64,000 nucleotides of DNA. Origin: Spirosoma endbachense (GTDB taxonomy: Bacteria; Bacteroidota; Bacteroidia; Cytophagales; Spirosomataceae). The notes under the pieces were generated by a model that did no database searches, was not told the origin of the DNA, and worked only from the letters and a program-made list of their open reading frames with translations. Below are positions 1 through 64,000 of the stretch, in pieces. The stretch is taken from positions 6,434,985 to 6,498,984 of the forward strand of contig NZ_CP045997.1 of NCBI RefSeq assembly GCF_010233585.1, given 5' to 3'. The translations under genes and the position numbers were made by a program. Positions within the stretch are counted from its first letter, which is position 1, and every line of letters starts with the position of its first letter.

Positions 1-83
1 ACTGACGAAATGGAGTTGCGGTCGAGGTAGGTGATGATCGCAAAAACGACGAATACAAGAATGAGTTGATAGCGTTTTTTCAT
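1..83 (-). CDS. MFS transporter, N-terminal fragment (runs off left edge)
   Basis: Reading leftward from ATG at 83, the first 27 codons begin MKKRYQLILVFVVFAIITYLDR. This is the first transmembrane helix of a major facilitator of the anion:cation symporter type, where a YLDR motif closes helix 1. The gene continues outside the window. It follows the catabolic genes on the same strand, with only 4 bases after the stop of the decayed transporter upstream, so it is probably the inner-membrane importer of the cluster. The substrate cannot be read from 27 residues. Confidence 0.6.
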   Translation of the reverse strand, partial: MKKRYQLILVFVVFAIITYLDRNSISS

Positions 84-87
84 GATG

Positions 88-497
88 TTAGAGGTCGAGT
101 TGTTTTGCGTTGTCAGCAGGCCGGGCCCGTCGGCGAAACGACAATAGCTGGCCGGTAAAAATCAACACCATACCCAGAATACTTTGCTGGGAATAGTGCT
201 CATCGAACGCGATGTACCCAACGATAATGGCGAAAATGACTTCAGAATAGCGGATAATGGCTAGAAAGCTAATATCTTCGGTAGGTGCCTGGATGGATTT
301 GGTCATGATGTTCTGGGCCAGAACTCCACGCTCAGCAACCAGCCGATCACCGACCGGAAAAAGATGTGCTGTGCCCTGTTGAACTGAGGCAACAGCCTGA
401 TCAGCGACTGCAAAATGGTGAAGCGTAACGTGCTCAGAATCATATACTGTATAAATCGGCTGATTCCATTCAGGCAGGGTGGGTTAGTAGAAGACAT
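88..497 (-). pseudogene. Decayed DMT/EamA-family transporter (internal deletion plus frameshift)
   Basis: Two minus-strand reading frames abut here. The first (497 to 303) encodes an EamA-like N-terminus ending in helix 2 with the family-typical FFRSVIG stretch. The second, entered at about 325, encodes the family C-terminus (VLAQNIMTKSIQ, then IIRYSEVIFAIIVGYIAF and a last helix). A full-length EamA protein has about 200 residues between these parts; here they are joined directly and out of frame, so roughly 600 bp appear deleted. The start at 497 overlaps the end of the isomerase gene by 14 bp, as expected of the ancestral operon. The remnant cannot make a ten-helix transporter; the neighbouring MFS gene may have taken over. 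Confidence 0.7.
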
Positions 498-1641
498 ACC
501 CCTGCATTAATTTACGGGCTGTTCGCATCGTACCGACCTTTCGAACCTGAATCCGATCCCCTTGTCTGTCAAGCTCAATGTTGACTTCGATCACGCCCGC
601 TGGATGCTCAATTACGATAAGTTCGGTCGGTTTGCCGTTTTCGCGACCAACTTCGCTGGCTACTGTGCCTTTGATCTTCAAGGCCGTGCCGATACAGATA
701 GCCCCCGTAACCGCGTGGCTGGGGTGCAGGGTGTGCGGAGTCAGGTAACGTGACCGGATGTTGGCTGTTTTAGTCTGGGGCGTTGAGAGAATACCGACCT
801 TGGGCAGTACACTGTTCGATACGTCACCCAGCCCCGCCAGCCGACCGGCTTCCCGGCGGATGCGTTCCAGTCTTTCCATCAGCACCCGGTTCGTTTTAAA
901 AAAGGATTCGTCTTCGCCCCCTGTCAGGCCAATAGCATCGGCTCGTAGCAGCACCATCACCGTACCCGCGTCCAGAATCGACACGTCCAGGCTGTCGATT
1001 CGGTCTTTGAGGTGGCCGGTGGGCAGGAGTTTCTTTGTTTTGCCGCCAACCTGATCGAACAGATTCATGAGGATAGGGGCCGCCGTTCCCGGCACGCCGT
1101 CGATCCGGGCCGTACCGGTATACTGCACCCGACCGTTGGGGGTCTGCACGATCTCCTCAATGACGGAATTTGTGTTGATATTGTATATCATCACCTTCGT
1201 TTCGGGACCGGTGACCTTCACCCAGCCTTTCTCGATGGCAAACGGGCCAACACCCGCCATCATGTTACCACAGGGTGGAAGGGTATCGACGAGTGGATTT
1301 TCCAGATCGATCTGAGCGAACAGGTAATCGACGTCGATGCCGGGGCGGGTCGACGGCTGGGCCATGACGACCTTACTCGTTACGGTTTCTGCTCCCCCCA
1401 GCCCGTCAATTTGCCGGGCGTCGGGCGATCCCATGATCCGCAACAGAATAGCGTCGCGTTCGGTACGGTTGCGTGGCAGGTCGCGCAGGTCCAGGAACGG
1501 GCCACGCGACGTGCCTCCGCGCATAAACACGCACGGAATGGCATTGGCGGGTGGTACAACCGGTTGGCACTGGACCAGCATCGGGAACATACCGGCGTGC
1601 CAGCACATAAGTCCAATCAGGAGTGCGGTAGGTCGTTTCAT
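484..1641 (-). CDS. galD: PrpF/GalD-family isomerase (4-oxalomesaconate tautomerase-like)
   Basis: The 385-residue product belongs to the PrpF family, which shifts C=C bonds in tricarboxylic acids (4-oxalomesaconate tautomerase GalD; aconitate isomerase PrpF). Diagnostic stretches are CVFMRGGTSRGPF near residue 37, GSPDARQIDGLGG near 70 and PCGNMMAGVGPFAIE near 122, the last containing the family's conserved Cys. The start overlaps the stop of the upstream flavoprotein gene as ATGA, implying translational coupling. The first ~27 residues form a hydrophobic, signal-like extension that cytoplasmic homologues lack (they begin close to the CVFMRGG motif). Either the protein is exported or translation starts internally. 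The catabolic substrate is inferred, not proven. Confidence 0.72.
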   Translation of the reverse strand: MKRPTALLIGLMCWHAGMFPMLVQCQPVVPPANAIPCVFMRGGTSRGPFLDLRDLPRNRTERDAILLRIMGSPDARQIDGLGGAETVTSKVVMAQPSTRPGIDVDYLFAQIDLENPLVDTLPPCGNMMAGVGPFAIEKGWVKVTGPETKVMIYNINTNSVIEEIVQTPNGRVQYTGTARIDGVPGTAAPILMNLFDQVGGKTKKLLPTGHLKDRIDSLDVSILDAGTVMVLLRADAIGLTGGEDESFFKTNRVLMERLERIRREAGRLAGLGDVSNSVLPKVGILSTPQTKTANIRSRYLTPHTLHPSHAVTGAICIGTALKIKGTVASEVGRENGKPTELIVIEHPAGVIEVNIELDRQGDRIQVRKVGTMRTARKLMQGYVFY

Positions 1642-3185
1642 GAGTTTAGCGAAGATGGTTTCTGATGACTATATTGTGCTGCCGACTTACCCGCGTACCG
1701 CCCGAAAACTGCACCAGAGGTTAGGCCGGAGCCGCCAGGATACCCGTGGAAGAAAACGCCCCCGACTAGTTCGCCACAGGCAAACAGGCCCGGAATCGGT
1801 TCATCGGCAGCGGTCAGCACTTCGCCGTTTCGATTTACGGCCAGTCCGCCGTAGGTGAAGGTAATACCACACGTAACGGGATAGGCTTTGAATGGCGGAG
1901 TGACGAGTGGATTGGCCCAGTTGGTTTTTTCGGGGAAAAGCCCCGCTGTACGTTTGCCATCTTTTCGGGTTGGATCGAACGGTATATGATCGCTGATTTC
2001 AGTAGCCCGATTATACGCGTCAACGGTCCTCAATGCGGTCGCCTGATCGATGCCGTCGAGTTTCCCGATCAGGTCGCTCAGCGTATCGGCTTCCACGACG
2101 CTCGTAAACCGGAACCGGTAGTCGGCATAGAGATATGGTTCGACACTGGCGTCGAAAAGCTGCCAGGCAACGTTTCCCGGCTGCTCGATGATCGCCTTGC
2201 CGAACTGGGCATAGGTGTAATTTCGCATATCCAGTCCTTCGTCGACGAACCGCTCTCCGAGCGCGTTGAGCATCAGTCCGTACAGATACGATATTTTTCG
2301 GTAGTGTTTGCGTTCGTTGTGCGGCAGGTCGATATTGCCATAATCGGGCATGTTCTTGTCCATCGGCACGGCATGGCACCCACCAAAATTCCCCCGCAGA
2401 GCCGCCCCCAGTTTAGTGGCCAGTTCGAGACCTTTACCCGTATTATGGCGGGTGCCCCGCACTTTGGCGTTGGCCCAGGCATCGCCAAGAAACTGCGTAC
2501 GTAATTCTTGGCTGGCTTCAAATCCCCCGCAGCCCAGCACCACTGTCCGGCACGGAATCCAGATGGGTATACCTGAACGCAGGCATCGCACGCCCTGCAT
2601 GTCACCCGCCTGCATCACGATTTCTTCGGCGGAGCAATTGTACAGGATCGTTCCCCCTAGCCGTTCAAACTCCGCTCGTTCGGCCCGCACCAGCCCGTCG
2701 CCTTCACCTTCTACGTCAAGGGCCAATCCGCCCCAGAACGTATGCCGACCGGCTTTCAGAAAACTCTGCCGGGCATAGCTGGGGTCGAAACGAATATTAT
2801 GACTCGACAGCCACTGCATAACACTCAGGCTTTCATCGACCAGAAACTGCTGAGTTTCAGTGGGTGGTTCACCCTGATTAAAATACTGGAGGTCGGCCAG
2901 AAACTGTTCTTTCGGGTAACTGCCGAAGTCAGTATTTGCCAACCGATCGTCGGTCAGATCGCGGATCAGGGGCTTCAGGTCCTCGTAAGAATAGAAGGCA
3001 AAGCGCATGGCTCCGGCTGTGTAGCGGCTATTGCCTCCCCACTCCAGGGCATCGGCCTTTTCGACCATTAGTACATGAGCACCGTTTTCGAGGGCCGAAA
3101 TGCCTGCGCACAGGGCCGCGCTTCCGCTCCCGATAATTAATACGTCGACACTTGGCAATTCATCCCGGTTAGGTATAATCGTCAT
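1638..3185 (-). CDS. tcuA: FAD-dependent dehydrogenase, TcuA-like (tricarballylate dehydrogenase / fumarate reductase flavoprotein family)
   Basis: This 515-residue flavoprotein has an N-terminal dinucleotide-binding motif (VLIIGSGSAALCAGISA, residues ~15-31), then EKADALEWGGNSRYTAGAMR, the stretch typical of TcuA-type enzymes, and a C-terminal FAD motif (GLFACGELVGGVF...GGSGLTSGAVFGR). TcuA oxidises tricarballylate to cis-aconitate; relatives act on other carboxylates. It is cytoplasmic, with no signal peptide. It overlaps the isomerase gene by 4 bp and lies 45 bp downstream of the TonB receptor gene, so a dehydrogenase plus a C=C isomerase for a tricarboxylate is a coherent pair. Exact substrate specificity is inference; 3-ketosteroid dehydrogenase-like or fumarate reductase-like activity is the alternative. 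Confidence 0.7.
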   Translation of the reverse strand: MTIIPNRDELPSVDVLIIGSGSAALCAGISALENGAHVLMVEKADALEWGGNSRYTAGAMRFAFYSYEDLKPLIRDLTDDRLANTDFGSYPKEQFLADLQYFNQGEPPTETQQFLVDESLSVMQWLSSHNIRFDPSYARQSFLKAGRHTFWGGLALDVEGEGDGLVRAERAEFERLGGTILYNCSAEEIVMQAGDMQGVRCLRSGIPIWIPCRTVVLGCGGFEASQELRTQFLGDAWANAKVRGTRHNTGKGLELATKLGAALRGNFGGCHAVPMDKNMPDYGNIDLPHNERKHYRKISYLYGLMLNALGERFVDEGLDMRNYTYAQFGKAIIEQPGNVAWQLFDASVEPYLYADYRFRFTSVVEADTLSDLIGKLDGIDQATALRTVDAYNRATEISDHIPFDPTRKDGKRTAGLFPEKTNWANPLVTPPFKAYPVTCGITFTYGGLAVNRNGEVLTAADEPIPGLFACGELVGGVFFHGYPGGSGLTSGAVFGRYAGKSAAQYSHQKPSSLNS

Positions 3186-3199
3186 CAGCTAGTAGGTAG

Positions 3200-3226
3200 A
3201 GGCCCCGGCAAATCGGGCCGGGGCCT
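3200..3226. terminator. GC-rich hairpin between TonB receptor and tcuA
   Basis: Ten-bp perfect arms (AGGCCCCGGC at 3200-3209 with its complement at 3217-3226) and a 7-nt loop sit just after the receptor stop. There is no T-run on the minus strand, so it may be a processing or attenuation hairpin within the operon rather than a full terminator. Confidence 0.55.
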
Positions 3227-3230
3227 GTTA

Positions 3231-6200
3231 TCAAAATGCGTAATTAACGGTCAGGTTCATAAACCGCCCCTGCATACCGAATTGATTGGTCCGTCGTGAG
3301 AATACCACTTCGTTAGCCGTTTGAGGAATCTGAAGCAGGCTAGGGTAGACGTCGAAGATATTATTAGCCATGCCGATAATCGACAGCTTCCGGATGGGCC
3401 GGAACGTTACCGACAGGTCGAACAGGGTTTTGGCCCCAAACACCTGATAAGTCGGTGCATTGACATCGGTGGGTTTCTGGGCCAGTGTCGCCAGTGGGTC
3501 CGATACCTGCCCGAATCGCGACCCACGCACCATCAGCCCGATTTTGCCGAAGTCATACGAAAGGGTTCCAATAAACTTGCCTTTCGGCAGCCCTTCGGTG
3601 ATATACAGCGTTGCTACCTGATCAGCTACCTCAACGCCTGTCGAAGTTTTGCGAGTAGCCCGCACTATTGTGTTCATCGACGAATAGGCCAGGTTTATGC
3701 CCAGTTTACTCTTCACTCCCACAGGCCGATTGTAAGTCGTAACCAGTTCGAAACCACGGGTGCGCGTGTCGATGGCGTTGACGAATACGTTGGCTGATTG
3801 CGGGAATCCAGCCGCTACGAACTGCGGAATTTTTGAGACATTGATATTGCCCGAGAGCATGATCCGGTTGTTAACGTCGATCTGATACAGGTCAGCCGTA
3901 AGGGTAAAATACTGGCCGATTTTCGAAGTGATCCCCGTCGAATAATCCCACGAAATTTCCTGTTTCAGCCCGTCGACACCCAACTGTTGTGCCAGATCTG
4001 ACGAGGCCGGTATAATGGGGTTAATGATCGAATTGTTGTTGTTATCGAACGAGATATTAATATAGTTGCTGTAATAAGTCTGCGTCATGGAAGGCGCTCG
4101 AAAACCCCGGCTGAACGACGCCCGAACAGCAAACGGTTCGGCGATCTTGTAGCGGGAGTTGAGCTTGTATGACAGGTTGGAGCCGAAGTCGCTGTAATTT
4201 TCGAACCGGACGGCGGCCCCCACCAATAGCTTTCTGGTCAGATCGCTTTCTCCTTCGACATACACCCCAACATTGGTACGCCCCCACTGACCGGCTGCTC
4301 GGTCGCTGAAGCCTTCCCGCCCCGACGACCCGACATCTTTGGTTTGCCGGAGCGGGCCAGCCTCGTAGGAAGACGGGTCGCCAGAGCGCAGCCGGTAGGT
4401 TTCGTAGCGTATTTCCGTACCCGCACCGAGGTTGAAGTTCGGATAGCTTCCCTGGCGGAAGGTACGGGCAACATCGGCATTGAACAGGGATTGTGTAATG
4501 CGGGTCTGCCCAACGTAGAACGATGTCGGCGACTGATCACCCAGGCTGGGATTTACCGTATTATTGGCATACCAGTCGACTTGGTTCATGCTTTGTGAGA
4601 GACTGAAATCGCTATTCCAACTCCTTAGCTTACCTTTTATTCCAGCCGTCAGCGAGTAATCCAGCAGATTGGCTGGTGCTTCCGGGTTGTAGCCGTTCGG
4701 GAAGATAGACAGCACCGACCGGCGAGTGTTCGACGGAGCTCTGGTAAACACACCCGTTACGACGTGCTTGTGCGTATAGCCGCCAAAGCCGTATAGCTGC
4801 CAGTTGTTGTTGAGAGGCAGGCCCGCGTTGATGAACAACCCATAGGTGGTATTGCGGGCCGATCCCAGCACTGCCTGTTTCAGGTCGATGTTGTTCTGTT
4901 TGACAAGCAGTGCATCCTGTACGGGGTCTGCGACGTAGAAGCCGCTTGATGCTTTGTACGTACCCGATCGGTCGTAGCCATCCGTGTGCGAGTAGGTCAG
5001 CGTGGTGTTAAAAAAGCCGCGCCTGGCCAGTTTCAGTCCGAAATTAGCGTTCAGGTTATACGTGGCCCCGTCGGTGATAAGCGCCGGTGGCGTATGTCCG
5101 GTCATGTCCAGATTCGGTTTGGAATAGCCGATTCCCGTGAATACATTGACCGTACCTCCTTCGGCGGCATCGTTGAGTTCGAGGTTGATAACCCCGGCAA
5201 TGGCATCGGAACCGTATTGTGCAGCGGCTCCGTCGCGCAGGACCTCGACCCGTTTTAGTGATAAAGCCGGCACGGCGTTAATGTCCGTTCCCACTTGTCC
5301 TTTTCCGACACCATCGTTGATGCTCAGAAACGATACTTTGTGCCGACGCTTGTTGTTAACCAGCACCAGCACCTGATCGGGACCCAAGCCACGCAATGTA
5401 GCTGGATCGACAAAAGGGGCTGCATCATTGATCCCGAACTTAACGGCGTTGAACGAGGGAGCCGCGAATGTAATGGCCTGACCCAGATCGACTTGCCCCG
5501 ATGTTTGAAGTTCTTTGGCGTTGATAACGTCGATGGCCACTGGCCTGTCGACATCCGTACGGGGCTGGGCAAACCGCGATCCTACTACGACGACTTCGGA
5601 CAGGCTGGCTTCCGACTGTTTCATTCCTACGGTGAGTGGCGTAAAGTTCTCGATGACCAGTTCCCGGCTGATGTAGCCGATGTAGGAGAAGATAAGCGTT
5701 TCGCCCCTGTTGGCGTCGATGGTAAAATGGCCATCGGGGCTAGTGACCGTACCGCGTTGGGTTCCTTTGATCACTACGCTGACGCCCGGCATGGCTTCGC
5801 CCCGCTCGTCCAATACCTTTCCGGTCATGGCTTCCATACTGGCGAGTCGAGGTTCGTTTGGGCCTGTGCCGGCCGAACGGTTCAGGATAATTTTGTTACC
5901 GCTCACTTCGTAGCTTAGTTGCAGGGGTTGCAGCAACTGATTCAATACGTTTGATAGGGGATCCTGTCGAATACTGAGCGTCACCAGCCGATTGCTCTGA
6001 ATCAGTCGGGAGCTGAAGACAAACTTTACCTGCGCAAGCGTTTCAAGCTGGGCCAGCACCCGTTCGAGCTGTTGATTGTAGCATTGAAGCGTTACTGTTC
6101 GGTCGAGTACTTCCTGTGCTCTGATTTCGGTGGCATAGGTCAGTCCGGAAAACAGCAGAGTGACCAGTAACGGGGCGCAACTCAATTTCATGAGTCTGAG

Positions 6201-6233
6201 CAGCAGTGAATGCCGGGTAATGAAAAAATGCAT
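3231..6233 (-). CDS. TonB-dependent receptor with N-terminal STN signalling domain (FecA-like)
   Basis: Outer-membrane active transporter of about 1000 residues. From the chosen start (MHFFITRH at 6233) the order is: signal peptide, STN domain (LDRTVTLQCYNQQLERVLAQLE onward, ~60 residues), carboxypeptidase-regulatory-like domain (GKVLDERGEAMPGVSV), TonB plug (LRGLGPDQVLVLVNNKRR; VEVLRDGAAAQYGSDAIAG), then the beta-barrel ending in aromatic VNYAF. The longer frame upstream to 6344 adds a non-signal-like stretch, so 6233 is preferred. The STN domain and the FecR and ECF sigma genes immediately upstream indicate surface signalling. Placement directly before catabolic genes suggests that the ligand is their substrate or a carrier of it. 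It is clearly paralogous to the receptor at 55407-58481. Confidence 0.88.
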   Translation of the reverse strand: MHFFITRHSLLLRLMKLSCAPLLVTLLFSGLTYATEIRAQEVLDRTVTLQCYNQQLERVLAQLETLAQVKFVFSSRLIQSNRLVTLSIRQDPLSNVLNQLLQPLQLSYEVSGNKIILNRSAGTGPNEPRLASMEAMTGKVLDERGEAMPGVSVVIKGTQRGTVTSPDGHFTIDANRGETLIFSYIGYISRELVIENFTPLTVGMKQSEASLSEVVVVGSRFAQPRTDVDRPVAIDVINAKELQTSGQVDLGQAITFAAPSFNAVKFGINDAAPFVDPATLRGLGPDQVLVLVNNKRRHKVSFLSINDGVGKGQVGTDINAVPALSLKRVEVLRDGAAAQYGSDAIAGVINLELNDAAEGGTVNVFTGIGYSKPNLDMTGHTPPALITDGATYNLNANFGLKLARRGFFNTTLTYSHTDGYDRSGTYKASSGFYVADPVQDALLVKQNNIDLKQAVLGSARNTTYGLFINAGLPLNNNWQLYGFGGYTHKHVVTGVFTRAPSNTRRSVLSIFPNGYNPEAPANLLDYSLTAGIKGKLRSWNSDFSLSQSMNQVDWYANNTVNPSLGDQSPTSFYVGQTRITQSLFNADVARTFRQGSYPNFNLGAGTEIRYETYRLRSGDPSSYEAGPLRQTKDVGSSGREGFSDRAAGQWGRTNVGVYVEGESDLTRKLLVGAAVRFENYSDFGSNLSYKLNSRYKIAEPFAVRASFSRGFRAPSMTQTYYSNYINISFDNNNNSIINPIIPASSDLAQQLGVDGLKQEISWDYSTGITSKIGQYFTLTADLYQIDVNNRIMLSGNINVSKIPQFVAAGFPQSANVFVNAIDTRTRGFELVTTYNRPVGVKSKLGINLAYSSMNTIVRATRKTSTGVEVADQVATLYITEGLPKGKFIGTLSYDFGKIGLMVRGSRFGQVSDPLATLAQKPTDVNAPTYQVFGAKTLFDLSVTFRPIRKLSIIGMANNIFDVYPSLLQIPQTANEVVFSRRTNQFGMQGRFMNLTVNYAF

Positions 6234-6391
6234 AGATTTAAGGGGGTTTAGTATTGGCAATAAGAACCTGACGCCCATCGGGAGATGGGTAAAAAGCCCC
6301 TTAACTGCGCTGGAAACGGGTTTAGGGGCACTTGCTATCGGCAACTCTGTTCGCGCAGAGCTGCCGTTTTTTTTAACACTGTTTACATGTA

Positions 6392-6471
6392 TAGGACTTT
6401 CGCTGAGAGCCGTGCCACGGTTATCAGGAGTAGCATCAGAAACCGTGGCACGGCTCTCAGCGAAAGTCCTA
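6392..6471. repeat. 31-bp perfect inverted repeat (hairpin) between fecR-like and receptor genes
   Basis: Arms 6392-6422 and 6441-6471 are perfectly complementary (31 bp) around an 18-nt loop. The core reads CGCTGAGAGCCGTGCCACGG. It begins 2 bases after the FecR stop and lies ~160 bp before the receptor start. It could be a terminator/attenuator separating regulator and receptor expression, or a genomic palindromic repeat. Confidence 0.85.
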
Positions 6472-6473
6472 AT

Positions 6474-7571
6474 TTATTTACAGCCTTTTCCATTGACGAT
6501 GATCTGCCCATCGACGACTTCATACTGCGCTTCGATTGCCCGGCAGACCAGATTAAGCTTACCGTATAGTGATTCGTCGGCCAGCGACGCTGTTACAGGG
6601 CAATCGCTCATAAGCGCAGCATCGTATTCAATGGGAATGCCGTAGGCTCGTTGAATACGCTCAAAGACCGTAGAAGCGGGTGTATTGCGAAAATCGAAAT
6701 CGACCAGCGCTTCGGGCTGAATCAATTGTGGACTCCCGACGATGCTCCGGGCAAAACTGTCAGCCTTTCGGTTGTATACAAGCTGTTGATTGGGGGTGAT
6801 AATAACGCCCTGAAGCTTTTTAACAATCACCGGCTGACTAACCGTTGTTTCGCGGTAGACGGATACTTTACCTGTCCGAACCACCACCTCAACTCTTTCC
6901 TGGTCGGTACGAGCCTTTATTAGAAAGCTGGTACCCAATACCTTAGTGGTGATTTCGCCAGCATGGACCAGAAAGGGCTGCTTCGGATTCCGGGCCACGT
7001 CGAAAAAACCATCACCATCCAGATATACCTCCCGAACGGACCCCGTGAATCGGGCGGGATAACTTAGTCGGCTGTTTTTAGCCAGCCGAATCCAACTACC
7101 ATCGGGCAGGTCGACGCGGAGCGGCTCACTGTTGGGATTGACTTGCTCGATAAGATCTTTCTGACTTACCTGCTGGGTGTAAAGTGAAGCAGGAATGGTG
7201 GTTTGGTACACGTAGGTCCATATGCCCATGGCGAGTAGCACCGACGCGGCCAGCCCCCACCGCACCCAGTTGTTGCTCCAGAGTGGCCGAGCGATCGGAT
7301 GGTGGGTCGTGTTAGCCAGGCTGTCCTGCATCTGAAGGAATTGCTGGCGAATATACTCCTCCGACCACTTGAGCGAGAGTCGATTTAAAAGCGAAACGGC
7401 GGCATCGACCGTCGGCAACTGATCGGGATGGTCTTCCAGAAACTCGTTCCACTCCCAAACGTCGGCTTCGTTTTTTTGAAAATAGTAATTCAGAAAGCCT
7501 TCGTTGGTCAGCAGATCGTCGAGAGTAAGCGGGTACGTTGGTTTCACTGCGACGCATCGGTTGGTCTTCAT
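6474..7571 (-). CDS. FecR-family anti-sigma factor
   Basis: The 365-residue protein has a cytoplasmic N-terminal anti-sigma region, one transmembrane helix (WGLAASVLLAMGIWTYVY, ~residues 108-126), a periplasmic FecR domain (VDLPDGSWIRLAKNSRLSYP; VYLDGDGFFDVARNPKQPF; VLGTSFLIKA) and a C-terminal DUF4974/STN-like domain (DFDFRNTPASTVFERIQRAYGI). It should hold the ECF sigma factor encoded 75 bp upstream at the inner membrane, and release or activate it when the receptor's STN domain reports ligand binding. This is the standard Bacteroidota arrangement sigma-fecR-receptor, all on one strand. Confidence 0.92.
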   Translation of the reverse strand: MKTNRCVAVKPTYPLTLDDLLTNEGFLNYYFQKNEADVWEWNEFLEDHPDQLPTVDAAVSLLNRLSLKWSEEYIRQQFLQMQDSLANTTHHPIARPLWSNNWVRWGLAASVLLAMGIWTYVYQTTIPASLYTQQVSQKDLIEQVNPNSEPLRVDLPDGSWIRLAKNSRLSYPARFTGSVREVYLDGDGFFDVARNPKQPFLVHAGEITTKVLGTSFLIKARTDQERVEVVVRTGKVSVYRETTVSQPVIVKKLQGVIITPNQQLVYNRKADSFARSIVGSPQLIQPEALVDFDFRNTPASTVFERIQRAYGIPIEYDAALMSDCPVTASLADESLYGKLNLVCRAIEAQYEVVDGQIIVNGKGCK

Positions 7572-7645
7572 TTATACAGAGGAACCCGATGGTCAGAATC
7601 TTCTCGTTTTTGTAGAAAAAAATGTAGAAATTTTATACTTATCGC

Positions 7646-8206
7646 TCAGATTGGCTTCAGCAACGTTTTTAAGCGCTTCAATGCTTCGTGCAACGTTTTA
7701 TAAATACTGTCGATTTGCAGGCCTGTCTGCTCGGAAATTTCCTTGTACGACAGTTCTTCGAAGTATTTGAGCGTAATGATCTGTTTCTGGCGGGAGGTCA
7801 GTTCATTCATCGCCTGTACAAGTTGGCTGCGCCGAATAGCATCTTCTTCCTGTGCCACGAGAATATCTTCATAAGACGTTACGGGCAGATAAACCTCATC
7901 CAGCGGCTCTGTGGCCGTCTGCTGGAGTTTAGCTAGGGCTTTCACGAGTCTTTTTTTTAACGAACCTTTCAGATAAGCTTCAAACGATACCACGTCACCT
8001 AGTGTATGCCGGTACTGCCAAAGATCCTGAAAGATCGCCTGAATGGCTTCTTCGGTGAGGGTACTGTCAAATGACCATTTTATTCCAGCCCGAAAAAGTG
8101 GATTGTAGTACGTAGTAAATAAATACTGAAGCGCCTTCTCATCGTTTTGCCTGAGGGCCTGAAGGACTAGGGCATCTACATATTGGTCATTTTCTGCATT
8201 ATTCAT
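7646..8206 (-). CDS. ECF RNA polymerase sigma factor (FecI-like)
   Basis: A 186-residue two-domain sigma-70 factor. Region 2 is around residues 28-65 (YYNPLFRAGIKW...AIFQDLW) and region 4 near the C-terminus (LTSRQKQIITLKYFEELSYKEISEQTG...IYKTLHEALKRLK), with the helix-turn-helix that reads the -35 element. It is the first gene of the unit with the FecR anti-sigma and the STN receptor, which it presumably transcribes together with the downstream catabolic genes. No promoter sequence could be assigned with confidence. Confidence 0.92.
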   Translation of the reverse strand: MNNAENDQYVDALVLQALRQNDEKALQYLFTTYYNPLFRAGIKWSFDSTLTEEAIQAIFQDLWQYRHTLGDVVSFEAYLKGSLKKRLVKALAKLQQTATEPLDEVYLPVTSYEDILVAQEEDAIRRSQLVQAMNELTSRQKQIITLKYFEELSYKEISEQTGLQIDSIYKTLHEALKRLKTLLKPI

Positions 8207-8593
8207 GGATAAAATAAGAATAATGTAAAGCTGCCAATAAAGGTAGGCTTTTCAAGTCACATAAGTTCAAATAGGGTGACTATATCGTTCAGGAGATTAT
8301 ACTAAATGATGGGAGTGGGATTATAAACTCTGTAATTGTCTCGCAATTACAGGAAAATTAAACTGGACAATGCTCATGCTGTAAAAGCCTGCCTGGAAAA
8401 TAATCAGGTAAGAGTCTTAAGGTAAACGATGCCATGCTAAGAACAGAGAATTTCAGGTAAAAGCTCGAAAATTCGCATACAAAAAATGCTTGGCTATTTT
8501 ACGAGAACTTAAGAGTGGGAATGTCGATTAGGCAAGCCACTTCCAGATTTAAAAGCCCTCTAAACAGAAATAAATCTTTAAAATAGAGAAACT
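8207..8593. other. Intergenic region without a recognisable gene
   Basis: About 390 bases separate the divergently transcribed sigma factor gene and the small secreted-protein pseudogene. It must hold both promoters. I see no open frame of convincing composition and no strong repeat. Confidence 0.5.
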
Positions 8594-9114
8594 ATGAAAA
8601 GTTACATCCTTAAACTTTTGTTGTGTATTCTGACCTTGCTACCCACCCTGATATATGGTCAGCAGAAAACCAGTCCGAATCCCGTAAAATCCGTTAAGGG
8701 ATTGCCGGAAGGTACCGATTCGATACTCGTTGAGTATGCAACGCTGATGAAAATTGCCCGGAAATATGGTTTGGAAAATAATTGGAGCTTTACGCCTACG
8801 GCAGGCAATCCCAGGGGTAAGTCGCCCAAAAGGATCTTTTTAAAAATGAGCCTAGAGTAATTTGATGACTGGATGAAAACTTTTTCATTCGTTGAGGAAA
8901 AAGTAAAATTTTGCAGCAATTCTTTTTAGTGGATTTTCAGAAAGTGAGCACTGTTCAGGAGTACACGGCCTTGAAACGAGCTTATGTGAAGAAATACCCG
9001 GACTATTTAAAAGACGAAATGGGTTTTCGGGAGGCCGACATCCAGAAGGAAGAAAAGCATCCTGAATTAGTTTCGCTAAACACGCCTAATTTTCGGCCAT
9101 CCGTTAAAAAATAA
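8594..9114 (+). pseudogene. Broken gene for a small secreted protein (nonsense codon plus frameshift)
   Basis: The frame opens with a signal peptide (MKSYILKLLLCILTLLPTLIYGQ) and stops at TAA 8858-8860 after FLKMSLE. Reading through the stop continues as plausible protein (FDDWMKTFSFVEEKVKF). It then has to switch frame near 8900-8912 to continue as QQFFLVDFQKVSTVQEYTALKRAYVKKYPDYLKDEMGF and so on, ending at 9114. The two halves together would give a secreted protein of ~173 residues. I do not recognise the family. Two independent lesions argue for a real pseudogene, although sequencing error cannot be excluded. A good terminator follows. Confidence 0.6.
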
Positions 9115-9154
9115 ACAACAGTAGTAGTACTCTTTTCTGGCTGTATGATAAGCT

Positions 9155-9186
9155 TGCGGACTTTAGTTATGCGGCTAAAGTCCGCA
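9155..9186 (+). terminator. Intrinsic terminator after the broken secreted-protein gene
   Basis: Perfect 12-bp arms (TGCGGACTTTAG at 9155-9166; complement at 9175-9186), 8-nt loop, then TTCATTTTT on the plus strand. Confidence 0.75.
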
Positions 9187-9370
9187 TTCATTTTTAGACT
9201 TCATTGGGCTTAGTGCAAAGAGGGCTTCATGTACGAAATGTCTTTTTTATATGGGAAGCTCCGCTAGAACACCCAAATAATAGCATACGCATCCTGATAA
9301 TGACCTTTTTCTTGAAGGTTTGAGCGTTTCCCATTCGGGTAAAAGCTATGTATTTGCTGTTTCGGAAACA

Positions 9371-9405
9371 AAAAACCGCCTGTATGCTTCATACAGGCGG
9401 TTTTT
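9371..9405 (-). terminator. Orphaned terminator of the tRNA-Arg gene (now beyond the island)
   Basis: Perfect 16-bp arms (9371-9386 and 9390-9405) with a 3-nt loop. They begin with an A-run and end with a T-run, so the hairpin works in both directions. It lies 10 bp from the 15-bp copy of the tRNA 3' end at 9416-9430, in the position and orientation expected for the original tRNA terminator before the island inserted between them. Confidence 0.75.
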
Positions 9406-9415
9406 CTACTGTTTC

Positions 9416-9430
9416 GTGCTCCCGAAGGGA
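9416..9430 (-). other. attL: duplicated tRNA-Arg 3' end
   Basis: The 15 bases GTGCTCCCGAAGGGA match the tRNA 3' acceptor/T-arm region at 24992-25006. The next base differs (C against T), then TC is shared and similarity stops. Only the tRNA tail is present, so this is not a tRNA gene. Confidence 0.85.
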
Positions 9431-10060
9431 CTCAAATATGTTTTTGATTATCAGGCATTTAGGTGCAACTTTAAATAAGCTGTATCAAAACTGTATCGAC
9501 ACCAATTGGTCAGTTAGCTTAAGCTCGTCAAGAATTATGGTTTCCGTTTGTACCTACACGTACTTTTATAAACGTACAATGAAGGTTGAATACAAGTAGG
9601 ATACTAGGTGACTAGGAATCAGTTTAAGGAGGATTTTCTATACGGGCTTCTTGCTAAGGGATCATCAATGAGTACAACAATTGCCAATTTAGAGGGCCTT
9701 ATCCATTCCAGCCCAGATTTCAGGAAAGATTATTATATAGCAGTATAGGTTGAGGAGATTGTTTCTGAAGTTAAAACAAGATAACTAAAAAGCTCACTCT
9801 TGCCTGCCTACTCTAGTTATCCTGGGTATTCAATCGTAGCCGCTAATCGAGTAATGTCAGTGTGATAATCTCCTTATTTAGTTTGCTTGTAACTTACCAT
9901 GATTAGTGCAAAATACTAATATTACGAGTCTGTTCACAGAACAAATTTTACTATTAGAAGACAGTATACAGTTTATCTTGAGATTATCATTTTACAACAA
10001 ATAAATATAATTTATTTAACTTAAATAATTCGTATAAATGTTTAAGTCTGTGAACAAAAA
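9431..10060. other. Island left-end non-coding region
   Basis: About 630 AT-rich bases between attL and the receiver-protein gene. Apart from the arm-site repeat I see no convincing gene. A 26-codon frame from 9668 (MSTTIANLEGLIHSSPDF...) faintly resembles the N-terminus of DUF433 antitoxin-like proteins and then stops, so at most it is a remnant. Confidence 0.5.
9482..9497. repeat. Putative integrase arm-site repeat, left copy
   Basis: GTATCAAAACTGTATC occurs here, 51 bp inside attL, and again in the same orientation at 24850-24865, ~126 bp inside attR. Each copy itself contains two GTATC units. Matching repeats close to both ends suggest recombinase or directionality-factor binding sites. 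Confidence 0.6.
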
Positions 10061-11788
10061 TCATTTAATTTTTACAAAATCAACACCCACTCTGGCAGGA
10101 TGACCGAAAGCGTGATTAGCTATCCTTTGGGTATAATCACTTCTTAAGGTAGTAATATATTCAACATCAAAATAATTTAGATTCTGATCAAATTTTTCTC
10201 TTGCATAATTATTTGTTATATCCCAAATTCTAATTTTGTTGCCGATAAGCTTATTATTTTCAACATTATAAACTTTCGGTTTTATATAAAAAGGTTTATA
10301 GAGAAAACGGTTTAGCACTTCTATATTATGAACTAATTTTCCAATTAACCCATTTTGTAAAGCAAGGTCACCTTTTAATTTCTTGGAGTCATCCTCAGAA
10401 TTCGAAAGAATTAATTCTTTAATTTTTTTGAGCTCTGGTTTTTCTAAATCGCCCCAATAAACTGCCCTTCTGTTTGGTAAAAAACTCAAGAAAGCTGTAT
10501 CTCCCAATCTTAACGCTAATTCTAAATCGTTAAATTCAGTTCCTTTTACAAAGTAAAAATTGTGATCAATTTTATTTGGATAATAACAATCACATAGAGC
10601 TGTTACGCACAAAAAATAATCATTCCCTTCACCTTTAAAAATATCTCCGAAGTTCAGATTAGGTATGTCGTCCGGATTTAGGCTCTTTACAGAAACAGAA
10701 TTATAAAAAACATTCAATTGAAACAGGTCTTCTATGCTTGGCTCTTTGTTTTTCAGTTCATTACTTTTAAAATCTAAGAAGTCTTCTTTCAATAATTCAA
10801 GCTTAGCTGTTCTCAATTTTAATGTTGCTTGCTCTAACAATAACTTCTTGATAATAATGCCAAAAGTCTTATCATCCTTAAGATGATTTCTAAATTGAAA
10901 AAGAGCTTCTGTTGAAGACTTTAATATAGTTTCATCAATAAAACTTTCATTTGAGTTAAAAACAGATTGCATTTCTAATCCCAATAACTGAAAAAAACTT
11001 CCATTATTTTTTATTACAATTTCTGAAATTCTTCCCAAAAGCTTATTATAATCAGCATCTTCTTTTAAATCTTTTTTTAACGTCAATACAAAAGTATTAT
11101 TGATGATAAAAGAATTATCTCCTACGTTTAATACTTCATAATCATTATTCGCATATTCCGGAATAATAACCTTTTCACCTACAAGCGAAATATATATGTA
11201 ACGTAAAATTAATTCGACAGATTTTTCTCTTATTCTTTCAATAGGGAAATTGTCAATTTCTATAGCATTTTCTTTAAAGAAATCGTTTATATTATTATTA
11301 CTATTCCATAATTTCTGAATTTCTTCGGGTTCAATATATTCATAGGTTGTTTTTATACTCTCAAAATCTTCTTTATTTAATCCAGAAAAATATGCATCCA
11401 AAAAAAGCGGAATTTCATTGAAATTTGCTGAACTGGAATATATACAACAGAAGTTTATATATGGTGTGCTAACAGCTTTATTTAACAACTTTAAAGAATA
11501 TTCTTGTCCTGCAATCCCAGATAATTCCCAATCTAAAAGAATTAAATCTTTTCCTTTAAATAAGTAATCTAGAGTTTGGGGATTTTCAAGATTTGCTGCT
11601 TCAAACTTATGAACTATTAAGCTTTTTCCATTCTCCTTAAAAGTTTTATAAAGATCTTCCGATAATTTTTCTTCCATTATATCAGTATTGATCGGAGTCC
11701 CCGAGTAAAAATCCTTAGCTTTTTCATCAATAAATACAGCAGAATTGATAGATGAATTCAATATGGTGAAGGCTTTAGAACTATACAT
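10061..11788 (-). CDS. Receiver-domain protein with unknown C-terminal domain, partner of GHKL ATPase
   Basis: This 575-residue protein begins with a CheY-like receiver fold: acidic pair in VFIDEKA (residues 18-24), probable phospho-acceptor Asp86 in DLILLDWELSG, and a Ser-rich position in CCIYSSS (~114-120). The remaining ~430 residues match no family I know. They are rich in Lys, Asn, Ile and Phe and end with a distinctive block (TTLRSDYTQRIANHAFGHPARVGVDF). It is the last gene of a tight operon, starting 1 base after the stop of the histidine-kinase-like GHKL gene, so a phosphorelay from that protein is the obvious inference. With no nuclease gene in the operon, the C-terminal domain is a candidate effector or DNA-binding module. 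Confidence 0.7.
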   Translation of the reverse strand: MYSSKAFTILNSSINSAVFIDEKAKDFYSGTPINTDIMEEKLSEDLYKTFKENGKSLIVHKFEAANLENPQTLDYLFKGKDLILLDWELSGIAGQEYSLKLLNKAVSTPYINFCCIYSSSANFNEIPLFLDAYFSGLNKEDFESIKTTYEYIEPEEIQKLWNSNNNINDFFKENAIEIDNFPIERIREKSVELILRYIYISLVGEKVIIPEYANNDYEVLNVGDNSFIINNTFVLTLKKDLKEDADYNKLLGRISEIVIKNNGSFFQLLGLEMQSVFNSNESFIDETILKSSTEALFQFRNHLKDDKTFGIIIKKLLLEQATLKLRTAKLELLKEDFLDFKSNELKNKEPSIEDLFQLNVFYNSVSVKSLNPDDIPNLNFGDIFKGEGNDYFLCVTALCDCYYPNKIDHNFYFVKGTEFNDLELALRLGDTAFLSFLPNRRAVYWGDLEKPELKKIKELILSNSEDDSKKLKGDLALQNGLIGKLVHNIEVLNRFLYKPFYIKPKVYNVENNKLIGNKIRIWDITNNYAREKFDQNLNYFDVEYITTLRSDYTQRIANHAFGHPARVGVDFVKIK

Positions 11789-11789
11789 T

Positions 11790-14684
11790 TTATTTAGTAA
11801 TTTGGTTTATTACGAAGCAAGCTCCATTTAAAGAATTATATTTTTTATCGTTAGTTGCGTAAATATCCAAATTGGCTTCGTTTAAACTTTGCTTTGATAA
11901 ATAAAGCCCAATCCCTCTGCCATTAGGGCGTTGAGAATAGAACAAATCAAAAACCTTATTAAGCCTATAGTCAGGTATTTTTTCTCCTGAATTAGCAATA
12001 ATGATCTCTTTGGGATTCGGTAAATAATCAAGTTTAATAATACGCTGTTCTTTATTTCGCATCCAGTAAATAGCATTGTTTATAATATTAATAAATACTG
12101 TGTGAATTACCGGCTCTTTAATGCTAATTAAATGTGTTTTAAATTCATCAGAAACTTCAAGTCTTATGCTATATTCTTCAATCTGATTTTCAAAAAAATC
12201 AAGTAAATAATTGTAAATTGTATTTCCTGGAATGTCTTTAACTAATGCACCAGAAATCCTGTACAACGGAGAAAGTAGCGCATATTTATCTTCCAGTTGT
12301 TTGAAATTTCTTTCTAAGAAACCAAACTCCTTAATTGAATTAACTTCTGAATTTTTACTTAGTTCTCCTAACTGGCTATTTATTTTTGCATACAGTTGAT
12401 TGAATTCATGGTCGATAATTTCAACTGCAATCCCTAATTGAGCTGTATCTCTGGTTTGCTCCCATTGGTATTTCATTTGTTCATATTGAGCTTTATAAGC
12501 GCCTTGAACTTGTTCTTCGTCAATATCGAATGATAATCGCTTTATATGCTCCACCAACGGAAATAATGTTTTTCCAGCTTCTTCTAACAGAGTATAATAT
12601 TGTTTTTCAATCTCGTCAGCAAATTGTATTATCTGATATTTGGAAACTATGCTTTTTATTGTCGTTTCTTTATTCTCTGATAGAGAAGAAGTTAATCGTT
12701 TTGCTCTATCTCTGTATTCTTTAATTAATAAAGCAGATTTTTCATCAAGTTGTTGTCGATATTCATTGAGTGATTTTTCCAGAGAATAAATATATCCGTT
12801 ATATTTCTTCGTAAAATCAATTTTTAAATCCCTAATTTCTAATTTATCCTGTGCTTTTTTATTTAATTCTTCCCTTCTCGGGGTAACAGATTCAATATAA
12901 TTATTTAAACGATTTTCAAACTTATATAACCGTTCTTTTTGCGTTTCAGTAGGTCTATATCTTCTAGGAACTTTAGGAATTAATCCTTTAAGGTCTAAGT
13001 CAAGCTTTTGAAGTTCATCTAAAATATACTCAACTTCTGAGTATGTGATATTGATATTATCTAGTTTTTCATCTAATGTATTGAGAAGACTTTCATACTT
13101 AGTTTGGTGTTCATCTAATTTTTGAGGGTAAGTATTCAATGCTTTAGTGAATGCAATCTTTTCTACTTTTTCTCTAGCTTTGTCTGCCTCTAAAGCTTTA
13201 TTTTGATCTTGAATCTCAATTAATTTATCTCTAAAAAGCGACTGTTTAGGTGTTGTTGCAAAAAAATCTTGTGCTAAGGCAATAAAAAAATTTGTAGCAT
13301 CACTGGTGAATGCTCGGTATTGGGCATTGTTTATTAATCCCTCTCTACTAGACTTATCTCTTAAATCAGGGTTTCTTTCTCTGGTCAGAGCTATATAACC
13401 ATACATTCTTCGATAAGAAAAATAATATGTACCTGCTCTTTTAGACCTTCTAAGTTCAAAGTTCAAAAAGTCGGCATTTTCTCTTCCATAAGGTAACACC
13501 CTGAAATCATCTCTGAATACGTATAGGCCTCCATACTCTCTAACTTTAGTTGAGATTTTTTCAAATTGGATTTCTGATAAATTCGAAGAATTTTCTATTC
13601 CCTGAGAATATCCTAATTCAATTGGAATACTACCATAAAAAGAACGTTTATCTTTTTTTCTGGGATTAGTATAGTTGTAGTCAATGGTTTTATCAAATAT
13701 TCTTAAAATACCATCAAAAGTACCATTTCCGTCAAAACGCCCCTTTATATAGACATCCGCTAAATCAAAATCAGATTTTTCAAAAAAGTTACCTTGTTTA
13801 GTTAACAAATCATAAGTTTCTAAATCTTTATGAATGTTAAAAACAGCTTCTATTTTGATTGAAGTTTCTTTAAAAGGGTTAGTAAACCCTATCAGGCTTG
13901 ATGTAACAAAGTTGCCTTCGTCTATTTTGTCCTCATCTTTTTCTGATAATTCTATAATTTGGTTTATAGGATTAAATACTAAAAACATTGTCCCGTGTGA
14001 ATCATCAGAATTATAGAAGGATAATATATTATTCAGAATTGGTTTTTCCAATTCTGAATTTATCGTATCTGAAATAATATCGAATTTTAATTCTATTTGT
14101 TTTCCCTCCCAAATTGGACTATTATCTGAATCAAATTCTTTGTCAAAATTCGATAAAAACATATTTTTCAATTCATGGAAATCCACATTAATCGATTCTG
14201 TTTTTTCAACAGACCTAATCGGAATTGTAATATCATCCAGAAATAAATTATAATTTTCTAATAATCTCCAATCGAAATATATTGCTTGCAGTGGATAACC
14301 GATTTTCTTTGTAAGCATCAGCATTGGATTACCTAAATAAGCTACGGATAAGCGTCCAATACCTTTTTCTCCGGCTTTAATACGTGGTCTTTTCCATAAA
14401 GTATCCTCGGATTCTTCCTCTAATTCTGCCCTTGACTTGGAGTCTGTTCCAAGTACTAACCACTTATCTAAAACATCAGTGCCGGACATTCCTTTTCCGT
14501 CATCAGAAATTACAAAATAAGATTTTGAAAGTCCGTTGTAGCCTTCTTTAAATAAATCAGCGCTTAATTTATCCGCATAAGCGTCGTAACCGTTTTTCCA
14601 TAACTCGGTAATTGCCGTAGGCAGATCTGCAATTTGTCCTTTCCCGAGTAAGTCTACCGCCCTTGCTTTTGTTCTAAACTGCAT
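11790..14684 (-). CDS. Dual GHKL ATPase: MORC/Hsp90-like N-terminus fused to histidine-kinase-like C-terminus
   Basis: The 964-residue protein contains two Bergerat-fold modules. The N-terminal one has the N-box E27LWKN31xxDA, G1 box DDGKGM (61-66) and G2 box GEKGIGR (105-111), as in MORC/Hsp90/MutL ATPases. It is followed by an S5-like region carrying NPDLRDKSSREGL (about residue 440). A long charged coiled-coil stretch (~490-740) leads to a histidine-kinase-like end: possible phospho-accepting His759 in EIIDHEFNQL, N-box NIINNAIYW (866-874), G1 ANSGEKIPD and G2 GRGIGLYLS (~923-931). It overlaps the methyltransferase gene by 11 bp and precedes the receiver gene by 1 bp. MORC-type ATPases in restriction-modification-like operons have been proposed from genome analysis; the mechanism of this fusion is unknown to me. 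The gene is AT-rich compared with the chromosome. Confidence 0.82.
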   Translation of the reverse strand: MQFRTKARAVDLLGKGQIADLPTAITELWKNGYDAYADKLSADLFKEGYNGLSKSYFVISDDGKGMSGTDVLDKWLVLGTDSKSRAELEEESEDTLWKRPRIKAGEKGIGRLSVAYLGNPMLMLTKKIGYPLQAIYFDWRLLENYNLFLDDITIPIRSVEKTESINVDFHELKNMFLSNFDKEFDSDNSPIWEGKQIELKFDIISDTINSELEKPILNNILSFYNSDDSHGTMFLVFNPINQIIELSEKDEDKIDEGNFVTSSLIGFTNPFKETSIKIEAVFNIHKDLETYDLLTKQGNFFEKSDFDLADVYIKGRFDGNGTFDGILRIFDKTIDYNYTNPRKKDKRSFYGSIPIELGYSQGIENSSNLSEIQFEKISTKVREYGGLYVFRDDFRVLPYGRENADFLNFELRRSKRAGTYYFSYRRMYGYIALTRERNPDLRDKSSREGLINNAQYRAFTSDATNFFIALAQDFFATTPKQSLFRDKLIEIQDQNKALEADKAREKVEKIAFTKALNTYPQKLDEHQTKYESLLNTLDEKLDNINITYSEVEYILDELQKLDLDLKGLIPKVPRRYRPTETQKERLYKFENRLNNYIESVTPRREELNKKAQDKLEIRDLKIDFTKKYNGYIYSLEKSLNEYRQQLDEKSALLIKEYRDRAKRLTSSLSENKETTIKSIVSKYQIIQFADEIEKQYYTLLEEAGKTLFPLVEHIKRLSFDIDEEQVQGAYKAQYEQMKYQWEQTRDTAQLGIAVEIIDHEFNQLYAKINSQLGELSKNSEVNSIKEFGFLERNFKQLEDKYALLSPLYRISGALVKDIPGNTIYNYLLDFFENQIEEYSIRLEVSDEFKTHLISIKEPVIHTVFINIINNAIYWMRNKEQRIIKLDYLPNPKEIIIANSGEKIPDYRLNKVFDLFYSQRPNGRGIGLYLSKQSLNEANLDIYATNDKKYNSLNGACFVINQITK

Positions 14685-15750
14685 TTTTATGATTTTGAAT
14701 TATAGCTTTACCTATTGCAGTGGCATATTTTGGAGGTACAGCATTTCCAATCATTCTTGCGGTATTTTCAATACTTGTTGCTTTAAAAATATAGGTTTTA
14801 GGAAAAGACTGTAATACAGCTCCCTCTCTTAATGAAATTGCTCTGTCTTCTTCAGGATGCCCGAAGCGTCCATTAGAGATACTGAAAAATTTTGTTGTAA
14901 TTGTAGGGGATGGTCTATCCCACCACATACGCCCATAAACGTCACTAAAACCTTCTGTCTTCCCCTTATGACATTTTGGCGCTAAATTTTCATCATCAAC
15001 ATACGCCATTCGTCCACCTCCATCTTTGGGGGTTACAGCTAATCGATCTAAGTTTACTTTTTGTAAGCCTGCAACTGTATGTAAAAAATCTGAAGAATCC
15101 TTGTGCCCAGGTCTAACTTTTGGGAATCCATTATGCTCACCGATAACGTCTCGAACAGTTATTTTTTTCTCTTGAGCTATTACCGGTATTAATTCTTTTG
15201 ATGAAACACGATTGGCAATTAATGTAAATCTTTTTCTATACTGAGGAACTCCATAATTGCTAACTTCATGTACATCAAAATGAACTTTATATTTATTTTC
15301 TGCTAACCAATTAATAAATTCGTCTAACCCACTTTCTTCCTTGCGTTTTAAAACGCCAGGAACATTTTCTACAACAACATAACCCGGATTAAAATATTCT
15401 ACAAAGCGTTTAAACTCGATAAGTAGATTTTTTGATTTATTCGATTTCGTCTTGTCTGTATATATTAGGCTCCAAAATTGGCAAGGGCTACATCCGATTA
15501 AAATAAGTTCGTCATCGTTTTTAAAGAGGGAAAGTTGTTCTTGAAGAGTCTCTTCCTTTAGATTAAAAACATCGGCATGAATAAATTCTGCACCATGAAT
15601 GTTAGCCTCATAAGTAGATTTGCAATTTCCATCAAAATCAATCCCAGCAACTATTTGAACTCCAGCTTCTTGCATTCCAAAACTCATTCCACCTCCAGAG
15701 CAAAAGAAATCCACGGCTTTCAGGCCACATTTTGTCTTTGTAGTCTCCAA
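14674..15750 (-). CDS. DNA C5-cytosine methyltransferase (Dcm/HhaI type)
   Basis: The 358-residue enzyme transfers a methyl group from SAM to cytosine C5 in a specific DNA sequence. All key motifs are visible: I (VDFFCSGGGMSFGM), IV with catalytic Cys (LIGCSPCQFWS), VI (VVVENVPG), VIII (YGVPQYRKRF), the target-recognition stretch between VIII and IX, and X (RMIGNAVPPKYA). It should be active. The target sequence cannot be predicted. It heads the operon and overlaps the GHKL gene by 11 bp. No restriction endonuclease or Vsr gene is adjacent, so it either marks self-DNA for a GHKL/receiver-based effector or is itself regulated by that pair. Confidence 0.93.
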   Translation of the reverse strand: METTKTKCGLKAVDFFCSGGGMSFGMQEAGVQIVAGIDFDGNCKSTYEANIHGAEFIHADVFNLKEETLQEQLSLFKNDDELILIGCSPCQFWSLIYTDKTKSNKSKNLLIEFKRFVEYFNPGYVVVENVPGVLKRKEESGLDEFINWLAENKYKVHFDVHEVSNYGVPQYRKRFTLIANRVSSKELIPVIAQEKKITVRDVIGEHNGFPKVRPGHKDSSDFLHTVAGLQKVNLDRLAVTPKDGGGRMAYVDDENLAPKCHKGKTEGFSDVYGRMWWDRPSPTITTKFFSISNGRFGHPEEDRAISLREGAVLQSFPKTYIFKATSIENTARMIGNAVPPKYATAIGKAIIQNHKNAV

Positions 15751-15801
15751 TGCTAAACTTATTTAATAAGGTATTTTCAGATTTTAAAATCACAAATAGG
15801 C

Positions 15802-15859
15802 TTGTATAAGCTCATTATACAATTACACCACCATTGTTATCATAATATAGTGTATACAA
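15802..15859 (-). promoter_or_regulatory. Candidate operator upstream of the methyltransferase operon
   Basis: An 8-bp dyad TTGTATAA/TTATACAA (15802-15809 and 15815-15822, 5-nt spacer) lies 52-72 bp upstream of the methyltransferase start. A third related half-site, TGTATACAA, lies at 15851-15859. This is a plausible repressor site over the promoter; the binding protein is unknown. Confidence 0.4.
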
Positions 15860-15916
15860 ATGTAGGAGCTTTTAGGAAAAGCTACACAAGAAATCTATTG
15901 TTATTATTGATATGTA

Positions 15917-16766
15917 AGAACCTGTTAAAAAATAGGTTGAAGACTCAGAAAAGACAGAATTAGTCAATCGTTGGGGATGAGCTGATCAAAGCCATACCCC
16001 TCCTTGACTGATTCCGCCGGGAAAGTTATCCAAGAAATCTTGGCTGACAAGAGAAATCGAAAATATTCCCTGCGCCGTATTTTTGATGCCCTGCTTTATA
16101 TCACTAAAACAGGCGGCCAGTGGCGCCAAATGCCTAATGACCTACCGCCTTGGCCATTATGTTATTACTACTTCCGGAATTGGAGCGCCGAAGCAATGGC
16201 GCAACAACGGCACTTGGGAAAAGCTTAATAAAGCGTTCGTCGAACGCAGACGAAATAAAGCTAATCTAGAAGCCTCACTAGTGTGGGTGTAATTGATTAT
16301 CAGGGTGTTAAATGTAGCGAATAGAGTGTAGTGTCTAAGGCTATGATGGCTGCAAGTAGATTAACGGCCCTAAGCTGCATATTGTAGTCGATACGTTAGG
16401 ACTGGTTTTGGTTGTCGTCGTCCATGCCGCCAATATTCATGATAGTCCGGCGGCACGACTAGTGATAAGTCGGCTAGCTCTGCTAGGTTTTGAACAGATC
16501 AATAAGCTCTTAGCTGACAGCGGCTATGGCAAGAAGTTAGCGGGTTGGATGAAAAAGTCGTATGGACTGATTCTAGAAGTGGTTAAGGTGAGCGAGTTGG
16601 CTGGTTTTTAGATGATACCCATGCGTTGGAAAGTTGAGTGGACGTTTGCCTAAAGAATTGGTCACGACGCTTGAGCAAGGACTATGAATGTGGGGTTAAT
16701 TCACACGAATCGTTTGTATATTTATCCAATATCAACCGAATGCTTAAGCATTTTTAAACAGGTTCT
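15917..16766 (+). mobile_element. Degenerate IS5-family (IS427-like) insertion sequence
   Basis: Near-identical inverted ends (AAGAACCTGTTaAAAAAT type) at about 15916-15933 and 16750-16767 are flanked by TA at 15915-15916 and 16767-16768, consistent with a TA target duplication. The ~850 bp in between encode transposase fragments only. It lies inside the island, upstream of the methyltransferase operon. Confidence 0.75.
15990..16680 (+). pseudogene. IS5-family transposase pseudogene
   Basis: The fragments include LTDSAGKVIQEILADKRNRKYSLRRIFDALLYITKTGGQWRQMP...WPLCYYYFRNW, the N-terminal domain of IS402/IS427-type transposases. Frameshifts follow near 16200-16260, and a later piece around 16400-16611 (VVVVHAANIHDSPAARLV...LLADSGYGKKLAGW) matches the DDE catalytic core region. 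Several frame breaks and stops mean that no intact transposase can be made, so the copy is immobile unless helped in trans. Confidence 0.8.
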
Positions 16767-16917
16767 TAAAGTTTAATGCATTTGAAATAGATTTTATTCT
16801 ATTACCTCCAATAACTGTATTATACAGCGGTAAACTGTCATAGTTTTGTCCAAGCCATCTTAATGAGCCTTTTCCTAAAATCTTTTCAAGAATAATTATT
16901 GATTCATTAGTAAGCAT
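16744..16917 (-). CDS. Small hypothetical ORF, 3' end altered by IS insertion
   Basis: From ATG at 16917 the frame reads MLTNESIIILEKILGKGSLR and on to SNALNF, then runs into the IS end and stops at 16744. With the IS removed (one TA kept), the frame would end as ...NFTYQ stop, giving a protein of ~52 residues. Composition is reasonable and AT-rich, like the neighbouring defence operon, but I do not recognise it. It may be a remnant. Confidence 0.3.
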   Translation of the reverse strand: MLTNESIIILEKILGKGSLRWLGQNYDSLPLYNTVIGGNRIKSISNALNFKNLFKNA

Positions 16918-17280
16918 ATTTTAAATCAATATTTAATAAGTTGTAGAAGTTATGGCCTTTCCTTATAATAAAAATAAAATAAATTTAATATTTAAGCAGC
17001 CTCTTTGTGCCTAATTTAATCCATCTCTCAAACATTATGTTTGGAGGCGTGAATTTTATGAACTCTTATAGATCATTTATAGATATTGATAATCAACGTC
17101 TTACATTGTGTTATTCTACTTCTGTACCAAAATAGGAGCAATTACTGTTAAAATTGATTTGTTATATAGATTATTTCTATATTAAAATAATATTGATAGA
17201 TTATTTCTATTTAGTGAAGACAGCTTGAGAAAGTATATCTTGTCATAGTAGTACGTGAAAATTTATTCGTTATTCATATC
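16918..17280. other. AT-rich non-coding stretch with a 15-bp direct repeat
   Basis: No convincing gene. ATAGATTATTTCTAT occurs at 17166-17180 and again at 17196-17210, exactly 30 bp apart, in a region composed mainly of A and T. Confidence 0.5.
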
Positions 17281-17314
17281 GAATAAAGGAGGGGGCTAAC
17301 CCCCTCTTTTATTC
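17281..17314 (-). terminator. Terminator after the RimK-partner gene
   Basis: A 15-bp stem (GAATAAAGGAGGGGG with its complement, one G-U pair) around the loop CTAA at 17296-17299. It overlaps the last codons and stop of the small gene at 17309. Confidence 0.65.
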
Positions 17315-17515
17315 GCCCCTATAAGCTTTATCCATTGCCTCATCTACCCGCTTTTTCATTTCATTCTCAGAGGGGCTTTCAACTTGTAGATGATAAACTG
17401 TCTTTCCCCTTTGGCCTCTGCCCAGATTGATGCGAAACTTGTAAGCTAGCTTGCCATGAATATTGAGGCTCCCATCGGGTAAGTAATCGGGTATGTCATC
17501 GGTTGGCTCTGGCAT
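17309..17515 (-). CDS. Small hydrophilic protein paired with a RimK-like ligase
   Basis: This 68-residue protein (MPEPTDDIPDYLPDGSLNIH...KAYRGE) has no signal peptide or membrane segment and matches nothing I know. Its start overlaps the end of the ATP-grasp gene by 20 bp, so the two are co-translated. It ends in a C-terminal Glu, interesting because RimK adds glutamates to the C-terminal Glu of ribosomal protein S6. It could therefore be a substrate or adaptor, but this is inference only. Confidence 0.55.
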   Translation of the reverse strand: MPEPTDDIPDYLPDGSLNIHGKLAYKFRINLGRGQRGKTVYHLQVESPSENEMKKRVDEAMDKAYRGE

Positions 17516-18587
17516 AAGTCTTTTTGTTTACTTGGTTTAACTTCTCATAAAAATTGGTGTGTAAGCTCGCGACCTGGGGATGATTAGCTAGATGAGTGAC
17601 ATCTCCCATTACATGAGCCACGTATATCTTACCATCATCATCAGTAAACGTATCAGTGCGGTAAGCACCGTAGCCTTCTTTAGTGGTTGCTCCTCGCTTT
17701 TTTTCTTTTATACAATATTCAATCAGGTTCTTAAAGAAGTTAATACCTGTTATGTCAATAATCTTGGTCCCTGGATTGCCGTTTACCTCGATGACATAGC
17801 TAATACCTTCCTTATCCTTCATCAAGTCTACGCCTGAGTACTCTAAGCCAACTGCTTTACTGGCATCAATACAGAGCTGTTGATCTTCTTTTGATAGGAC
17901 GAGCTTGCGGCCAGAACCCGACTTGGATAGGTTGGCCCGAAAGTCGCCTTTGTTGGCCGTTCGTTCCATAGCTGTTACTACTTCATCACCTACCACAATC
18001 GCTCGTATATCAGTGAAATTACCGTCAATGTAGCGCTGAAGCTTTACATTGATTTCATGCTTATAAAAACTCTCTAGGGTTGTGTTAGCTGATAGCTTGG
18101 TTTCCAGAATTGAAACACCTGAACCTTGAGAGCCATATACTGATTTAACGACAACTGGTAAACCGTCCATAAGATCTTCAATGATGTATTGAACGTGAGC
18201 CGGGGCTTTTGACCAAACCGTCTTAGGGGTTTTTAAGCCAGCTTGTGAAAGCCGAAGCGTTGTTTGGATCTTATTTGAGGCAGTACGAAGCGGTTCTCCT
18301 TTTTGTGGGGAGTAGATCCCCAGATTATTGTTTAAGTGTTCCAGGACAACCGTTTTGTGTTCTAATTGTCCTGAAAGCCGGGGAATGATAAAATCGTAAT
18401 CTTTTATTTTTAATCGTTGGGGTTTTTCCAGTTCTGGATTGCCATCATAGATACGATCATAGCCGCTAACGTTTTCACTGATGTACAGATACAAGTCTAA
18501 AGGCTCGTAGGCTTGCAAAGTACAATCCGTCTCTTTGGCGGCTTCTAGGAGATACTTACCGGCAGTACCTAGTGTTAGGATATGCAT
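17496..18587 (-). CDS. RimK-family ATP-grasp ligase (alpha-L-glutamate ligase-like)
   Basis: The 363-residue protein has the ATP-grasp fold of RimK. Visible motifs are KSVYGSQGSGVSILE (ATP-binding loop, ~160), DIRAIVVGDEVVTAMERTA...GDFRANLSKSG (~213-245; Arg and Lys for nucleotide and acyl-phosphate) and YVIEVNGNPGTKIID (Mg-binding Glu and Asn, ~275-289). RimK enzymes ligate amino acids, usually glutamate, to a carboxylate with ATP hydrolysis. A C-terminal extension of ~70 residues (AYRTDTFTDDDGKIYVAHVMG...) is beyond the usual length. It sits on the mobile element with a 68-residue partner, so modification of a small protein or interference with the host translation machinery is conceivable. 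Substrate unknown. Confidence 0.85.
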   Translation of the reverse strand: MHILTLGTAGKYLLEAAKETDCTLQAYEPLDLYLYISENVSGYDRIYDGNPELEKPQRLKIKDYDFIIPRLSGQLEHKTVVLEHLNNNLGIYSPQKGEPLRTASNKIQTTLRLSQAGLKTPKTVWSKAPAHVQYIIEDLMDGLPVVVKSVYGSQGSGVSILETKLSANTTLESFYKHEINVKLQRYIDGNFTDIRAIVVGDEVVTAMERTANKGDFRANLSKSGSGRKLVLSKEDQQLCIDASKAVGLEYSGVDLMKDKEGISYVIEVNGNPGTKIIDITGINFFKNLIEYCIKEKKRGATTKEGYGAYRTDTFTDDDGKIYVAHVMGDVTHLANHPQVASLHTNFYEKLNQVNKKTYARANR

Positions 18588-18637
18588 AGGGATTAGAGAT
18601 TTGGGAAAAAGGTAAAATGGTCGTTATTGATGCATAT

Positions 18638-18682
18638 CAATTGCCAATTCATATATCGCTCCGAAGGCCGTTTTGGCAATTG
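18638..18682. promoter_or_regulatory. Inverted repeat in the leader of the RimK-like gene
   Basis: CAATTGCCAA (18638-18647) and its complement (18673-18682) lie 50-95 bp upstream of the ligase start. This could be an operator or an mRNA hairpin. Just beyond it, at 18706-18716, GGGGGGCTGTG repeats part of the 34-bp inverted repeat found around the primase gene. Confidence 0.4.
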
Positions 18683-18857
18683 CAATTTGGCTCAGTGCGC
18701 GTCTAGGGGGGCTGTGTGTGCCAGTGCCACGATTTTTGCATTTTTTAAGGGTTAAGTAATTGATTATGAGCATTTTTGTTGATTTTTAGATTTCAAAAAT
18801 TGAAGGTAAGCGTTGCAAAATAGTGATGTGAATGGTTTTTAATGAATTGATTTACAG

Positions 18858-19097
18858 TTAGTTGTTATATTTTTTGCTTGTAAACGTTGGTTCATTCCAA
18901 AGGGTATTTTGTGCAATTTGGCATCCCGCTTGCCTTAAAATCTTCTCTTTAAGATCTGCTGTGATAGGAATCTGATTACGGTATTTGTGTAGATACTTAA
19001 TACGCTGTTCTACAGGACGACCTGTTTTCTGCCATAGCTCAGGGCTAGAAAGCACGATCTCAAATGCTTCATCGGTGGTGTAAGTCTCTTTTTCCAT
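18858..19097 (-). CDS. Hypothetical protein of the replication module
   Basis: From MEKETYTTDEAFEIVLSSPE (start at 19097, preferred because the longer start at 19145 would overlap the primase gene by 38 bp) this is a 79-residue soluble protein. It contains RIKYLHKYRNQIPITADLKEKILRQAG, which could form a small helical or helix-turn-helix-like domain. It follows the primase gene by 10 bp and is probably co-transcribed with it. Function unknown. Confidence 0.55.
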   Translation of the reverse strand: MEKETYTTDEAFEIVLSSPELWQKTGRPVEQRIKYLHKYRNQIPITADLKEKILRQAGCQIAQNTLWNEPTFTSKKYNN

Positions 19098-19107
19098 AGT
19101 ATGATAG

Positions 19108-19902
19108 TTAGATGATTGATTGTATTGCTTTGTGAGCGTTGGCAATGGTGCGTTGTAGATAGCTTTCCAAATACTTGCCTTTTCTGACTGCTAGGTCTGG
19201 ACTAGTCCTTTCCAAGTGTTGACTAATTTCGATGTCGGTTTTACCTGCTCTGATGAGTCCACAGGCTACACCAAAGTCTTGTTCACTACTGCTATTCTTG
19301 CTGGGGCTATGCTGATAGAGCGGCATACTATTTATTGCAGTTGTATTTTTATTGAGCACAGCCCCCCCACAGGGGTAAAAAGTTGACAGCCGGTTTGCGG
19401 CTCGACATAGCCGAACAAACGGAAACAATCCACTTTGTAAGCGGTACTTTTCTTTTCGATTAGTGAAGCCTGGCAAACGCCCAACGTGATCCGGTTCTGC
19501 ACTGGCAAGGTCTGCTCCTAATTGAATAGCTAGCGTTTGACAGGATACTTTAGCAATATCCCGGTTAGCTGGTATCGTTGGAAGAATTAGCCAAGCTTGA
19601 TAGTTGGTGGGGCTAGTTTCAATCAGCAAACAGGGCTTAAGTCTAGCCAGCTCGCTTAATGAATCGAAACTCAGATCATCAAGTAAGACGTATTGATAGC
19701 CAATTGGACGGGCATATATATCGAACCCCTTGCTATTCTTATCCCGCAAATAGCGGACGGTTTCAGATTTTGCTAACTGATCGGGCGTATAGTCCACCCA
19801 AAAACCTTCATCGGTCAATCGATTCTTAAGCTGCACCTTATAACTAGCCGCATCGAAAACGGACAGGTATCGTTCAATTGCTGTTTGAGTTAAGTTGCTC
19901 AT
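19108..19902 (-). CDS. RepB-like DNA primase domain protein
   Basis: The 264-residue protein resembles the RepB-like (archaeo-eukaryotic type) primase domain of mobile-element replication proteins: GFDIYARPIGYQYVLLDDLSFDSLSEL, then PCLLIETSPTNYQAWLIL, ending in EPDHVGRLPGFTNRKEKY (His and Arg typical of the active site). It likely makes primers for element replication with the D5-type helicase encoded upstream. Residues ~174-185 (FYPCGGAVLNK) are encoded by one arm of a 34-bp perfect inverted repeat whose other arm covers the leader 11-44 bp upstream of the ATG. Confidence 0.78.
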   Translation of the reverse strand: MSNLTQTAIERYLSVFDAASYKVQLKNRLTDEGFWVDYTPDQLAKSETVRYLRDKNSKGFDIYARPIGYQYVLLDDLSFDSLSELARLKPCLLIETSPTNYQAWLILPTIPANRDIAKVSCQTLAIQLGADLASAEPDHVGRLPGFTNRKEKYRLQSGLFPFVRLCRAANRLSTFYPCGGAVLNKNTTAINSMPLYQHSPSKNSSSEQDFGVACGLIRAGKTDIEISQHLERTSPDLAVRKGKYLESYLQRTIANAHKAIQSII

Positions 19903-19946
19903 AAGTCTTACTTTTTTACCCCTGTGGGGGGGCTGTGCTCAATAAA
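19348..19946. repeat. 34-bp perfect inverted repeat spanning the primase gene 5' half
   Basis: Arm 1 is 19348-19381, inside the primase coding sequence. Arm 2 is 19913-19946, ending 11 bp before the primase ATG. They are exact reverse complements over 34 bases, including runs of seven C/G, and flank 531 bp. A partial match (GGGGGGCTGTG) occurs at 18706-18716. Confidence 0.9.
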
Positions 19947-20008
19947 TTCTTGTTAGCCTAATCTTGGAATTTCGCAGTGACATAAATTCTGGAAAGTTTG
20001 GCCAACAC

Positions 20009-20081
20009 CTACATTTGCTACATTTCCTACATGATTGCCGTTTTTTTGATTTTTTGAATGTAGATCATGTAGAAAATGTAG
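20009..20081. repeat. Iteron array, candidate replication origin
   Basis: CTACAT occurs at 20009, 20018 and 20027 (exact 9-bp period). Its complement ATGTAG occurs at 20058, 20067 and 20076 (again 9-bp period). The two triplets face each other across a 25-bp T-rich spacer. The array lies in the 254-bp gap between the helicase and primase genes. Three-plus-three inverted iterons beside replication genes are typical of initiator-binding origins in plasmids and P4-like elements. Confidence 0.72.
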
Positions 20082-20156
20082 CTGTTAGGAAAAACTTTTT
20101 GAGTTGTCATTCGCACGCGATAGGTTTAGATAACTGATTGCATAACATGCATTTAG

Positions 20157-21587
20157 TTAAGGAAAAGGCTTGCTTGCATAGACGACATTGCCAATTGTCT
20201 GCCTTTTTACCTGTATATGGTTCTTTTCAAGCCTATCCTTGAAATTCTTGAGGTTCAAAAAGGCAAATCCAGAAATAGTACAAAAAGCCTTGTAATGTTC
20301 GTAGATGCTTTGAAGTGATAAATAACTTACAGAAGGCTGGTAGTTTTCTTCCATTAAAAAGACTGCCACAGTGTCGGCTTCCTGCCGGTATTTAGCCAAG
20401 ACTTGACTAGCCTTTTCGCTATGTGTAAACCGTTTATTGGCTAGCAGTCGATTCATACCGCTTAAGATCCAGTTAAACACACCTGACAGTTCTCTCTGGA
20501 TAATCTTTGTGGGTAATTCAGGGTCTTTCTGCTCATCAGTAATGGTCACCTCAAAGGGTACGATCAGGAACCGGCGAAAAAAAGCTTCGGAGTGCTCAAC
20601 CTCTTTAGGTAGAGTATTACAGTTGAACATAAGCTTGGCGTAATCCCGCATAATAAAGGGATCTCGATACAAGAGCTTGGCTTCAACGGGTTCGCCTGAT
20701 GCGAGTTGCTTGAACACATCACTCTCTAGGCTCCCTTTAATCTCACTGCCATAATTGAGAAGCTTATCAGCTAGCTTAGCGCGGTGGGCTTCGTTACTTA
20801 AACTTTGCAAGGAATAATTCGAAACATTTTGTCCACCCAATAGGGCATTCACTACTTCAAAAAACACCGATTTACCATTTGAGCCAGTACCATAAAGCAG
20901 TAAGACCTTTTCTAGTTTTAGATGTCGGATGAAGACATAGCCGATATATTCGGCTAGGAGAGATTGTAAATCGGTATCAGGCAGAACCGTGTCCAAATAG
21001 CGTTGAAAAATGGGCGCTTTGGCGTTTGCTTGATAAGCGAAAGAGAGCTGATAGGTTAGAAAGTCTGCTTTATCATGAGGTCGAAGGCGCTGACTGTCTG
21101 GGGTAATCTCGTACGTACCATTCTGCATATTGATCAGGACGGTTTGAGGAGATTGCGGAAGGACAGGGAAATGGCTAGATGAAAGAAACTGGCGATAAAG
21201 ACGGTCACGAAATTCATAATGGCGTGAGTTGAACTTATCCACGCCCATTTTTTCGGAAGTTCTACTTAACAGATCCTGTATTTCGTTCTCTTCAGTTACC
21301 TGCCAGAAGGCCCTATTATAGAGATAGACAATTCCGTTCCGTCTGCACAAGGCATAACCGTTAACCTGGGCTTGAGCGAGCAAGTGTTCTACGGTACATA
21401 TTAAGTAATGCTTTTGGGTAAGTTTACGGTCGGGATCTTCCACAAATACAGGTCCAGCCAAGTGCCTAAAGTCTGCCTTTTTAATAGTAGCTAATACTTT
21501 GGAAAAGATCAGATGAGGCTCCTCAATTGGAAACGACTGATTACTATCTATCAATGGGTTAGGTTGCACTGTAATGACATTGTTCAT
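20157..21587 (-). CDS. D5/P4-type primase-helicase (SF3 ATPase)
   Basis: The 476-residue replication protein has a D5_N-like domain (~residues 85-200, including the Phe- and Tyr-rich RHYEFRDRLYRQF) and a superfamily 3 helicase core. The core shows Walker A LLLYGTGSNGKSVFF (~236-250), a Walker B-like acidic end (KLLNYGSEI), sensor 1 in KLMFNCNTLP and an Arg finger in FFRRFLIVPFEV. A C-terminal winged-helix-like region follows (~400-476). It should unwind the element origin. It lacks an obvious N-terminal primase domain; the separate RepB-like gene downstream can supply that function. The iteron array follows its 3' end. Confidence 0.9.
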   Translation of the reverse strand: MNNVITVQPNPLIDSNQSFPIEEPHLIFSKVLATIKKADFRHLAGPVFVEDPDRKLTQKHYLICTVEHLLAQAQVNGYALCRRNGIVYLYNRAFWQVTEENEIQDLLSRTSEKMGVDKFNSRHYEFRDRLYRQFLSSSHFPVLPQSPQTVLINMQNGTYEITPDSQRLRPHDKADFLTYQLSFAYQANAKAPIFQRYLDTVLPDTDLQSLLAEYIGYVFIRHLKLEKVLLLYGTGSNGKSVFFEVVNALLGGQNVSNYSLQSLSNEAHRAKLADKLLNYGSEIKGSLESDVFKQLASGEPVEAKLLYRDPFIMRDYAKLMFNCNTLPKEVEHSEAFFRRFLIVPFEVTITDEQKDPELPTKIIQRELSGVFNWILSGMNRLLANKRFTHSEKASQVLAKYRQEADTVAVFLMEENYQPSVSYLSLQSIYEHYKAFCTISGFAFLNLKNFKDRLEKNHIQVKRQTIGNVVYASKPFP

Positions 21588-21625
21588 ATCTTTGTCGGGT
21601 ATTAACTGATAGGTTAATTATGTAC

Positions 21626-21660
21626 AAAGCCGCTTGCGAGTCTAGAACGCAAGCGGCTTT
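21626..21660. terminator. Hairpin between helicase gene and the 95-residue ORF
   Basis: Perfect 13-bp arms (AAAGCCGCTTGCG at 21626-21638; complement at 21648-21660), 9-nt loop, A/T runs on both sides. It separates transcription of the 95-residue gene from the replication genes. Confidence 0.75.
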
Positions 21661-21661
21661 T

Positions 21662-21949
21662 TTATTGGCCTATGAACATGGCTTCGAACATATCTTGTAG
21701 TTCGTAGAGCTGGCTAATCATTTGCCGGTATTGCATTAACTCATCTTTTTCCATTGCAGGAACATTAGTAGCTAAATGACGAATAGCATCTCCAACAATA
21801 ATCCCTAATCCAAGTGGTGTATTGCGGTGCTCATTATCAGCCAATTCAAACATGGCAGTAATCATAGGTTCAATGTTAATTGACATACCTGTTTTTGGGT
21901 GAGGAAATAGGAGTGGTGTGTTGCCATTACACTTATAGTAATTATTCAT
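21662..21949 (-). CDS. Hypothetical protein (95 residues)
   Basis: A soluble, mainly helical small protein (MNNYYKCNGNTPLLFPHPKTG...ELQDMFEAMFIGQ) with no family I recognise. It sits between two strong hairpins (21626-21660 and 21991-22017), so it is probably transcribed on its own. Its position just upstream of the helicase gene suggests a role in element biology. Confidence 0.5.
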   Translation of the reverse strand: MNNYYKCNGNTPLLFPHPKTGMSINIEPMITAMFELADNEHRNTPLGLGIIVGDAIRHLATNVPAMEKDELMQYRQMISQLYELQDMFEAMFIGQ

Positions 21950-21990
21950 ACATTTGGAGAGATAGAGGGGTGAAGCTTCGGTTTTACTCT

Positions 21991-22017
21991 AACCCGGCTG
22001 GTAGAAACAGCCGGGTT
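21991..22017. terminator. Intrinsic terminator hairpin upstream of the 95-residue ORF
   Basis: Perfect 10-bp arms (AACCCGGCTG at 21991-22000; complement at 22008-22017), 7-nt loop, followed by a T-run on the plus strand. Confidence 0.7.
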
Positions 22018-22293
22018 TTTTATTGTAAAGCCATGAACTAGTACTTAGTCCAAGTGCTTGCTTAATGATGGAAAACAAACTAATAGGGATAAGGCAACGC
22101 CTTACATAGAACATATAGACCTTCTGTCTTTGCCATCAGCTAGCAAAACGCGTTGTTAATACCCTGTTAAACTGGAAGTGGATAGGAGTTAATAGGCTAA
22201 GTATATAGCCTTACTTGGTAGAAGAGTATAAGGGAATGGCTCAAAATCAGCACATGGATTTATCACCAATACGTGTTGTGAAGAATGAACTGT

Positions 22294-22575
22294 TTACGAT
22301 TCTTTAGGGTAACCTCTCCTCATAAAGTCTTCTACGTCAGCCCGTTTGATCCAAACAGAACGAGTTTTTTTATCTGGTACAGAATGAGGGCGTGATACAG
22401 GGAAAGCGCCATCGTTTACTAATTGCCAGAAACGGGTTTTTCCAAGCTTGAATATGCGTTGTACATCATTTGGAGTGAGCCACTCATCGGGTTGAGCAGC
22501 TAGAAGCAGATCCAATTTTTCATTGATCTGTTCAAGAAGGGGGGCGTTAGAAAACATACGTTCGATGTGGTTCAA
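22294..22575 (-). CDS. HTH protein, AlpA/excisionase-like (HTH_17)
   Basis: The 93-residue DNA-binding protein has an N-terminal helix, then a MerR-like winged helix-turn-helix: EWLTPNDVQRIFKLGKTRFWQLVNDGAFPVSRP...SVWIKRADVEDFMRRG. This is the HTH_17 pattern seen in AlpA regulators and excisionases of integrated elements. It lies upstream of the helicase gene and downstream of the integrase-like genes, so a role as recombination directionality factor or replication switch is plausible. Confidence 0.75.
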   Translation of the reverse strand: MNHIERMFSNAPLLEQINEKLDLLLAAQPDEWLTPNDVQRIFKLGKTRFWQLVNDGAFPVSRPHSVPDKKTRSVWIKRADVEDFMRRGYPKES

Positions 22576-22647
22576 TAGAACTTACCAACGCAAGTAATAA
22601 AAAAAATAGTAATAAAAATATTTGTGACTATTTTTTTATAGAAGCCA

Positions 22648-23448
22648 TTACAATGGTCTTTCCATAAAGTATAGAGTAGTTGGCTTTAATAATTGTAAAA
22701 TAGCTGGTATCATATTTTCTATAAAATCCTTATCAGGCCCATTATACTTTTCTCTCCAAATGGTGACAAATTCTCCATCAATCCAGTCACATCGATAAAT
22801 GCCTAAAGGAAAAACACTTCGGAAGATCCCTTTTTGATAGTGTGTTGCCAAAAACGAATAATTGGCTAATGCGAGTTCGTAACTCGGGGTTGGCTCTTTT
22901 ACAATTTTAGAAATGTTTTCATAGATATATTTTGCTTCGAGTCTATCCCAATCAATTAATTTTGCAAAGTAACTTCTCTCTTTATGATCTACTACAGTCT
23001 TATCAAAAACTAAGCATCCTAATAGAATTTCTTTAAGAGACGATTCTATTAAGTCATCCAACTCCTTTTGCTCATGTAAGTTTCTTTCTGTACCCCATAA
23101 AATTCCATTATAAACAATTCTGTTAGATAAATCTAAGGCATTATAATCTATTAAGTCCTGTGCTGTATTAGTTTGAATTGTTTGTACTGTTTTTTTTATG
23201 ATCCTTTCTTCTTCGAGGAATAATGATTTATTATTTTCTATAAAAATTTCGAACTCAGCATCAGATGTATAGAGATTGGTTAAACTCTTGAAATGCCTAG
23301 TTTGAGAGTTTGCAGTAACCTGCACGTAAATTGGATACAGCAACTTGTCATCATTACTCTTTGCTTTTAGCTTTTTATTTAAGTAAAAACGCACAGATAC
23401 CTTTTTATCAAATTTGTGCTTTTTATACTTTCGTTTTGTACGTTCCAT
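22648..23448 (-). CDS. Protein with integrase-type arm-DNA-binding N-terminus but no recombinase domain
   Basis: The first ~65 residues of this 266-residue protein (VSVRFYLNKKLKAKSNDDKLLYPIYVQV...RHFKSL) resemble the arm-site-binding domain at the start of Bacteroidota tyrosine recombinases. The remainder (~200 residues; FAKLIDWDRLEAKYIYENISKIV...) has none of the catalytic Arg, His-x-x-Arg or Tyr motifs. It lies between the integrase and the HTH gene. It could compete for arm sites and modulate excision. The N-terminal assignment is a pattern judgement and the rest is unrecognised. Confidence 0.5.
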   Translation of the reverse strand: MERTKRKYKKHKFDKKVSVRFYLNKKLKAKSNDDKLLYPIYVQVTANSQTRHFKSLTNLYTSDAEFEIFIENNKSLFLEEERIIKKTVQTIQTNTAQDLIDYNALDLSNRIVYNGILWGTERNLHEQKELDDLIESSLKEILLGCLVFDKTVVDHKERSYFAKLIDWDRLEAKYIYENISKIVKEPTPSYELALANYSFLATHYQKGIFRSVFPLGIYRCDWIDGEFVTIWREKYNGPDKDFIENMIPAILQLLKPTTLYFMERPL

Positions 23449-23523
23449 TCTGATGCAAAATGATTAAATATATTCTACAAGTAGGATCATAAATCACGCG
23501 ATGGCTCTATATATGATCCCGCA

Positions 23524-23587
23524 AAAAGTGATGCTAGAGCTTACACGTGGATTACATAATCCACGTGTAAGCTCTAGCATCACTTTT
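23524..23587. repeat. 31-bp perfect hairpin at the integrase 3' end
   Basis: Arms 23524-23554 and 23557-23587 are perfect complements with a 2-nt centre (CA). It contains ACACGTGGATTA and overlaps the integrase stop codon (23580-23582). It is a strong transcription terminator or mRNA-stability structure for the minus-strand integrase. Confidence 0.85.
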
Positions 23588-24791
23588 GATAAGAATTAGG
23601 CCACTTAATAGCTCGTAAGGCGGTTTCAATTGCATGGCCTGACGTATGTACATATCCCATTGTGGTCTGTATATCCGAGTGTTGAGCCAGCTCCTTAACC
23701 ATTGGCGTTGGTAAGACGGTTGATAGATAGGTAAGGCCAGAATGCCGGGCAGTATGAAACGTAACCGCCTTAGTAATTCCGGCCATTCGAATAACCTCTT
23801 TAAGATGTTTATTCATTTTCACATGAGACCGTCTAAAGAAAGGTTGTGAATCCGTACGTGAATAGGTTATTAGTATTCGCTCTGGCTTGCTGTGTCCGTC
23901 AGCAGTTGGAAACAATAGCCCAAGCGGTAAACGAGCTTCCTTTTTAGATTTTTGCGTTACAAATTCAAGCAGTATGCCCTCATTAGTTTGCAAGATGTGT
24001 TTGCGACTAATCCGGGTAATATCGCTGATCCGTAGTGAGGTATAAAAGGCAAACAAAAAGGCATCACGGTAAAAGGTTAAATGCTGGTTTTCTTCCGTAA
24101 ATATTAACCGTTCGATTCGCTCGATTTCTTCAATTTGTAAGGCTACCTTATTGACTCGGGCTTTCTTTGGCCTAAAGTCGTTATAAGGGTTCTGTTGGGG
24201 TAAAAAAAGTCCTTTGCGTTCGGCATTGTCCAGGCATTTCTTGATTGCTTGATGATACTTATAGATATAATTGGCTCCAAGCCGAAGAGTGGTCTTTAGG
24301 TGGAAGTCAAACCGTTCTATAAAGTCCAGAGTTAACGTATCAAATTCCAGATCGTTACCCGCGTTAAATTCATGCAAGCGCGTCAATACTAATTGAGAAT
24401 GTTGAAAGGCCCGGTAAGACAGCTCGGGCTTTCTGCGTTGCAACTGCTCCCGATAGTGGCTTGAAAAGGTGGCCTTCGCTTTATTAGGCTGATTAGCAGC
24501 CTTTAGCATCAAGTCAAAATCTTTCAGAGTAAACGCCTGTTTGTATTGACTCTCAAACAGGGTTTCAAAATCGCTCAGATCCGTTATCTGCTTACGAACT
24601 TTACTCATGTGAGTAGGATTCTTCAGCTCATCTTTACGAAAATCCCAGTCCTCTTTTCTGACTTTAAAGCCTGTTGCAAAATACCGTCGCAAGCCATTTT
24701 GATAGGCTTCAATAACAACGGGTGCTTTACCGTCTTTAGTGGTCTGTTTACGGCGGTTGAACAGAAGTCGATACCTTACTTTGTGCGTCAT
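23580..24791 (-). CDS. Tyrosine recombinase (site-specific integrase of the island)
   Basis: About 403 residues from the preferred start MTHKVRYRLLFNRR at 24791; the longer frame to 24833 adds 14 residues that do not resemble the family. Order: arm-binding domain (~1-90), SAM-like core-binding domain (~100-200) and catalytic domain. Catalytic residues are visible: Arg in TSLRISDITR, Lys in TQKSKKEAR, His-Thr-Ala-Arg in FHTARHSGL, His in AQHSDIQTT and nucleophile Tyr in TTMGYVHTS. It should integrate at the tRNA-Arg 3' end 200 bp away. Intact, so the element may still be mobile. Confidence 0.93.
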   Translation of the reverse strand: MTHKVRYRLLFNRRKQTTKDGKAPVVIEAYQNGLRRYFATGFKVRKEDWDFRKDELKNPTHMSKVRKQITDLSDFETLFESQYKQAFTLKDFDLMLKAANQPNKAKATFSSHYREQLQRRKPELSYRAFQHSQLVLTRLHEFNAGNDLEFDTLTLDFIERFDFHLKTTLRLGANYIYKYHQAIKKCLDNAERKGLFLPQQNPYNDFRPKKARVNKVALQIEEIERIERLIFTEENQHLTFYRDAFLFAFYTSLRISDITRISRKHILQTNEGILLEFVTQKSKKEARLPLGLLFPTADGHSKPERILITYSRTDSQPFFRRSHVKMNKHLKEVIRMAGITKAVTFHTARHSGLTYLSTVLPTPMVKELAQHSDIQTTMGYVHTSGHAIETALRAIKWPNSYQK

Positions 24792-24849
24792 GGCAAACTG
24801 ATTGTTTGGTTTGCACCAAACATCTACCGACAACGGCCCAAAAAAATGC

Positions 24850-24865
24850 GTATCAAAACTGTATC
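24850..24865. repeat. Putative integrase arm-site repeat, right copy
   Basis: GTATCAAAACTGTATC, identical to 9482-9497 and in the same orientation. It lies just upstream of the integrase start and ~126 bp inside attR. Confidence 0.6.
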
Positions 24866-24942
24866 AAACCCAACGAACCGTAATGAACTATAGAGGGTTC
24901 GAAATGGTTCGCTAGCACACTCTAATATGCTCTTATTCAACA

Positions 24943-24979
24943 AATAAGGCTTATAAATCGCTGATTTATAAGCCTTATT
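24943..24979 (-). terminator. Hairpin directly after tRNA-Arg, supplied by the island
   Basis: Perfect 17-bp arms (AATAAGGCTTATAAATC at 24943-24959; complement at 24963-24979) with a 3-nt loop. It lies 14 bp downstream of the tRNA 3' end. It could replace the tRNA's original terminator, which now lies at 9371-9405. Confidence 0.6.
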
Positions 24980-24991
24980 GAAATTTACTCA

Positions 24992-25006
24992 GTGCTCCCG
25001 AAGGGA
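24992..25006 (-). other. attR: island junction within tRNA-Arg 3' end
   Basis: GTGCTCCCGAAGGGA forms the 3' acceptor strand and part of the T-arm of the intact tRNA, and matches attL. The tRNA sequence is fully restored by integration. Confidence 0.85.
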
Positions 25007-25064
25007 TTCGAACCCCTATCGTCGGTACCGGAAACCGAAATTCTATCCATTGAACTACGGAAGC
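24993..25064 (-). tRNA. tRNA-Arg, anticodon CCG
   Basis: 72 nt on the minus strand. Acceptor GCTTCCG pairs with CGGGAGC (one G-T pair), D-stem GTTC/GAAT, anticodon stem TCGGT/ACCGA with loop TTCCGGT (anticodon CCG at 25029-25031), T-stem AGGGG/CCCTT with loop TTCGAAT, discriminator A. CCA is not encoded. It reads CGG codons, and its 3' end is the integration site of the island. Confidence 0.93.
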
Positions 25065-25239
25065 AGGATTTCCCTATTTGGGAGTGCAAATATACTAGCT
25101 TTTGCGCTAATAACGCAAGTGGATCTCTAAGATGATTTAATAGGAGAACAATTAGACCTGTATGCAACCTGTCTTTCTTCGCTGTGTATTAGGCGATTTT
25201 TTGTGCAATGAGCTATAAATGAGCGCATAATAGTTACTG

Positions 25240-26391
25240 CTAGGTTTTCTCTTCGATCTCACCAATCTTTTTGGCCCGTTTAGGCAAATGCTCTGCCAAT
25301 TGCTGGAAGTTCTTAATGGGTGGGCGGGGTTTTTCGGCTTCACCGATCAGGAATCCATAAGGATTTAGCGATTCGACCGCATCAAAAATAACTTTTAGAA
25401 TGGCCGTCATCGGTAAAGCCAGAACAAGACCAGGAAATCCCCACACATTTTCCCACAAAATGAGCACAATAATGGCTGCCAATGGATTGATACTTACTTT
25501 CGAACCGACAATGTAAGGTGTAATAAAATTGCCTTCCAGAGTCTGGACAAATAGAAAAACACCAATCACACCCAGTGCTTTCAGGGGATTATCTTCCGTA
25601 ACGAGCGCATAAGCTGCTGGTAGAAGCGAGCCTAGTGAAATGCCAAAGTAAGGGATGAGGACCAGACAGGCTCCGAAGAAGCCAAAGAAAATAGCATAAT
25701 CGATACCCAGAATAAGCAGCCCCACGGTCATCAATGTGCCAATGATCAGAATGACAAGCACCAACCCGGCAAGGTAGTCTTTCACAACATTATAAATGCC
25801 ACTTAGCACGGCATCGATCTTCGACCGTCGCGTACCATTAAATACTCTGTAAAAAAACGACCGGAAAAAGTCGCGGTAGAGCAGAAAGAAGAAAATAAAT
25901 AATAATACCAGAAAAACATCCGTCAGGGTGCTGGTTGTGGCTAAGAGTGTACTGGTCAGAATAGTGCCCCCTTCAGACAGCGCCTGATTCAGGTATTTCC
26001 GGACTTCATTGACTTGTCGCTGACGGTCGATATTCAGGCGTTCATCGGCGTAGGTTTGAAGTTGAGCCAGATACTCATTGCCACGCTTGATTAATTGGGG
26101 TATTACTTCCGCAAAACTGCTGATCTGCATTGAGACGGCGTAAAGAATGCCGACAATAACGGCCAGTGTCAGGATTAAACACAACGTAATGGCTAGTATA
26201 CGAGGCACCCGCCAATTTTCGAGCCGTTGTGCTAATGGAAAGAGGAGAACAGAGAAGAGAATTGCGAAGACCAGGGGAATCAGTAATCCCTGTAGGGCAT
26301 GCAATCCGTAAATAATGATAACTAATGACAGTAATACGCAGGCAATTTTAGCGTATGAGGGGAGCTTAACCTCCCGTGCGCGAGTATCCAT
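25240..26391 (-). CDS. AI-2E family transporter (membrane exporter)
   Basis: The 383-residue polytopic inner-membrane protein has paired N-terminal helices (LLSLVIIIYGLHALQGLLIPL, then a second pair), a soluble helical segment (~95-145, YLAQLQTYADERLNID) and a C-terminal set of helices. It carries family landmarks such as LIPYFGISLGSLLPAAYAL and NFITPYIVGSKVSINPLAAI...ENVWGFPGLVLALP. Members export autoinducer-2 or act in Na+/Li+ efflux; the substrate cannot be inferred here. It is a single gene on the minus strand, upstream of and divergent from the PhoB-like regulator. Confidence 0.9.
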   Translation of the reverse strand: MDTRAREVKLPSYAKIACVLLSLVIIIYGLHALQGLLIPLVFAILFSVLLFPLAQRLENWRVPRILAITLCLILTLAVIVGILYAVSMQISSFAEVIPQLIKRGNEYLAQLQTYADERLNIDRQRQVNEVRKYLNQALSEGGTILTSTLLATTSTLTDVFLVLLFIFFFLLYRDFFRSFFYRVFNGTRRSKIDAVLSGIYNVVKDYLAGLVLVILIIGTLMTVGLLILGIDYAIFFGFFGACLVLIPYFGISLGSLLPAAYALVTEDNPLKALGVIGVFLFVQTLEGNFITPYIVGSKVSINPLAAIIVLILWENVWGFPGLVLALPMTAILKVIFDAVESLNPYGFLIGEAEKPRPPIKNFQQLAEHLPKRAKKIGEIEEKT

Positions 26392-26677
26392 GATGCTGCA
26401 TAAACGCTATTTAGAGACTAATCGTTATTTTCTTTTTGTGAATCGATAAATTAATGAGGAGCTAACTGATTTTCAACAGCTTTGTTTCTTAAGCGGTATG
26501 GCGTAACGTAGAAGGCTAATCGACTAGAAGTCAGTTACTAGGTAAGCGTAAAAAAGTTTGTTGGCTTGTTAAATTATTGTTAAGTATGTGTTCCTTAGGC
26601 GTAACGTTGTGGATAAGCCACGTAACTTCGGGGCAGCCTAAGCTAAAAATAGGCTTTTCTCACCAACTCTGCTTCAC

Positions 26678-27385
26678 ATGAGTGCTGCTAAAGCTGCTCA
26701 ACCGCTGCATCGCATCTTAGTCGTAGACGACGACGCTGACATTGTCGAGATGCTCGAATACAATCTCGCCAAAGAAGGTTATGATGTCCGTACGGCAACT
26801 GACGGACGTAAAGCCGTCGAAATTGCACGGTCTTATTTACCCGAGCTGGTTATGCTCGATATTATGATGCCGCACTTGGACGGCATCGAGGCTGGTCGAC
26901 AATTGCGTGACATTCCGGAGTTACGCCAGACCTACATTCTTTATCTGACAGCCCGCTCAGAGGAATACTCCGAGGTGGCCGCTTTTGATGTAGGTGCCGA
27001 CGATTATATTACCAAGCCAATCAAACCACGAGCCTTGATGAGCCGGGTAAATGCTCTTTTCCGCCGGGAAGCGCAGAAAGCTGATCCAGGCGAACAGATC
27101 AATATTGCCGAATTGACGATTAATCGCAAAAATTATTCGGTCACTCAGGACGATAAGTCTGTGATTCTTCCAAAAAAAGAATTTGAATTACTGTTTTTCC
27201 TGGCACAGCATCCTAATAAGGTGTTCAGTCGAGAAGAACTCCTTCAAAAAATCTGGGGAGCAGACATCTATGTCCTCGAACGCACGGTAGACGTTCATAT
27301 TCGTAAACTCCGCGAGAAAATTGGGGATACACATATCCGAACCCTCAAAGGTGTAGGGTATATGTTTACAGACCAACCCGAATAA
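26678..27385 (+). CDS. OmpR/PhoB-type response regulator
   Basis: 235 residues: receiver domain (~11-130) with acidic pocket VVDDDA (15-20), phospho-acceptor Asp61 in LVMLDIMMP and Lys in DYITKPIKP, followed by a winged-helix DNA-binding domain (EFELLFFLAQHPNKVFSREELLQKIWG; RTVDVHIRKLREKIG; TLKGVGYMF). It binds DNA when phosphorylated by the kinase encoded next. The pair resembles PhoB/PhoR, though regulated genes cannot be named from the sequence. Confidence 0.94.
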   Translation: MSAAKAAQPLHRILVVDDDADIVEMLEYNLAKEGYDVRTATDGRKAVEIARSYLPELVMLDIMMPHLDGIEAGRQLRDIPELRQTYILYLTARSEEYSEVAAFDVGADDYITKPIKPRALMSRVNALFRREAQKADPGEQINIAELTINRKNYSVTQDDKSVILPKKEFELLFFLAQHPNKVFSREELLQKIWGADIYVLERTVDVHIRKLREKIGDTHIRTLKGVGYMFTDQPE

Positions 27386-27386
27386 G

Positions 27387-27477
27387 CGAATGAGTGAATT
27401 AGTGAATAGGCGAATATGTTTATTGAACAGTGGTTGGCTGACTAGCTCATTTGGCCAACCACTCATTCACTCATTCG
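27387..27477 (+). promoter_or_regulatory. Nested hairpins between response regulator and kinase genes
   Basis: The outer stem is CGAATGAGTGAA (27387-27398) with its complement at 27466-27477. The inner stem is AGTGGTTGGC (27429-27438) with its complement at 27454-27463. The structure ends 4 bp before the kinase ATG and starts 1 bp after the regulator stop, so it fills the whole gap. It may lower kinase translation relative to the regulator. The left flank also contains tandem GTGAAT-like units. Confidence 0.6.
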
Positions 27478-27481
27478 TCTA

Positions 27482-28516
27482 ATGTCCCTAAGTCCCCGAT
27501 TTATTGCCCTGTTGCTGGCGTCGTTAATTTCGGCGCTGACGCTGGCGTTTTTGACGTTTGTGGAGGGCGTAACCAACAACATGCTGTTTGTGGTTGGTGT
27601 ATCATCGTTTGTTATCTCGTTTTTTCTGGTATTATACGCGATTGAACTGCTGGTATTCCGGGAGGTCAATAAGATGTATAAGACGATCCACAAACTTAAA
27701 ATCCGCGATTTTACGATCTCCCGTAAAACAATTATCAAGAACACCAATCCCTTCAAAAAGCTAAACGACGAAATTTTTGTCTATGTCGCTAAAAAACAGA
27801 AAGAGATTGATGAACTAAAGCGCCTGGAGCAATTTCGGCGCGAATTTCTGGCGGATGTTTCACACGAATTAAAAACGCCCATTTTTGCCGCTCAGGGCTT
27901 CATTCATACGCTTATCGACGGAGCCGTAGATGACGAACAAGTTCGGGATAAGTTTCTGTCGAAAGCTGCCAAAAGCCTGGATGGGCTCGATGCGCTGGTT
28001 AAGGATTTAGTCGCTCTCTCGCAGTTGGAAACCGGCGAAGTGAAAATGAGTTTCGAGCGGATCGATATTGCTCACGTGACTCAGGAGGTATTTGAACAAC
28101 TAGAGAAAATTGCTCAGGCTAAACGTGCGTCTCTTAAGGTGCGTCTCGACCGGCCTGGTCCGGTTTGGGTAAAGGCCGATATGCAACGCATTACACAGGT
28201 GATGACCAACCTGATTGAAAACGCGATCAAATACGGCAATGAAAACGGGAAGGTTATCGTCAGTCTGGAAGAAGATAAGAAACACACGCTGATTTCTATT
28301 CGCGACGATGGCCCCGGTATTCCGCCAGAACATTTAAGCCGGATTTTTGAACGATTCTACCGGGTCGAAAAAAGCCGTTCCAAAGACCGGGGCGGCACGG
28401 GTTTGGGATTGGCAATCGTCAAGCATATTCTGAATGCTCACAAAGCCAAGATTACGGTGATGAGCAAACTGGAAAGAGGCACGACGTTTCGGTTTAAGTT
28501 AGAACGAATGGAATAG
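27482..28516 (+). CDS. Sensor histidine kinase, PhoR-like
   Basis: 344 residues: two N-terminal transmembrane helices (~8-27 and ~35-57) with a very short periplasmic loop, a linker, a HisKA domain with phospho-accepting His128 in FLADVSHELKTPI, and a HATPase domain (N-box NLIENAIKYGN, G1 RDDGPGIP, F/G2 FERFYRVEKSRSKDRGGTGLGLAIV). The tiny sensor loop suggests that it senses membrane state or a partner rather than a soluble ligand. It phosphorylates the upstream response regulator. Confidence 0.94.
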   Translation: MSLSPRFIALLLASLISALTLAFLTFVEGVTNNMLFVVGVSSFVISFFLVLYAIELLVFREVNKMYKTIHKLKIRDFTISRKTIIKNTNPFKKLNDEIFVYVAKKQKEIDELKRLEQFRREFLADVSHELKTPIFAAQGFIHTLIDGAVDDEQVRDKFLSKAAKSLDGLDALVKDLVALSQLETGEVKMSFERIDIAHVTQEVFEQLEKIAQAKRASLKVRLDRPGPVWVKADMQRITQVMTNLIENAIKYGNENGKVIVSLEEDKKHTLISIRDDGPGIPPEHLSRIFERFYRVEKSRSKDRGGTGLGLAIVKHILNAHKAKITVMSKLERGTTFRFKLERME

Positions 28517-28545
28517 CCGAGACATGGTTATACCGTCGAGTTCGC

Positions 28546-29811
28546 TTAAATCAGTCGTTTTAAGGCAAAATTGGCAACGAAAATCTGACCGTTGCGCCTG
28601 ACCAGCACCGACACTTCTTTTCCTTCGCCTTTTTGGAGTATTTTGTAAATATCGCTGATCGATAGTTCGCTAACCGAGCTATTGTTAACAAACAAAACTT
28701 CGTCACCCTCCTCAATGCCAGCCAAGGCAGCCGGCGAGCCTTCAATGATCTTGCCTACGTAATAGTTACGGAATCGCTCACCTTTTGCGCGGAGTTCTAA
28801 TCCACTCATGTCGTGTTCAAACGATTCACGCATTAAACGTTTGATCGGCTTCATGACGATGTAGCGATCCGGATAATTAAACGTGACGTTAAACCGGCGT
28901 AATAACTCGCAGCCAACATTTCCCTGACGTTCGGGCATATCGACGAGTTTCATGCCAAAAGCGGCACTGTCTGGAAATGACGCCAGAATATTATCCAGCT
29001 CATACCGCCCAAATTTTACTTTCTGGATTCGGCCCATGCTGCCATTAATAACACCATTTAAGCCGCGGCCTAATTGTGCCCGAACAACTTTTGCGGGCAA
29101 CGGCATCGCTGACGTACTTCTCGAACGATCGAGCAGGAGCGCATGACCGGCACCCGTATCTAAAACTACCCGAAGCGGCATTGATTTATCGCCGTCGAAA
29201 ACAGCCAGCGCGTCGGTATAGGCTTTGGTGTCCTGAATGGTGATCGGATAGCGATCACCTTTCCGTTTTTTATACCGGTACTTTTTCGGCTGCATGATCA
29301 TAAGCTCCCGGCGCTGAAAATCGACGTTTACCACAAAATTGGCAAAGAGCTCATAACCAAAAATACCATGAACCGGGGTTCCGACATACTCCGATAGCTT
29401 TAAAATATCTTCGTCCAGAATAACAAGGTTATGGTGCGAAGCACGCATACCGCCCATACTCAGGTTCGTATTGATCGCGATAGAAGCCGTTAAGTTGCCG
29501 CCTTCTCCCGCGCCGGTCAGCTTCACTTTGCGTGACAGGGTGAGCGGCTGCTTGCGGAAAATACTGGGGTCTGTGATGATTGTATTCCCAACTCCCGTAT
29601 CTAAAATAAATTGCAGCGTATCGGAATCATTGATCTGGACGGGTACAATGATGAGATTTGAATGCAGCTGGAACGGAATTCGGGTCCATGAACGATTACC
29701 GGCGATATAAAAGCCGTAGCGGTCCCGATCTGGAGTATGCTTACGGTGATCATCACCCCAAGCCACCAAACCGGTGCAAAGCATGCAGATTATCAGGATC
29801 ACCGCTTTCAT
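28546..29811 (-). CDS. Exported retropepsin-like aspartyl protease with PDZ domain
   Basis: 421 residues: signal peptide (MKAVILIICMLCTGLVAWG), then two retropepsin-like lobes, each with an Asp-Thr-Gly (FILDTGVGNTII ~70 and VVLDTGAGHALLL ~215), and a C-terminal PDZ domain (SPAALAGIEEGDEVLFVNNSSVSELS...). Two DTG sites in one chain allow an intramolecular active site like pepsin. The probable location is the periplasm or cell surface. Such aspartyl protease-PDZ proteins are common in Bacteroidota; substrates are unknown. It is convergent with the kinase gene. Confidence 0.85.
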   Translation of the reverse strand: MKAVILIICMLCTGLVAWGDDHRKHTPDRDRYGFYIAGNRSWTRIPFQLHSNLIIVPVQINDSDTLQFILDTGVGNTIITDPSIFRKQPLTLSRKVKLTGAGEGGNLTASIAINTNLSMGGMRASHHNLVILDEDILKLSEYVGTPVHGIFGYELFANFVVNVDFQRRELMIMQPKKYRYKKRKGDRYPITIQDTKAYTDALAVFDGDKSMPLRVVLDTGAGHALLLDRSRSTSAMPLPAKVVRAQLGRGLNGVINGSMGRIQKVKFGRYELDNILASFPDSAAFGMKLVDMPERQGNVGCELLRRFNVTFNYPDRYIVMKPIKRLMRESFEHDMSGLELRAKGERFRNYYVGKIIEGSPAALAGIEEGDEVLFVNNSSVSELSISDIYKILQKGEGKEVSVLVRRNGQIFVANFALKRLI

Positions 29812-30050
29812 GTAAATGTGTTTATGGCATTGAAATTACGTATTTTTTACTTGAATAACACAAAAAATAGATGACTGGTTTACTGAGTTAACAAACGGTC
29901 AACAGAGTATCTGGCCAACTGCGTAAAATTTAGCGCCGGGCCGCGTGGAGTGTTCGGCTGAAAACCCCTAATTTCGCCCGTAATTGATGAACATGAGTCC
30001 TGTTTGTTTAATTCGGATCAGTTGATTATTAGCACATTATTCCCTCTATT

Positions 30051-30815
30051 ATGCGTAAAAAGATAGTTGCCGGTAACTGGAAAATGAACAAAACCTTCGA
30101 GGAAGCTAAAGCCCTGCTGTCGGAGGTTATCAATATGGTTAATGATGAAGTTACGGGCGATGTCGAGGTGGTACTTTGCCCACCAGCACTGTATCTGGCC
30201 GCTTCGCGTCAATATGTCGCGCAGGGTGGCAAGATTTCAATCGGAGCGCAAAATTGCCATGAGAAGGCATCGGGTGCCTACACGGGCGAAATTTCGGCTC
30301 CAATGCTCCAGTCGATCGGGGTTGACTATGTTATTCTGGGCCATAGCGAACGTCGGCAATATTTTGGCGAAACCAACGCACTCCTGGCAGAAAAGGTGAA
30401 CATTGTTCTCGAAAATGGGCTGATACCAATCTTTTGCTGCGGTGAGTCACGCGATCTCCGTGAAAATGGGGATTATATTGGTTTCGTAAAAGATCAGGTC
30501 ACAGAAAGCCTTTTTCACCTGTCGGCCGAATCGTTTGCTAAAATCGTCATTGCCTACGAACCGATCTGGGCTATTGGTACTGGCCTGACGGCTTCGTCGG
30601 CCCAGGCGCAGGATATGCACTTTGAGCTTCGTCAGCACATTGCCAGCCAATATGGTGATGCTATCGCTCAGGATATCACGATCCTTTACGGTGGTAGCGC
30701 TAATGAGAAAAATGCTGCCGAACTCTTCGCTCAACCCGATGTTGACGGAGGCCTCATTGGTGGAGCCTCGCTCAAGTCGCGGGAGTTTCTGACCGTTGTT
30801 AAGGCGCGTCAGTAA
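30051..30815 (+). CDS. tpiA: Triosephosphate isomerase
   Basis: The 254-residue TIM-barrel enzyme interconverts glyceraldehyde-3-phosphate and dihydroxyacetone phosphate in glycolysis and gluconeogenesis. Visible residues: AGNWKMN with substrate-binding Asn and Lys (8-14), catalytic His in LGHSERR (~98), catalytic Glu in AYEPIWAIGTG (~170) with the flexible loop, and the phosphate-binding stretch YGGSANEKNAAEL and GGLIGGASL. Full length; cytoplasmic. Confidence 0.98.
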   Translation: MRKKIVAGNWKMNKTFEEAKALLSEVINMVNDEVTGDVEVVLCPPALYLAASRQYVAQGGKISIGAQNCHEKASGAYTGEISAPMLQSIGVDYVILGHSERRQYFGETNALLAEKVNIVLENGLIPIFCCGESRDLRENGDYIGFVKDQVTESLFHLSAESFAKIVIAYEPIWAIGTGLTASSAQAQDMHFELRQHIASQYGDAIAQDITILYGGSANEKNAAELFAQPDVDGGLIGGASLKSREFLTVVKARQ

Positions 30816-30971
30816 CTAATTGAGCCAACCTGTTTTCCTGCGGGCCAGAGAACATAGAGGAGCAATGAGCTAAACTTATGTATTCTCTGGCCCTGACGGG
30901 AAATTGGTTCATAACCTGGCCAAGTCAATCTATAAAACACTGGGAATCGTATCGAGCCTGACCTGATCAGT

Positions 30972-31490
30972 ATGACAGCAGCCTATTTTGTCCGGGCATT
31001 TACTATGCAACCTCATCCTGAGGGTGGCTACTTTGCCGAAACCTATCGCTCATTGGAAACGATTCCGCACTCGGCTTTACCAGATCGATTCACGGGCTCA
31101 CGTACGTTCGGGACCGCGATTTATTTCCTGCTGGAAAGCCACCATGTTTCGGCGCTGCATCGAATTCAGGCGGACGAAATATGGCATTTCTACGCAGGTG
31201 GACCGCTGGAAGTGTTCGTGATTTCGCCAGCTGGCGAACTGAACGTTATACGGCTAGGCAATAATATCGATGAGGGTGATGTGTTTCAGGCTGTTGTACC
31301 TGCCGGATGCTGGTTTGGCTCAAAACCGGCTGATGGAAGTGCTTTTTCGCTGGTAGGCTGCACAGTTGCGCCCGGTTTCGACTTTGCCGACTTCGAAATG
31401 GCCGATCAGGATACGTTACTTCAGGCTTATCCTCAGCACCGGGAGGTGATCGAGAAATTAACTAAACCGCCTGGACCACAGGCGGTTTAG
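30972..31490 (+). CDS. Cupin family protein (DUF985/Cupin_5)
   Basis: The 172-residue single-domain cupin reads LQPHPEGGYFAETYRS-type at its start (MQPHPEGGYFAETYRS), then FLLESHHVSALHRIQADEIWHFYAGGPLEVFVI with the His cluster and VPAGCWFGSKP...SLVGCTVAPGFDFADFEMA. These are the typical landmarks of the Cupin_5 family, whose biochemical role is poorly defined (suggested epimerase-like or sugar binding). Cytoplasmic. Its last codons form one arm of a shared terminator. Confidence 0.88.
   Translation: MTAAYFVRAFTMQPHPEGGYFAETYRSLETIPHSALPDRFTGSRTFGTAIYFLLESHHVSALHRIQADEIWHFYAGGPLEVFVISPAGELNVIRLGNNIDEGDVFQAVVPAGCWFGSKPADGSAFSLVGCTVAPGFDFADFEMADQDTLLQAYPQHREVIEKLTKPPGPQAV
31462..31490. terminator. 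Shared terminator embedded in the 3' end of the cupin gene
   Basis: Perfect 12-bp arms (CTAAACCGCCTG at 31462-31473; complement at 31479-31490) with a 5-nt loop. It includes the cupin stop codon and lies 1 bp before the convergent gene's stop at 31492. Confidence 0.7.
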
Positions 31491-31491
31491 A

Positions 31492-32547
31492 TTACCTGAA
31501 ATTTACATTGCCAAACTTCGATACAACCCGGACTTTGGTGCCAGAGCCACTACCAATTTTGCCAATATACTGTTTGGTCAATCGTGGGCCAGAATGCCCG
31601 TTTTTATCCTCAGGCTGGCTCGTGAAGTGCATTGACTGTCCCGATGAATAGTTAAAGTTTCCATAGCTGACAGTCACGTCGAAGTCGCAGTTGTTACCGC
31701 TTTCCATGGGGAGCGCAACAGAGGAATAATTGGCCTGAATATCGACATTGTCGACTGTCTTCGGAAGCTGATCGATCCGGAATCCACCCGAAAAATCAAG
31801 TTTAATTCGTCCCGATTCGCGCAGGGTTCCAATCTTGGCGCCTGAATAATTGATATCGGCGTCGAGCTTGCCAACATTACCAATCGTCATTTTACCAAAT
31901 TTATTATTCAGCGTTAGTACGTTTACACGGTCCAGATCAAGGCTTGCATAAGCGATGTCCAGCTTTCCTTCGTCGAGATTCCGGATATCGGCTTTTCCAT
32001 AGGCTACATCTATATCGTTCTGACGACCGGTAAGTTCATCGGCGCTGAAGTTGCCATAACGGCAGTGAACAGAGAGTGGTGCATGAAACGAAGGTATGTT
32101 CGTATTGCCAAACTTGTTCCGAATTGTCAGAGCGTTTTGCTTGGGCATCATTACCTCGTAATTGATCTTTACAAAGTTCCGTTCGCCATTGCTTTTCCAG
32201 CTATTCATGCTCCAGTTCGACAGACTGTTCTGGCTAAAATTCGTGCGAATCAGGATCTGGTTGCCATTCCGTTTTTCTTCAATAGAGACGGCGTCTAAAA
32301 ACCGTTGTACTCGTTCATCAGAATCTGAATTGGCTACGATGGTAATCTGAACACGGATTTCACTTTTATCCCACAGTCCAACTGATATCTGGCCAAATTG
32401 ATTGTCAACGACCAGGTTATCTTTAGCGTCGACATCGAACAGCTTGATAATGGTTTTCTTTCGTTCAATCGCGCCGGTTTCAATCGGATCCTCTGCCCAC
32501 GTCAATAAAGGGCATAGGACAAGCAGCAGGCTATACAGGGTTTTCAT
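31492..32547 (-). CDS. Secreted DUF4097-like beta-helical protein
   Basis: From MKTLYSLLLVLCPLLTWA (start 32547; a longer frame to 32589 lacks a leading signal) this is a ~351-residue exported protein. It has repeated short beta-strand units such as NKFGNTNIPSF, YGKADIRNLDEGKLDIAYASLDL and FGKMTIGNVGKLDADINYSGAKIG, the repetitive pattern of DUF4097/putative adhesin beta-solenoids. Its start overlaps the end of the anti-sigma gene by 17 bp, so the three genes sigma-antisigma-DUF4097 form an operon, as is common in Bacteroidota. It is probably part of an envelope response. Confidence 0.8.
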   Translation of the reverse strand: MKTLYSLLLVLCPLLTWAEDPIETGAIERKKTIIKLFDVDAKDNLVVDNQFGQISVGLWDKSEIRVQITIVANSDSDERVQRFLDAVSIEEKRNGNQILIRTNFSQNSLSNWSMNSWKSNGERNFVKINYEVMMPKQNALTIRNKFGNTNIPSFHAPLSVHCRYGNFSADELTGRQNDIDVAYGKADIRNLDEGKLDIAYASLDLDRVNVLTLNNKFGKMTIGNVGKLDADINYSGAKIGTLRESGRIKLDFSGGFRIDQLPKTVDNVDIQANYSSVALPMESGNNCDFDVTVSYGNFNYSSGQSMHFTSQPEDKNGHSGPRLTKQYIGKIGSGSGTKVRVVSKFGNVNFR

Positions 32548-33157
32548 TAGTTTGCTGTTTAATACGCTTAATAACGCGCAACTGTTCATTGAGCAGGTTG
32601 ATTTGAAGTTGCAGGTTTTGAATCATTGCTTCTATCAGCATTTCCTGATTCGGATTTTTAGGCAAATCGGCTTTCAGGGATTGATATGAATTTTCGAGCC
32701 GATTCAGATCCGTTGCAAATTCCTGATAGAGACTGGGATTATCTTCGGTCATGTGTTTCAGTTCATCGCGTTTGCCGTCGATCAGGCGGGTGTATTGAAC
32801 CACTTCTTTTGCATAGGTCGGTCCAACTGCTACCACCTCGGGCTGATGGGTAACGCCATACTGATAGTTCATGTATAAAAAGCTCCCTGCCAGCAACAAC
32901 ACGGCAATGGATGCTGCTACCCGCCAGTCTAAGCCAGGCCAGCCTATTTGCATGCTGCCAAACCGCGACGGATTTTTATGTATAGTCTGAAACGGTGATG
33001 TATTGTTTGGCCGAGTTTCACCCACGGTGGATCCAGTCGATTGCTGTTTAGGCAACCCGGCTTCTATTTTTCGCCACAAATCAAGCGGAGGTTCTTTGTC
33101 ATCAAAGGCCTCACGGTTGTCGCGTACGAAGCGTTCTAAATTATCTTTTCTCATCAT
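32531..33157 (-). CDS. Membrane-anchored anti-sigma factor
   Basis: The 208-residue protein has a cytoplasmic N-terminus (RFVRDNREAFDDKEPPLDLWRKIEAGLP), a linker, one transmembrane helix (VAASIAVLLLAGSFLYMNY, ~81-99) and a periplasmic helical, coiled-coil-like C-terminus (YTRLIDGKRDELKHM...MLIEAMIQNLQLQINLLNEQLRVI). This anti-sigma architecture fits its place 12 bp downstream of an ECF sigma gene. It should sequester that sigma factor at the membrane. Confidence 0.8.
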   Translation of the reverse strand: MMRKDNLERFVRDNREAFDDKEPPLDLWRKIEAGLPKQQSTGSTVGETRPNNTSPFQTIHKNPSRFGSMQIGWPGLDWRVAASIAVLLLAGSFLYMNYQYGVTHQPEVVAVGPTYAKEVVQYTRLIDGKRDELKHMTEDNPSLYQEFATDLNRLENSYQSLKADLPKNPNQEMLIEAMIQNLQLQINLLNEQLRVIKRIKQQTNENPV

Positions 33158-33169
33158 TGGCTTTGTTGT

Positions 33170-33730
33170 TTATTGCAATAGTTCCAGCAACCTTTTTTTT
33201 CCACGTAAATACTGAGTTCTCGAAGTCGTTTCGCTGATTTTCAATACGTTACCGATCTCTTCGTGGTCGTAACCCTCGAACAAATACAACGATAACACAA
33301 CGCGATATCCTTCGGGCAATTGTTGCATCGCCCGCCGAACCCGCTCGACCTCCAGCTGAGTTCCTTCTTCGTCATAAGGCTCTGGATCGGCAAAGTCGGG
33401 TCCATCGTCTTCCCCCAATCGATTTGATTCCAGATCGACAAGCTCCAGCCGACGGCTTCGCAGGTGATTAATGGCCCGGTTAACCACAATCTGCTTCAGC
33501 CACGCACCGAATGTACTCTGCCCCCGAAAAGACCCGATGTGGTTGAATGCATCCATGAACGCTTCCTGTAGTACATCTTCTGCTTCGGCCTCATGGTTGA
33601 GAATGCGCAGGCAGACGTTATACATCGCTTTGACGTACTGCTGGTAGAGTTCATACTGAGCCCGTCGCTCACCCTGTTGGCAGCGTTTGACCAGTTCAGC
33701 ATGGCGATCCGGGTATGGTTTTGGTTCCAA
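33170..33730 (-). CDS. ECF RNA polymerase sigma factor
   Basis: 186 residues. Region 2 (YQQYVKAMYNVCLRILNHEAEAEDVLQEAFMDAF and GAWLKQIVVNRAINHLR, ~27-92) and region 4 (MQQLPEGYRVVLSLYLFEGYDHEEIGNVLKISETTSRTQYLRGKKRL) are joined by an acidic linker. It is the first gene of the operon with the anti-sigma and the DUF4097 protein, and probably drives its own operon. Confidence 0.95.
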   Translation of the reverse strand: MEPKPYPDRHAELVKRCQQGERRAQYELYQQYVKAMYNVCLRILNHEAEAEDVLQEAFMDAFNHIGSFRGQSTFGAWLKQIVVNRAINHLRSRRLELVDLESNRLGEDDGPDFADPEPYDEEGTQLEVERVRRAMQQLPEGYRVVLSLYLFEGYDHEEIGNVLKISETTSRTQYLRGKKRLLELLQ

Positions 33731-33896
33731 CAGCTTCAGCGTATTCTGTGGTTTAGGTTGTAATCACAGAAAAGATGGAAGAAAAAAGCGAATGTTGCAC
33801 AGATATGTAAAAAATAATGTAGCTACGCTAAATAGATGGTGTCAGGCGTGCAATAAAGTAGATTTAGCTCCGTTCTTATCCTTTGTATATAGCTGA

Positions 33897-33947
33897 TTTA
33901 GTGTGACAGACAGGCTTTTAGCTCAAAAACCTGTCTGTCACACTAAA
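33897..33947. terminator. Hairpin terminator of the S46 peptidase gene
   Basis: 18-bp perfect arms (TTTAGTGTGACAGACAGG at 33897-33914; complement at 33930-33947) plus an inner TTTT/AAAA pairing. It lies immediately next to the peptidase stop at 33948 on the minus strand. Confidence 0.75.
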
Positions 33948-36146
33948 TTATTTTTTTGTAGAAATTTTATTAGCTGATCCCGTGGGGATCGTTCCGGTTA
34001 ATTCACTGACGATCCGATCAGCCTTGTATATATAGCGCATGGCCGCTACGATCCCGCCAGTATGAACCGAGATTGTCCGGTTGGCATCCGGTACAAAAAT
34101 AAATTCTCCCGGCAAACTTTCCATATTACCATCGAACGCCAGTCCGACCGCTTCCCGGTTTTTATTGATCATGGGGCTGCCTGAATTTCCACCAATAATG
34201 TCATTCGTGGAAATAAAACACATAGGTTGTTTAAGCAATTCGGCGGGTGGGTTTTTCCAGCGGGCGGGCAGATTCCACGGCGCTTTATCGGCAAACGAAT
34301 AATTGCGGTCATAGAGTCCGGCAAATGTGGTTAGAATGGGTGCCTTTGTTCCGTTATAGTCATAGCTCTGCACGACACCATCATTAATCCGAAGCGAGAA
34401 GGTCGCATCGGGCGGTACGGCAGAACCATAAACATCGTAGAGCATTCGGCCCAGCTGACCGCGCAGCACCTCCTGTCGTTGCGAGATCTGCCGTGCCTGC
34501 CGTGCCGACGTTACATAACGGGGAAAACCGATACGAGCCAGAGCTAATAGCGGATCATTGGAAGCCGCTATGGCTCCCGGTCGGGTAGCCAGTTCTTTAA
34601 CAAATGCCGGATCTTTCAACTTTGTGGTTTTAACCAGATAAGCAGCCGCTTCTTTGGGCGTTCGGTTTTTGCCGGAAGCTGTTTCAAATGCCGCTTTTAT
34701 GTAAGGGTCGTCGTTACCCAGGCCAATTTGCGCTTCGGCCAGGTGAGCGGCCAGGTAGGCCTCTTCCAGTACAGCGCTTTTGACGTTTGGTGTGACAACC
34801 AGAGAACGTGCATTTTCGGCATCCTGCGGACGCGAGGTTAGTAACTCGCCATATTGTGTTAGAACATTGGCAAATGTGAGCAGCTCACCCATCATTCGCT
34901 CGCTCGGAGCCAAATAGTTGGCATCTCTGAACAGGCTCCGCAACTGTGCCGTATTAGCGGCCAGGTCATCCCAGGTTTTTAACTGATCGGTGGGGAGGTT
35001 CTTGGCTTTTGCTGCGGACTGAAACTGGCGTTCAAAGGTAGCCTTACGTGCTAATAAGCTTGCATCGCGCAGACCTGCCAATTGGCCGCCATACGCTTTG
35101 AGACTATTATCGTAGCTGAATATCTCATTTAAAATACTGTCATTTTTGGCGGTTGCATTATAGGACTTCAGGGCCGCAGACCGGTTACGCAGTAGCTGGA
35201 TGGTTGCTGGTGTCTGTAGATCCCGGTCAAATTCGAGTTCGGCTACGGTTTTGAGCCGCTCGGTATGCCCCGGATTGCCAATGACAAAAATGGGCTCTCC
35301 ATCGCGGACGCCGTTCGTGTTGAATTTGAAGAAATGGGTCGTTTGCAGTGGTTTTCCATTATCGTAAACCCGGAAAAAAGAGCAGTCAAGCGCATAACGG
35401 GGATAGGTGAAATTGTCATAATCACCGCCGAAAAAACCAAGCTGCAACTCGGGCATGAATACAAGCCGCACATCGGTATAGCGTTTGAAGCCGTAGAGTG
35501 CATATCGACCGCCATCATAGAATGTGATCGTTTGCAGTTCCAGTCCCTGCCAGCCTTCCTTGCTTCCATATTCCTGCTTTATGGTCGTAAAAGCCTGTTC
35601 ACGAGCCTGCAACTGTGCCTGTTCGGAGCCAGCGACGTTCATCGCATCCTGAACCCGTTTCGTAATATCGTCGATCTTAACCAACTGATCGACAAACAGG
35701 CCATCCACTTTTCGTTCTTCGGTTAGGGTTTTTGCATAAAAACCAGTCGCATTCAGATCTTCGCCTTTACGGGTTACGCCCGTGCCCGACTCGCGGGCAC
35801 AATGGTGGTTTGTCATCACCAGTCCATTGGCCGATACGAATGATGCCGAGCAGTAGTCCGCAAAACGTAATGAAGCCAGCCGGGCTTCATCAAACCATTT
35901 TTCGTCGGGTTTAAAGTTGTACGTCTTCGTAAAATAGTCCTTGGGTGGACTGTCGAAGGTCCACATTTTCCCCAGGTCGAGCGGGCCACCTATGGCGCTA
36001 TCGGATTGGTCGGCCGACGCGGCTGCAGAATAGGATTGTGTCGTTTGCGCAGAGAGTGGGCCGACCAGGTTGGCTATCAATGCAGCTGTCAGCAAAGTGG
36101 AGCGAAGGTTGATCCTATGCATCAGAGAAAAGGAGCTGTTAATCAA
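33948..36146 (-). CDS. S46-family dipeptidyl peptidase (DPP7/DPP11-like)
   Basis: The 732-residue exported serine peptidase removes dipeptides from oligopeptide N-termini in the periplasm. After the signal region (SLMHRINLRSTLLTAALIANLV...AQT) come the mature N-terminus (GGPLDLGKMWTFDSPPKDYF), catalytic His in GLVMTNHHCARES (~110), FGGDYDNFTYPRYALDCSFFRVYD and catalytic Ser in IIGGNSGSPMINK (~660), characteristic of S46. Length agrees with the family. P1 specificity cannot be called from the visible motifs. Single gene. Confidence 0.93.
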   Translation of the reverse strand: MINSSFSLMHRINLRSTLLTAALIANLVGPLSAQTTQSYSAAASADQSDSAIGGPLDLGKMWTFDSPPKDYFTKTYNFKPDEKWFDEARLASLRFADYCSASFVSANGLVMTNHHCARESGTGVTRKGEDLNATGFYAKTLTEERKVDGLFVDQLVKIDDITKRVQDAMNVAGSEQAQLQAREQAFTTIKQEYGSKEGWQGLELQTITFYDGGRYALYGFKRYTDVRLVFMPELQLGFFGGDYDNFTYPRYALDCSFFRVYDNGKPLQTTHFFKFNTNGVRDGEPIFVIGNPGHTERLKTVAELEFDRDLQTPATIQLLRNRSAALKSYNATAKNDSILNEIFSYDNSLKAYGGQLAGLRDASLLARKATFERQFQSAAKAKNLPTDQLKTWDDLAANTAQLRSLFRDANYLAPSERMMGELLTFANVLTQYGELLTSRPQDAENARSLVVTPNVKSAVLEEAYLAAHLAEAQIGLGNDDPYIKAAFETASGKNRTPKEAAAYLVKTTKLKDPAFVKELATRPGAIAASNDPLLALARIGFPRYVTSARQARQISQRQEVLRGQLGRMLYDVYGSAVPPDATFSLRINDGVVQSYDYNGTKAPILTTFAGLYDRNYSFADKAPWNLPARWKNPPAELLKQPMCFISTNDIIGGNSGSPMINKNREAVGLAFDGNMESLPGEFIFVPDANRTISVHTGGIVAAMRYIYKADRIVSELTGTIPTGSANKISTKK

Positions 36147-36315
36147 TAAAACGTGAATTTAAGGGCAAACGTTTTACAGGAAGTTATTTTATCCTTCGGC
36201 AATAGGTCTTTTCAGGGGCCGAAAACTTTTAACCGAAGCTTAATTATAAGCCTTTAATCAATTGTTGATCATACACATCTAACCTATGAATTGCGTAAAA
36301 AACAGATCCATAGTT

Positions 36316-36498
36316 ATGAAAACGAATAAATTGCTTGGGCTCCTGACAGCACTAGTTCTGCTCGTATCAGTGGCCGGTTGTGCCCCGGCCTATTATGGCA
36401 ACCGTTACGGTAGTTATCACGGACGGCATCATCATCCATACGCGGCTCGTCCGGTTCCACCCCGGCCTTATGGAGGCTATGGGCATCCGGGCTGGTAG
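36316..36498 (+). CDS. Small His/Tyr/Pro/Gly-rich lipoprotein
   Basis: From MKTNKLLGLLTALVLLVSVAGC (start 36316; the frame is open from 36286) this is a 60-residue protein. Its lipobox VAGC is followed by a short tail rich in Tyr, Gly, His, Arg and Pro (SYHGRHHHPYAARPVPPRPYGG). It is probably anchored in the membrane as a tiny lipoprotein. The His cluster could bind metal, but no function is known to me. Confidence 0.7.
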   Translation: MKTNKLLGLLTALVLLVSVAGCAPAYYGNRYGSYHGRHHHPYAARPVPPRPYGGYGHPGW

Positions 36499-36509
36499 AT
36501 CAGATTTTG

Positions 36510-36556
36510 TGTCAAATGCGACGGGGCGCTTCTGAAGCGCCCCGTCGCATTTGACA
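36510..36556. terminator. 23-bp hairpin between convergent genes
   Basis: Perfect arms 36510-36532 and 36534-36556 around a 1-nt centre, very GC-rich inside (GACGGGGCGCTTC). It terminates the small lipoprotein and NDH-2 genes from both sides. Confidence 0.8.
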
Positions 36557-36560
36557 TTTA

Positions 36561-37901
36561 TCAGCTCATTTCATTTTTCAGCATAATTTCCTGCCCAACC
36601 TTATCGTCTTTTCGAACAAAAGGCCGAATAATGATCCGGGTGCCTCGCTGATAGGTGAAGAGTCGATAGATCCAGTTACTGAAAACGATCAATTTACTGC
36701 GGAACCCGACCAAATACCAGATGTGAACAAACAGCCACGCCATCCAGGCAATGAACCCGCCGAGATGCACATTGCCCGGTAAGTCGGCTACGGCACGGCT
36801 ACGCCCAACAATGGCCAGCGATCCTTTATCGAAGTATTCGAAGGGCTCGGTAGGCTCGTTCTTCATTAACCGGCGTAGATTTTTGGCCAGATGAACGCCC
36901 TGCTGAATAGCGGGTTGCGCAACACCGGGGTGGCCTTTCGGGTATTTTTCCAGCTTCATAAAGGCAATATCCCCGATAGCAAATACATCGGTCATCCCCT
37001 GGATACGATTAATCGGATCGACCAGAATTCGTCCTTTTTCTATTGACTCTGCTGGTATACCCTCAATCAGTGCTCCTGTAACCCCAGCCCCCCATACCAG
37101 TGTCTGGGTTTTAATCTGTTCTCCCCCTTTGAAGGTTACCGTCTCGCCATCGTACGATTCGACCAGCGTATTTAATTTGACAACAACGCCAAGGTCTTCG
37201 AGGTAACGTTGTGCTTTCTGTCCGGCTTCATCCGACATAGGCGGCAATACCTTGCCTAAGCCCTCCACGATATAGATTTTCATCTCACTGAAATCCAGTC
37301 CAGGATAATCGTTTGGCAGGACGTGTTTACGCATTTCGGCCAGCGATCCGGCCATTTCAACACCGGTTGGACCGGCTCCGGCAATGACGAACGTCAGTAG
37401 ACTTTGTCGTTCCGCCGAATCGGTGGTGACGCTGGCCTGTTCAAAACATTGCAGAAACTGACTCCGGACGTTGAGGGCTTCCGGAATGGTTTTAAGCGGG
37501 AATGAGTATTTCTGGATCTGCTCATTCCCGAAAAAATTGGATTTTGAGCCAGTAGCAATAACTAGGTAATCGTAATGCAGGTCACCGATCAACGTAGTCA
37601 CGGTTTTGGTGGCAGGGTCAATCTTGTTGACCCGCACCATCCGGTAATGAAAGTCGGTGTGCCCATCGAACATCTTTCGGAAAGGTTCGGCAATGGCATC
37701 CGGCTCCAGACCGGCAGTTGCTACCTGATAGAGCAGCGGCCAGAAACCGTTATAATTTTGTTTATCGAACAGCACTACCTGCACATCCTTATCTTTCAGG
37801 CTCTTGGCTAAATTCATGCCGCCGAACCCTCCACCTATAATGACGACGCGCGGTTTAGCCGTATCGGGTATGTTGAGCGAAAGTTTATCGAATTGAAGCA
37901 T
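36561..37901 (-). CDS. ndh: Type II NADH:quinone dehydrogenase (NDH-2)
   Basis: The 446-residue flavoprotein oxidises NADH and reduces quinone without proton pumping. Visible: FAD-binding VVIIGGGFGGMNLAKSL (19-35), YLVIATGSKSNFFG, the NADH-binding FVIAGAGPTGVEMAGSLAE (~168), TLVWGAGVTGALIEG, FAIGDIAF...KYPKGHPGVAQPAIQQG, and a C-terminal amphipathic/membrane region (GGFIAWMAWLFVHIWYLVGF) for peripheral attachment to the inner membrane. Full length; single gene. Confidence 0.92.
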   Translation of the reverse strand: MLQFDKLSLNIPDTAKPRVVIIGGGFGGMNLAKSLKDKDVQVVLFDKQNYNGFWPLLYQVATAGLEPDAIAEPFRKMFDGHTDFHYRMVRVNKIDPATKTVTTLIGDLHYDYLVIATGSKSNFFGNEQIQKYSFPLKTIPEALNVRSQFLQCFEQASVTTDSAERQSLLTFVIAGAGPTGVEMAGSLAEMRKHVLPNDYPGLDFSEMKIYIVEGLGKVLPPMSDEAGQKAQRYLEDLGVVVKLNTLVESYDGETVTFKGGEQIKTQTLVWGAGVTGALIEGIPAESIEKGRILVDPINRIQGMTDVFAIGDIAFMKLEKYPKGHPGVAQPAIQQGVHLAKNLRRLMKNEPTEPFEYFDKGSLAIVGRSRAVADLPGNVHLGGFIAWMAWLFVHIWYLVGFRSKLIVFSNWIYRLFTYQRGTRIIIRPFVRKDDKVGQEIMLKNEMS

Positions 37902-38125
37902 TGTCGTGAAGTTTTTGTCCAGAGGTTGTTTCTGCTTGTATTACCTAATAATCAGGTGTTTTGTTTCATAGAACGACCGGAAAGTAAGCGGGCAGAAAAC
38001 GATAACCTTCTACTATATATACGTTTTTTTAGCAGAAAAGGTTAATATATTAAGTAGCTTTGTTGTTCTCCCGACCAACGTTATCAAGCCTCCCTACGGT
38101 CCAATCTGCTTTTTGATTAGTTTGT

Positions 38126-40546
38126 ATGCGTTTAGGTCTATGCGGTCTGATAAGCTTTTTATTTTTTTGCCATTGTACACAGGGGCAGAATCCGTCCAGA
38201 CGGGCTACGATTAGCGGTTATGTTCGCGAAATTGGTAGCCAGGAGGCTCTGATTGGTGTCAATGTGTATGTGCCCGGCACAACGACCGGTACAACAACCA
38301 ATACTTACGGTTTCTATTCACTGACGTTGCCTATGCAGGACAGCCTGCGGTTAGCGTATTCGTTTGTTGGGTACGAAACGGTTCTGCATACGAGCCAATT
38401 GCGGACCAGCCAAACGATAAACATCGATTTAACGCCGGGGCAGGCACTGGCAGAGGTTGATGTGAAGGCCGGGCCAAGAGGTGAAAAAGTCAGTGAGAGC
38501 GCGCAGATGAGTACGATTGACATACCCATTGCGCAAGTCAAGAAGATTCCGGCCTTTCTGGGCGAGAAAGATGTATTGAAAGTAATACAGTTGATGCCGG
38601 GTGTACAGAAAGGTTCGGAAGGGCAAACCGGTATTTATGTACGGGGTGGTGGACCAGACCAGAATCTGGTTATACTGGATGATGCGATTGTTTATAATGC
38701 CAGCCATTTATTCGGCTTTTTTTCGGTCTTCAACGGCGACGCTATCAAGAGCGTTGAGTTAATAAAAGGCGGCTTCCCTGCTCGCTTCGGCGGACGATTA
38801 TCGTCGGTTATTGAACTGAACCTAAAAGATGGTAACCGCGAAAAACTCCACGGCGAAGGCGGTATTGGGCTTATTGCATCGAGACTTACCCTCGAAGGGC
38901 CATTAACGAGAAATAAAAAAACGGGCCAGCGTTCTGGGTCGTTTCTGCTATCGGGCCGTCGTACTTATCTGGATATTCTGGCCGCTCCACTGATCAATGC
39001 CGAAACGCGGGGACAAACGAAAATTGGGTATTATTTCTACGACCTTAATGCCAAGGCCAACTATGATCTAGGGGCCAAAGACAAACTTTATCTGAGTGGC
39101 TATTTTGGCCGCGACAAATTCCATTCCCGTGATAAAGTAGAAAATTCAGATACCGATTTGAGTTGGGGCAATGCCACCGGGACGTTGCGCTGGAACCATC
39201 TGTTCAACCAGAAGCTATTTTCAAATAGTTCGTTGATTTTCAGTGATTACAAGTTCCAAATTGCTTCCGTAGAGCGCGGAACGACTGATAATCAGCTTTA
39301 TTCGCTCCAGTACAATTCCGGTATTCGTGATTTCTCCCTGAAATATGATCTCGATTATTACCCATCGCCTGAACATTCGGTAAGGGCAGGCCTACAAAGT
39401 ACCTACCACCGATTTACACCCAGCGCGGTTGTTTTGCAGAACTCCGCCATCAGCCAGTTGACTAGTAATGTCAGTACAATCGACGTTGTCGAGTCGGGTG
39501 TTTATGCAGAGGATACCTGGCGTCCGTCCAGCCGTTGGCGCGTGAATGGCGGGTTACGATTCAGCTATTTCAAGCAGAAAGATGTTGGTTATTTTCGGCC
39601 GGAGCCTCGATTGTCGGGAGCTTTTATGATTAAATCCGATTTGTCGGTCAAGGCATCATATGCGCTCATGAATCAGTACGTTCATTTGCTGTCGAATACG
39701 GGTATTGGATTGCCTACCGACTTGTGGGTACCTACTACCGATCGGGTGAAGCCTCAACAATCGCAACAGGTTGCCATAGGTGTTGCTAAAGATTTTGTCG
39801 ATAAAGGTTTAACGTTAACGGTGGAGGGCTATTACAAGGCGATGAACAACATCATTAATTATAAAGAAGGCGCCAGTTTTCTGTTAATTAATGACCCCAC
39901 ATCGGCAAACAGCGTTCGTTGGGAAGATAATGTTACAGCTGGGCGGGGCTGGTCGTATGGTGCTGAGTTTCTTTTGCAAAAAAAAATAGGCCGTTTTTCG
40001 GGCTGGACGGGCTATACACTCTCGTGGACGCAGTGGCAATTTGCCGAGCTAAACAACGGTCAATCATTTTATCCGCGCTATGATCGGCGGCACGATATTT
40101 CATTGGTTGGCATCTATGAACTAAACAAGCGCATCACGTTGTCGGCTACCTGGGTCTATGGTACAGGCAACGCGCTGACAATGCCACTTAGCCGATACAA
40201 TGCCGACCGGCCAGGAATGTCGTTTTCATCTGTAGATGGCGGGAGTGGCCTGATTCAGGGCCTTTTCCAGAATGGACGTATTGTCGAAGATTATGGTAAT
40301 CAAAAGAATAGCTTCCGAGCCGAAGCCTATCATCGATTCGATGTAAGCATACAGTTTCACAAGCAGAAGAAACATCACGAACGGACCTGGGAGGTCAGCT
40401 TTTATAATCTATACAATCGTCGGAACCCGTATTTCTACCGACTTGAAGCCGTGAACTCAACGGCAACCGACCCAGGCCGAACGGCTTTGTTCCGTTATTC
40501 TGTTTTTCCAATTGTTCCATCTGTCAGTTACAATTTTAAATTCTGA
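38126..40546 (+). CDS. TonB-dependent receptor with carboxypeptidase-regulatory-like domain
   Basis: The 806-residue outer-membrane receptor has a signal peptide (ending near CTQGQ), a CarboxypepD_reg-like domain (ISGYVREIGSQEALIGVNVYVPG), a plug (VLKVIQLMPGVQKGSEGQTGIYVRGG; IKSVELIKGGFPARFGGRLSSVIEL) and a beta-barrel ending in YNFKF. There is no STN domain. It is followed 8 bp later by a DUF4249 lipoprotein gene, the usual partner of this receptor subtype, so the two are one operon. Substrate unknown. Confidence 0.92.
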   Translation: MRLGLCGLISFLFFCHCTQGQNPSRRATISGYVREIGSQEALIGVNVYVPGTTTGTTTNTYGFYSLTLPMQDSLRLAYSFVGYETVLHTSQLRTSQTINIDLTPGQALAEVDVKAGPRGEKVSESAQMSTIDIPIAQVKKIPAFLGEKDVLKVIQLMPGVQKGSEGQTGIYVRGGGPDQNLVILDDAIVYNASHLFGFFSVFNGDAIKSVELIKGGFPARFGGRLSSVIELNLKDGNREKLHGEGGIGLIASRLTLEGPLTRNKKTGQRSGSFLLSGRRTYLDILAAPLINAETRGQTKIGYYFYDLNAKANYDLGAKDKLYLSGYFGRDKFHSRDKVENSDTDLSWGNATGTLRWNHLFNQKLFSNSSLIFSDYKFQIASVERGTTDNQLYSLQYNSGIRDFSLKYDLDYYPSPEHSVRAGLQSTYHRFTPSAVVLQNSAISQLTSNVSTIDVVESGVYAEDTWRPSSRWRVNGGLRFSYFKQKDVGYFRPEPRLSGAFMIKSDLSVKASYALMNQYVHLLSNTGIGLPTDLWVPTTDRVKPQQSQQVAIGVAKDFVDKGLTLTVEGYYKAMNNIINYKEGASFLLINDPTSANSVRWEDNVTAGRGWSYGAEFLLQKKIGRFSGWTGYTLSWTQWQFAELNNGQSFYPRYDRRHDISLVGIYELNKRITLSATWVYGTGNALTMPLSRYNADRPGMSFSSVDGGSGLIQGLFQNGRIVEDYGNQKNSFRAEAYHRFDVSIQFHKQKKHHERTWEVSFYNLYNRRNPYFYRLEAVNSTATDPGRTALFRYSVFPIVPSVSYNFKF

Positions 40547-40554
40547 TTGGCCGT

Positions 40555-41460
40555 ATGAAGGTTATCCTGTTTTTGATTGGTCTATTGCTCACAACGTCTC
40601 TTTTCTGGGGATGCGGTAGTCTGCGGAATGAAGTTGATCCGGGCGAATTAGGTGCCGAAACTGCTAAACTGGTCGTTAGCAGTTTCTTATCGCCACAAGA
40701 TTCCTTATTAACCGTAAAACTAACGCGTTCCCGTACTGTCGTGGGCGATAGTATTGGCGGATCGATCGATGGCGAGAATGTTACAGATGCTACCGTTACG
40801 CTGTCGGATGGGAGTCGATCGGTAGGCCTACGTTATAAAGCAGATAATCAGCCTTATTATAGCATAACTGCCAAACAACTGCCCATTGCAGTGGGTAAGA
40901 CCTATACGCTTACGGTTCAAACGCCTAAAGGTGAGCAGGCGACGAGCACTTGTACCATACCTGGGCCGGTTAGTGTAAGTGCAGTAACTTTTGACTCGCT
41001 GGCCAGTGGCCGGAATCAGCGATATTTTGTGCAGCCTCGATGGAAGGACCCAGCTGGACAGCCTAATTATTATCAGGCTGCAGGCGTTTTTGTATTTGTT
41101 GTGAAAAACCAGGTGGAGTTCAGTAATCTGTCGTTTGACGATGATAATCGAGGTTTGTTCTCAGATGCTGGAATCGATGGCAATGCAATGATAACCGGAA
41201 GAGCTTATCTTAATGGATCGACTTTGTCGACCAGTGATCAGCCTGTAGGCTTTTTCAGGCAGTACAGAACGGCTTCGGTAACAATTAATTTATTTAGTGT
41301 AGAGCAATCGTATTACCAATATTGGTCAGCCGTGTTGCGTCAAAGACGGGTACGTAACAATCCGTTTGCTGAACCGGTGCTAATTCCCAGTAATATACAG
41401 GGTGGACTTGGCTGTTTTGCTGGCTATAATAATGCAACATTTTTGCTTAAACTGAAGTAA
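40555..41460 (+). CDS. DUF4249 lipoprotein, partner of TonB receptor
   Basis: The 301-residue protein has a lipoprotein signal (VILFLIGLLLTTSLFWGCGS, Cys ~22) and a mature part typical of DUF4249: LVVSSFLSPQDSLLTVKLTRSRTV, a Ser-Thr-rich beta domain and the C-terminal VSVEQSYYQYW-like and GGLGCFAGYN blocks (here FSVEQSYYQYW and GGLGCFAGYN). DUF4249 proteins accompany TonB receptors and are thought to be surface or periplasmic accessory proteins. It begins 8 bp after the receptor stop. Confidence 0.88.
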   Translation: MKVILFLIGLLLTTSLFWGCGSLRNEVDPGELGAETAKLVVSSFLSPQDSLLTVKLTRSRTVVGDSIGGSIDGENVTDATVTLSDGSRSVGLRYKADNQPYYSITAKQLPIAVGKTYTLTVQTPKGEQATSTCTIPGPVSVSAVTFDSLASGRNQRYFVQPRWKDPAGQPNYYQAAGVFVFVVKNQVEFSNLSFDDDNRGLFSDAGIDGNAMITGRAYLNGSTLSTSDQPVGFFRQYRTASVTINLFSVEQSYYQYWSAVLRQRRVRNNPFAEPVLIPSNIQGGLGCFAGYNNATFLLKLK

Positions 41461-41494
41461 TTGTCGGGTAGTTTAGGCGAGTGGTTATAAAAAC

Positions 41495-41534
41495 AAATGG
41501 GTAATCAGGGACGATTTGCCCTAATTACCCATTT
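41495..41534. terminator. Terminator between convergent DUF4249 and DAHP synthase genes
   Basis: Arms AAATGGGTAATCAGGG (41495-41510) and 41519-41534 pair with a single C-A mismatch; 8-nt loop. It lies between two convergent stops. Confidence 0.65.
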
Positions 41535-41552
41535 ATACTGGTTACCTAAAAA

Positions 41553-42656
41553 CTAGACGCCCTGAACAGCGCTATGGATGATCTCGGTCTGTTTCCGGAT
41601 CGATTCCATGTGGATGATTTTGTAAATTTCTTCCACAAGCTCAGGATATAAACCCAGCTTTTGACCTAAATCAGTACGGGTTTTCAAAATTTCTTTCCAG
41701 CGATCAGGCTGAAATAAGGTCACATTATTGTCGCGCTTATACTCTGCCAGGCGCTCAACGAGAGCCATGCGAGCTGCCAGCATTTCAACTATCTGCCGGT
41801 CTACGTTATCAATGCTGCGCCGTGATTGCTCCATGAAGCCTTGGAATTCAAGGTTTTGCGATTCAACCTGGCGAATTTGCAGATGATCGAGCATCTCACC
41901 AAAAGCCGCTGGTGTAAGCTGTTGAGCCGCATCACTCCACGCTTTATCCGGATCGATGTGTGACTCAACAATCAGACCGTCGTAGTTGAGGTCCATTGCC
42001 ATCTGAGCCAATTCGTTCAGATAAGCTCGTTTACCCGCCATGTGGCTTGGATCACCAATAATGGGCAGTTGTGGGAAAATGGACTTTAGCTCGATCGCCA
42101 TTTGCCACATGGGCACGTTACGATATTTGCTGGCTTCGCCCGTAGCAAATCCACGGTGAATAGCGCCCAGTTTTTTAATGCCTGCTCCTGCCAGACGCTC
42201 AAAAGCACCTACCCACAGCGCCAGATCCGGATTAACCGGATTTTTCACTAAGACAGGTACGTCAACACCACGCAGCGCATCGGCGATTTCCTGTACATTG
42301 AATGGGTTAACCGTTGTGCGGGCGCCTACCCACAGAATGTCAACGCCATATTTTAGAGCCAGTTCGATGTGCTCAGGCGTGGCTACCTCAACCGCAAAGG
42401 GTAACCCCGTTTCGGCTTTGGCCCGCTGAATCCAGGGTAGAGCAGCTTCGCCCATACCTTCAAAACTGCCGGGCCGGGTACGAGGCTTCCAAACGCCAGC
42501 TCGAATGACGTGAACGGCCCCTAGTTCTTTTAACTGGCGGGCGGTTTCAACTAACTGATCTTCGGTCTCGGCGCTGCATGGGCCAGCGATGATCAGGGGC
42601 TTGCCGTTGGTCTCAATCCACGATCCAAGCGGTTCTACGGCTAATTCTACTTTCAT
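41553..42656 (-). CDS. Bifunctional DAHP synthase / chorismate mutase (type II)
   Basis: 367 residues in two domains. Residues ~1-260 form a DAHP synthase/KDO8P-synthase-like barrel (LIIAGPCSAETEDQLVETA; VIRAGVWKPRTRPGSFEGMG; GARTTVNPFNVQEIADAL; VLVKNPVNPDL; HRGFATG; IGDPSHMAGKRAYL; DGLIVESHIDPDKAWSDAAQQL). Residues ~280-367 form an AroQ-type chorismate mutase (RRSIDNVDRQIVEMLAARMALVERLAEYKRDNNV...IHMESIRKQTE). It catalyses the first step of the shikimate pathway and the branch step to prephenate, a fusion usual in Bacteroidota. Cytoplasmic; single gene. Confidence 0.95.
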   Translation of the reverse strand: MKVELAVEPLGSWIETNGKPLIIAGPCSAETEDQLVETARQLKELGAVHVIRAGVWKPRTRPGSFEGMGEAALPWIQRAKAETGLPFAVEVATPEHIELALKYGVDILWVGARTTVNPFNVQEIADALRGVDVPVLVKNPVNPDLALWVGAFERLAGAGIKKLGAIHRGFATGEASKYRNVPMWQMAIELKSIFPQLPIIGDPSHMAGKRAYLNELAQMAMDLNYDGLIVESHIDPDKAWSDAAQQLTPAAFGEMLDHLQIRQVESQNLEFQGFMEQSRRSIDNVDRQIVEMLAARMALVERLAEYKRDNNVTLFQPDRWKEILKTRTDLGQKLGLYPELVEEIYKIIHMESIRKQTEIIHSAVQGV

Positions 42657-42797
42657 ACTCTAAACGCTAATCTGCGAGTATCACCTATACTCTATGGGGA
42701 ACTTTCAATGCAAATTTATAGTATATTTGCAGAAGGAACCAGCTGTCAGTCAAGCTAGTTCCTTCATTTGTCTAAAACTGTTTTTACTTTATCAAAC

Positions 42798-42873
42798 AGG
42801 TCGTATTCGTAATTTTAACTTATTGACCGAAATTTCGTTATATATTTCGGTCGTGTAAGACGAATACGAACCT
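42798..42873 (+). promoter_or_regulatory. Nested dyad in the leader of proline dehydrogenase
   Basis: Outer arms AGGTCGTATTCGT (42798-42810) and 42860-42873 pair apart from one bulged base. Inner arms GACCGAAAT (42825-42833) and ATTTCGGTC (42844-42852) are perfect. The structure ends 39 bp before the ATG at 42912. It is a candidate operator or RNA leader structure for proline-responsive control. Confidence 0.45.
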
Positions 42874-42911
42874 AAGCTATAGATGGAGCGCCGTCAGAAC
42901 GGAGCACTGAT

Positions 42912-44168
42912 ATGTCGAACCGAAGTAATGTAATGCCGGAGACCGTCGAACGGTTCAATGGCTCATTTCAGGCTGGGCCGCGTACGAGCCAACTAAAGCC
43001 TGTCTCTTTCGAGGACACTTCGATTGCTTTTTCTTCCCAGTCGAATTTCAAACTACGAAAGACTTACTGGTTATTTGCGTTGATGAATCAGGGATGGCTG
43101 GTAAATTTAGGGACTTTTTTTATAAAGATTGCCCTACGCCTTCATCTCCCCATCAAATTCCTCATTAAAAATACGATTTTTGAACAGTTCTGCGGAGGGG
43201 AAAGTATTCAGGATTCTGAAAAAACCATCAAGCACCTGCATGACGTTCATGTCGGAACAATCCTTGACTATTCGGTTGAAGGTGAGGAAAACGAAAAAAG
43301 TTTCGATGAAACAACACTCGAAATTCTATGCACCATTGAGCGGGCCAGCAAATCGGATGATATTCCGTTTTCTGTCTTTAAAATAACGGGCCTTGCTTCT
43401 ACCGATCTCCTGGAAGCTGTTCAAATCGGGGATTCGCTCAATAAAGAACAAAAAACGCAGTTTGATCAGGTTTTAAATCGGGTCAATACTCTTTGCCGAC
43501 GGGCCTACGAACGTAATGTTCGTGTTTTCATTGATGCCGAAGAAAGCTGGATTCAGGATACGATCGATACACTGGCCTACGAAATGATGGATCGTTATAA
43601 TCATGAGCGGCCAGTCGTTTATAATACGTATCAGATGTATCGCTGGGAGAGTCTGGACCGTCTTCGTCGTGATGTTAACGAAGCTCATGCGAAAGGCTAT
43701 TTCCTTGGTGCTAAATTAGTTCGGGGCGCCTATCTGGAAAAAGAACGGCTTCGTTCACACGAAGAGGAATATCAAGACCCAATTCAGGCGACGAAAGAAG
43801 ATACAGATCGGGATTTTAATGCAGCGATCGACTTTTGTCTGGAAAATCGGGATATTGTGTCATTCTGTTTAGGCACACATAATGAATACAGTTGCGAGTA
43901 TTGTATTCAGCAAATGAAGCGATTAAGCATCGAACCGGGTGATCCGCACATTTATTTCGCGCAATTACTCGGAATGAGTGATAATATATCCTATAACCTT
44001 GCTAATGCGGGGTACAATGTGGCCAAGTATGTGCCTTATGGACCCGTTGAAGCTGTAATGCCTTATTTGTTCCGTCGGGCCGATGAAAATAAATCCATTG
44101 CCGGACAGAGTAGTCGGGAGTTTACGCTGGTTAGTGATGAATTGAAACGCCGTAAAGGTTGTAATTGA
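42912..44168 (+). CDS. Proline dehydrogenase (monofunctional PRODH)
   Basis: 418 residues. It oxidises proline to pyrroline-5-carboxylate with FAD, passing electrons to quinone. Landmarks: FKITGLASTDLLEAV (~158), VFIDAEESWIQDTID (~206), YNTYQMYRW, the Lys- and Arg-rich GYFLGAKLVRGAYLEKERLRS (~268), SFCLGTHNEYSC (~320) and the C-terminal YGPVEAVMPYLFRRADENKS with FAD/proline-contacting residues. It lacks a P5C dehydrogenase domain, so that enzyme must be encoded elsewhere. No signal peptide; probably peripheral on the inner membrane. Confidence 0.92.
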   Translation: MSNRSNVMPETVERFNGSFQAGPRTSQLKPVSFEDTSIAFSSQSNFKLRKTYWLFALMNQGWLVNLGTFFIKIALRLHLPIKFLIKNTIFEQFCGGESIQDSEKTIKHLHDVHVGTILDYSVEGEENEKSFDETTLEILCTIERASKSDDIPFSVFKITGLASTDLLEAVQIGDSLNKEQKTQFDQVLNRVNTLCRRAYERNVRVFIDAEESWIQDTIDTLAYEMMDRYNHERPVVYNTYQMYRWESLDRLRRDVNEAHAKGYFLGAKLVRGAYLEKERLRSHEEEYQDPIQATKEDTDRDFNAAIDFCLENRDIVSFCLGTHNEYSCEYCIQQMKRLSIEPGDPHIYFAQLLGMSDNISYNLANAGYNVAKYVPYGPVEAVMPYLFRRADENKSIAGQSSREFTLVSDELKRRKGCN

Positions 44169-44248
44169 TTTTTGCGGATAGGCACAGTATCTTTTGCTGT
44201 GCTTTACTGTTTTATAACGGCACAGCAGCAATGCTGTGCCTGCCTTTT

Positions 44249-45049
44249 ATGATTAAGAAAAGTCCCCTAAAATTTTTTCTGCTCACCCTGATACTGATTG
44301 CCATTGACCAGGGTGTGAAATTAGCCGTTCATTTTTATATGGCTCCTGGCTTTGCCGGGCAAATAAAACTGGCTGGAGACTGGCTCAAATTGCATTACGT
44401 ATTGAATCCAGGCATGGCGTTTGGCATGCAATTGGGGTATGAATACGGCAAATTACTGCTGAGCGTATTCCGGCTTTTTGCCATGGTTGGTATCGGTTAT
44501 TATTTGGTTCATCTGGCACACCGAGGGGCACCGAATGGTTTACTGTGGGCAATGGCAATGATTCTGGCTGGTGCAGTTGGCAATGTCATCGATAGCACAT
44601 TTTATGGGGTCTTTCTGAATAATGCACCGTACGGATCGCCAACGCCCTGGTTTCACGGACAGGTGATCGATATGGTTTTTATTGATGTCTGGGAGGGTTT
44701 TATTCCTGAATGGGTCCCTGTTTGGGGTGGACAGTATTATTCGACGCCAATTTTCAATATTGCCGATTCCTGTATCTTTATTGGTGTCTGCCTGATTCTG
44801 CTCTTTCAGCGTCGTTTTTTTGGTGGCCATACGATCGAAGACGGATTATTGCCAATATCAGGGCCTGATGCTACGCAAGCAGAGGTTTTACCGATGTCTG
44901 AACTGGTTGATGACGAACAGCACGAACATCAATCTAACGATGTTGATGAGCCATCTGCTGCGACCGATACAGAGGATGAATTAAAAGCGTCTGCTTCACC
45001 TGAGTCGTCAGAATCTGTTATATCGGAAGAGCAAAAGGATCGGGATTAA
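44249..45049 (+). CDS. lspA: Lipoprotein signal peptidase II with acidic C-terminal tail
   Basis: From MIKKSPLKFFLLTLILIAIDQG (start 44249; an upstream extension is non-membrane and unlikely) the product is 266 residues. Four transmembrane helices surround the catalytic aspartates in GNVIDSTFYG and FNIADSCIF, with the conserved VLNPGMAFGM loop. The enzyme cleaves prolipoproteins at the lipobox Cys in the inner membrane. The core ends near residue 195 (LLFQRRFF); a further ~65 residues are highly acidic and Ser/Glu-rich, unlike most LspA. The 80-bp gap after proline dehydrogenase contains nested GGCACAG/CTGTGCC and GCTGTGC/GCACAGC dyads, a possible terminator. Confidence 0.95.
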   Translation: MIKKSPLKFFLLTLILIAIDQGVKLAVHFYMAPGFAGQIKLAGDWLKLHYVLNPGMAFGMQLGYEYGKLLLSVFRLFAMVGIGYYLVHLAHRGAPNGLLWAMAMILAGAVGNVIDSTFYGVFLNNAPYGSPTPWFHGQVIDMVFIDVWEGFIPEWVPVWGGQYYSTPIFNIADSCIFIGVCLILLFQRRFFGGHTIEDGLLPISGPDATQAEVLPMSELVDDEQHEHQSNDVDEPSAATDTEDELKASASPESSESVISEEQKDRD

Positions 45050-45078
45050 GCTTACTACATTCTGGCCTTAGCAAAGAC

Positions 45079-45139
45079 GACCCTCATAAAAAAAGCCTGG
45101 AATTTCTCATGAAACTCCAGGCTTTTTTTTATGAGGGTC
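45079..45139. terminator. Bidirectional terminator between lspA and the Ig-like protein gene
   Basis: Long stem GACCCTCAT..AAAGCCTGG (45079-45100) with its complement at 45117-45139, one extra T in the right arm, A/T runs within the stem. Confidence 0.8.
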
Positions 45140-45147
45140 CGTTTGAA

Positions 45148-46719
45148 CTATTGGGTTTCTTCGAGCGGTGTAAAGTCCTTAAAGGTGCGTTTAATGGCTT
45201 TATCGGTTGCTTCTTTCTTACTCTGCCAGTTTGCATCAAGTTCCAGTGCAACCAGACCACTCAGGCTCATTGTATTTCGGAAGTCATCCAGCTTTTTAAC
45301 AAATTCGTTATTTCTACGAGATGATTTTAATGAAAACTCTCTGGAGAAAACATCGCCTTTATTCTGTAGCTCAGATTTTTTGCCCAGCACGTAGTTATAG
45401 CGATCAAGCAGGTCTTTCATCGATTTACCAATAACTTCGGTTGCTTCAAGCGTTCCCATTGTCAGAACAGCGGTGCCACCTACGGCCGAAATCAGGCGTT
45501 GCGAACTAGGATCATTAGCCGTAATCGCTGGCGATACACCCGTAATAGCCCCTAATGAGGCATTGGCTACAGACCGATTGCGTTTGCCGCCTTTGGCTCT
45601 TTTGTAATCATGCTTGAGCTGTTCTTCTTTATCACCTAATTGCTCAATCAAACCCCAAGCCTGAACGAGGGCCTGACGATAAAGCGAATAATAATACCTG
45701 TCTTTTTCGAATTCGTTAACGGTATTGAAAATTGTGAACGTAATTCGTCGTTCTTCCCGGTTTTTGGCCCGATCAAGCGCGTAAAACGTAATCTGAACGT
45801 TCAGCGAGTCGTAAGGGTCTTTCACAAAGTCATAGCCTGGCTGCCAGATAAACTCAAATTGATTATCTGTATTCTTCACCAAGGCCGTTTTAGGGATTTG
45901 CTGGTTATCTGACAGGAAGCCAAACGTAGAAACGTCATCTTCGCCGTTCGGATCGGAAAGGTAAAATTTGAGGTTTACGGTTGCATTTTCTTTCAGCCTG
46001 TAGTGCGACTCTTTAGGAATAACGGCAATAATAGGAGGCAAATCCATCTCTGTTACCTGTACTTTAAGCCGGCCTTTGGTACGTGTTTTGGCGGGCTGAT
46101 CTTCGACCCAAAACTCAATATACTGCGGGCTTTGCTTTAGCTTATTAAACTGATTCAATGACAGTGTCCAGGTTAATTCGCCCTGCGAAGAAAGTTTACT
46201 TCCTTCCGGCATCTGGTCGGCAATCGGAACAAAGGCAATCGGGTCACCATCGTCATCGTGTACGACCTCAGGATCTATTTTGTAGGTGTTCTGAGTACGA
46301 TAACTGACATAAAAAGGCTGTAAATCGCCAACCGTTGGCGGACGATTGACATGCAGTACGCTAAAATCGATGGTTTGCGAAGCCGTTTGGCCACGTTTAT
46401 TCCGAACTTCAAAGCTTACCGGGTATGGTTTAGCCGTTTGAATCCGGTCGGCCAGGTCAAAACCAGGCGTCCAGCTAAAATGACCGAGTGAGTCAAGATG
46501 CATGCCCTCCTGTTTATAGCGGCCGAACGAATAAGTTACTGTATCATTTGAAGACGCATTTGTTTTTAAGTCAAATTGAATCGTGTTCCCTTCTGCCACC
46601 ACGTTCCAGTTGGCTTGCGTGGGCAGAAGTAATTGAAGCGGTTTTGAATCCTGCGCGTAGCTACTAACAACTGAAAGAATTATCAGCACCCACGCTATAG
46701 TACCGGCAGTTCGGTTCAT
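45148..46719 (-). CDS. Exported protein with Ig-like/cadherin-like repeats and helical C-terminus
   Basis: From MNRTAGTIAWVLIILSVVSSYA (start 46719) this is a ~523-residue secreted protein. Residues ~20-330 contain about three putative-Ig-type repeats, recognisable by FSWTPGFDLADR, LTWTLSLNQFNK and FIWQPGYDFVKD, each following a PEGxxL or similar strand, with linkers such as NRPPTVGDLQPFYV and DLPPIIAVIP. The last ~190 residues are helical and basic, with a small Gly/Ala stretch (ASLGAITGVSPAI...VGGTAVLTMG) that might insert in a membrane. No known function. It faces lspA and is probably monocistronic. Confidence 0.65.
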   Translation of the reverse strand: MNRTAGTIAWVLIILSVVSSYAQDSKPLQLLLPTQANWNVVAEGNTIQFDLKTNASSNDTVTYSFGRYKQEGMHLDSLGHFSWTPGFDLADRIQTAKPYPVSFEVRNKRGQTASQTIDFSVLHVNRPPTVGDLQPFYVSYRTQNTYKIDPEVVHDDDGDPIAFVPIADQMPEGSKLSSQGELTWTLSLNQFNKLKQSPQYIEFWVEDQPAKTRTKGRLKVQVTEMDLPPIIAVIPKESHYRLKENATVNLKFYLSDPNGEDDVSTFGFLSDNQQIPKTALVKNTDNQFEFIWQPGYDFVKDPYDSLNVQITFYALDRAKNREERRITFTIFNTVNEFEKDRYYYSLYRQALVQAWGLIEQLGDKEEQLKHDYKRAKGGKRNRSVANASLGAITGVSPAITANDPSSQRLISAVGGTAVLTMGTLEATEVIGKSMKDLLDRYNYVLGKKSELQNKGDVFSREFSLKSSRRNNEFVKKLDDFRNTMSLSGLVALELDANWQSKKEATDKAIKRTFKDFTPLEETQ

Positions 46720-46930
46720 AAGCAACAATGAGAGGTGGTCTGTTTTGGAAAACGTAAAAGTACGGCGAAGATTTCGTCTGACTAATTCAATATGGCAGTT
46801 TTGATACTTTTCTTAGTTAAATCCCTATAATGTATAGCAATAATTATGTTTTTCTGGGAAAAAATAATGTTGTGGATAAACAGGGGCTACGTATAGCCTA
46901 CGTGAGAATTAGACAATATTCAATAAAAAA

Positions 46931-46955
46931 TCGCTCCCTGATAAACAGGGAGCGA
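46931..46955 (-). terminator. Terminator of the BamA-Skp gene cluster
   Basis: Perfect 10-bp arms (TCGCTCCCTG at 46931-46940; complement at 46946-46955), 5-nt loop, followed on the minus strand by TTTTTT. It lies 34 bp after the last gene's stop. Confidence 0.88.
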
Positions 46956-46988
46956 CCATACTATCAGGCAAAAATTAACCCTTATGAA

Positions 46989-47651
46989 TTAGTTTTTCTT
47001 AGGAGTAGCGGGTGTTGCCGTTGATCCTGTGCCAGCATTAGCCGGTTTATTGGCGTTGTTTGCCGGTGCTGCAATTTTAGCAGGGTCAATACCAAGCTTT
47101 TTCAATACCAGTTCGGTAATGTTATTGTCTTCGGGGGCAACAAGCAGAATTGGCGTCGTGTTGGCACCTGCATCCAGATTGAAGACGTATGTGTATGCGT
47201 TTTCTTTCGCAACAGCATCGATTGCCTTCTGAATTTTTTGCACAACCGGGTTCACCAGCTGTCCGTACTTTGTTTGCAACGATTGTTCAGCTGTGCGGCC
47301 GAACTCCTGAATCCGTGCCTGCAATCCCTGCAGTTCGGTTTCACGGTCCTTGCGGATGACATCGGTCATCTGGGCTGCGCCTTTTTCGTAGGCACCATAT
47401 TTATCTTCCAGTTCTTTTTGCATCCGCTTCAGTTCGTTTTCAGACTGTGTGCGCTGGATGGTCAATTGATTCTGGATGTCTTTTGCTTCAGGCGTTTGAG
47501 CCAGGATATAGTCGATATTCGTATAGCCTAACTTCAGCGGGCCAGCTGCGGTTGTGGTCGGAGCCGCCGTTGTTGTTTGAGCTTGTGCCTGTGCACTCAG
47601 ACCGCCCACCAAAAGGGCTGTTGCGAATGCCATGACGAGGTTTTTGTTCAT
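46989..47651 (-). CDS. OmpH/Skp-family periplasmic chaperone (second copy)
   Basis: 220 residues: signal peptide (MNKNLVMAFATALLVGGLSAQAQAQ), then LKLGYTNIDYILAQTPEAKDIQ (the OmpH start), a long coiled-coil hairpin (~60-140; ELKRMQKELEDKYGAYEKGAAQM...) and a Pro/Ala/Asn-rich C-terminal tail. Skp trimers hold unfolded outer-membrane proteins for BamA. It follows another Skp gene by 19 bp and bamA lies further upstream on the same strand, so these are one envelope-biogenesis operon. The low-complexity tail beyond residue ~190 is unusual for Skp. Confidence 0.9.
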   Translation of the reverse strand: MNKNLVMAFATALLVGGLSAQAQAQTTTAAPTTTAAGPLKLGYTNIDYILAQTPEAKDIQNQLTIQRTQSENELKRMQKELEDKYGAYEKGAAQMTDVIRKDRETELQGLQARIQEFGRTAEQSLQTKYGQLVNPVVQKIQKAIDAVAKENAYTYVFNLDAGANTTPILLVAPEDNNITELVLKKLGIDPAKIAAPANNANKPANAGTGSTATPATPKKN

Positions 47652-47670
47652 CTCAGTTTACTAGTTTGTA

Positions 47671-48285
47671 CTACTTCGGTTTTGTGGTTGTTTTATTGTC
47701 GGGACTGCTATTTACTGGTTGTGTTGGGGTAGTGGGAGCAGGGGCAGCAGTTGGTTTCGGTTTATTGGCTGCATCCAGACCCAGTTCTTCCATCACATAG
47801 TCCGTGTAATCATGGCGTGGATTTGTGTACAGCATCACAAAATCAGATGCTTTGTCGAACATAAAGTCCAGTTTTTTCTGCAAGGATACTTTTTCGATGG
47901 CCCGATTGATTAATTCCATCGGAGCTTTCATTAGTTCTTTCTTTTTCTCGAAAAGCAGTCCCTGATAGCCAAATACCTTGTTATTGTATTCGCGCGCTTC
48001 ACGTTCTTTTTCGCTAAGCACTCGTTGCCGATCACGTTTCATGTCTTCGGTCAGCAGGATCTCTTCGGCCTGATACCCCTTCTGGAGTTTTTCAATCTCG
48101 ACGTATTTATCCTGAATATCCTTCGACCACTTATCCGCAAACTTATCAATTTCGCTCAATGCCTTCTGGTATTCTGGCATCTTGCCTAAAATGAATTCTG
48201 AATCTACATACCCGAACTTTTGTGCCTGTGCGGGTATGGCTAGACAAACGGCGCACAAAAGTATAAAAAAAAGGCCCTTTTTCAT
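47671..48285 (-). CDS. OmpH/Skp-family periplasmic chaperone (first copy)
   Basis: 204 residues: signal peptide (KGLFFILLCAVCLAIPAQAQ), then KFGYVDSEFILGKMPEYQKALSEID and a coiled-coil region with DKWSKDIQDKYVEIEKLQKGY...MKRDRQRVLSEKEREAREYNN, a hydrophobic core near VMLYTNPRHDYTDYVMEELG, and a Thr/Pro-rich tail. It is paralogous to the gene immediately downstream. Both likely chaperone outer-membrane proteins to the BamA encoded 170 bp upstream. Confidence 0.92.
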   Translation of the reverse strand: MKKGLFFILLCAVCLAIPAQAQKFGYVDSEFILGKMPEYQKALSEIDKFADKWSKDIQDKYVEIEKLQKGYQAEEILLTEDMKRDRQRVLSEKEREAREYNNKVFGYQGLLFEKKKELMKAPMELINRAIEKVSLQKKLDFMFDKASDFVMLYTNPRHDYTDYVMEELGLDAANKPKPTAAPAPTTPTQPVNSSPDNKTTTKPK

Positions 48286-48454
48286 TATTAGCCGATCAAT
48301 TTTTACGCGAACTAATTGATTGTCAATTATAGAGCCAAGCTGTTAATTTGATCCTGAATGCACGTTAAGGTTTAATTCAGTGCTTATTCAATCAGTTAGC
48401 CAGACCAGCAAACAAAAATCGCTATCTACAATTAACGCTCAGAATGTCTGAATC

Positions 48455-51046
48455 TTATCTGAATTGCTGGCCAATCGTGAAGTGGAACTGACCCGATGCC
48501 TTGTCTTTGATGCCTGGGATCTTATCGAAACCATATCCGTAGTCAATACCGATCAGACCAAAGGCAGGCATGAATATACGTGCACCAAAACCAACCGACC
48601 GTTTCAGGTCGAACGGATTGTATTGTTTATAACTCGCCCAGTTATTACCGGCTTCTAGGAACGTCAGCACGAAAATGGTCGCGGATGGGTTAAGCGAAAC
48701 CGGATACCGTAATTCAGCAACAAATTTGTTATAAACAACCCCACCCTGGCTGCGGGCATTGCCATCGGGTACCCGGTCATAATCGGCTGTATAAACGCTA
48801 CGGTCATCGTAACCGCGTAGACCGATAATGTCCTGTGCCAGCGCAAACTGACCTTGCCCTGCCAGACCTGATCCACCCAGTACAAACCGCTCGAATGGCC
48901 CGATAGTCGTACGCTTGTTGTAGCTTCCCAAAAAGCCCATATGAGCCCGTGTGTTTAAAACCAGCTTGCCAAACACGGTCTGGAACCAGCTTGCGTCAAA
49001 CATCCATTTGTGGTATTCGACAAACTTGTATTTGTCCTCTGGCTTCTCGTTCGTTGTGGTTGTCCGGAAAGCCGAGTAAGGGGGCGTAAACGAGCCGCTC
49101 AACGTAAACGACGAACCCGAACGTGGGAACTGCGGGTTATCGATGCTGTTTCGCGAGATGGTTGTGTTAAAGGTGAAGTTGTTCGATATACCATTTTTAT
49201 AGCCGATATAGAACAAATCCAGGTTATTCAGGTCGTACCGCTGATACGATAACGAGTTGCTCAGCGAGAAATAGTCATCAGGAACCTTCAACTGGCGACC
49301 TAACCCAAGTGTAATCGCGGTATTGGTATACGATCCGGTTGGGGTCTTACCTTGCAGGCTTTGATAAATACTATACGGGTTGCTTGGATCGTAGAACGTT
49401 TTATAGACGGTGTGGCTGGCGCTGACGGTAAGCGCATTGGGTTTCCGACCACCAAGCCAGGGCTCGGTAAACGAAAGTGAATACACTTGATATTGGCTAC
49501 CATTGGCCTGAAAACGCAGCTGAACGCGCTGTCCATCGCCAGCGGGTAGTGGCCGCCAGGCGCTAAAGTTCGGAATATTACGGGCTGAAAAGTTGTTGAA
49601 GGTCAGACCGAGCGTTCCAACGAAACCCACATAGCCACCCCAACCGCCCGATAATTCGATTTGGTCAGATGGTTTCTCTTCAACCGTGTACTCAATATCC
49701 ACCGTACCATCACTCTGCGGAACCGGATTGATCCCAATTTTCTCGGGGTCAAAGTAGCCAAGGGTAGCCAATTCCCGTTGCGTACGAATCAGGTTCGTTT
49801 TAGAGAATTTCTGACCGGGCAGCGTCCGGATAGAACGCATGACAACGTGATCGCTGGTTTTGGAGTTGCCGTTCAGAATAACTCGATTGATGGTAGCCTG
49901 CTTTCCTTCAAAAATTCGAATTTCGAGGTCGATCGAATCACCGTCGATGCTTTTTTCGATAGGCTGGGCATTATAGTACAGGTAACCATCGTCCATATAC
50001 AGCGAACTCAAGTCCTGTCCGGGATTACCATTCAGCTTTTTCTCCAGGTCTTCCGGATTATAGACATCGCCCTTCTGAACGCCGAGCACATCGCGTAACC
50101 GGGTAGCCGGATACAGGTAATTGCCCGAAAAGTCGATATTCCGGTAATAGTATTTATGCCCTTCGTTCAGGGCCATGTTGATATTGATCGTTTTGTCGCT
50201 GTTATGAATGATGGTATCTTTTTCAATTACAGCATCACGATAGCCGAGCTTATTATAGTATTCGATCAGTTTCTGCTTGTCTTCCTCGTATTTTTTTGGA
50301 ACGAATTTCGACGGGGTGAACAAACGGCCGAACCGTTTCTCTTTTGTACTCTTCATTTTCATCCGAACGGCTGATTCATCGAGTTCAGTTTGGCCTTCGA
50401 ATGTGATTTTTGCAATTTTTACCTTTTGCCCTTTGTCGACCAGAACCCGCATCGTTGCGTTGTTACGGGCGCTATCGGGTACGGTCGTAATTTTAACTTT
50501 CGTATTGAGATAGCCTTTGTCTACGAAAAATTTACGAACGGCCATCTGGGTGTTTTTGGTGATTGTATTGGAGACAATCTTACCCAGATTCAATTTTACT
50601 TTATCTTTAAGCTGATCCTGTTCGCCTTTTTTGACACCAAGGAAACTGACTCTATAAAGCCTGGGGCGTTCCTGAACCCGGAACATGAGGGAGACTTTGC
50701 CTTCGCCAGCGTGATTCGCGAACAACTCCACATTGTCGAGCAGCCCTGATTCCATCAGTTTGCGTACCGATGAGCCAACTGCTTCGCCAGGAATACGAAT
50801 TTTATCGCCGACTTTAAGGCCTGCCAGTGATACAAGCGAATTGGGGTCGAGGTAGCGAGTACCTGTTACGGTTAATCCGGCAATTTCATAATCTTTGGGA
50901 CTGGCGTAGTTCAGCAGTTCATCGTTGCTAAGTGGCGTTTCTGTGCCTCGCCCGACGCCTACCCGTACCTGTGCCTTAAGTGTGGACGGATATAAACTAA
51001 TGAGCAATAAAATGGCTCCCAGTATGAGTTTTATACGGTGTTCCAA
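48455..51046 (-). CDS. bamA: Outer-membrane assembly factor BamA
   Basis: The 863-residue Omp85 protein has a signal peptide (~1-26), five POTRA-type repeats (~50-430; landmarks include LDPNSLVSLAGLKVGDKIRIPG, KLMESGLLDNVELFA, RTLPGQKFSKTNLIRTQRELATLGYF) and a 16-strand barrel with the signature NSIDNPQFPRSGSSFTLSG, plus FVLGGSGLAGQG...IGLRGYDDRS near the lid loop. It folds and inserts outer-membrane beta-barrels. It is flanked by uppS upstream and two Skp chaperones downstream on the same strand, a conserved Bacteroidota cluster. Confidence 0.96.
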   Translation of the reverse strand: MEHRIKLILGAILLLISLYPSTLKAQVRVGVGRGTETPLSNDELLNYASPKDYEIAGLTVTGTRYLDPNSLVSLAGLKVGDKIRIPGEAVGSSVRKLMESGLLDNVELFANHAGEGKVSLMFRVQERPRLYRVSFLGVKKGEQDQLKDKVKLNLGKIVSNTITKNTQMAVRKFFVDKGYLNTKVKITTVPDSARNNATMRVLVDKGQKVKIAKITFEGQTELDESAVRMKMKSTKEKRFGRLFTPSKFVPKKYEEDKQKLIEYYNKLGYRDAVIEKDTIIHNSDKTININMALNEGHKYYYRNIDFSGNYLYPATRLRDVLGVQKGDVYNPEDLEKKLNGNPGQDLSSLYMDDGYLYYNAQPIEKSIDGDSIDLEIRIFEGKQATINRVILNGNSKTSDHVVMRSIRTLPGQKFSKTNLIRTQRELATLGYFDPEKIGINPVPQSDGTVDIEYTVEEKPSDQIELSGGWGGYVGFVGTLGLTFNNFSARNIPNFSAWRPLPAGDGQRVQLRFQANGSQYQVYSLSFTEPWLGGRKPNALTVSASHTVYKTFYDPSNPYSIYQSLQGKTPTGSYTNTAITLGLGRQLKVPDDYFSLSNSLSYQRYDLNNLDLFYIGYKNGISNNFTFNTTISRNSIDNPQFPRSGSSFTLSGSFTPPYSAFRTTTTNEKPEDKYKFVEYHKWMFDASWFQTVFGKLVLNTRAHMGFLGSYNKRTTIGPFERFVLGGSGLAGQGQFALAQDIIGLRGYDDRSVYTADYDRVPDGNARSQGGVVYNKFVAELRYPVSLNPSATIFVLTFLEAGNNWASYKQYNPFDLKRSVGFGARIFMPAFGLIGIDYGYGFDKIPGIKDKASGQFHFTIGQQFR

Positions 51047-51051
51047 GTGGA

Positions 51052-51147
51052 TTTTCAGTTTTCAGTTTTCAGTTTTTCAGGGGCAATGTTTTCAGTTAAT
51101 GGTGCTCTGCAGAGCACCTGAAGACGTCAGCACTGTAAACTGAAAAC
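51052..51147. repeat. Intergenic repeat/palindrome between uppS and bamA
   Basis: Tandem TTTTCAG units (about 51052-51080) are followed by GTTTTCAGTT (51088-51097) paired with AACTGAAAAC (51138-51147), enclosing an 18-nt perfect palindrome GGTGCTCTGCAGAGCACC at 51101-51118. It resembles a genome-dispersed intergenic repeat and may also act as an mRNA processing or attenuation structure. Confidence 0.6.
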
Positions 51148-51148
51148 T

Positions 51149-51886
51149 TTATTTTACTAGTTGTTCGCTGGTTTTGCCAAACCGACGTTCTCGTTGTTGA
51201 TAACTCAAAATGGCTTCATACAAATGGTTTCTCCGGAAATCGGGCCAGAGCACATCAGGCATGTAAAGTTCCGAATAGGCCAGCTGCCAAAGCATGAAGT
51301 TACTGATTCGCATTTCGCCACTGGTTCGGATCATCAGCTCAGGATCGGGGATACCGTCTGTTGTGAGATAGCTTCCGAATAGCGACTCATTTATTTCACT
51401 CATTGCCAGCCTGCCAGTGCTTACATCTGTAGCAATCTGCCGAACCGCTTCCAGAATTTCCCAGCGTCCACTATAACTTAATGCCAATACCAGCGTTAGA
51501 CCAGTATTCCCCGATGTTTCGCGCATCGCTTCTGCCAGTTCGCGCTGGCAGTCAGACGGTAAGCTCTCCGTGTTGCCGATGGTCGTCAGTCGCACGTTGT
51601 TATCCATGAGGGTTTTTATTTCACCCCGAATGGTGTGAACCAACAGCGTCATGAGTGCATCGACTTCAAATTTTGGTCGATTCCAGTTCTCTGTTGAAAA
51701 GGCATACAGCGTTAAAAACTTAACGCCCAGCTCGGCACAGCCCTCCGTTACTTCGCGCACAGCCTTAATGGCATTCCGATGGCCAAACACCCGGGCAGCT
51801 CCCTGCCGTTTTGCCCAACGTCCGTTTCCGTCCATGATAACGGCTATATGTTGAGGCAGATTGCTCGGGTCAATGAGTTCCTTCAT
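51149..51886 (-). CDS. uppS: Isoprenyl transferase (undecaprenyl diphosphate synthase)
   Basis: The 245-residue cis-prenyltransferase makes the C55 lipid carrier for peptidoglycan and O-antigen. Motifs: HIAVIMDGNGRWAKRQGAAR with catalytic Asp (~14-33), GHRNAIKAVREV, LTLYAFSTENWNRPKFEV, ALSYSGRWEI and PDPELMIRTSGEMRISNFMLWQLAYSELYMPDVLWPDF. Full length; cytoplasmic, membrane-associated. It is transcribed with bamA, 102 bp upstream of it. Confidence 0.97.
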   Translation of the reverse strand: MKELIDPSNLPQHIAVIMDGNGRWAKRQGAARVFGHRNAIKAVREVTEGCAELGVKFLTLYAFSTENWNRPKFEVDALMTLLVHTIRGEIKTLMDNNVRLTTIGNTESLPSDCQRELAEAMRETSGNTGLTLVLALSYSGRWEILEAVRQIATDVSTGRLAMSEINESLFGSYLTTDGIPDPELMIRTSGEMRISNFMLWQLAYSELYMPDVLWPDFRRNHLYEAILSYQQRERRFGKTSEQLVK

Positions 51887-52152
51887 CCCAATTGGGGAGT
51901 TTTAACTTTATTTAACAAGACCGCGAAGGTACGAAAATTTAGTCAGTAAGTCAGTAGGTTAATTGACAGTTCTCCGATAGCCGTTAGCCGTCATCAGCAG
52001 ATGGTATTTATTGGGCCACTTGCTATTGACTACCTGCGTTTGTCTAGAGCCTGCCCACAATTCCTCAACTCTCTTATCTTTGCTGAGAGGAAACATAACC
52101 CGATCCGTTACGTTTAACGCACGTAGACCTACTATTTGATCGTTCATGCTGT

Positions 52153-53109
52153 ATGACTAAACCTTTTTCGTTGCTCCTGAGCCGATTGGCTATTTTCGGG
52201 CTGCTGCTAACGGCATCGCTGAGTTGTACAAAAAAAGATGATACGGTTGCTGATCCGAAAACGATAACAGATCAGATCCTGGAAGATAAGCAGTATACAT
52301 TACTGCGTTCAGCCATGATGTATTCTGGCGCCGGTGATGCGCTTAAAGCGGCTAACCTGACATTTTTCGCGCCAAATGACGCTGCCTTTCAGGCGTCCGG
52401 AATAACATCCGAAGCCATGATAATGGCCATGACCAAAGATCAGGTAAAGAATATTTTGCTGTATCATGTATTATACGCACCCGTTACGATAGCCAAGATT
52501 CCATCTGGTCAGAATGCCGTTCAGACGGCTAGCCAGGGTGTAGCCTACATAAACAACACGGGTGGAGGAACGATTTACGTCAATAATGCGAAAATTACAC
52601 AGCCCGATATCAAAGCCGCGAATGGGATTATTCACATGATTGATCGGGTGTTGACTCCTTCGACGGGTTCTATTCTGACAACGATTCAAGGAAATCCTAA
52701 ACTAACCTTTCTGGCAGCTGCTATAAAACGGATTGGTGCTACCAATTCAACGCTCGTGACTTCGCTCAGTAATACGTCGTCTGGAAATCCACTGACGATT
52801 TTTGCGCCGAACGATGATGCCTTTATTGCCGCTGGTTACAAGACACTTTCTTCTGTCGAGACGGCTGCGCCACTGGCACTCTCGTCTTTAGTGTCCTACC
52901 ATGTTTTATCTGGAGCTTCGCTGACCTACCAGATCCAGACGGGTTCGGTTAACACCTTGTTGAGCAATAGCAAACTTAATTTAACGGCCAACAATGGCGT
53001 TGTGACGGTTAAGGGGAATAAAAACTCAACGGCGGCCACAATCAAAACCGCCGATCTGGTTGCTAACAACGGAGTTATTCATATTATTGACCAGGTGTTG
53101 CAACCCTGA
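52153..53109 (+). CDS. Fasciclin (FAS1) domain lipoprotein
   Basis: 318 residues: lipoprotein signal (LAIFGLLLTASLSCTKKDD, Cys ~25) and two FAS1 domains (~45-175 and ~180-315), each with the TFFAPNDAAFQA / TIFAPNDDAFIAAG motif, a hydrophobic YHVL(Y/S) strand and the closing ANGIIHMIDRVL / NNGVIHIIDQVL motif. FAS1 proteins mediate adhesion or ligand binding at the cell surface. It starts just after a divergent short frame that I do not regard as a gene. Confidence 0.93.
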   Translation: MTKPFSLLLSRLAIFGLLLTASLSCTKKDDTVADPKTITDQILEDKQYTLLRSAMMYSGAGDALKAANLTFFAPNDAAFQASGITSEAMIMAMTKDQVKNILLYHVLYAPVTIAKIPSGQNAVQTASQGVAYINNTGGGTIYVNNAKITQPDIKAANGIIHMIDRVLTPSTGSILTTIQGNPKLTFLAAAIKRIGATNSTLVTSLSNTSSGNPLTIFAPNDDAFIAAGYKTLSSVETAAPLALSSLVSYHVLSGASLTYQIQTGSVNTLLSNSKLNLTANNGVVTVKGNKNSTAATIKTADLVANNGVIHIIDQVLQP

Positions 53110-53147
53110 TCAAATCGGTTGATTTACCGATTTACCTGCTTCTCACT

Positions 53148-54203
53148 ATGTGGTCTAAACTACTACTTATACTGGGGTTATTGATTCTGGTAGCTATCAT
53201 AATGGCCGTGGTAGTGGGCTATATGGTTTCGGGTCCCCGGTACAAGGGGCCAGTAAGCGATCATTTTGACGGAAAGGAATTTCATAATCTGAACGATGTG
53301 CAAGCCAAAGGATTTCGGGAAGTCATTGGCTGGATGATAAACCGCCAGCAGGGCCCCTGGCCAGCTTATCATGATGATCAGCCTGGTCCGCCACCACCAG
53401 CACGCGTAAATGGTCGAACGGTACGGGTAACGTTTGTCAATCATTCAACGGTGTTGCTTCAGTTCGACGGACTCAACGTACTGACGGACCCCATTTATTA
53501 CGAACGGACCAGCCCGTTTCAGTTTGCCGGACCAAAGCGAAATAATCCGCCCGGTATTCGGTTTGATGATCTTCCTAAAATTGATGTGCTGCTGTTAAGC
53601 CACAATCATTGGGACCACCTGGATATCGGAACCGTCCGGAAACTCTGTAACCGGGACCAGCCACGGGTATTTTGCTCGCTCGGCGTAAAAGCATTTCTGG
53701 AGCAGGAAGGTTGTCGTAACGTTCAGGAAATGGATTGGCGTCAGTCGCTTGCTGTGAACGACAGTACGACGATTCACTGTGTTCCGGCACAGCATTTTTC
53801 AGGGCGGGGACTGTTTGATCGAAATGCTACTCTATGGGCTGGCTACATAATTGACAGCAAAGTCGCTGGAAAATTGTATTTTGTGGGTGATACGGGCTAT
53901 GGTCCATTTCTGAAAGATATTGGCCGACAGTTTGGCCCGTTACGGCTGGCATTGATACCCATTGGCGCTTATAAACCACCGTGGTTTATGTCGCCAATTC
54001 ACTGTTCGCCGGTTGAAGCTGTGCAGATACATACCGATGTCCGATCAGAACAAAGTGTGGCGATTCACTTCGGAACGTTCCCACTGGCCGATGACGGAGC
54101 AACCGAACCGGTAGACGATTTGGCAAAGGCTTTAGTAGCGAAAAACATACCGGCGGATCGCTTCAAGGCGTTAAAAACAGGAACAAGTTTAGTGTTAAAC
54201 TGA
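53148..54203 (+). CDS. MBL-fold metallo-hydrolase (NAPE-PLD/UlaG-like)
   Basis: 351 residues with an N-terminal membrane anchor (LLLILGLLILVAIIMAVVVGYMV) and a metallo-beta-lactamase fold: VTFVNHSTVLLQFDGLNVLTDPIYYERTSPFQFAGPKR, metal ligands in LLLSHNHWDHLDIG, CVPAQHFSGRG, FVGDTGYG and AIHFGTFPLADDG. These match the NAPE-hydrolysing phospholipase D-like branch of the superfamily. The location is probably periplasmic or membrane-attached. The natural substrate is not predictable. It lies 38 bp after the FAS1 gene and may be co-transcribed with it. Confidence 0.88.
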   Translation: MWSKLLLILGLLILVAIIMAVVVGYMVSGPRYKGPVSDHFDGKEFHNLNDVQAKGFREVIGWMINRQQGPWPAYHDDQPGPPPPARVNGRTVRVTFVNHSTVLLQFDGLNVLTDPIYYERTSPFQFAGPKRNNPPGIRFDDLPKIDVLLLSHNHWDHLDIGTVRKLCNRDQPRVFCSLGVKAFLEQEGCRNVQEMDWRQSLAVNDSTTIHCVPAQHFSGRGLFDRNATLWAGYIIDSKVAGKLYFVGDTGYGPFLKDIGRQFGPLRLALIPIGAYKPPWFMSPIHCSPVEAVQIHTDVRSEQSVAIHFGTFPLADDGATEPVDDLAKALVAKNIPADRFKALKTGTSLVLN

Positions 54204-54290
54204 AAAAAAATACGTGTCTTCCCAACGTTACGCCACGATATAGGGTCATTATGCGTATTACCTAGTATCTCTATTTGTTATTCTAATTCC

Positions 54291-55172
54291 ATGCGTAAGC
54301 TTCATTTAACTATTTTCAGTGCCTTATTGATCAGTGGACTAGCCGGTTGTTCAACGCAAAATGTTGATCCATCGAGTGCTTATTATGATCAGAACGATGC
54401 CGACATTCAGGCCTATGCTACCGCTAAAGGCTTAAACGGTAAAACAACAAACACAGGGCTGTATTATGCCATAACACAACCTAATACGGCTGGTAAGCTG
54501 GCTGTTCCTGGCGAAGAAGTAGAATTCACATACAAGTCCTATAACCTGAGCGGTGCCTTTGTTGACAGTACGCTAAAAGATAGGCCTGTGTATTATACAC
54601 TCGGTATTCAGGCGATTATTGCTGGTTTAGAAGAGGGTGTTTCATTGATGCGTGAAGGCGAAAGTGCTACGTTACTCATCCCTTCTTATCTAGGCTTTGG
54701 AAATGAAGCAAAGACGAATTTACCCCCTTACTCTGTTATCCTATTTAATGTGCAATTGAAGAGGTCTCGTAATGAAGATCAGCAGATCAGGCAGCATATT
54801 GCCGAAAAGAAATTAACCGTGACTGATTCTTCAGGGACGGGGTTGAGAATCGTTAAAACAGTAACCAATCCTACTGGAGCCACACTGGCCGCTGGCCAGA
54901 CAATTACCATACGATATTTAGGCAAACAGCTTCGCTCGGCTTCTGCGTTTGATAGTACCGGAACAGGTACATTTGACGCTGTTTTAGGGCAGAATAAGTA
55001 CGTTAAAGGCTTCGAGGAGGGTCTATCCAAGCTTCGGGTTGGTGAGAAAGCAACTATATTGTTTCCATCCTCAATTGGGTATGGAACAACAGGTGTTGTT
55101 ACTAATAACCGATATGTCATTACGCCTTACGCACCACTGCGTTTTGATCTGGAAGTAGTTTCTGTGAAGTAA
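54291..55172 (+). CDS. Lipoprotein with two FKBP-type peptidyl-prolyl isomerase domains
   Basis: 293 residues: lipoprotein signal (LTIFSALLISGLAGCSTQ, Cys ~20), first FKBP domain (~50-160: GEEVEFTYKSYNL, GLEEGVSLMREGESATLLIPSYLGFGNE) and second (~170-292: ITIRYLGKQL, KGFEEGLSKLRVGEKATILFPSSIGYGTTG). Catalyses cis-trans isomerisation of prolyl bonds, aiding folding of envelope proteins. Duplicated FKBP domains in one lipoprotein are seen in Bacteroidota. It has its own terminator. Confidence 0.92.
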   Translation: MRKLHLTIFSALLISGLAGCSTQNVDPSSAYYDQNDADIQAYATAKGLNGKTTNTGLYYAITQPNTAGKLAVPGEEVEFTYKSYNLSGAFVDSTLKDRPVYYTLGIQAIIAGLEEGVSLMREGESATLLIPSYLGFGNEAKTNLPPYSVILFNVQLKRSRNEDQQIRQHIAEKKLTVTDSSGTGLRIVKTVTNPTGATLAAGQTITIRYLGKQLRSASAFDSTGTGTFDAVLGQNKYVKGFEEGLSKLRVGEKATILFPSSIGYGTTGVVTNNRYVITPYAPLRFDLEVVSVK

Positions 55173-55200
55173 ATTTCTGACCGTATTCCTGGTCTATTCC

Positions 55201-55226
55201 ATGGCCTGCGCATGAGCGCAGGCCAT
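55201..55226 (+). terminator. Intrinsic terminator of the FKBP gene
   Basis: Perfect 10-bp arms (ATGGCCTGCG at 55201-55210; complement at 55217-55226), 6-nt loop, followed by TTTTT. Confidence 0.85.
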
Positions 55227-55406
55227 TTTTTATGCTGTCTGACAAGCTTTTGTCTGACAAATCAATTCGATAAAGCAATGACCAGTTCTCCCGCTTTTGT
55301 AGAGTACATATTTGGCGTATGGTAAGTTTTATAGCAAAATAGCGTGATTATGTAGGCGGTAATGAAATATTATTCTACATTACGTTTTGTCTTAAAAATA
55401 TAAACT

Positions 55407-58400
55407 ATGCGCTACAACTATTCTATGAATCATTGTATGTCAAGTGTCATCTTATTACTGGTGACATTTTCTACAGTTTTGGCTCAGGGCGTTCGGGGCC
55501 GCATAACGGATGCTATGACTAAAGCGTCCATCCCTGGCGCGACGATTGTCGTTGTGAACTCAAACGTTGGCACCACTGCTGATGCCAGTGGCGACTACAC
55601 GCTCAAATTAACTCCGGGGAGCTATAGCCTCCGTGTTAGTTTTGTGGGATATCAAACCCAATCCGTTACTGTAAACGTTAGCGGTAATGAAACTGTTGAT
55701 GTTGCACTTACAGAAACAACAGCATCTTTATCCGAAGTGGTTGTAACAGGAACAAGAAGTGCAGGTCGAGTGAAAACAGAAAGCCCTGTTCCTGTTGATA
55801 TCATCAGCATGCAACAGTTAACGACCCAGGCTCCGCAGAACAACCTGAATCAAATTCTGAATATGGTTGCTCCTTCGTTTACGTCTAACACAGCAACCGT
55901 GGCCGACGGGACTGACCACATCGATCCTGCACAACTAAGAGGTTTAGGCCCTGATCAGGTGTTAGTGCTACTGAATGGCAAAAGAAGACATACATCGTCG
56001 TTGGTAAACGTGAACGGTACGCCCGGCCGTGGTTCGGTTGGTACGGACTTAAATGCAATTCCTGCCTTTGCTATTGATCGAATAGAAGTTTTGCGGGATG
56101 GTGCTGCCGCACAGTATGGTTCTGATGCGATTGCCGGGATCATCAACGTAAAAATGAAAGAAGCTACCGGGAAGTTAGCGTTATCAGTCTATGGAGGAGG
56201 TAACTTTTCGCAAGGGTCGAACAACTTTAAAGGCGGAATGGATGGCAGAAATCTGCAAATAGACGCAAACTATGGCGTTCGCATTGGTAAAGCTGGGTTC
56301 ATTAACGTTACGGGGTCAGCACAAATGAGAAATTCGACCAGTCGCGCTCTGCCAACAACCAGTACGCTTTTCAACCGCTACAATGCCATTGAATATAGAA
56401 CGCTACAGGCGGGTGGAAATGTAAATACATTGCCTACTTCTATCGACGCGATCAAGAAAGGTGCTTTAGGCGTAACTTATTTCGATGCAGCTACGCAGGC
56501 CAGCATTGCAGGAGCTAGTACGCTTACCGATTTACGGACAATTCTTGCTCCCGATGTAACCGACAATGAACTGGCGGCCCGCGGACTGCAACGAAGTGAT
56601 TTCAATATGAGTGTCGGTCAGTCCAATTTAAAGAGCATCCAGTTTTTCGCCAATTCTGCTATTCCCATTAATGAAAATCATGAGTTCTATGCGTTTGGTG
56701 GCTATGGTAGACGGACCGGAGATGCCGCTGGTTTCTATCGGAATCCTAACCAGGCACGTGCCTACACCGGTATTTTCATCAATGGTTTCCTGCCAGAAAT
56801 TCATTCTGAAATTATTGATGCTTCATTTGCCGCCGGGTTTCGTGGGAAATTAGGCTCATTTAATTATGACCTGAGCAATACGTTTGGCTCAAACACTTTT
56901 AATTATGGTGTAGAAAATACAGTTAACGCTACATTATTAGATAAGTCGCCAACTGTATTTAAGGCAGGTGGATTGAACTTCAAACAAAACACAATTAACT
57001 TCGACCTGAGTCGCAAGTTTGATGCACTTTCTGGCTTAAACCTGGCTTTTGGGGCAGAAGGTCGTTTTGAAAGCTACCGGATAAAGGCGGGCGATGAAAA
57101 CTCGTGGGCCAGATACGATGTGAACGGACAGGTAATTACGACGTCGACTCAGGTAGCACCTTCTGATTTCTTTGGCAGTGCCCGTCCCGGTGGCTCACAA
57201 GTGTTTCCTGGTTTCAGGCCGGAAAACGAAAGTGCAACAAAAGATGCTAACCGACAAAGCATGGCTCTGTATGCCGACGCTGAGTTAGACGTAACCAGCC
57301 GATGGCTGGTAGAAGGTGCCGTTCGGTTCGAAAATTATTCGGATTTCGGCAGCACTACCAATTTCAAATTGGCTACACGCTATAAACTGACCAACAACAT
57401 CAACATTCGTGGAGCCGCTTCAACAGGGTTCCGCGCCCCTTCGCTGGCTCAGATTTACTTTAACTCAACGTCTACTCAATTTGTAGGGGGTGTTCCGTTT
57501 GAGGTGGGTACATTCAGTAATGCGTCCAGGCCCGCCGAATTGCTGGGGATTCCGAAATTAAAACAGGAAGAGTCGAGAAGTATTAGTGCAGGCTTCACTG
57601 CAAAAATACCGGGGGCCAATTTAACAATTACAGCGGATGGTTATTTTATACGAATTAATGATCGGGTAATCCTGACCGATCAATTTGCAAGACCTTCGAA
57701 TAGTGCAGCTCCTGGGCCTACATTCTTCTTCCCGGAAGGGACCCCTCAAAGACAATTACAAAATCTATTTGACCAGGCCAATGCTACAGCAGCTACGTTC
57801 TTCTCAAATGCGATTGACACCGAATCAAAAGGTATTGACTTAGTGATTTCACATCGAGCTACGTTTGGCGGGGGTATTTCACTGAGAAGTGATTTAGCCG
57901 GTACAGTGTCACAAACGAAACAGATTGGTGATATTAAGGCATCTAAAATTCTGGCCGACAATGGTCAGATTAATCGGTATTACTCTGAAACATCAAGAGT
58001 TTATCTACAGGAAGCAGTGCCAAGAGTTAAATTTAACCTGAGCAATACGCTAACTCTGAACAAATTCGATTTCTTCCTGAGAAACGTGTATTTCGGTAAA
58101 GTTACAGACCCCAATACGGTCGATGTGAATGGAGATGGCATTATCGGTGCCATTGTTGTGAATGGGCAGGCTGTTGAGAATGAACATCCGGTTTGGGGAG
58201 GAAGAGTAATTACTGATTTGTCAATTGGTTATCAAGTCAATAATGCCTTAAAAGTGGTTGTGGGAGCAAATAACATTTTTGATATTTATCCAGACAAAAA
58301 CTATGGACCTGTATCAGCTAAAAGACCAACTGGCGTAGATGCCAACGGTGGAATTGTTTATAGTGCGGCTGCCACTTCGGTTGACCTTTCCAATGCAAAT

Positions 58401-58481
58401 CAATTCGTGTATTCGAGAAATACTTCTCAGTTTGGTATGAATGGCCGATTCCTGTTCGCCCGTTTAAACTTTACATTTTAA
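55407..58481 (+). CDS. TonB-dependent receptor (paralogue of the 3231-6233 receptor)
   Basis: The 1024-residue outer-membrane receptor has a signal peptide, a CarboxypepD_reg-like domain (VRGRITDAMTKASIPGATIVV), a plug (LRGLGPDQVLVLLNGKRR; IEVLRDGAAAQYGSDAIAG) and a barrel ending in LNFTF. It lacks the STN domain and regulators of the paralogous receptor at 3231-6233, but shares plug and C-terminal blocks (NQFVYSRNTSQFGMNGRF) almost position by position. It is monocistronic, between the FKBP terminator and its own terminator. Substrate unknown, presumably related to that of the paralogue. Confidence 0.93.
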   Translation: MRYNYSMNHCMSSVILLLVTFSTVLAQGVRGRITDAMTKASIPGATIVVVNSNVGTTADASGDYTLKLTPGSYSLRVSFVGYQTQSVTVNVSGNETVDVALTETTASLSEVVVTGTRSAGRVKTESPVPVDIISMQQLTTQAPQNNLNQILNMVAPSFTSNTATVADGTDHIDPAQLRGLGPDQVLVLLNGKRRHTSSLVNVNGTPGRGSVGTDLNAIPAFAIDRIEVLRDGAAAQYGSDAIAGIINVKMKEATGKLALSVYGGGNFSQGSNNFKGGMDGRNLQIDANYGVRIGKAGFINVTGSAQMRNSTSRALPTTSTLFNRYNAIEYRTLQAGGNVNTLPTSIDAIKKGALGVTYFDAATQASIAGASTLTDLRTILAPDVTDNELAARGLQRSDFNMSVGQSNLKSIQFFANSAIPINENHEFYAFGGYGRRTGDAAGFYRNPNQARAYTGIFINGFLPEIHSEIIDASFAAGFRGKLGSFNYDLSNTFGSNTFNYGVENTVNATLLDKSPTVFKAGGLNFKQNTINFDLSRKFDALSGLNLAFGAEGRFESYRIKAGDENSWARYDVNGQVITTSTQVAPSDFFGSARPGGSQVFPGFRPENESATKDANRQSMALYADAELDVTSRWLVEGAVRFENYSDFGSTTNFKLATRYKLTNNINIRGAASTGFRAPSLAQIYFNSTSTQFVGGVPFEVGTFSNASRPAELLGIPKLKQEESRSISAGFTAKIPGANLTITADGYFIRINDRVILTDQFARPSNSAAPGPTFFFPEGTPQRQLQNLFDQANATAATFFSNAIDTESKGIDLVISHRATFGGGISLRSDLAGTVSQTKQIGDIKASKILADNGQINRYYSETSRVYLQEAVPRVKFNLSNTLTLNKFDFFLRNVYFGKVTDPNTVDVNGDGIIGAIVVNGQAVENEHPVWGGRVITDLSIGYQVNNALKVVVGANNIFDIYPDKNYGPVSAKRPTGVDANGGIVYSAAATSVDLSNANQFVYSRNTSQFGMNGRFLFARLNFTF

Positions 58482-58520
58482 TTGACTGACGCATTCGAAA
58501 AGGGATAGTCTACAATAGAA

Positions 58521-58548
58521 AAAGAGTCGCTCAAACAGGCGACTCTTT
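58521..58548 (+). terminator. Terminator of the TonB receptor gene
   Basis: Perfect 10-bp arms (AAAGAGTCGC at 58521-58530; complement at 58539-58548), 8-nt loop, T-run at 58545-58550. Confidence 0.85.
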
Positions 58549-58630
58549 TTATGAGAATTGTAGTAGCCCATTCGTTCAGCCGTGGCACACCCTTGGGCGA
58601 AAGGGCTCTGTATAATGAAACCAGATCTAT

Positions 58631-59422
58631 TCATTTCGGAGCCATCCGAATCGCTCCATCCAGTCGAATCACTTCTCCGTTCAGCATTGGATTCTCGATA
58701 ATGCTTTTAACCAGCATGGCGTATTCATCCGGTCGGCCAAGTCGCGAAGGAAACGGTACTTGCTGGCCAAGCGACAGACGTGCTTCTTCCGGTAATCCCA
58801 GTAGTAAGGGCGTTTCAAACAAGCCCGGTGCAATGGTCATTACCCGGATTCCTGAGCGGGCCAGATCCCGGGCAATGGGCAAAGTCATACTGACAATACC
58901 TCCTTTGGACGCGGAATAAGCAGCCTGCCCTATTTGTCCGTCGTAGGCCGCGACGGATGCCGTGTTGATAATCACCCCACGTTCACCTTCAAACGGTTTC
59001 TCAGGATTAGGTTCGTTATGTTCCATGGCCAGAGCGGCCAGCCGAATCACGTTGAACGTGCCAATGAGGTTGATGGAAATAACTTTCTGAAAAGCCGCCA
59101 GTGAATGCGCTCCGTAAACACCCTCGACTTTACCCACTGTTTTGCGGGCTTCGGCAATACCTGCACAGTTTACGTTGATATGTAAACCACCGAATGTTTC
59201 AATGGCAAGATTGACCGCTGCCTGAACATCAGCCTCATCGGTGACGTTGGTTTTAATAAATCGAACCGTTGCCCCTAATTCTTCGGCAAGGGCATGACCT
59301 CGGTCTTCGTTCAGGTCTACAATGACAACATTCGCGCCGTTCGATGCTAACAGGCGGGTGGTGGCTTCGCCCAGGCCGGAAGCTCCTCCGGTAACCAGTG
59401 CGGTTGATGAGTTTAGGTGCAT
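58631..59422 (-). CDS. SDR-family dehydrogenase (3-hydroxyacyl-CoA dehydrogenase type 2-like)
   Basis: The 263-residue short-chain dehydrogenase has nucleotide-binding [14 protein letters not shown] (6-20), [11 protein letters not shown] (~85), catalytic Ser in [14 protein letters not shown], the Tyr-x-x-x-Lys in AYSASKGGI (~165), and [13 protein letters not shown]. Its closest resemblance is to the HSD17B10/type 2 3-hydroxyacyl-CoA dehydrogenase branch, which works in fatty-acid or branched-chain amino-acid degradation using NAD+. Cytoplasmic; monocistronic. Confidence 0.9.
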
Positions 59423-59503
59423 ACAATAGTCGTTGATTCTATTCCTGCCTGAATTAATCGCTACCTGGCTATTGGTAAATCATTTTTCCATACCCGAACC
59501 GGG

Positions 59504-60193
59504 TTACAGAATGGCCATGAGTTCTTTCCAGTGGCGAATGTCGTACGTTGGCTGATCATCGACGGTTATGGCTTGTGGGTTATAGAACACAGTATCCAGA
59601 CCAACCCCCTTGGCGCCCATAATATCGGCCTCGTAGTTATCGCCAATCATCAGACTTTCGCTGGTTGTGGCTCCGCTAATTTCCAGTGCGTACTGAAATA
59701 CGAGCGGATCGGGCTTCTTGGCGTTAGCGTTTTCACTCGTAATCACATGCGTGAAGTAATGCGCGATTTCGGCACTATCCATCTTGATGGCCTGAATTTC
59801 GGCAAAGCCATTGGTGATGATGTGCATCGTATAGCGGCCCTTCAGGTAATCCAGAATTTCCCGTGCCGAATCCAGCAGATGAGGCTTTCGAGGAAGCAAT
59901 CGCAGGTATTCGGCATTCAGATCGGTATGGACGGTTGCCTCATCGACGCCAAGCGACTGAAACACCAGCGGAAAACGATGCTTTCGGATGTAGCTGTGTT
60001 CAATACGATTCTTGTCATAGTCGGCCCACAATTGTCGGTTTATCGCAATAAAGTGACGACTGAATTCTTCTGCGGATGGAATGCCTAAATCGCTCAGCCG
60101 AAACGTTTCGAACAGTTCGGTCAGAGACTCTGCCGAATTCCGGTCGAAATCCCATAACGTATGATCAAGATCGAAGAAAAGGTGCTTGTACAT
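59504..60193 (-). CDS. yjjG: YjjG-family HAD nucleotidase
   Basis: From MYKHLFFDLDHTLWDFDRNS (start 60193) the product is ~229 residues. HAD motifs: I FFDLDHTLWDFD (nucleophile Asp), II HIITNGFAEIQ, III KKPDPLVFQYAL and IV SLMIGDNYEADIMGA. The cap domain lies at ~20-100. YjjG-type 5'-nucleotidases dephosphorylate pyrimidine nucleotides, including damaged or non-canonical ones. Cytoplasmic. A 2Fe-2S protein gene precedes it on the same strand. Confidence 0.9.
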   Translation of the reverse strand: MYKHLFFDLDHTLWDFDRNSAESLTELFETFRLSDLGIPSAEEFSRHFIAINRQLWADYDKNRIEHSYIRKHRFPLVFQSLGVDEATVHTDLNAEYLRLLPRKPHLLDSAREILDYLKGRYTMHIITNGFAEIQAIKMDSAEIAHYFTHVITSENANAKKPDPLVFQYALEISGATTSESLMIGDNYEADIMGAKGVGLDTVFYNPQAITVDDQPTYDIRHWKELMAIL

Positions 60194-60204
60194 TGGAGAT
60201 GGCA

Positions 60205-60244
60205 TTTCGGTTTACAGTATTAAGCCAATTACCGTAAACCGAAA
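60205..60244. repeat. Hairpin between the ferredoxin and yjjG genes
   Basis: TTTCGGTTTAC (60205-60215) is perfectly paired with 60234-60244, around an 18-nt loop. It lies in the gap between two minus-strand genes, so it may attenuate downstream expression. Confidence 0.6.
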
Positions 60245-60247
60245 CCG

Positions 60248-60553
60248 TTAAAAATCCAGCTTCAGACGTTCTACTGGCTGGTCGTTGATTAAGTGACTTT
60301 CTACGATTTCGTTAACGTCTGACAATTGAACATTACCATAATAAGTCCCTTCCGGATAAACAACCAGCGTTGGTCCGAACGCGCAGGCATCGAGGCAGCC
60401 TGTCCGCTGGGCGCGCATTTCTTTCAACAGACCACGCTCGGCCAGAGCCGCTTTAAAGGCGTCGACTAATTCGTTGCCGTGGGCTTCCCCGCAGGATTTT
60501 TTCGGAGCTGCTTTCTGGTTATTACAGATGAAAACGTGCTTTTTGTATTTCAT
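60248..60553 (-). CDS. Thioredoxin-like [2Fe-2S] ferredoxin
   Basis: The 101-residue protein reads KHVFICNNQKAAPKKSCGEAHG...QRTGCLDACAFGPTLVVYPEG. The four Cys (Cys10, Cys20 and the pair in TGCLDAC, ~53 and 57) are spaced as in the thioredoxin-like 2Fe-2S ferredoxin family (HoxE/NuoE C-terminal type). An electron-transfer role is likely, but the redox partner is not evident from the neighbours. Cytoplasmic, small single domain. Confidence 0.88.
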   Translation of the reverse strand: MKYKKHVFICNNQKAAPKKSCGEAHGNELVDAFKAALAERGLLKEMRAQRTGCLDACAFGPTLVVYPEGTYYGNVQLSDVNEIVESHLINDQPVERLKLDF

Positions 60554-60651
60554 GGAGTTGCATTAAATCTAATCCCAAAGGTACGCAACGAACCTGACGT
60601 GCTGGCAACAAGTGCGGCTATAACGTTGACGTAAGATCGCACTATTGTCAA

Positions 60652-61698
60652 CTATTTCTTTTTAGCCACTACCATTACCCGGCCCGGCATGGTGTAGTAC
60701 TTAACTATTTTGTGAGGTTTCAGGCCAGCGGTTTGCTGCCACTGCTGGATTTCGGCGATGGAATAATTCCCCGCCGTGCTGCTCAGACCATAAAATAAAT
60801 CGGTACTACTACCAATCAGATCCGGTTTTGCCCCTAACTCGGGTCGGATAAACTCATTGACAATGAACACTCCGCCTGATCGTAGCGCTCGGGCAACTTT
60901 ATCCGTAACAAGCTGATTTTGTTCCGGCGTAAAATGGTGGGCCAGACTCGACAAGAGAATAATATCGAACGCATTCTCCCCAAAATCATCGGTAAGGGCA
61001 TTCCCCGGCCGATGGGTTACCCGGTCGCCCAGACCTTGCCGAGCCAATAAGGGAGAAGCTTGTTCAATAGCCTGAGGCAAATCCAGAATGATAGATGTTA
61101 ACGCGGGGAGTTTACGGCAGAGCGCAACCGAATGCTGACCATGTGAACCACCAATGTCAAGCATGCTGGTGGCTAGTTTCGGGACGGGTGCCCGTCGGCC
61201 AAATTCACGTGCTTCAGTATTGGTGGCAGCAAGCATAGCCTCCTGATAATAACGCCACTGCTCACTGGACAGGGTATCGTGGTATTGAACGCCTGTACCG
61301 GTTTGTAAGTACTCACCCAGATGATCCATCCATTCCCAAACGACGCGATTGTTAAAGATCATCATGCCATACACAGATGATGGATCGTCTTTGAGCGCAA
61401 ATCGCCGGGCCATTCGAGTCAGCGCAAAGCGATTATTCTGGTACGTAAAATAGCCCATTGCCGTTAAAAGGCCCATTAATTCACCCAGCGCTTTTTGATT
61501 CAGCTGGAGTTTGGTAGCCAGCTCATCAAGTGTTTGGTCTTCATCTTTAACGGCCTCAAATACACCCTTATCGGCTGCTTCGAGTACAGCCTTTGCCAAA
61601 ACAGGCATGATCTGAACATGAAGGAGAGGAATAGGGGCGAGGTTAGCACGGAGGGCAAGCCATTCAAGTGGGTTTTCGGGTGAGATCGTCAGTTGCAT
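60652..61698 (-). CDS. SAM-dependent O-methyltransferase (class I, acetylserotonin-type)
   Basis: The 348-residue enzyme has an N-terminal winged-helix dimerisation domain (~20-95; EAVKDEDQTLDELATKLQLNQKALGELMGLLTAMGYF) and a C-terminal Rossmann methyltransferase domain with SAM-binding MLDIGGSHGQHSVAL (~180) and later ILLSSLAHHFTPEQN, VFIVNEFIRPEL. This resembles caffeate/acetylserotonin-type O-methyltransferases of secondary metabolism. The acceptor cannot be inferred. Cytoplasmic; single gene divergent from the Wzi-like gene. Confidence 0.87.
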   Translation of the reverse strand: MQLTISPENPLEWLALRANLAPIPLLHVQIMPVLAKAVLEAADKGVFEAVKDEDQTLDELATKLQLNQKALGELMGLLTAMGYFTYQNNRFALTRMARRFALKDDPSSVYGMMIFNNRVVWEWMDHLGEYLQTGTGVQYHDTLSSEQWRYYQEAMLAATNTEAREFGRRAPVPKLATSMLDIGGSHGQHSVALCRKLPALTSIILDLPQAIEQASPLLARQGLGDRVTHRPGNALTDDFGENAFDIILLSSLAHHFTPEQNQLVTDKVARALRSGGVFIVNEFIRPELGAKPDLIGSSTDLFYGLSSTAGNYSIAEIQQWQQTAGLKPHKIVKYYTMPGRVMVVAKKK

Positions 61699-61910
61699 AG
61701 ATAATGTTGCGTCTGTACTTACAACTCACTAAAGTTAAAATTGGCTTGCCGCAGGTAGATTATTTCCTGAAATAAACTTGTGTCATATATTTTGTAAATG
61801 ATACTAAAATAGTCACTAAAATATATATTGTATTTATATTTGTGAGGCCGATAAAGTAAAGCCCTGATGAAGGTGGGCCGATTGCTTATCGATACCTCAC
61901 CGTCTACTTC

Positions 61911-63443
61911 ATGCATTCGTATTTCTTATTGTTGTTTATCCTGTCTACGGCTGCTTTCGGGCAATCCGATTCGGCTCATAAGCCTATTACTGGGTTTGTT
62001 GAAACGGGCTTATCAATTAGCACTCCATCGCAAACGCCTTTCTGGTTACGGGCTAAACAATATGGAATTGTTCCTGATCAAAACTCATTTGATCAATTGC
62101 GAGCTGGATTCTATAGAAACTACAGTCAGCCTGTACGAAAACTGGATTGGGGTTTAGGCGTCGAAGCTGTAGTCAACATTGGGCAAAGTCGTCGCTTTAT
62201 CATACCAGAATTTTACGTTAAGGGCAGGTTAGGGGTTTTGGAACTCATGGCAGGCCGTCGGCGTAAGGTTGTCGGATTGGCCGACACACTGCTTGGCGTG
62301 GGTCCAATGGCCTGGTCGGGTAATGCACTACCCATCCCGGAAATTCAGATTAGTTTACCTGATTACGTGCCGCTCGGTTTTACGAAAGGGCTGATCGCCT
62401 TCAAAGGATTTTACTCACATGGCTGGTTCGATAACCGTGGGCCGGTGAAAGGCTCATTTCTCCATCAGAAAGCATTTTATGGGCGATTTGGCAAACCAAA
62501 CTGGTCGCTAAAACTCTACGCTGGCTTTAACCATCAGGTACAATGGGGCGGGCGTAGCGATGTGTTTACGAGTGATCTGGTCATTAAAAACGGCCGCTTC
62601 CCAACCTCGCTGGCTGATTATTTTGACATTATATCAGGCACGAGCTTAGGCGCAAAAGAGGACACCGATACCTCACGCATCAGCAAAGGTGACCGCGAAA
62701 ATCGCATTGGAAATCATCTGGGAACTATTGATTTGGGGGCCGAATGGACAGGAAAAAGCTTTACTGTATGGGTGTATCGGCAGAGTTATTACGAAGATGG
62801 TTCTTTGTTTTACCTGATTAACATTGCAGATGGGCTGAACGGAATCCGAATCCGACAATCTGGCTCCGAAACTCGTGGATTTCAGATTCGCGAACTTGTC
62901 GCAGAGTTTTTATACACGCTTAGCCAGGGCGGCCCAACGTTTGGTAATCTCCCGGCCGAACGGGGCGCCGATAATTACTTTAACCACACCCAATATATTG
63001 ATGGCTGGTCATACGGCGGCCGGGGTATCGGAACTCCGTTTATTGGCTATTATGGTGAAAGTCGGTCAGAATTACCAACTGGTGTCAAAGCGAGTTATAC
63101 CAATGGCGATTACCATCTTTTTACCAATAATAATCGGGTGCGTGTTTTGCATATGGGTATGGCTGGTACGGTAGGTACGCGCTTCACATTTCGGATGTTC
63201 TGTTCTCTAAGCGATAATCTGGGCTCCTATGCCATTGCCTTTCCGAAAAATACCCGGCAACTATCGACATTGCTTTCGGTGAGTGCTCCACTTAAGGGAA
63301 AACCGGACTGGATTGCCCGTGTAACGATTGCCGTCGATCGGGGCAAATTGCTGCCAAACAGTACCGGAATCTATTTTAGTCTTCGTAAGACGTGGGGTTT
63401 CGCACAAGCACGATTTGCGAACACCAGTACATCCGGTTTTTAG
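61911..63443 (+). CDS. Capsule assembly Wzi-family outer-membrane protein
   Basis: 510 residues: signal peptide (MHSYFLLLFILSTAAFGQ), then a beta-barrel pattern of alternating strands with Wzi-type landmarks such as GLSISTPSQTPFWLRAKQYGIVP near the N-terminus, VNIGQSRRFIIPEFYVKGRLG, and repeated aromatic-rich strands (GKPNWSLKLYAGFNHQVQWGG, GAEWTGKSFTVWVYRQSYYEDG). Wzi-like proteins anchor or assemble capsular polysaccharide at the cell surface. The last strand ends in TSGF. Single gene. Confidence 0.8.
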   Translation: MHSYFLLLFILSTAAFGQSDSAHKPITGFVETGLSISTPSQTPFWLRAKQYGIVPDQNSFDQLRAGFYRNYSQPVRKLDWGLGVEAVVNIGQSRRFIIPEFYVKGRLGVLELMAGRRRKVVGLADTLLGVGPMAWSGNALPIPEIQISLPDYVPLGFTKGLIAFKGFYSHGWFDNRGPVKGSFLHQKAFYGRFGKPNWSLKLYAGFNHQVQWGGRSDVFTSDLVIKNGRFPTSLADYFDIISGTSLGAKEDTDTSRISKGDRENRIGNHLGTIDLGAEWTGKSFTVWVYRQSYYEDGSLFYLINIADGLNGIRIRQSGSETRGFQIRELVAEFLYTLSQGGPTFGNLPAERGADNYFNHTQYIDGWSYGGRGIGTPFIGYYGESRSELPTGVKASYTNGDYHLFTNNNRVRVLHMGMAGTVGTRFTFRMFCSLSDNLGSYAIAFPKNTRQLSTLLSVSAPLKGKPDWIARVTIAVDRGKLLPNSTGIYFSLRKTWGFAQARFANTSTSGF

Positions 63444-63454
63444 AGAGTCTCTGA

Positions 63455-63879
63455 TTAATGAACAGGCTGAACGGCATTATGCAGGGCAAACCATGCCTGA
63501 TCTAACTCCTGCCCAATACGCTGCCAGTCAGTTTCTGTAGTACCCCCTGGTTTCTGGACTGACTCGTCGCGCAGGCGCATGGCATCGGCGCGTAATCGGG
63601 CGTAGGTCGAGAACGACTGTACAGGTAAGTTGTACTGAGCAGCCGTTGTTTCGGCTAAAGCGTCGGCCAGGGCTTTGTATGAATAGTGTTCACGCTGACG
63701 ATGTATTATCCACCATTCCAGTTCTAGTGAAGCCACTTTCTGCACATCGAACCTGTTGGTGCTTAATGCCTGAATCGACTCATAATACGAGAGTAGCGCG
63801 GGTAGCGCCTTCCTATAATCGGTCCGTGTTTTACCCTTTTTAAAGTCAAATGCCGCTTTTGTTGCCTGATAACCTAGTA
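63455..63879 (-). pseudogene. Conserved hypothetical protein gene truncated at its 5' end by an IS
   Basis: The minus-strand frame is open from about 63879 to the stop at 63455 and reads LGYQATKAAFDFKKGKTRTD... then ...LELEWWIIHRQREHYSYKALADALAE...PGGTTETDWQRIGQ. The protein-like composition begins right at the edge of the IS630 element, and no ATG, GTG or TTG is available upstream before a stop near 63889. The first start lies mid-domain (GTG ~63748, ATG none good). So the original 5' end seems to have been replaced by the IS. Function unknown; a helical soluble protein. Confidence 0.6.
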
Positions 63880-64000
63880 CTCTTCCAATTTAATGGTTAG
63901 ATAAAAGTAGCTATCTTTCCGACATGGGCCAAATCGCTAAACCGTTTGTGCTGTCGGAAGCCGATCTCACAACGCTCGACCAACTCGTTCGTAAAGGTAA
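63880..64000 (+). mobile_element. IS630-family element, left end (runs off the window)
   Basis: A transposase start at 63924 is preceded by ~45 bp of A/T-rich terminal sequence beginning near a TA (63878-63879), the usual IS630 target dinucleotide. The truncated gene to the left ends at the same place. The other end lies outside the window. Confidence 0.55.
63924..64000 (+). CDS. IS630-family transposase, N-terminal fragment
   Basis: From ATG at 63924 the product begins MGQIAKPFVLSEADLTTLDQ and continues LVRKGK at the window edge. This is the N-terminal helix-turn-helix of IS630-type transposases, where a short basic/hydrophobic lead is followed by an acidic-start helix. Only 25 codons are visible, so intactness cannot be judged. 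Confidence 0.6.
   Translation, partial: MGQIAKPFVLSEADLTTLDQLVRKG

Follow-up and report, generated by a model that had tools for sequence, protein, structure and literature searches.

The window analysed here (the whole stretch of DNA, 64,000 nucleotides, from Spirosoma endbachense) contains three open reading frames that form one operon on the minus strand, at 14674-15750, 11790-14684 and 10061-11788 (358, 964 and 575 aa, respectively). On the basis of these frames and of a Pfam scan of the three proteins, in which every domain named scored above its cut-off, the gene content proposed in an earlier note was confirmed: a C5 cytosine DNA methyltransferase, a double-GHKL kinase and a receiver protein. 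The packing is exactly as described there, with an 11-bp overlap followed by a 1-bp gap in the list of open reading frames, and the operon is indeed AT-rich (GC 28-35% vs about 43-57% outside the island that carries it). The first gene has a TTG start; its product matched PF00145 (1.7e-51) and was also above the cut-off for TIGR00675, and the catalytic Cys of its PCQ motif was placed by eye at residue 90. Pfam and fold models assigned the second product as a MORC-type GHKL ATPase joined by a long helical region to a histidine kinase, and the third as a receiver protein of the Response_reg_2 family.

The mobile island surmised earlier proved to be a 15.6-kb tRNA-Arg island with an integrase and attachment repeats. 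Its left attachment repeat, a copy of the tRNA-Arg 3' end (9416..9436; direct repeat, no strand given), and the right attachment site (24992-25012), within the tRNA-Arg (ccg) gene (24992..25064, minus strand), form a 21-bp direct repeat whose two copies are 90% alike, and in a close relative the island site is empty and holds a single copy. The tyrosine integrase is encoded at 23580..24833 (minus strand; PF00589, PF13102 and PF17293), and the other cargo includes a RimK-like gene and replication genes. Phage-borne spread of the element was also considered, but no sign of it was seen: none of 36 pattern matches was confirmed in viral contigs, and phage records gave three partial matches.

Two Bergerat ATPase modules had been claimed for the 964-aa protein, and its predicted folds match MORC/SMCHD1 and DHp-CA kinase cores (fold model pLDDT 81.2, pTM 0.56). 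The MORC-like GHKL+S5 module (residues 1-485; 13230..14684, minus strand) contains HATPase_c_3 (PF13589, residues 23-146, 41.4 bits) and, after the GHKL module, an S5-type transducer. It is followed by the DHp-like HEF_HK domain (PF19191, residues 749-811; 12252..12440, minus strand; 73.2 bits, 2.5e-20) and the ATP-binding (CA) domain of the kinase (HATPase_c, PF02518, residues 858-958; 11811..12113, minus strand; 39.2 bits, 1.1e-9). E27, N31, the DDGKGM motif (D61-DGKGM), GEKGIGR and His759 (codon 12408-12410, minus strand, within HEF_HK) are all present and invariant or nearly so among homologues: E27, N31, D61, G63, G65 and G105 were identical in 72 of 72 non-gap rows, and position 759 was His in all 78. 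The next residue is Glu here (E760), and Glu or Gln (56 and 22, respectively) in the homologues. The HEF_HK stretch was modelled with low confidence (pLDDT <50 at 745-757 and 803-811). Sequence searches with the MORC half gave no PDB match at E<=1; for the kinase and the receiver protein, no convincing PADLOC 2023 model was found and NCBIfam was likewise unhelpful. The G1 box of histidine kinases is normally D-x-G-x-G, and its Asp binds adenine. Here the box reads N898-S-G-E-K rather than D-x-G and is thus not intact, with Asn at this position in 70 of 75 non-gap rows and Asp in 5. Because of this replacement of the Asp, kinase activity is not certain.

In the receiver protein, Response_reg_2 (PF19192) was detected at residues 13-153 (82.1 bits vs a cut-off of 27), and the model (pLDDT 86.6, pTM 0.76) predicts a receiver fold, in line with the earlier assignment. 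The receiver domain (residues 12-261; 11006..11755, minus strand), to which all receiver fold matches are confined, carries D21, D86, S118 and K239. Asp86 (codon 11531-11533, minus strand), the active-site residue, is Asp in 72 of 72 homologue rows; D21, D86 and T/S118, together with H759 of the kinase, are invariant among homologues, and K239 was found in 59 of 59 rows of one alignment and 67 of 72 of another. The fold reaches residue ~261 because an insertion of ~100 residues, after strand 4, precedes strand 5 (Lys239); the previous count of ~430 unrecognised C-terminal residues was therefore too high, and only about 310 follow the receiver fold. Residues 352-575 (10064..10735, minus strand) form a conserved domain, in which G381-D382, C399-D400-C401, F413, W445, Q554-R555, N558 and G568 were each kept in 57-59 of 59 sequences. 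A scan of 59 receiver proteins revealed no Pfam family for this domain common to the set, sequence profiles gave no PDB match and no convincing PHROG match, Foldseek with the receiver protein returned nothing at E<=0.001, and a search of E. coli DNA with a Vibrio relative gave nothing useful. A public copy of the receiver protein is annotated with 566 aa, vs 575 aa for the open reading frame.

The combination of genes had been thought undescribed. This did not hold, since a HEF_HK/Response_reg_2 pair beside C5 methylases was published in 2021; the accessible part of that paper gives a kinase-receiver gene linkage of 91.6% over 644 regions, with C5 methylases upstream (Bellieny-Rabelo et al., 2021; PMC8011034). 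Judged from its sequence, the Spirosoma endbachense operon is a further copy of this element. It shares the 'group 1' architecture (HATPase_c_3 + HEF_HK + HATPase_c), the adjoining Response_reg_2 gene (here after the 1-bp gap), the upstream C5 methylase, the core His with an acidic residue directly after it (H759-E760) and the active-site Asp (D86), as far as the same text describes them (PMC8011034). A nearby Vsr or endonuclease gene appears there as frequent, not defining, whereas none lies beside this copy. No further known domain of the receiver protein is reported in that part of the paper (PMC8011034), and the conserved orphan domain at its C-terminus, as delimited by the alignment, is an addition to the 2021 description.

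Other known systems share some of these features. The predicted DHp-CA and receiver folds resemble those of two-component phosphorelays, but the G1 box here is without the usual Asp. A kinase-to-receiver phosphorelay also provides phage defence in Detocs, which to our knowledge has neither a MORC module nor a methylase. As in type II restriction-modification, a DNA methyltransferase is present, but no cognate restriction endonuclease was seen beside it. The fold, the C5 methylase neighbour and the mobile island support the earlier view of a MORC-type ATPase in a restriction-modification-like setting. The paraMORC/MORC proteins likewise have an N-terminal GHKL+S5 ATPase, and their operons also encode cytosine methylases and Vsr; in contrast, a histidine-kinase core and a receiver are attached here, and the word 'receiver' is absent from the available text of that study (Iyer et al., 2008; PMC2292703). 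VcSduA, a GHKL-ATPase Shedu protein formerly named paraMORC3, has its GHKL ATPase at the N-terminus and defends by cleaving DNA, and its ATPase mutant E27A abolished protection; there, however, ATPase and nuclease form a single fused protein, and the accessible part of the report mentions no kinase core, receiver or methylase (PMC12137116). MORC2 is described, in the portion of the article at hand, as an ATP-driven DNA clamp regulated by phosphorylation (PMC12216690).

Co-conservation of the three genes was examined in 74 homologous loci, to which the best 80 of 99 relatives, collected with kinase patterns only, reduce when each distinct locus is taken once. In nearly all readable loci, the methylase and receiver genes flanked the kinase gene, as the earlier proposal required: where upstream DNA was readable, the methylase gene adjoined the kinase gene in the same orientation in 66 of 71 loci, and the receiver gene lay downstream in 65 of 66 loci with readable downstream DNA. 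In the 66th of these (L076), an open receiver frame was visible by eye. The trio stays together in many unrelated hosts and occurs on two proteobacterial plasmids, on one of which the gene order differs. Distances over 58 rows correlated at 0.85 for kinase and receiver, 0.74 for kinase and methylase and 0.64 for receiver and methylase.

Nearby nucleases vary, and they follow the methylase more than the kinase or the receiver. In a scan of 60 loci, the gene after the receiver gave matches to Vsr (8), HNH_2 (8), AAA_15 (6), HNH (4), a C5 methylase (4), NOV_C (3) and RE_Eco47II (1), tallies that, like those that follow, count loci and not independent events. With 11 neighbour-family labels, each based on one seed, 23 of 74 loci had Vsr at a distance of up to about 2.5 kb and 51 did not, many of the latter having HNH, McrB-like, NOV_C or PD-(D/E)XK genes; 24 of 74 had none of the 11 families within that distance, some of them ending at a contig edge. 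Among nine neighbour proteins compared with PADLOC HNH/defence-candidate models, two gave near full-length matches, four partial or weak matches and three none. Nuclease type required 14 changes on the methylase tree (as few in 0 of 1000 shuffles), 16 on the receiver tree (12 of 1000) and 17 on the kinase tree (71 of 1000). After correction for kinase distance, the methylase remained associated with nuclease type (P=0.0005 for all loci and 0.002 after de-duplication), the association resting on 31 labelled loci, nine of them HNH_2, and on label shuffles that ignore phylogeny apart from the kinase-distance residuals. Without the correction, nuclease type was associated with the kinase (P=0.02) and the receiver (P=0.01) too (0.10 and 0.06 de-duplicated). 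The methylase target-recognition region added no signal over the methylase core. The receiver as a nuclease-specific adaptor was rejected (corrected P=0.14 for all loci, 0.29 de-duplicated); the corresponding values for its C-terminal part were 0.32 and 0.45. The comparison on trees nevertheless gave the receiver a weaker signal. Beside this copy, no nuclease candidate frame was visible by eye at 8200-10061 and 15750-17500, and inspection of the operon and its flanks and a scan of six island genes revealed no restriction endonuclease; a search of the whole 10.3-Mb genome for Vsr and HNH_2 genes found neither.

More distant relatives were observed at other DNA-modification loci. In two genomes (loci L103/L119 and L120), genes for a divergent double-GHKL kinase and its receiver-like partner separate sspC from sspD, and in two genomes such pairs lie beside apparent N4/N6 methylases; the receiver part of these partners was judged by eye, and SspC and SspD were identified with PADLOC models. 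The other 12 SspC loci examined had no kinase-receiver pair, and sspD adjoined sspC in all 11 of them that were readable. SspABCD phosphorothioation resembles the present case in these two genomes' loci, but its chemistry is different and no Ssp gene was noticed next to this operon. The Ssp-located pairs fit a module that is not bound to a single modification, and distant versions of the relay may also join defence based on chemically different DNA marks.

What was observed is the order of the genes and their co-occurrence, the predicted folds, the conserved residues and the exchange of genes next to the trio. From these we infer, as a plausible reading that falls somewhat short of probable, that the three genes are central to a restriction system tied to DNA modification and controlled by a relay that responds to the state of DNA, with sensing, kinase activity, phosphotransfer, cleavage control and an anti-phage function. 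Host DNA would be marked by the methyltransferase, and the MORC module would act as an ATP-dependent DNA clamp that discriminates self-marked from foreign DNA. Acting through the long helical region, the MORC module would switch the C-terminal kinase, which would phosphorylate His759, and the phosphate would move to Asp86 of the receiver protein, which, via its conserved C-terminal domain, would license an output that cleaves DNA. For many relatives, the output would come from a nuclease with a gene of its own, exchangeable and accompanying the methyltransferase; here, such a nuclease may have been lost or be encoded elsewhere, or the receiver protein may act alone. Because variable nucleases adjoin the relatives, a nuclease is at least as likely to be the output as the receiver protein.

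The kinase and receiver might instead tune the synthesis or activity of the methylase and its nuclease, like the C proteins of type II systems, without acting on invading DNA. Signalling control of restriction-modification was speculated on in the accessible text of the 2021 study (PMC8011034), and an Acinetobacter histidine kinase next to sspE is interpreted, in the part of the source at hand, as a regulator of SspE expression (PMC7464106); however, no helix-turn-helix occurred among 25 of 27 families listed for 59 receiver proteins, and a MORC-type DNA-clamp fold would be unexpected in a sensor that served expression control only. We regard this explanation as rather unlikely. A similarly low likelihood was assigned to the receiver protein as the effector itself, in which phosphorylation of Asp86 would switch on an enzymatic or toxic activity of the C-terminal domain, nucleases being optional. 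The lack of a recognisable nuclease beside this copy, the 24 relatives without any of the neighbour families and the conserved C399-D400 and Q554-R555/N558/G568 set, which looks like a functional site, speak for it, but the invariant C-terminal residues include no His and the domain has no Pfam or PDB sequence match.

Given the 23 loci with Vsr and the likening of MORC/paraMORC to MutL in mismatch and very-short-patch repair, as stated in the available text of Iyer et al. (2008; PMC2292703), the operon could also assist the methylase in MutL/Vsr-like repair or in DNA compaction and not be a defence system. This appears quite unlikely, as the majority of loci have no Vsr within about 2.5 kb, many having other neighbour genes in its place, and the receiver and the Ssp-coupled kinases would be left unexplained. 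That unrelated genes came together by chance, as the other cargo of the island might suggest, is contradicted by the co-conservation of the trio in unrelated hosts and on plasmids and can hardly be credited.

In our judgement, neither the timing of cutting by restriction systems nor the mechanism of bacterial MORC relatives is settled. If the proposed DNA-state relay is true, the coupling of a MORC clamp to a histidine kinase and a receiver would turn self/non-self recognition of DNA into a chemical signal (the phosphate on Asp86), and the similar pair in phosphorothioate loci would point to a relay that responds to DNA state in general and not to one modification. More broadly, we tentatively propose, as possible rather than probable, that the MORC-kinase and receiver are a portable self/non-self relay for defences based on 5-methylcytosine, apparent N4/N6 methylation and phosphorothioation, in which the MORC clamp would read the DNA state and the phosphorylated receiver with its orphan 'GD-CD' domain would drive exchangeable outputs; this operon would be one 5-methylcytosine-coupled member. 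The C-terminal domain of the receiver protein is conserved yet orphan, and both its structure and its partner are directly testable. A search for this domain among shorter proteins gave 57 matches of 87-390 aa; of the 10 inspected, one is a deletion fusion and the other nine seem to be fragments of receiver proteins.

The three-gene operon described in the earlier note was confirmed in coordinates, strand and spacing: on the minus strand, a C5 methylase (14674-15750; Pfam PF00145) is followed, with an 11-bp overlap, by the 964-aa MORC-type kinase protein (11790-14684; PF13589, PF19191 and PF02518) and, after a 1-bp gap, by the receiver protein (10061-11788; PF19192). The operon lies at the edge of an AT-rich island. 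An imperfect 21-bp repeat that copies the 3' end of tRNA-Arg flanks the island on both sides (9416-9436 and 24992-25012), and within it are a tyrosine integrase, RepB-primase and D5-type replication genes. In a close relative whose two flanking proteins are 96% and 99% identical to those of the window, the DNA alignment stops at window position 8310 and restarts at 24978, with ~340 bp between, and the site holds a single tRNA-Arg end. No kinase match better than 3.6e-12 was present in other genomes of the genus (36 genomes of the genus searched). The island also carries a RimK-like ATP-grasp gene (17496-18587), and directly upstream of the methylase lies a decayed insertion-sequence remnant (15906-16777) with 28-nt imperfect inverted repeats and fragments that are transposase-like by eye.

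The trio belongs to a kind already published, because PF19191 (HEF_HK) and PF19192 (Response_reg_2) were defined in 2021 from the same arrangement, with which the window shares both Pfam families and gene order (Bellieny-Rabelo et al. 2021, PMC8011034). That article reports a kinase-receiver gene linkage of 91.6% over 644 regions, C5 methylases often upstream of the pair, an identical three-domain order in 174 of 222 proteins, an active-site Asp conserved at 100% and a conserved His; on function, its available text offers speculation only. The earlier note observed correctly and its core idea, a phosphorelay from a DNA-sensing MORC module to the receiver protein, survives, but the combination itself is not new. 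No experimental study of the trio was found in the open-access literature searched. PF19192 itself is sparse: of 395 phylum genomes searched, 17 gave a match, 9 of these above its cut-off.

Relatives were collected with kinase patterns only, and the best 80 of 99 gave 74 distinct loci. The trio proved to be co-conserved, a point that the earlier note had proposed to check: the methylase was the same-strand neighbour in 66 of the 71 loci readable upstream, and the receiver gene came next in 65 of the 66 readable downstream, the remaining one (L076) having an open receiver frame by eye. The two putative phosphorelay residues, proposed for the same check, were likewise invariant (kinase H759, 78/78; receiver D86, 72/72), as counted over non-gap rows of the 74 loci and the short loci of the phylum survey. 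Other invariant positions were E27, N31, D34, D61, G63, G65 and G105 of the MORC part (72/72), N866 and N870 of the kinase (75/75) and D21 of the receiver (72/72), in which position 118 was always T or S (72/72). Within the receiver C-terminal domain (residues 352-575), G381, D382, C399, F413, W445, R555, N558 and G568 were each found in 59/59 rows, and D400 and Q554 in 58/59. However, residue 898 in the kinase G1 box (window 11991-11993) is Asn rather than Asp in 70 of 75 rows, which speaks against a simple kinase reading; the MORC ATP site, unlike this box, retains its Asp. The five rows with Asp were L075 and L076 (titled Caldilineaceae, Chloroflexi) and three distant phylum-survey loci. 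One protein (P0272) is a natural deletion fusion joining the first ~90 residues of a MORC-kinase to the receiver C-terminal domain.

The gene after the receiver varies. In 33 of the 60 loci scanned it shares the receiver's strand and lies no more than 100 bp away, and matches across the 60 were to Vsr (8), HNH_2 (8), AAA_15 (6), HNH (4), C5 methylase (4), NOV_C (3) and Eco47II-type (1). Upstream of the methylase, Vsr was found in 7 of 61 loci scanned (of 64 readable; L057, L058 and L073 were left out). At least one of 11 neighbour families occurred within ~2.5 kb in 50 of the 74 loci, whereas no such gene was seen beside the operon in the window, whose copy lacks the adjoining nuclease of many relatives; a genome-wide search of its host revealed no Vsr or HNH_2 gene. 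The order is changed in the Rhizobium plasmid locus L100 (5971-12741), where kinase and receiver precede the C5 methylase and then Vsr. L057 and L058 (Niabella hibiscisoli) are two contigs with methylase, kinase and receiver all fragmented in each, possibly one locus assembled twice.

In the 58 rows with all three proteins, pairwise distances correlated at 0.85 for kinase-receiver, 0.74 for methylase-kinase and 0.64 for methylase-receiver. A downstream gene was labelled in 31 rows, a small set that fell to 27 once near-duplicates were removed and in which HNH_2 made up 9 of the 31 labels. Here same-label pairs had closer methylases, and this held when kinase distance was corrected for (p 0.0005, or 0.002 without the near-duplicates). 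Before any correction, a same-label lean was also observed for the kinase (p 0.02, or 0.10 without near-duplicates) and the receiver (p 0.01, or 0.06); among the 31 rows, the receiver lean disappeared after kinase-distance correction, and both disappeared after methylase-distance correction. Labels changed 14 times on the methylase tree (shuffled mean 19.7; 0/1000 as low), 16 times on the receiver tree (12/1000) and 17 times on the kinase tree (71/1000). Two loci with an HNH_2 gene nearby (L054 and L074) are clear examples, having kinases just 37% identical to that of the window and yet methylases scoring 540 and 603 bits against its methylase. On our reading of these sequence comparisons, methylase and nuclease are probably exchanged as a pair, while kinase and receiver stay together as a constant core. 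The methylase target-recognition region carried no signal over the rest of the enzyme in the 31 labelled rows.

The genus search also turned up divergent proteins that contain the two GHKL modules. In two genomes of one genus, phosphorothioation loci (L103:253-8913 and L119:9256-18916; L120:4150-13728) include one of these proteins and, downstream of it, a protein of 659-687 aa, in the order SspB-like, SspC, double-GHKL kinase, receiver-like protein, SspD; cysteine-desulfurase-like and SspB-like genes upstream were recognised by eye. L103 was matched by the PADLOC SspC and SspD models (E 0 and 2e-109), and L120 was recognised through its similarity to L103. A survey of 395 genomes of the class gave 13 SspC loci, of which one (L119) had the pair; it was not found in the other 12, where sspD adjoins sspC in the 11 readable. 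Adding L120, which came from the genus search, gives 2 of 14, both in the same genus. The L103 kinase, with strong relatives in 2 of 395 class genomes (its own counted), scored below the HEF_HK cut-off (22.3 vs 24.1 bits). Its downstream protein had no Pfam match, and its receiver residues were seen by eye but not lined up by the alignment program; its C-terminal domain matched the window-family profile (E 1.8e-9 with a seven-protein set, 5e-8 with a larger one). The L120 counterpart, a clear homologue (1e-95), was unmatched by that profile at E<=1e-3, and both combined gave an hhalign probability of 86% (E 4.8e-6, 85 columns). Histidine kinases adjoining sspE in Acinetobacter were noted in 2020 (PMC7464106); the terms 'receiver', 'MORC' and 'GHKL' are absent from the main text, as available, of a 2026 BREX survey discussing Ssp.

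The MORC module would be the natural DNA reader, because MORC2 is described as an ATP-driven DNA clamp regulated by phosphorylation (PMC12216690) and the GHKL-nuclease fusion VcSduA reportedly loses protection in the ATPase mutant E27A (PMC12137116). Phosphotransfer from kinase to receiver is likely, and a role in restriction or defence appears equally probable; it is less certain, at slightly under an even chance, that the relay usually acts by controlling a separate nuclease. A relay of DNA state that licenses restriction is our best overall explanation, proposed tentatively. We are more doubtful that the kinase and receiver form a general self/non-self relay joining chemically different DNA-marking defences, a reading weakened on three counts: in the Ssp-type proteins the receiver part was read by eye, L120 alone is unmatched by the family profile, and the Ssp-type pair was seen in one genus only. 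What makes the system interesting is the orphan domain of the receiver protein, together with the way neighbouring genes are exchanged and the finding that a similar pair recurs in phosphorothioate loci.

A double-GHKL kinase and a receiver-like protein also directly follow an N4/N6-methylase-like gene in L104 (2958-8779; methylase match PF01555) and L118 (6598-11337), with weak C-terminal-domain evidence in the former (E 0.003) and a match at E 1e-4 (hhalign probability 41%) in the latter. L105 (2303-6917) combines a C5 methylase with a double-GHKL protein, in which no H-E/D motif can be recognised, and a receiver-like protein of 298 aa that matches PF00072 below its cut-off. In phage PhiR44_1 (L101:2956-6004), a gene annotated ParaMORC3 adjoins and faces a Dcm gene, between portal and replication genes.
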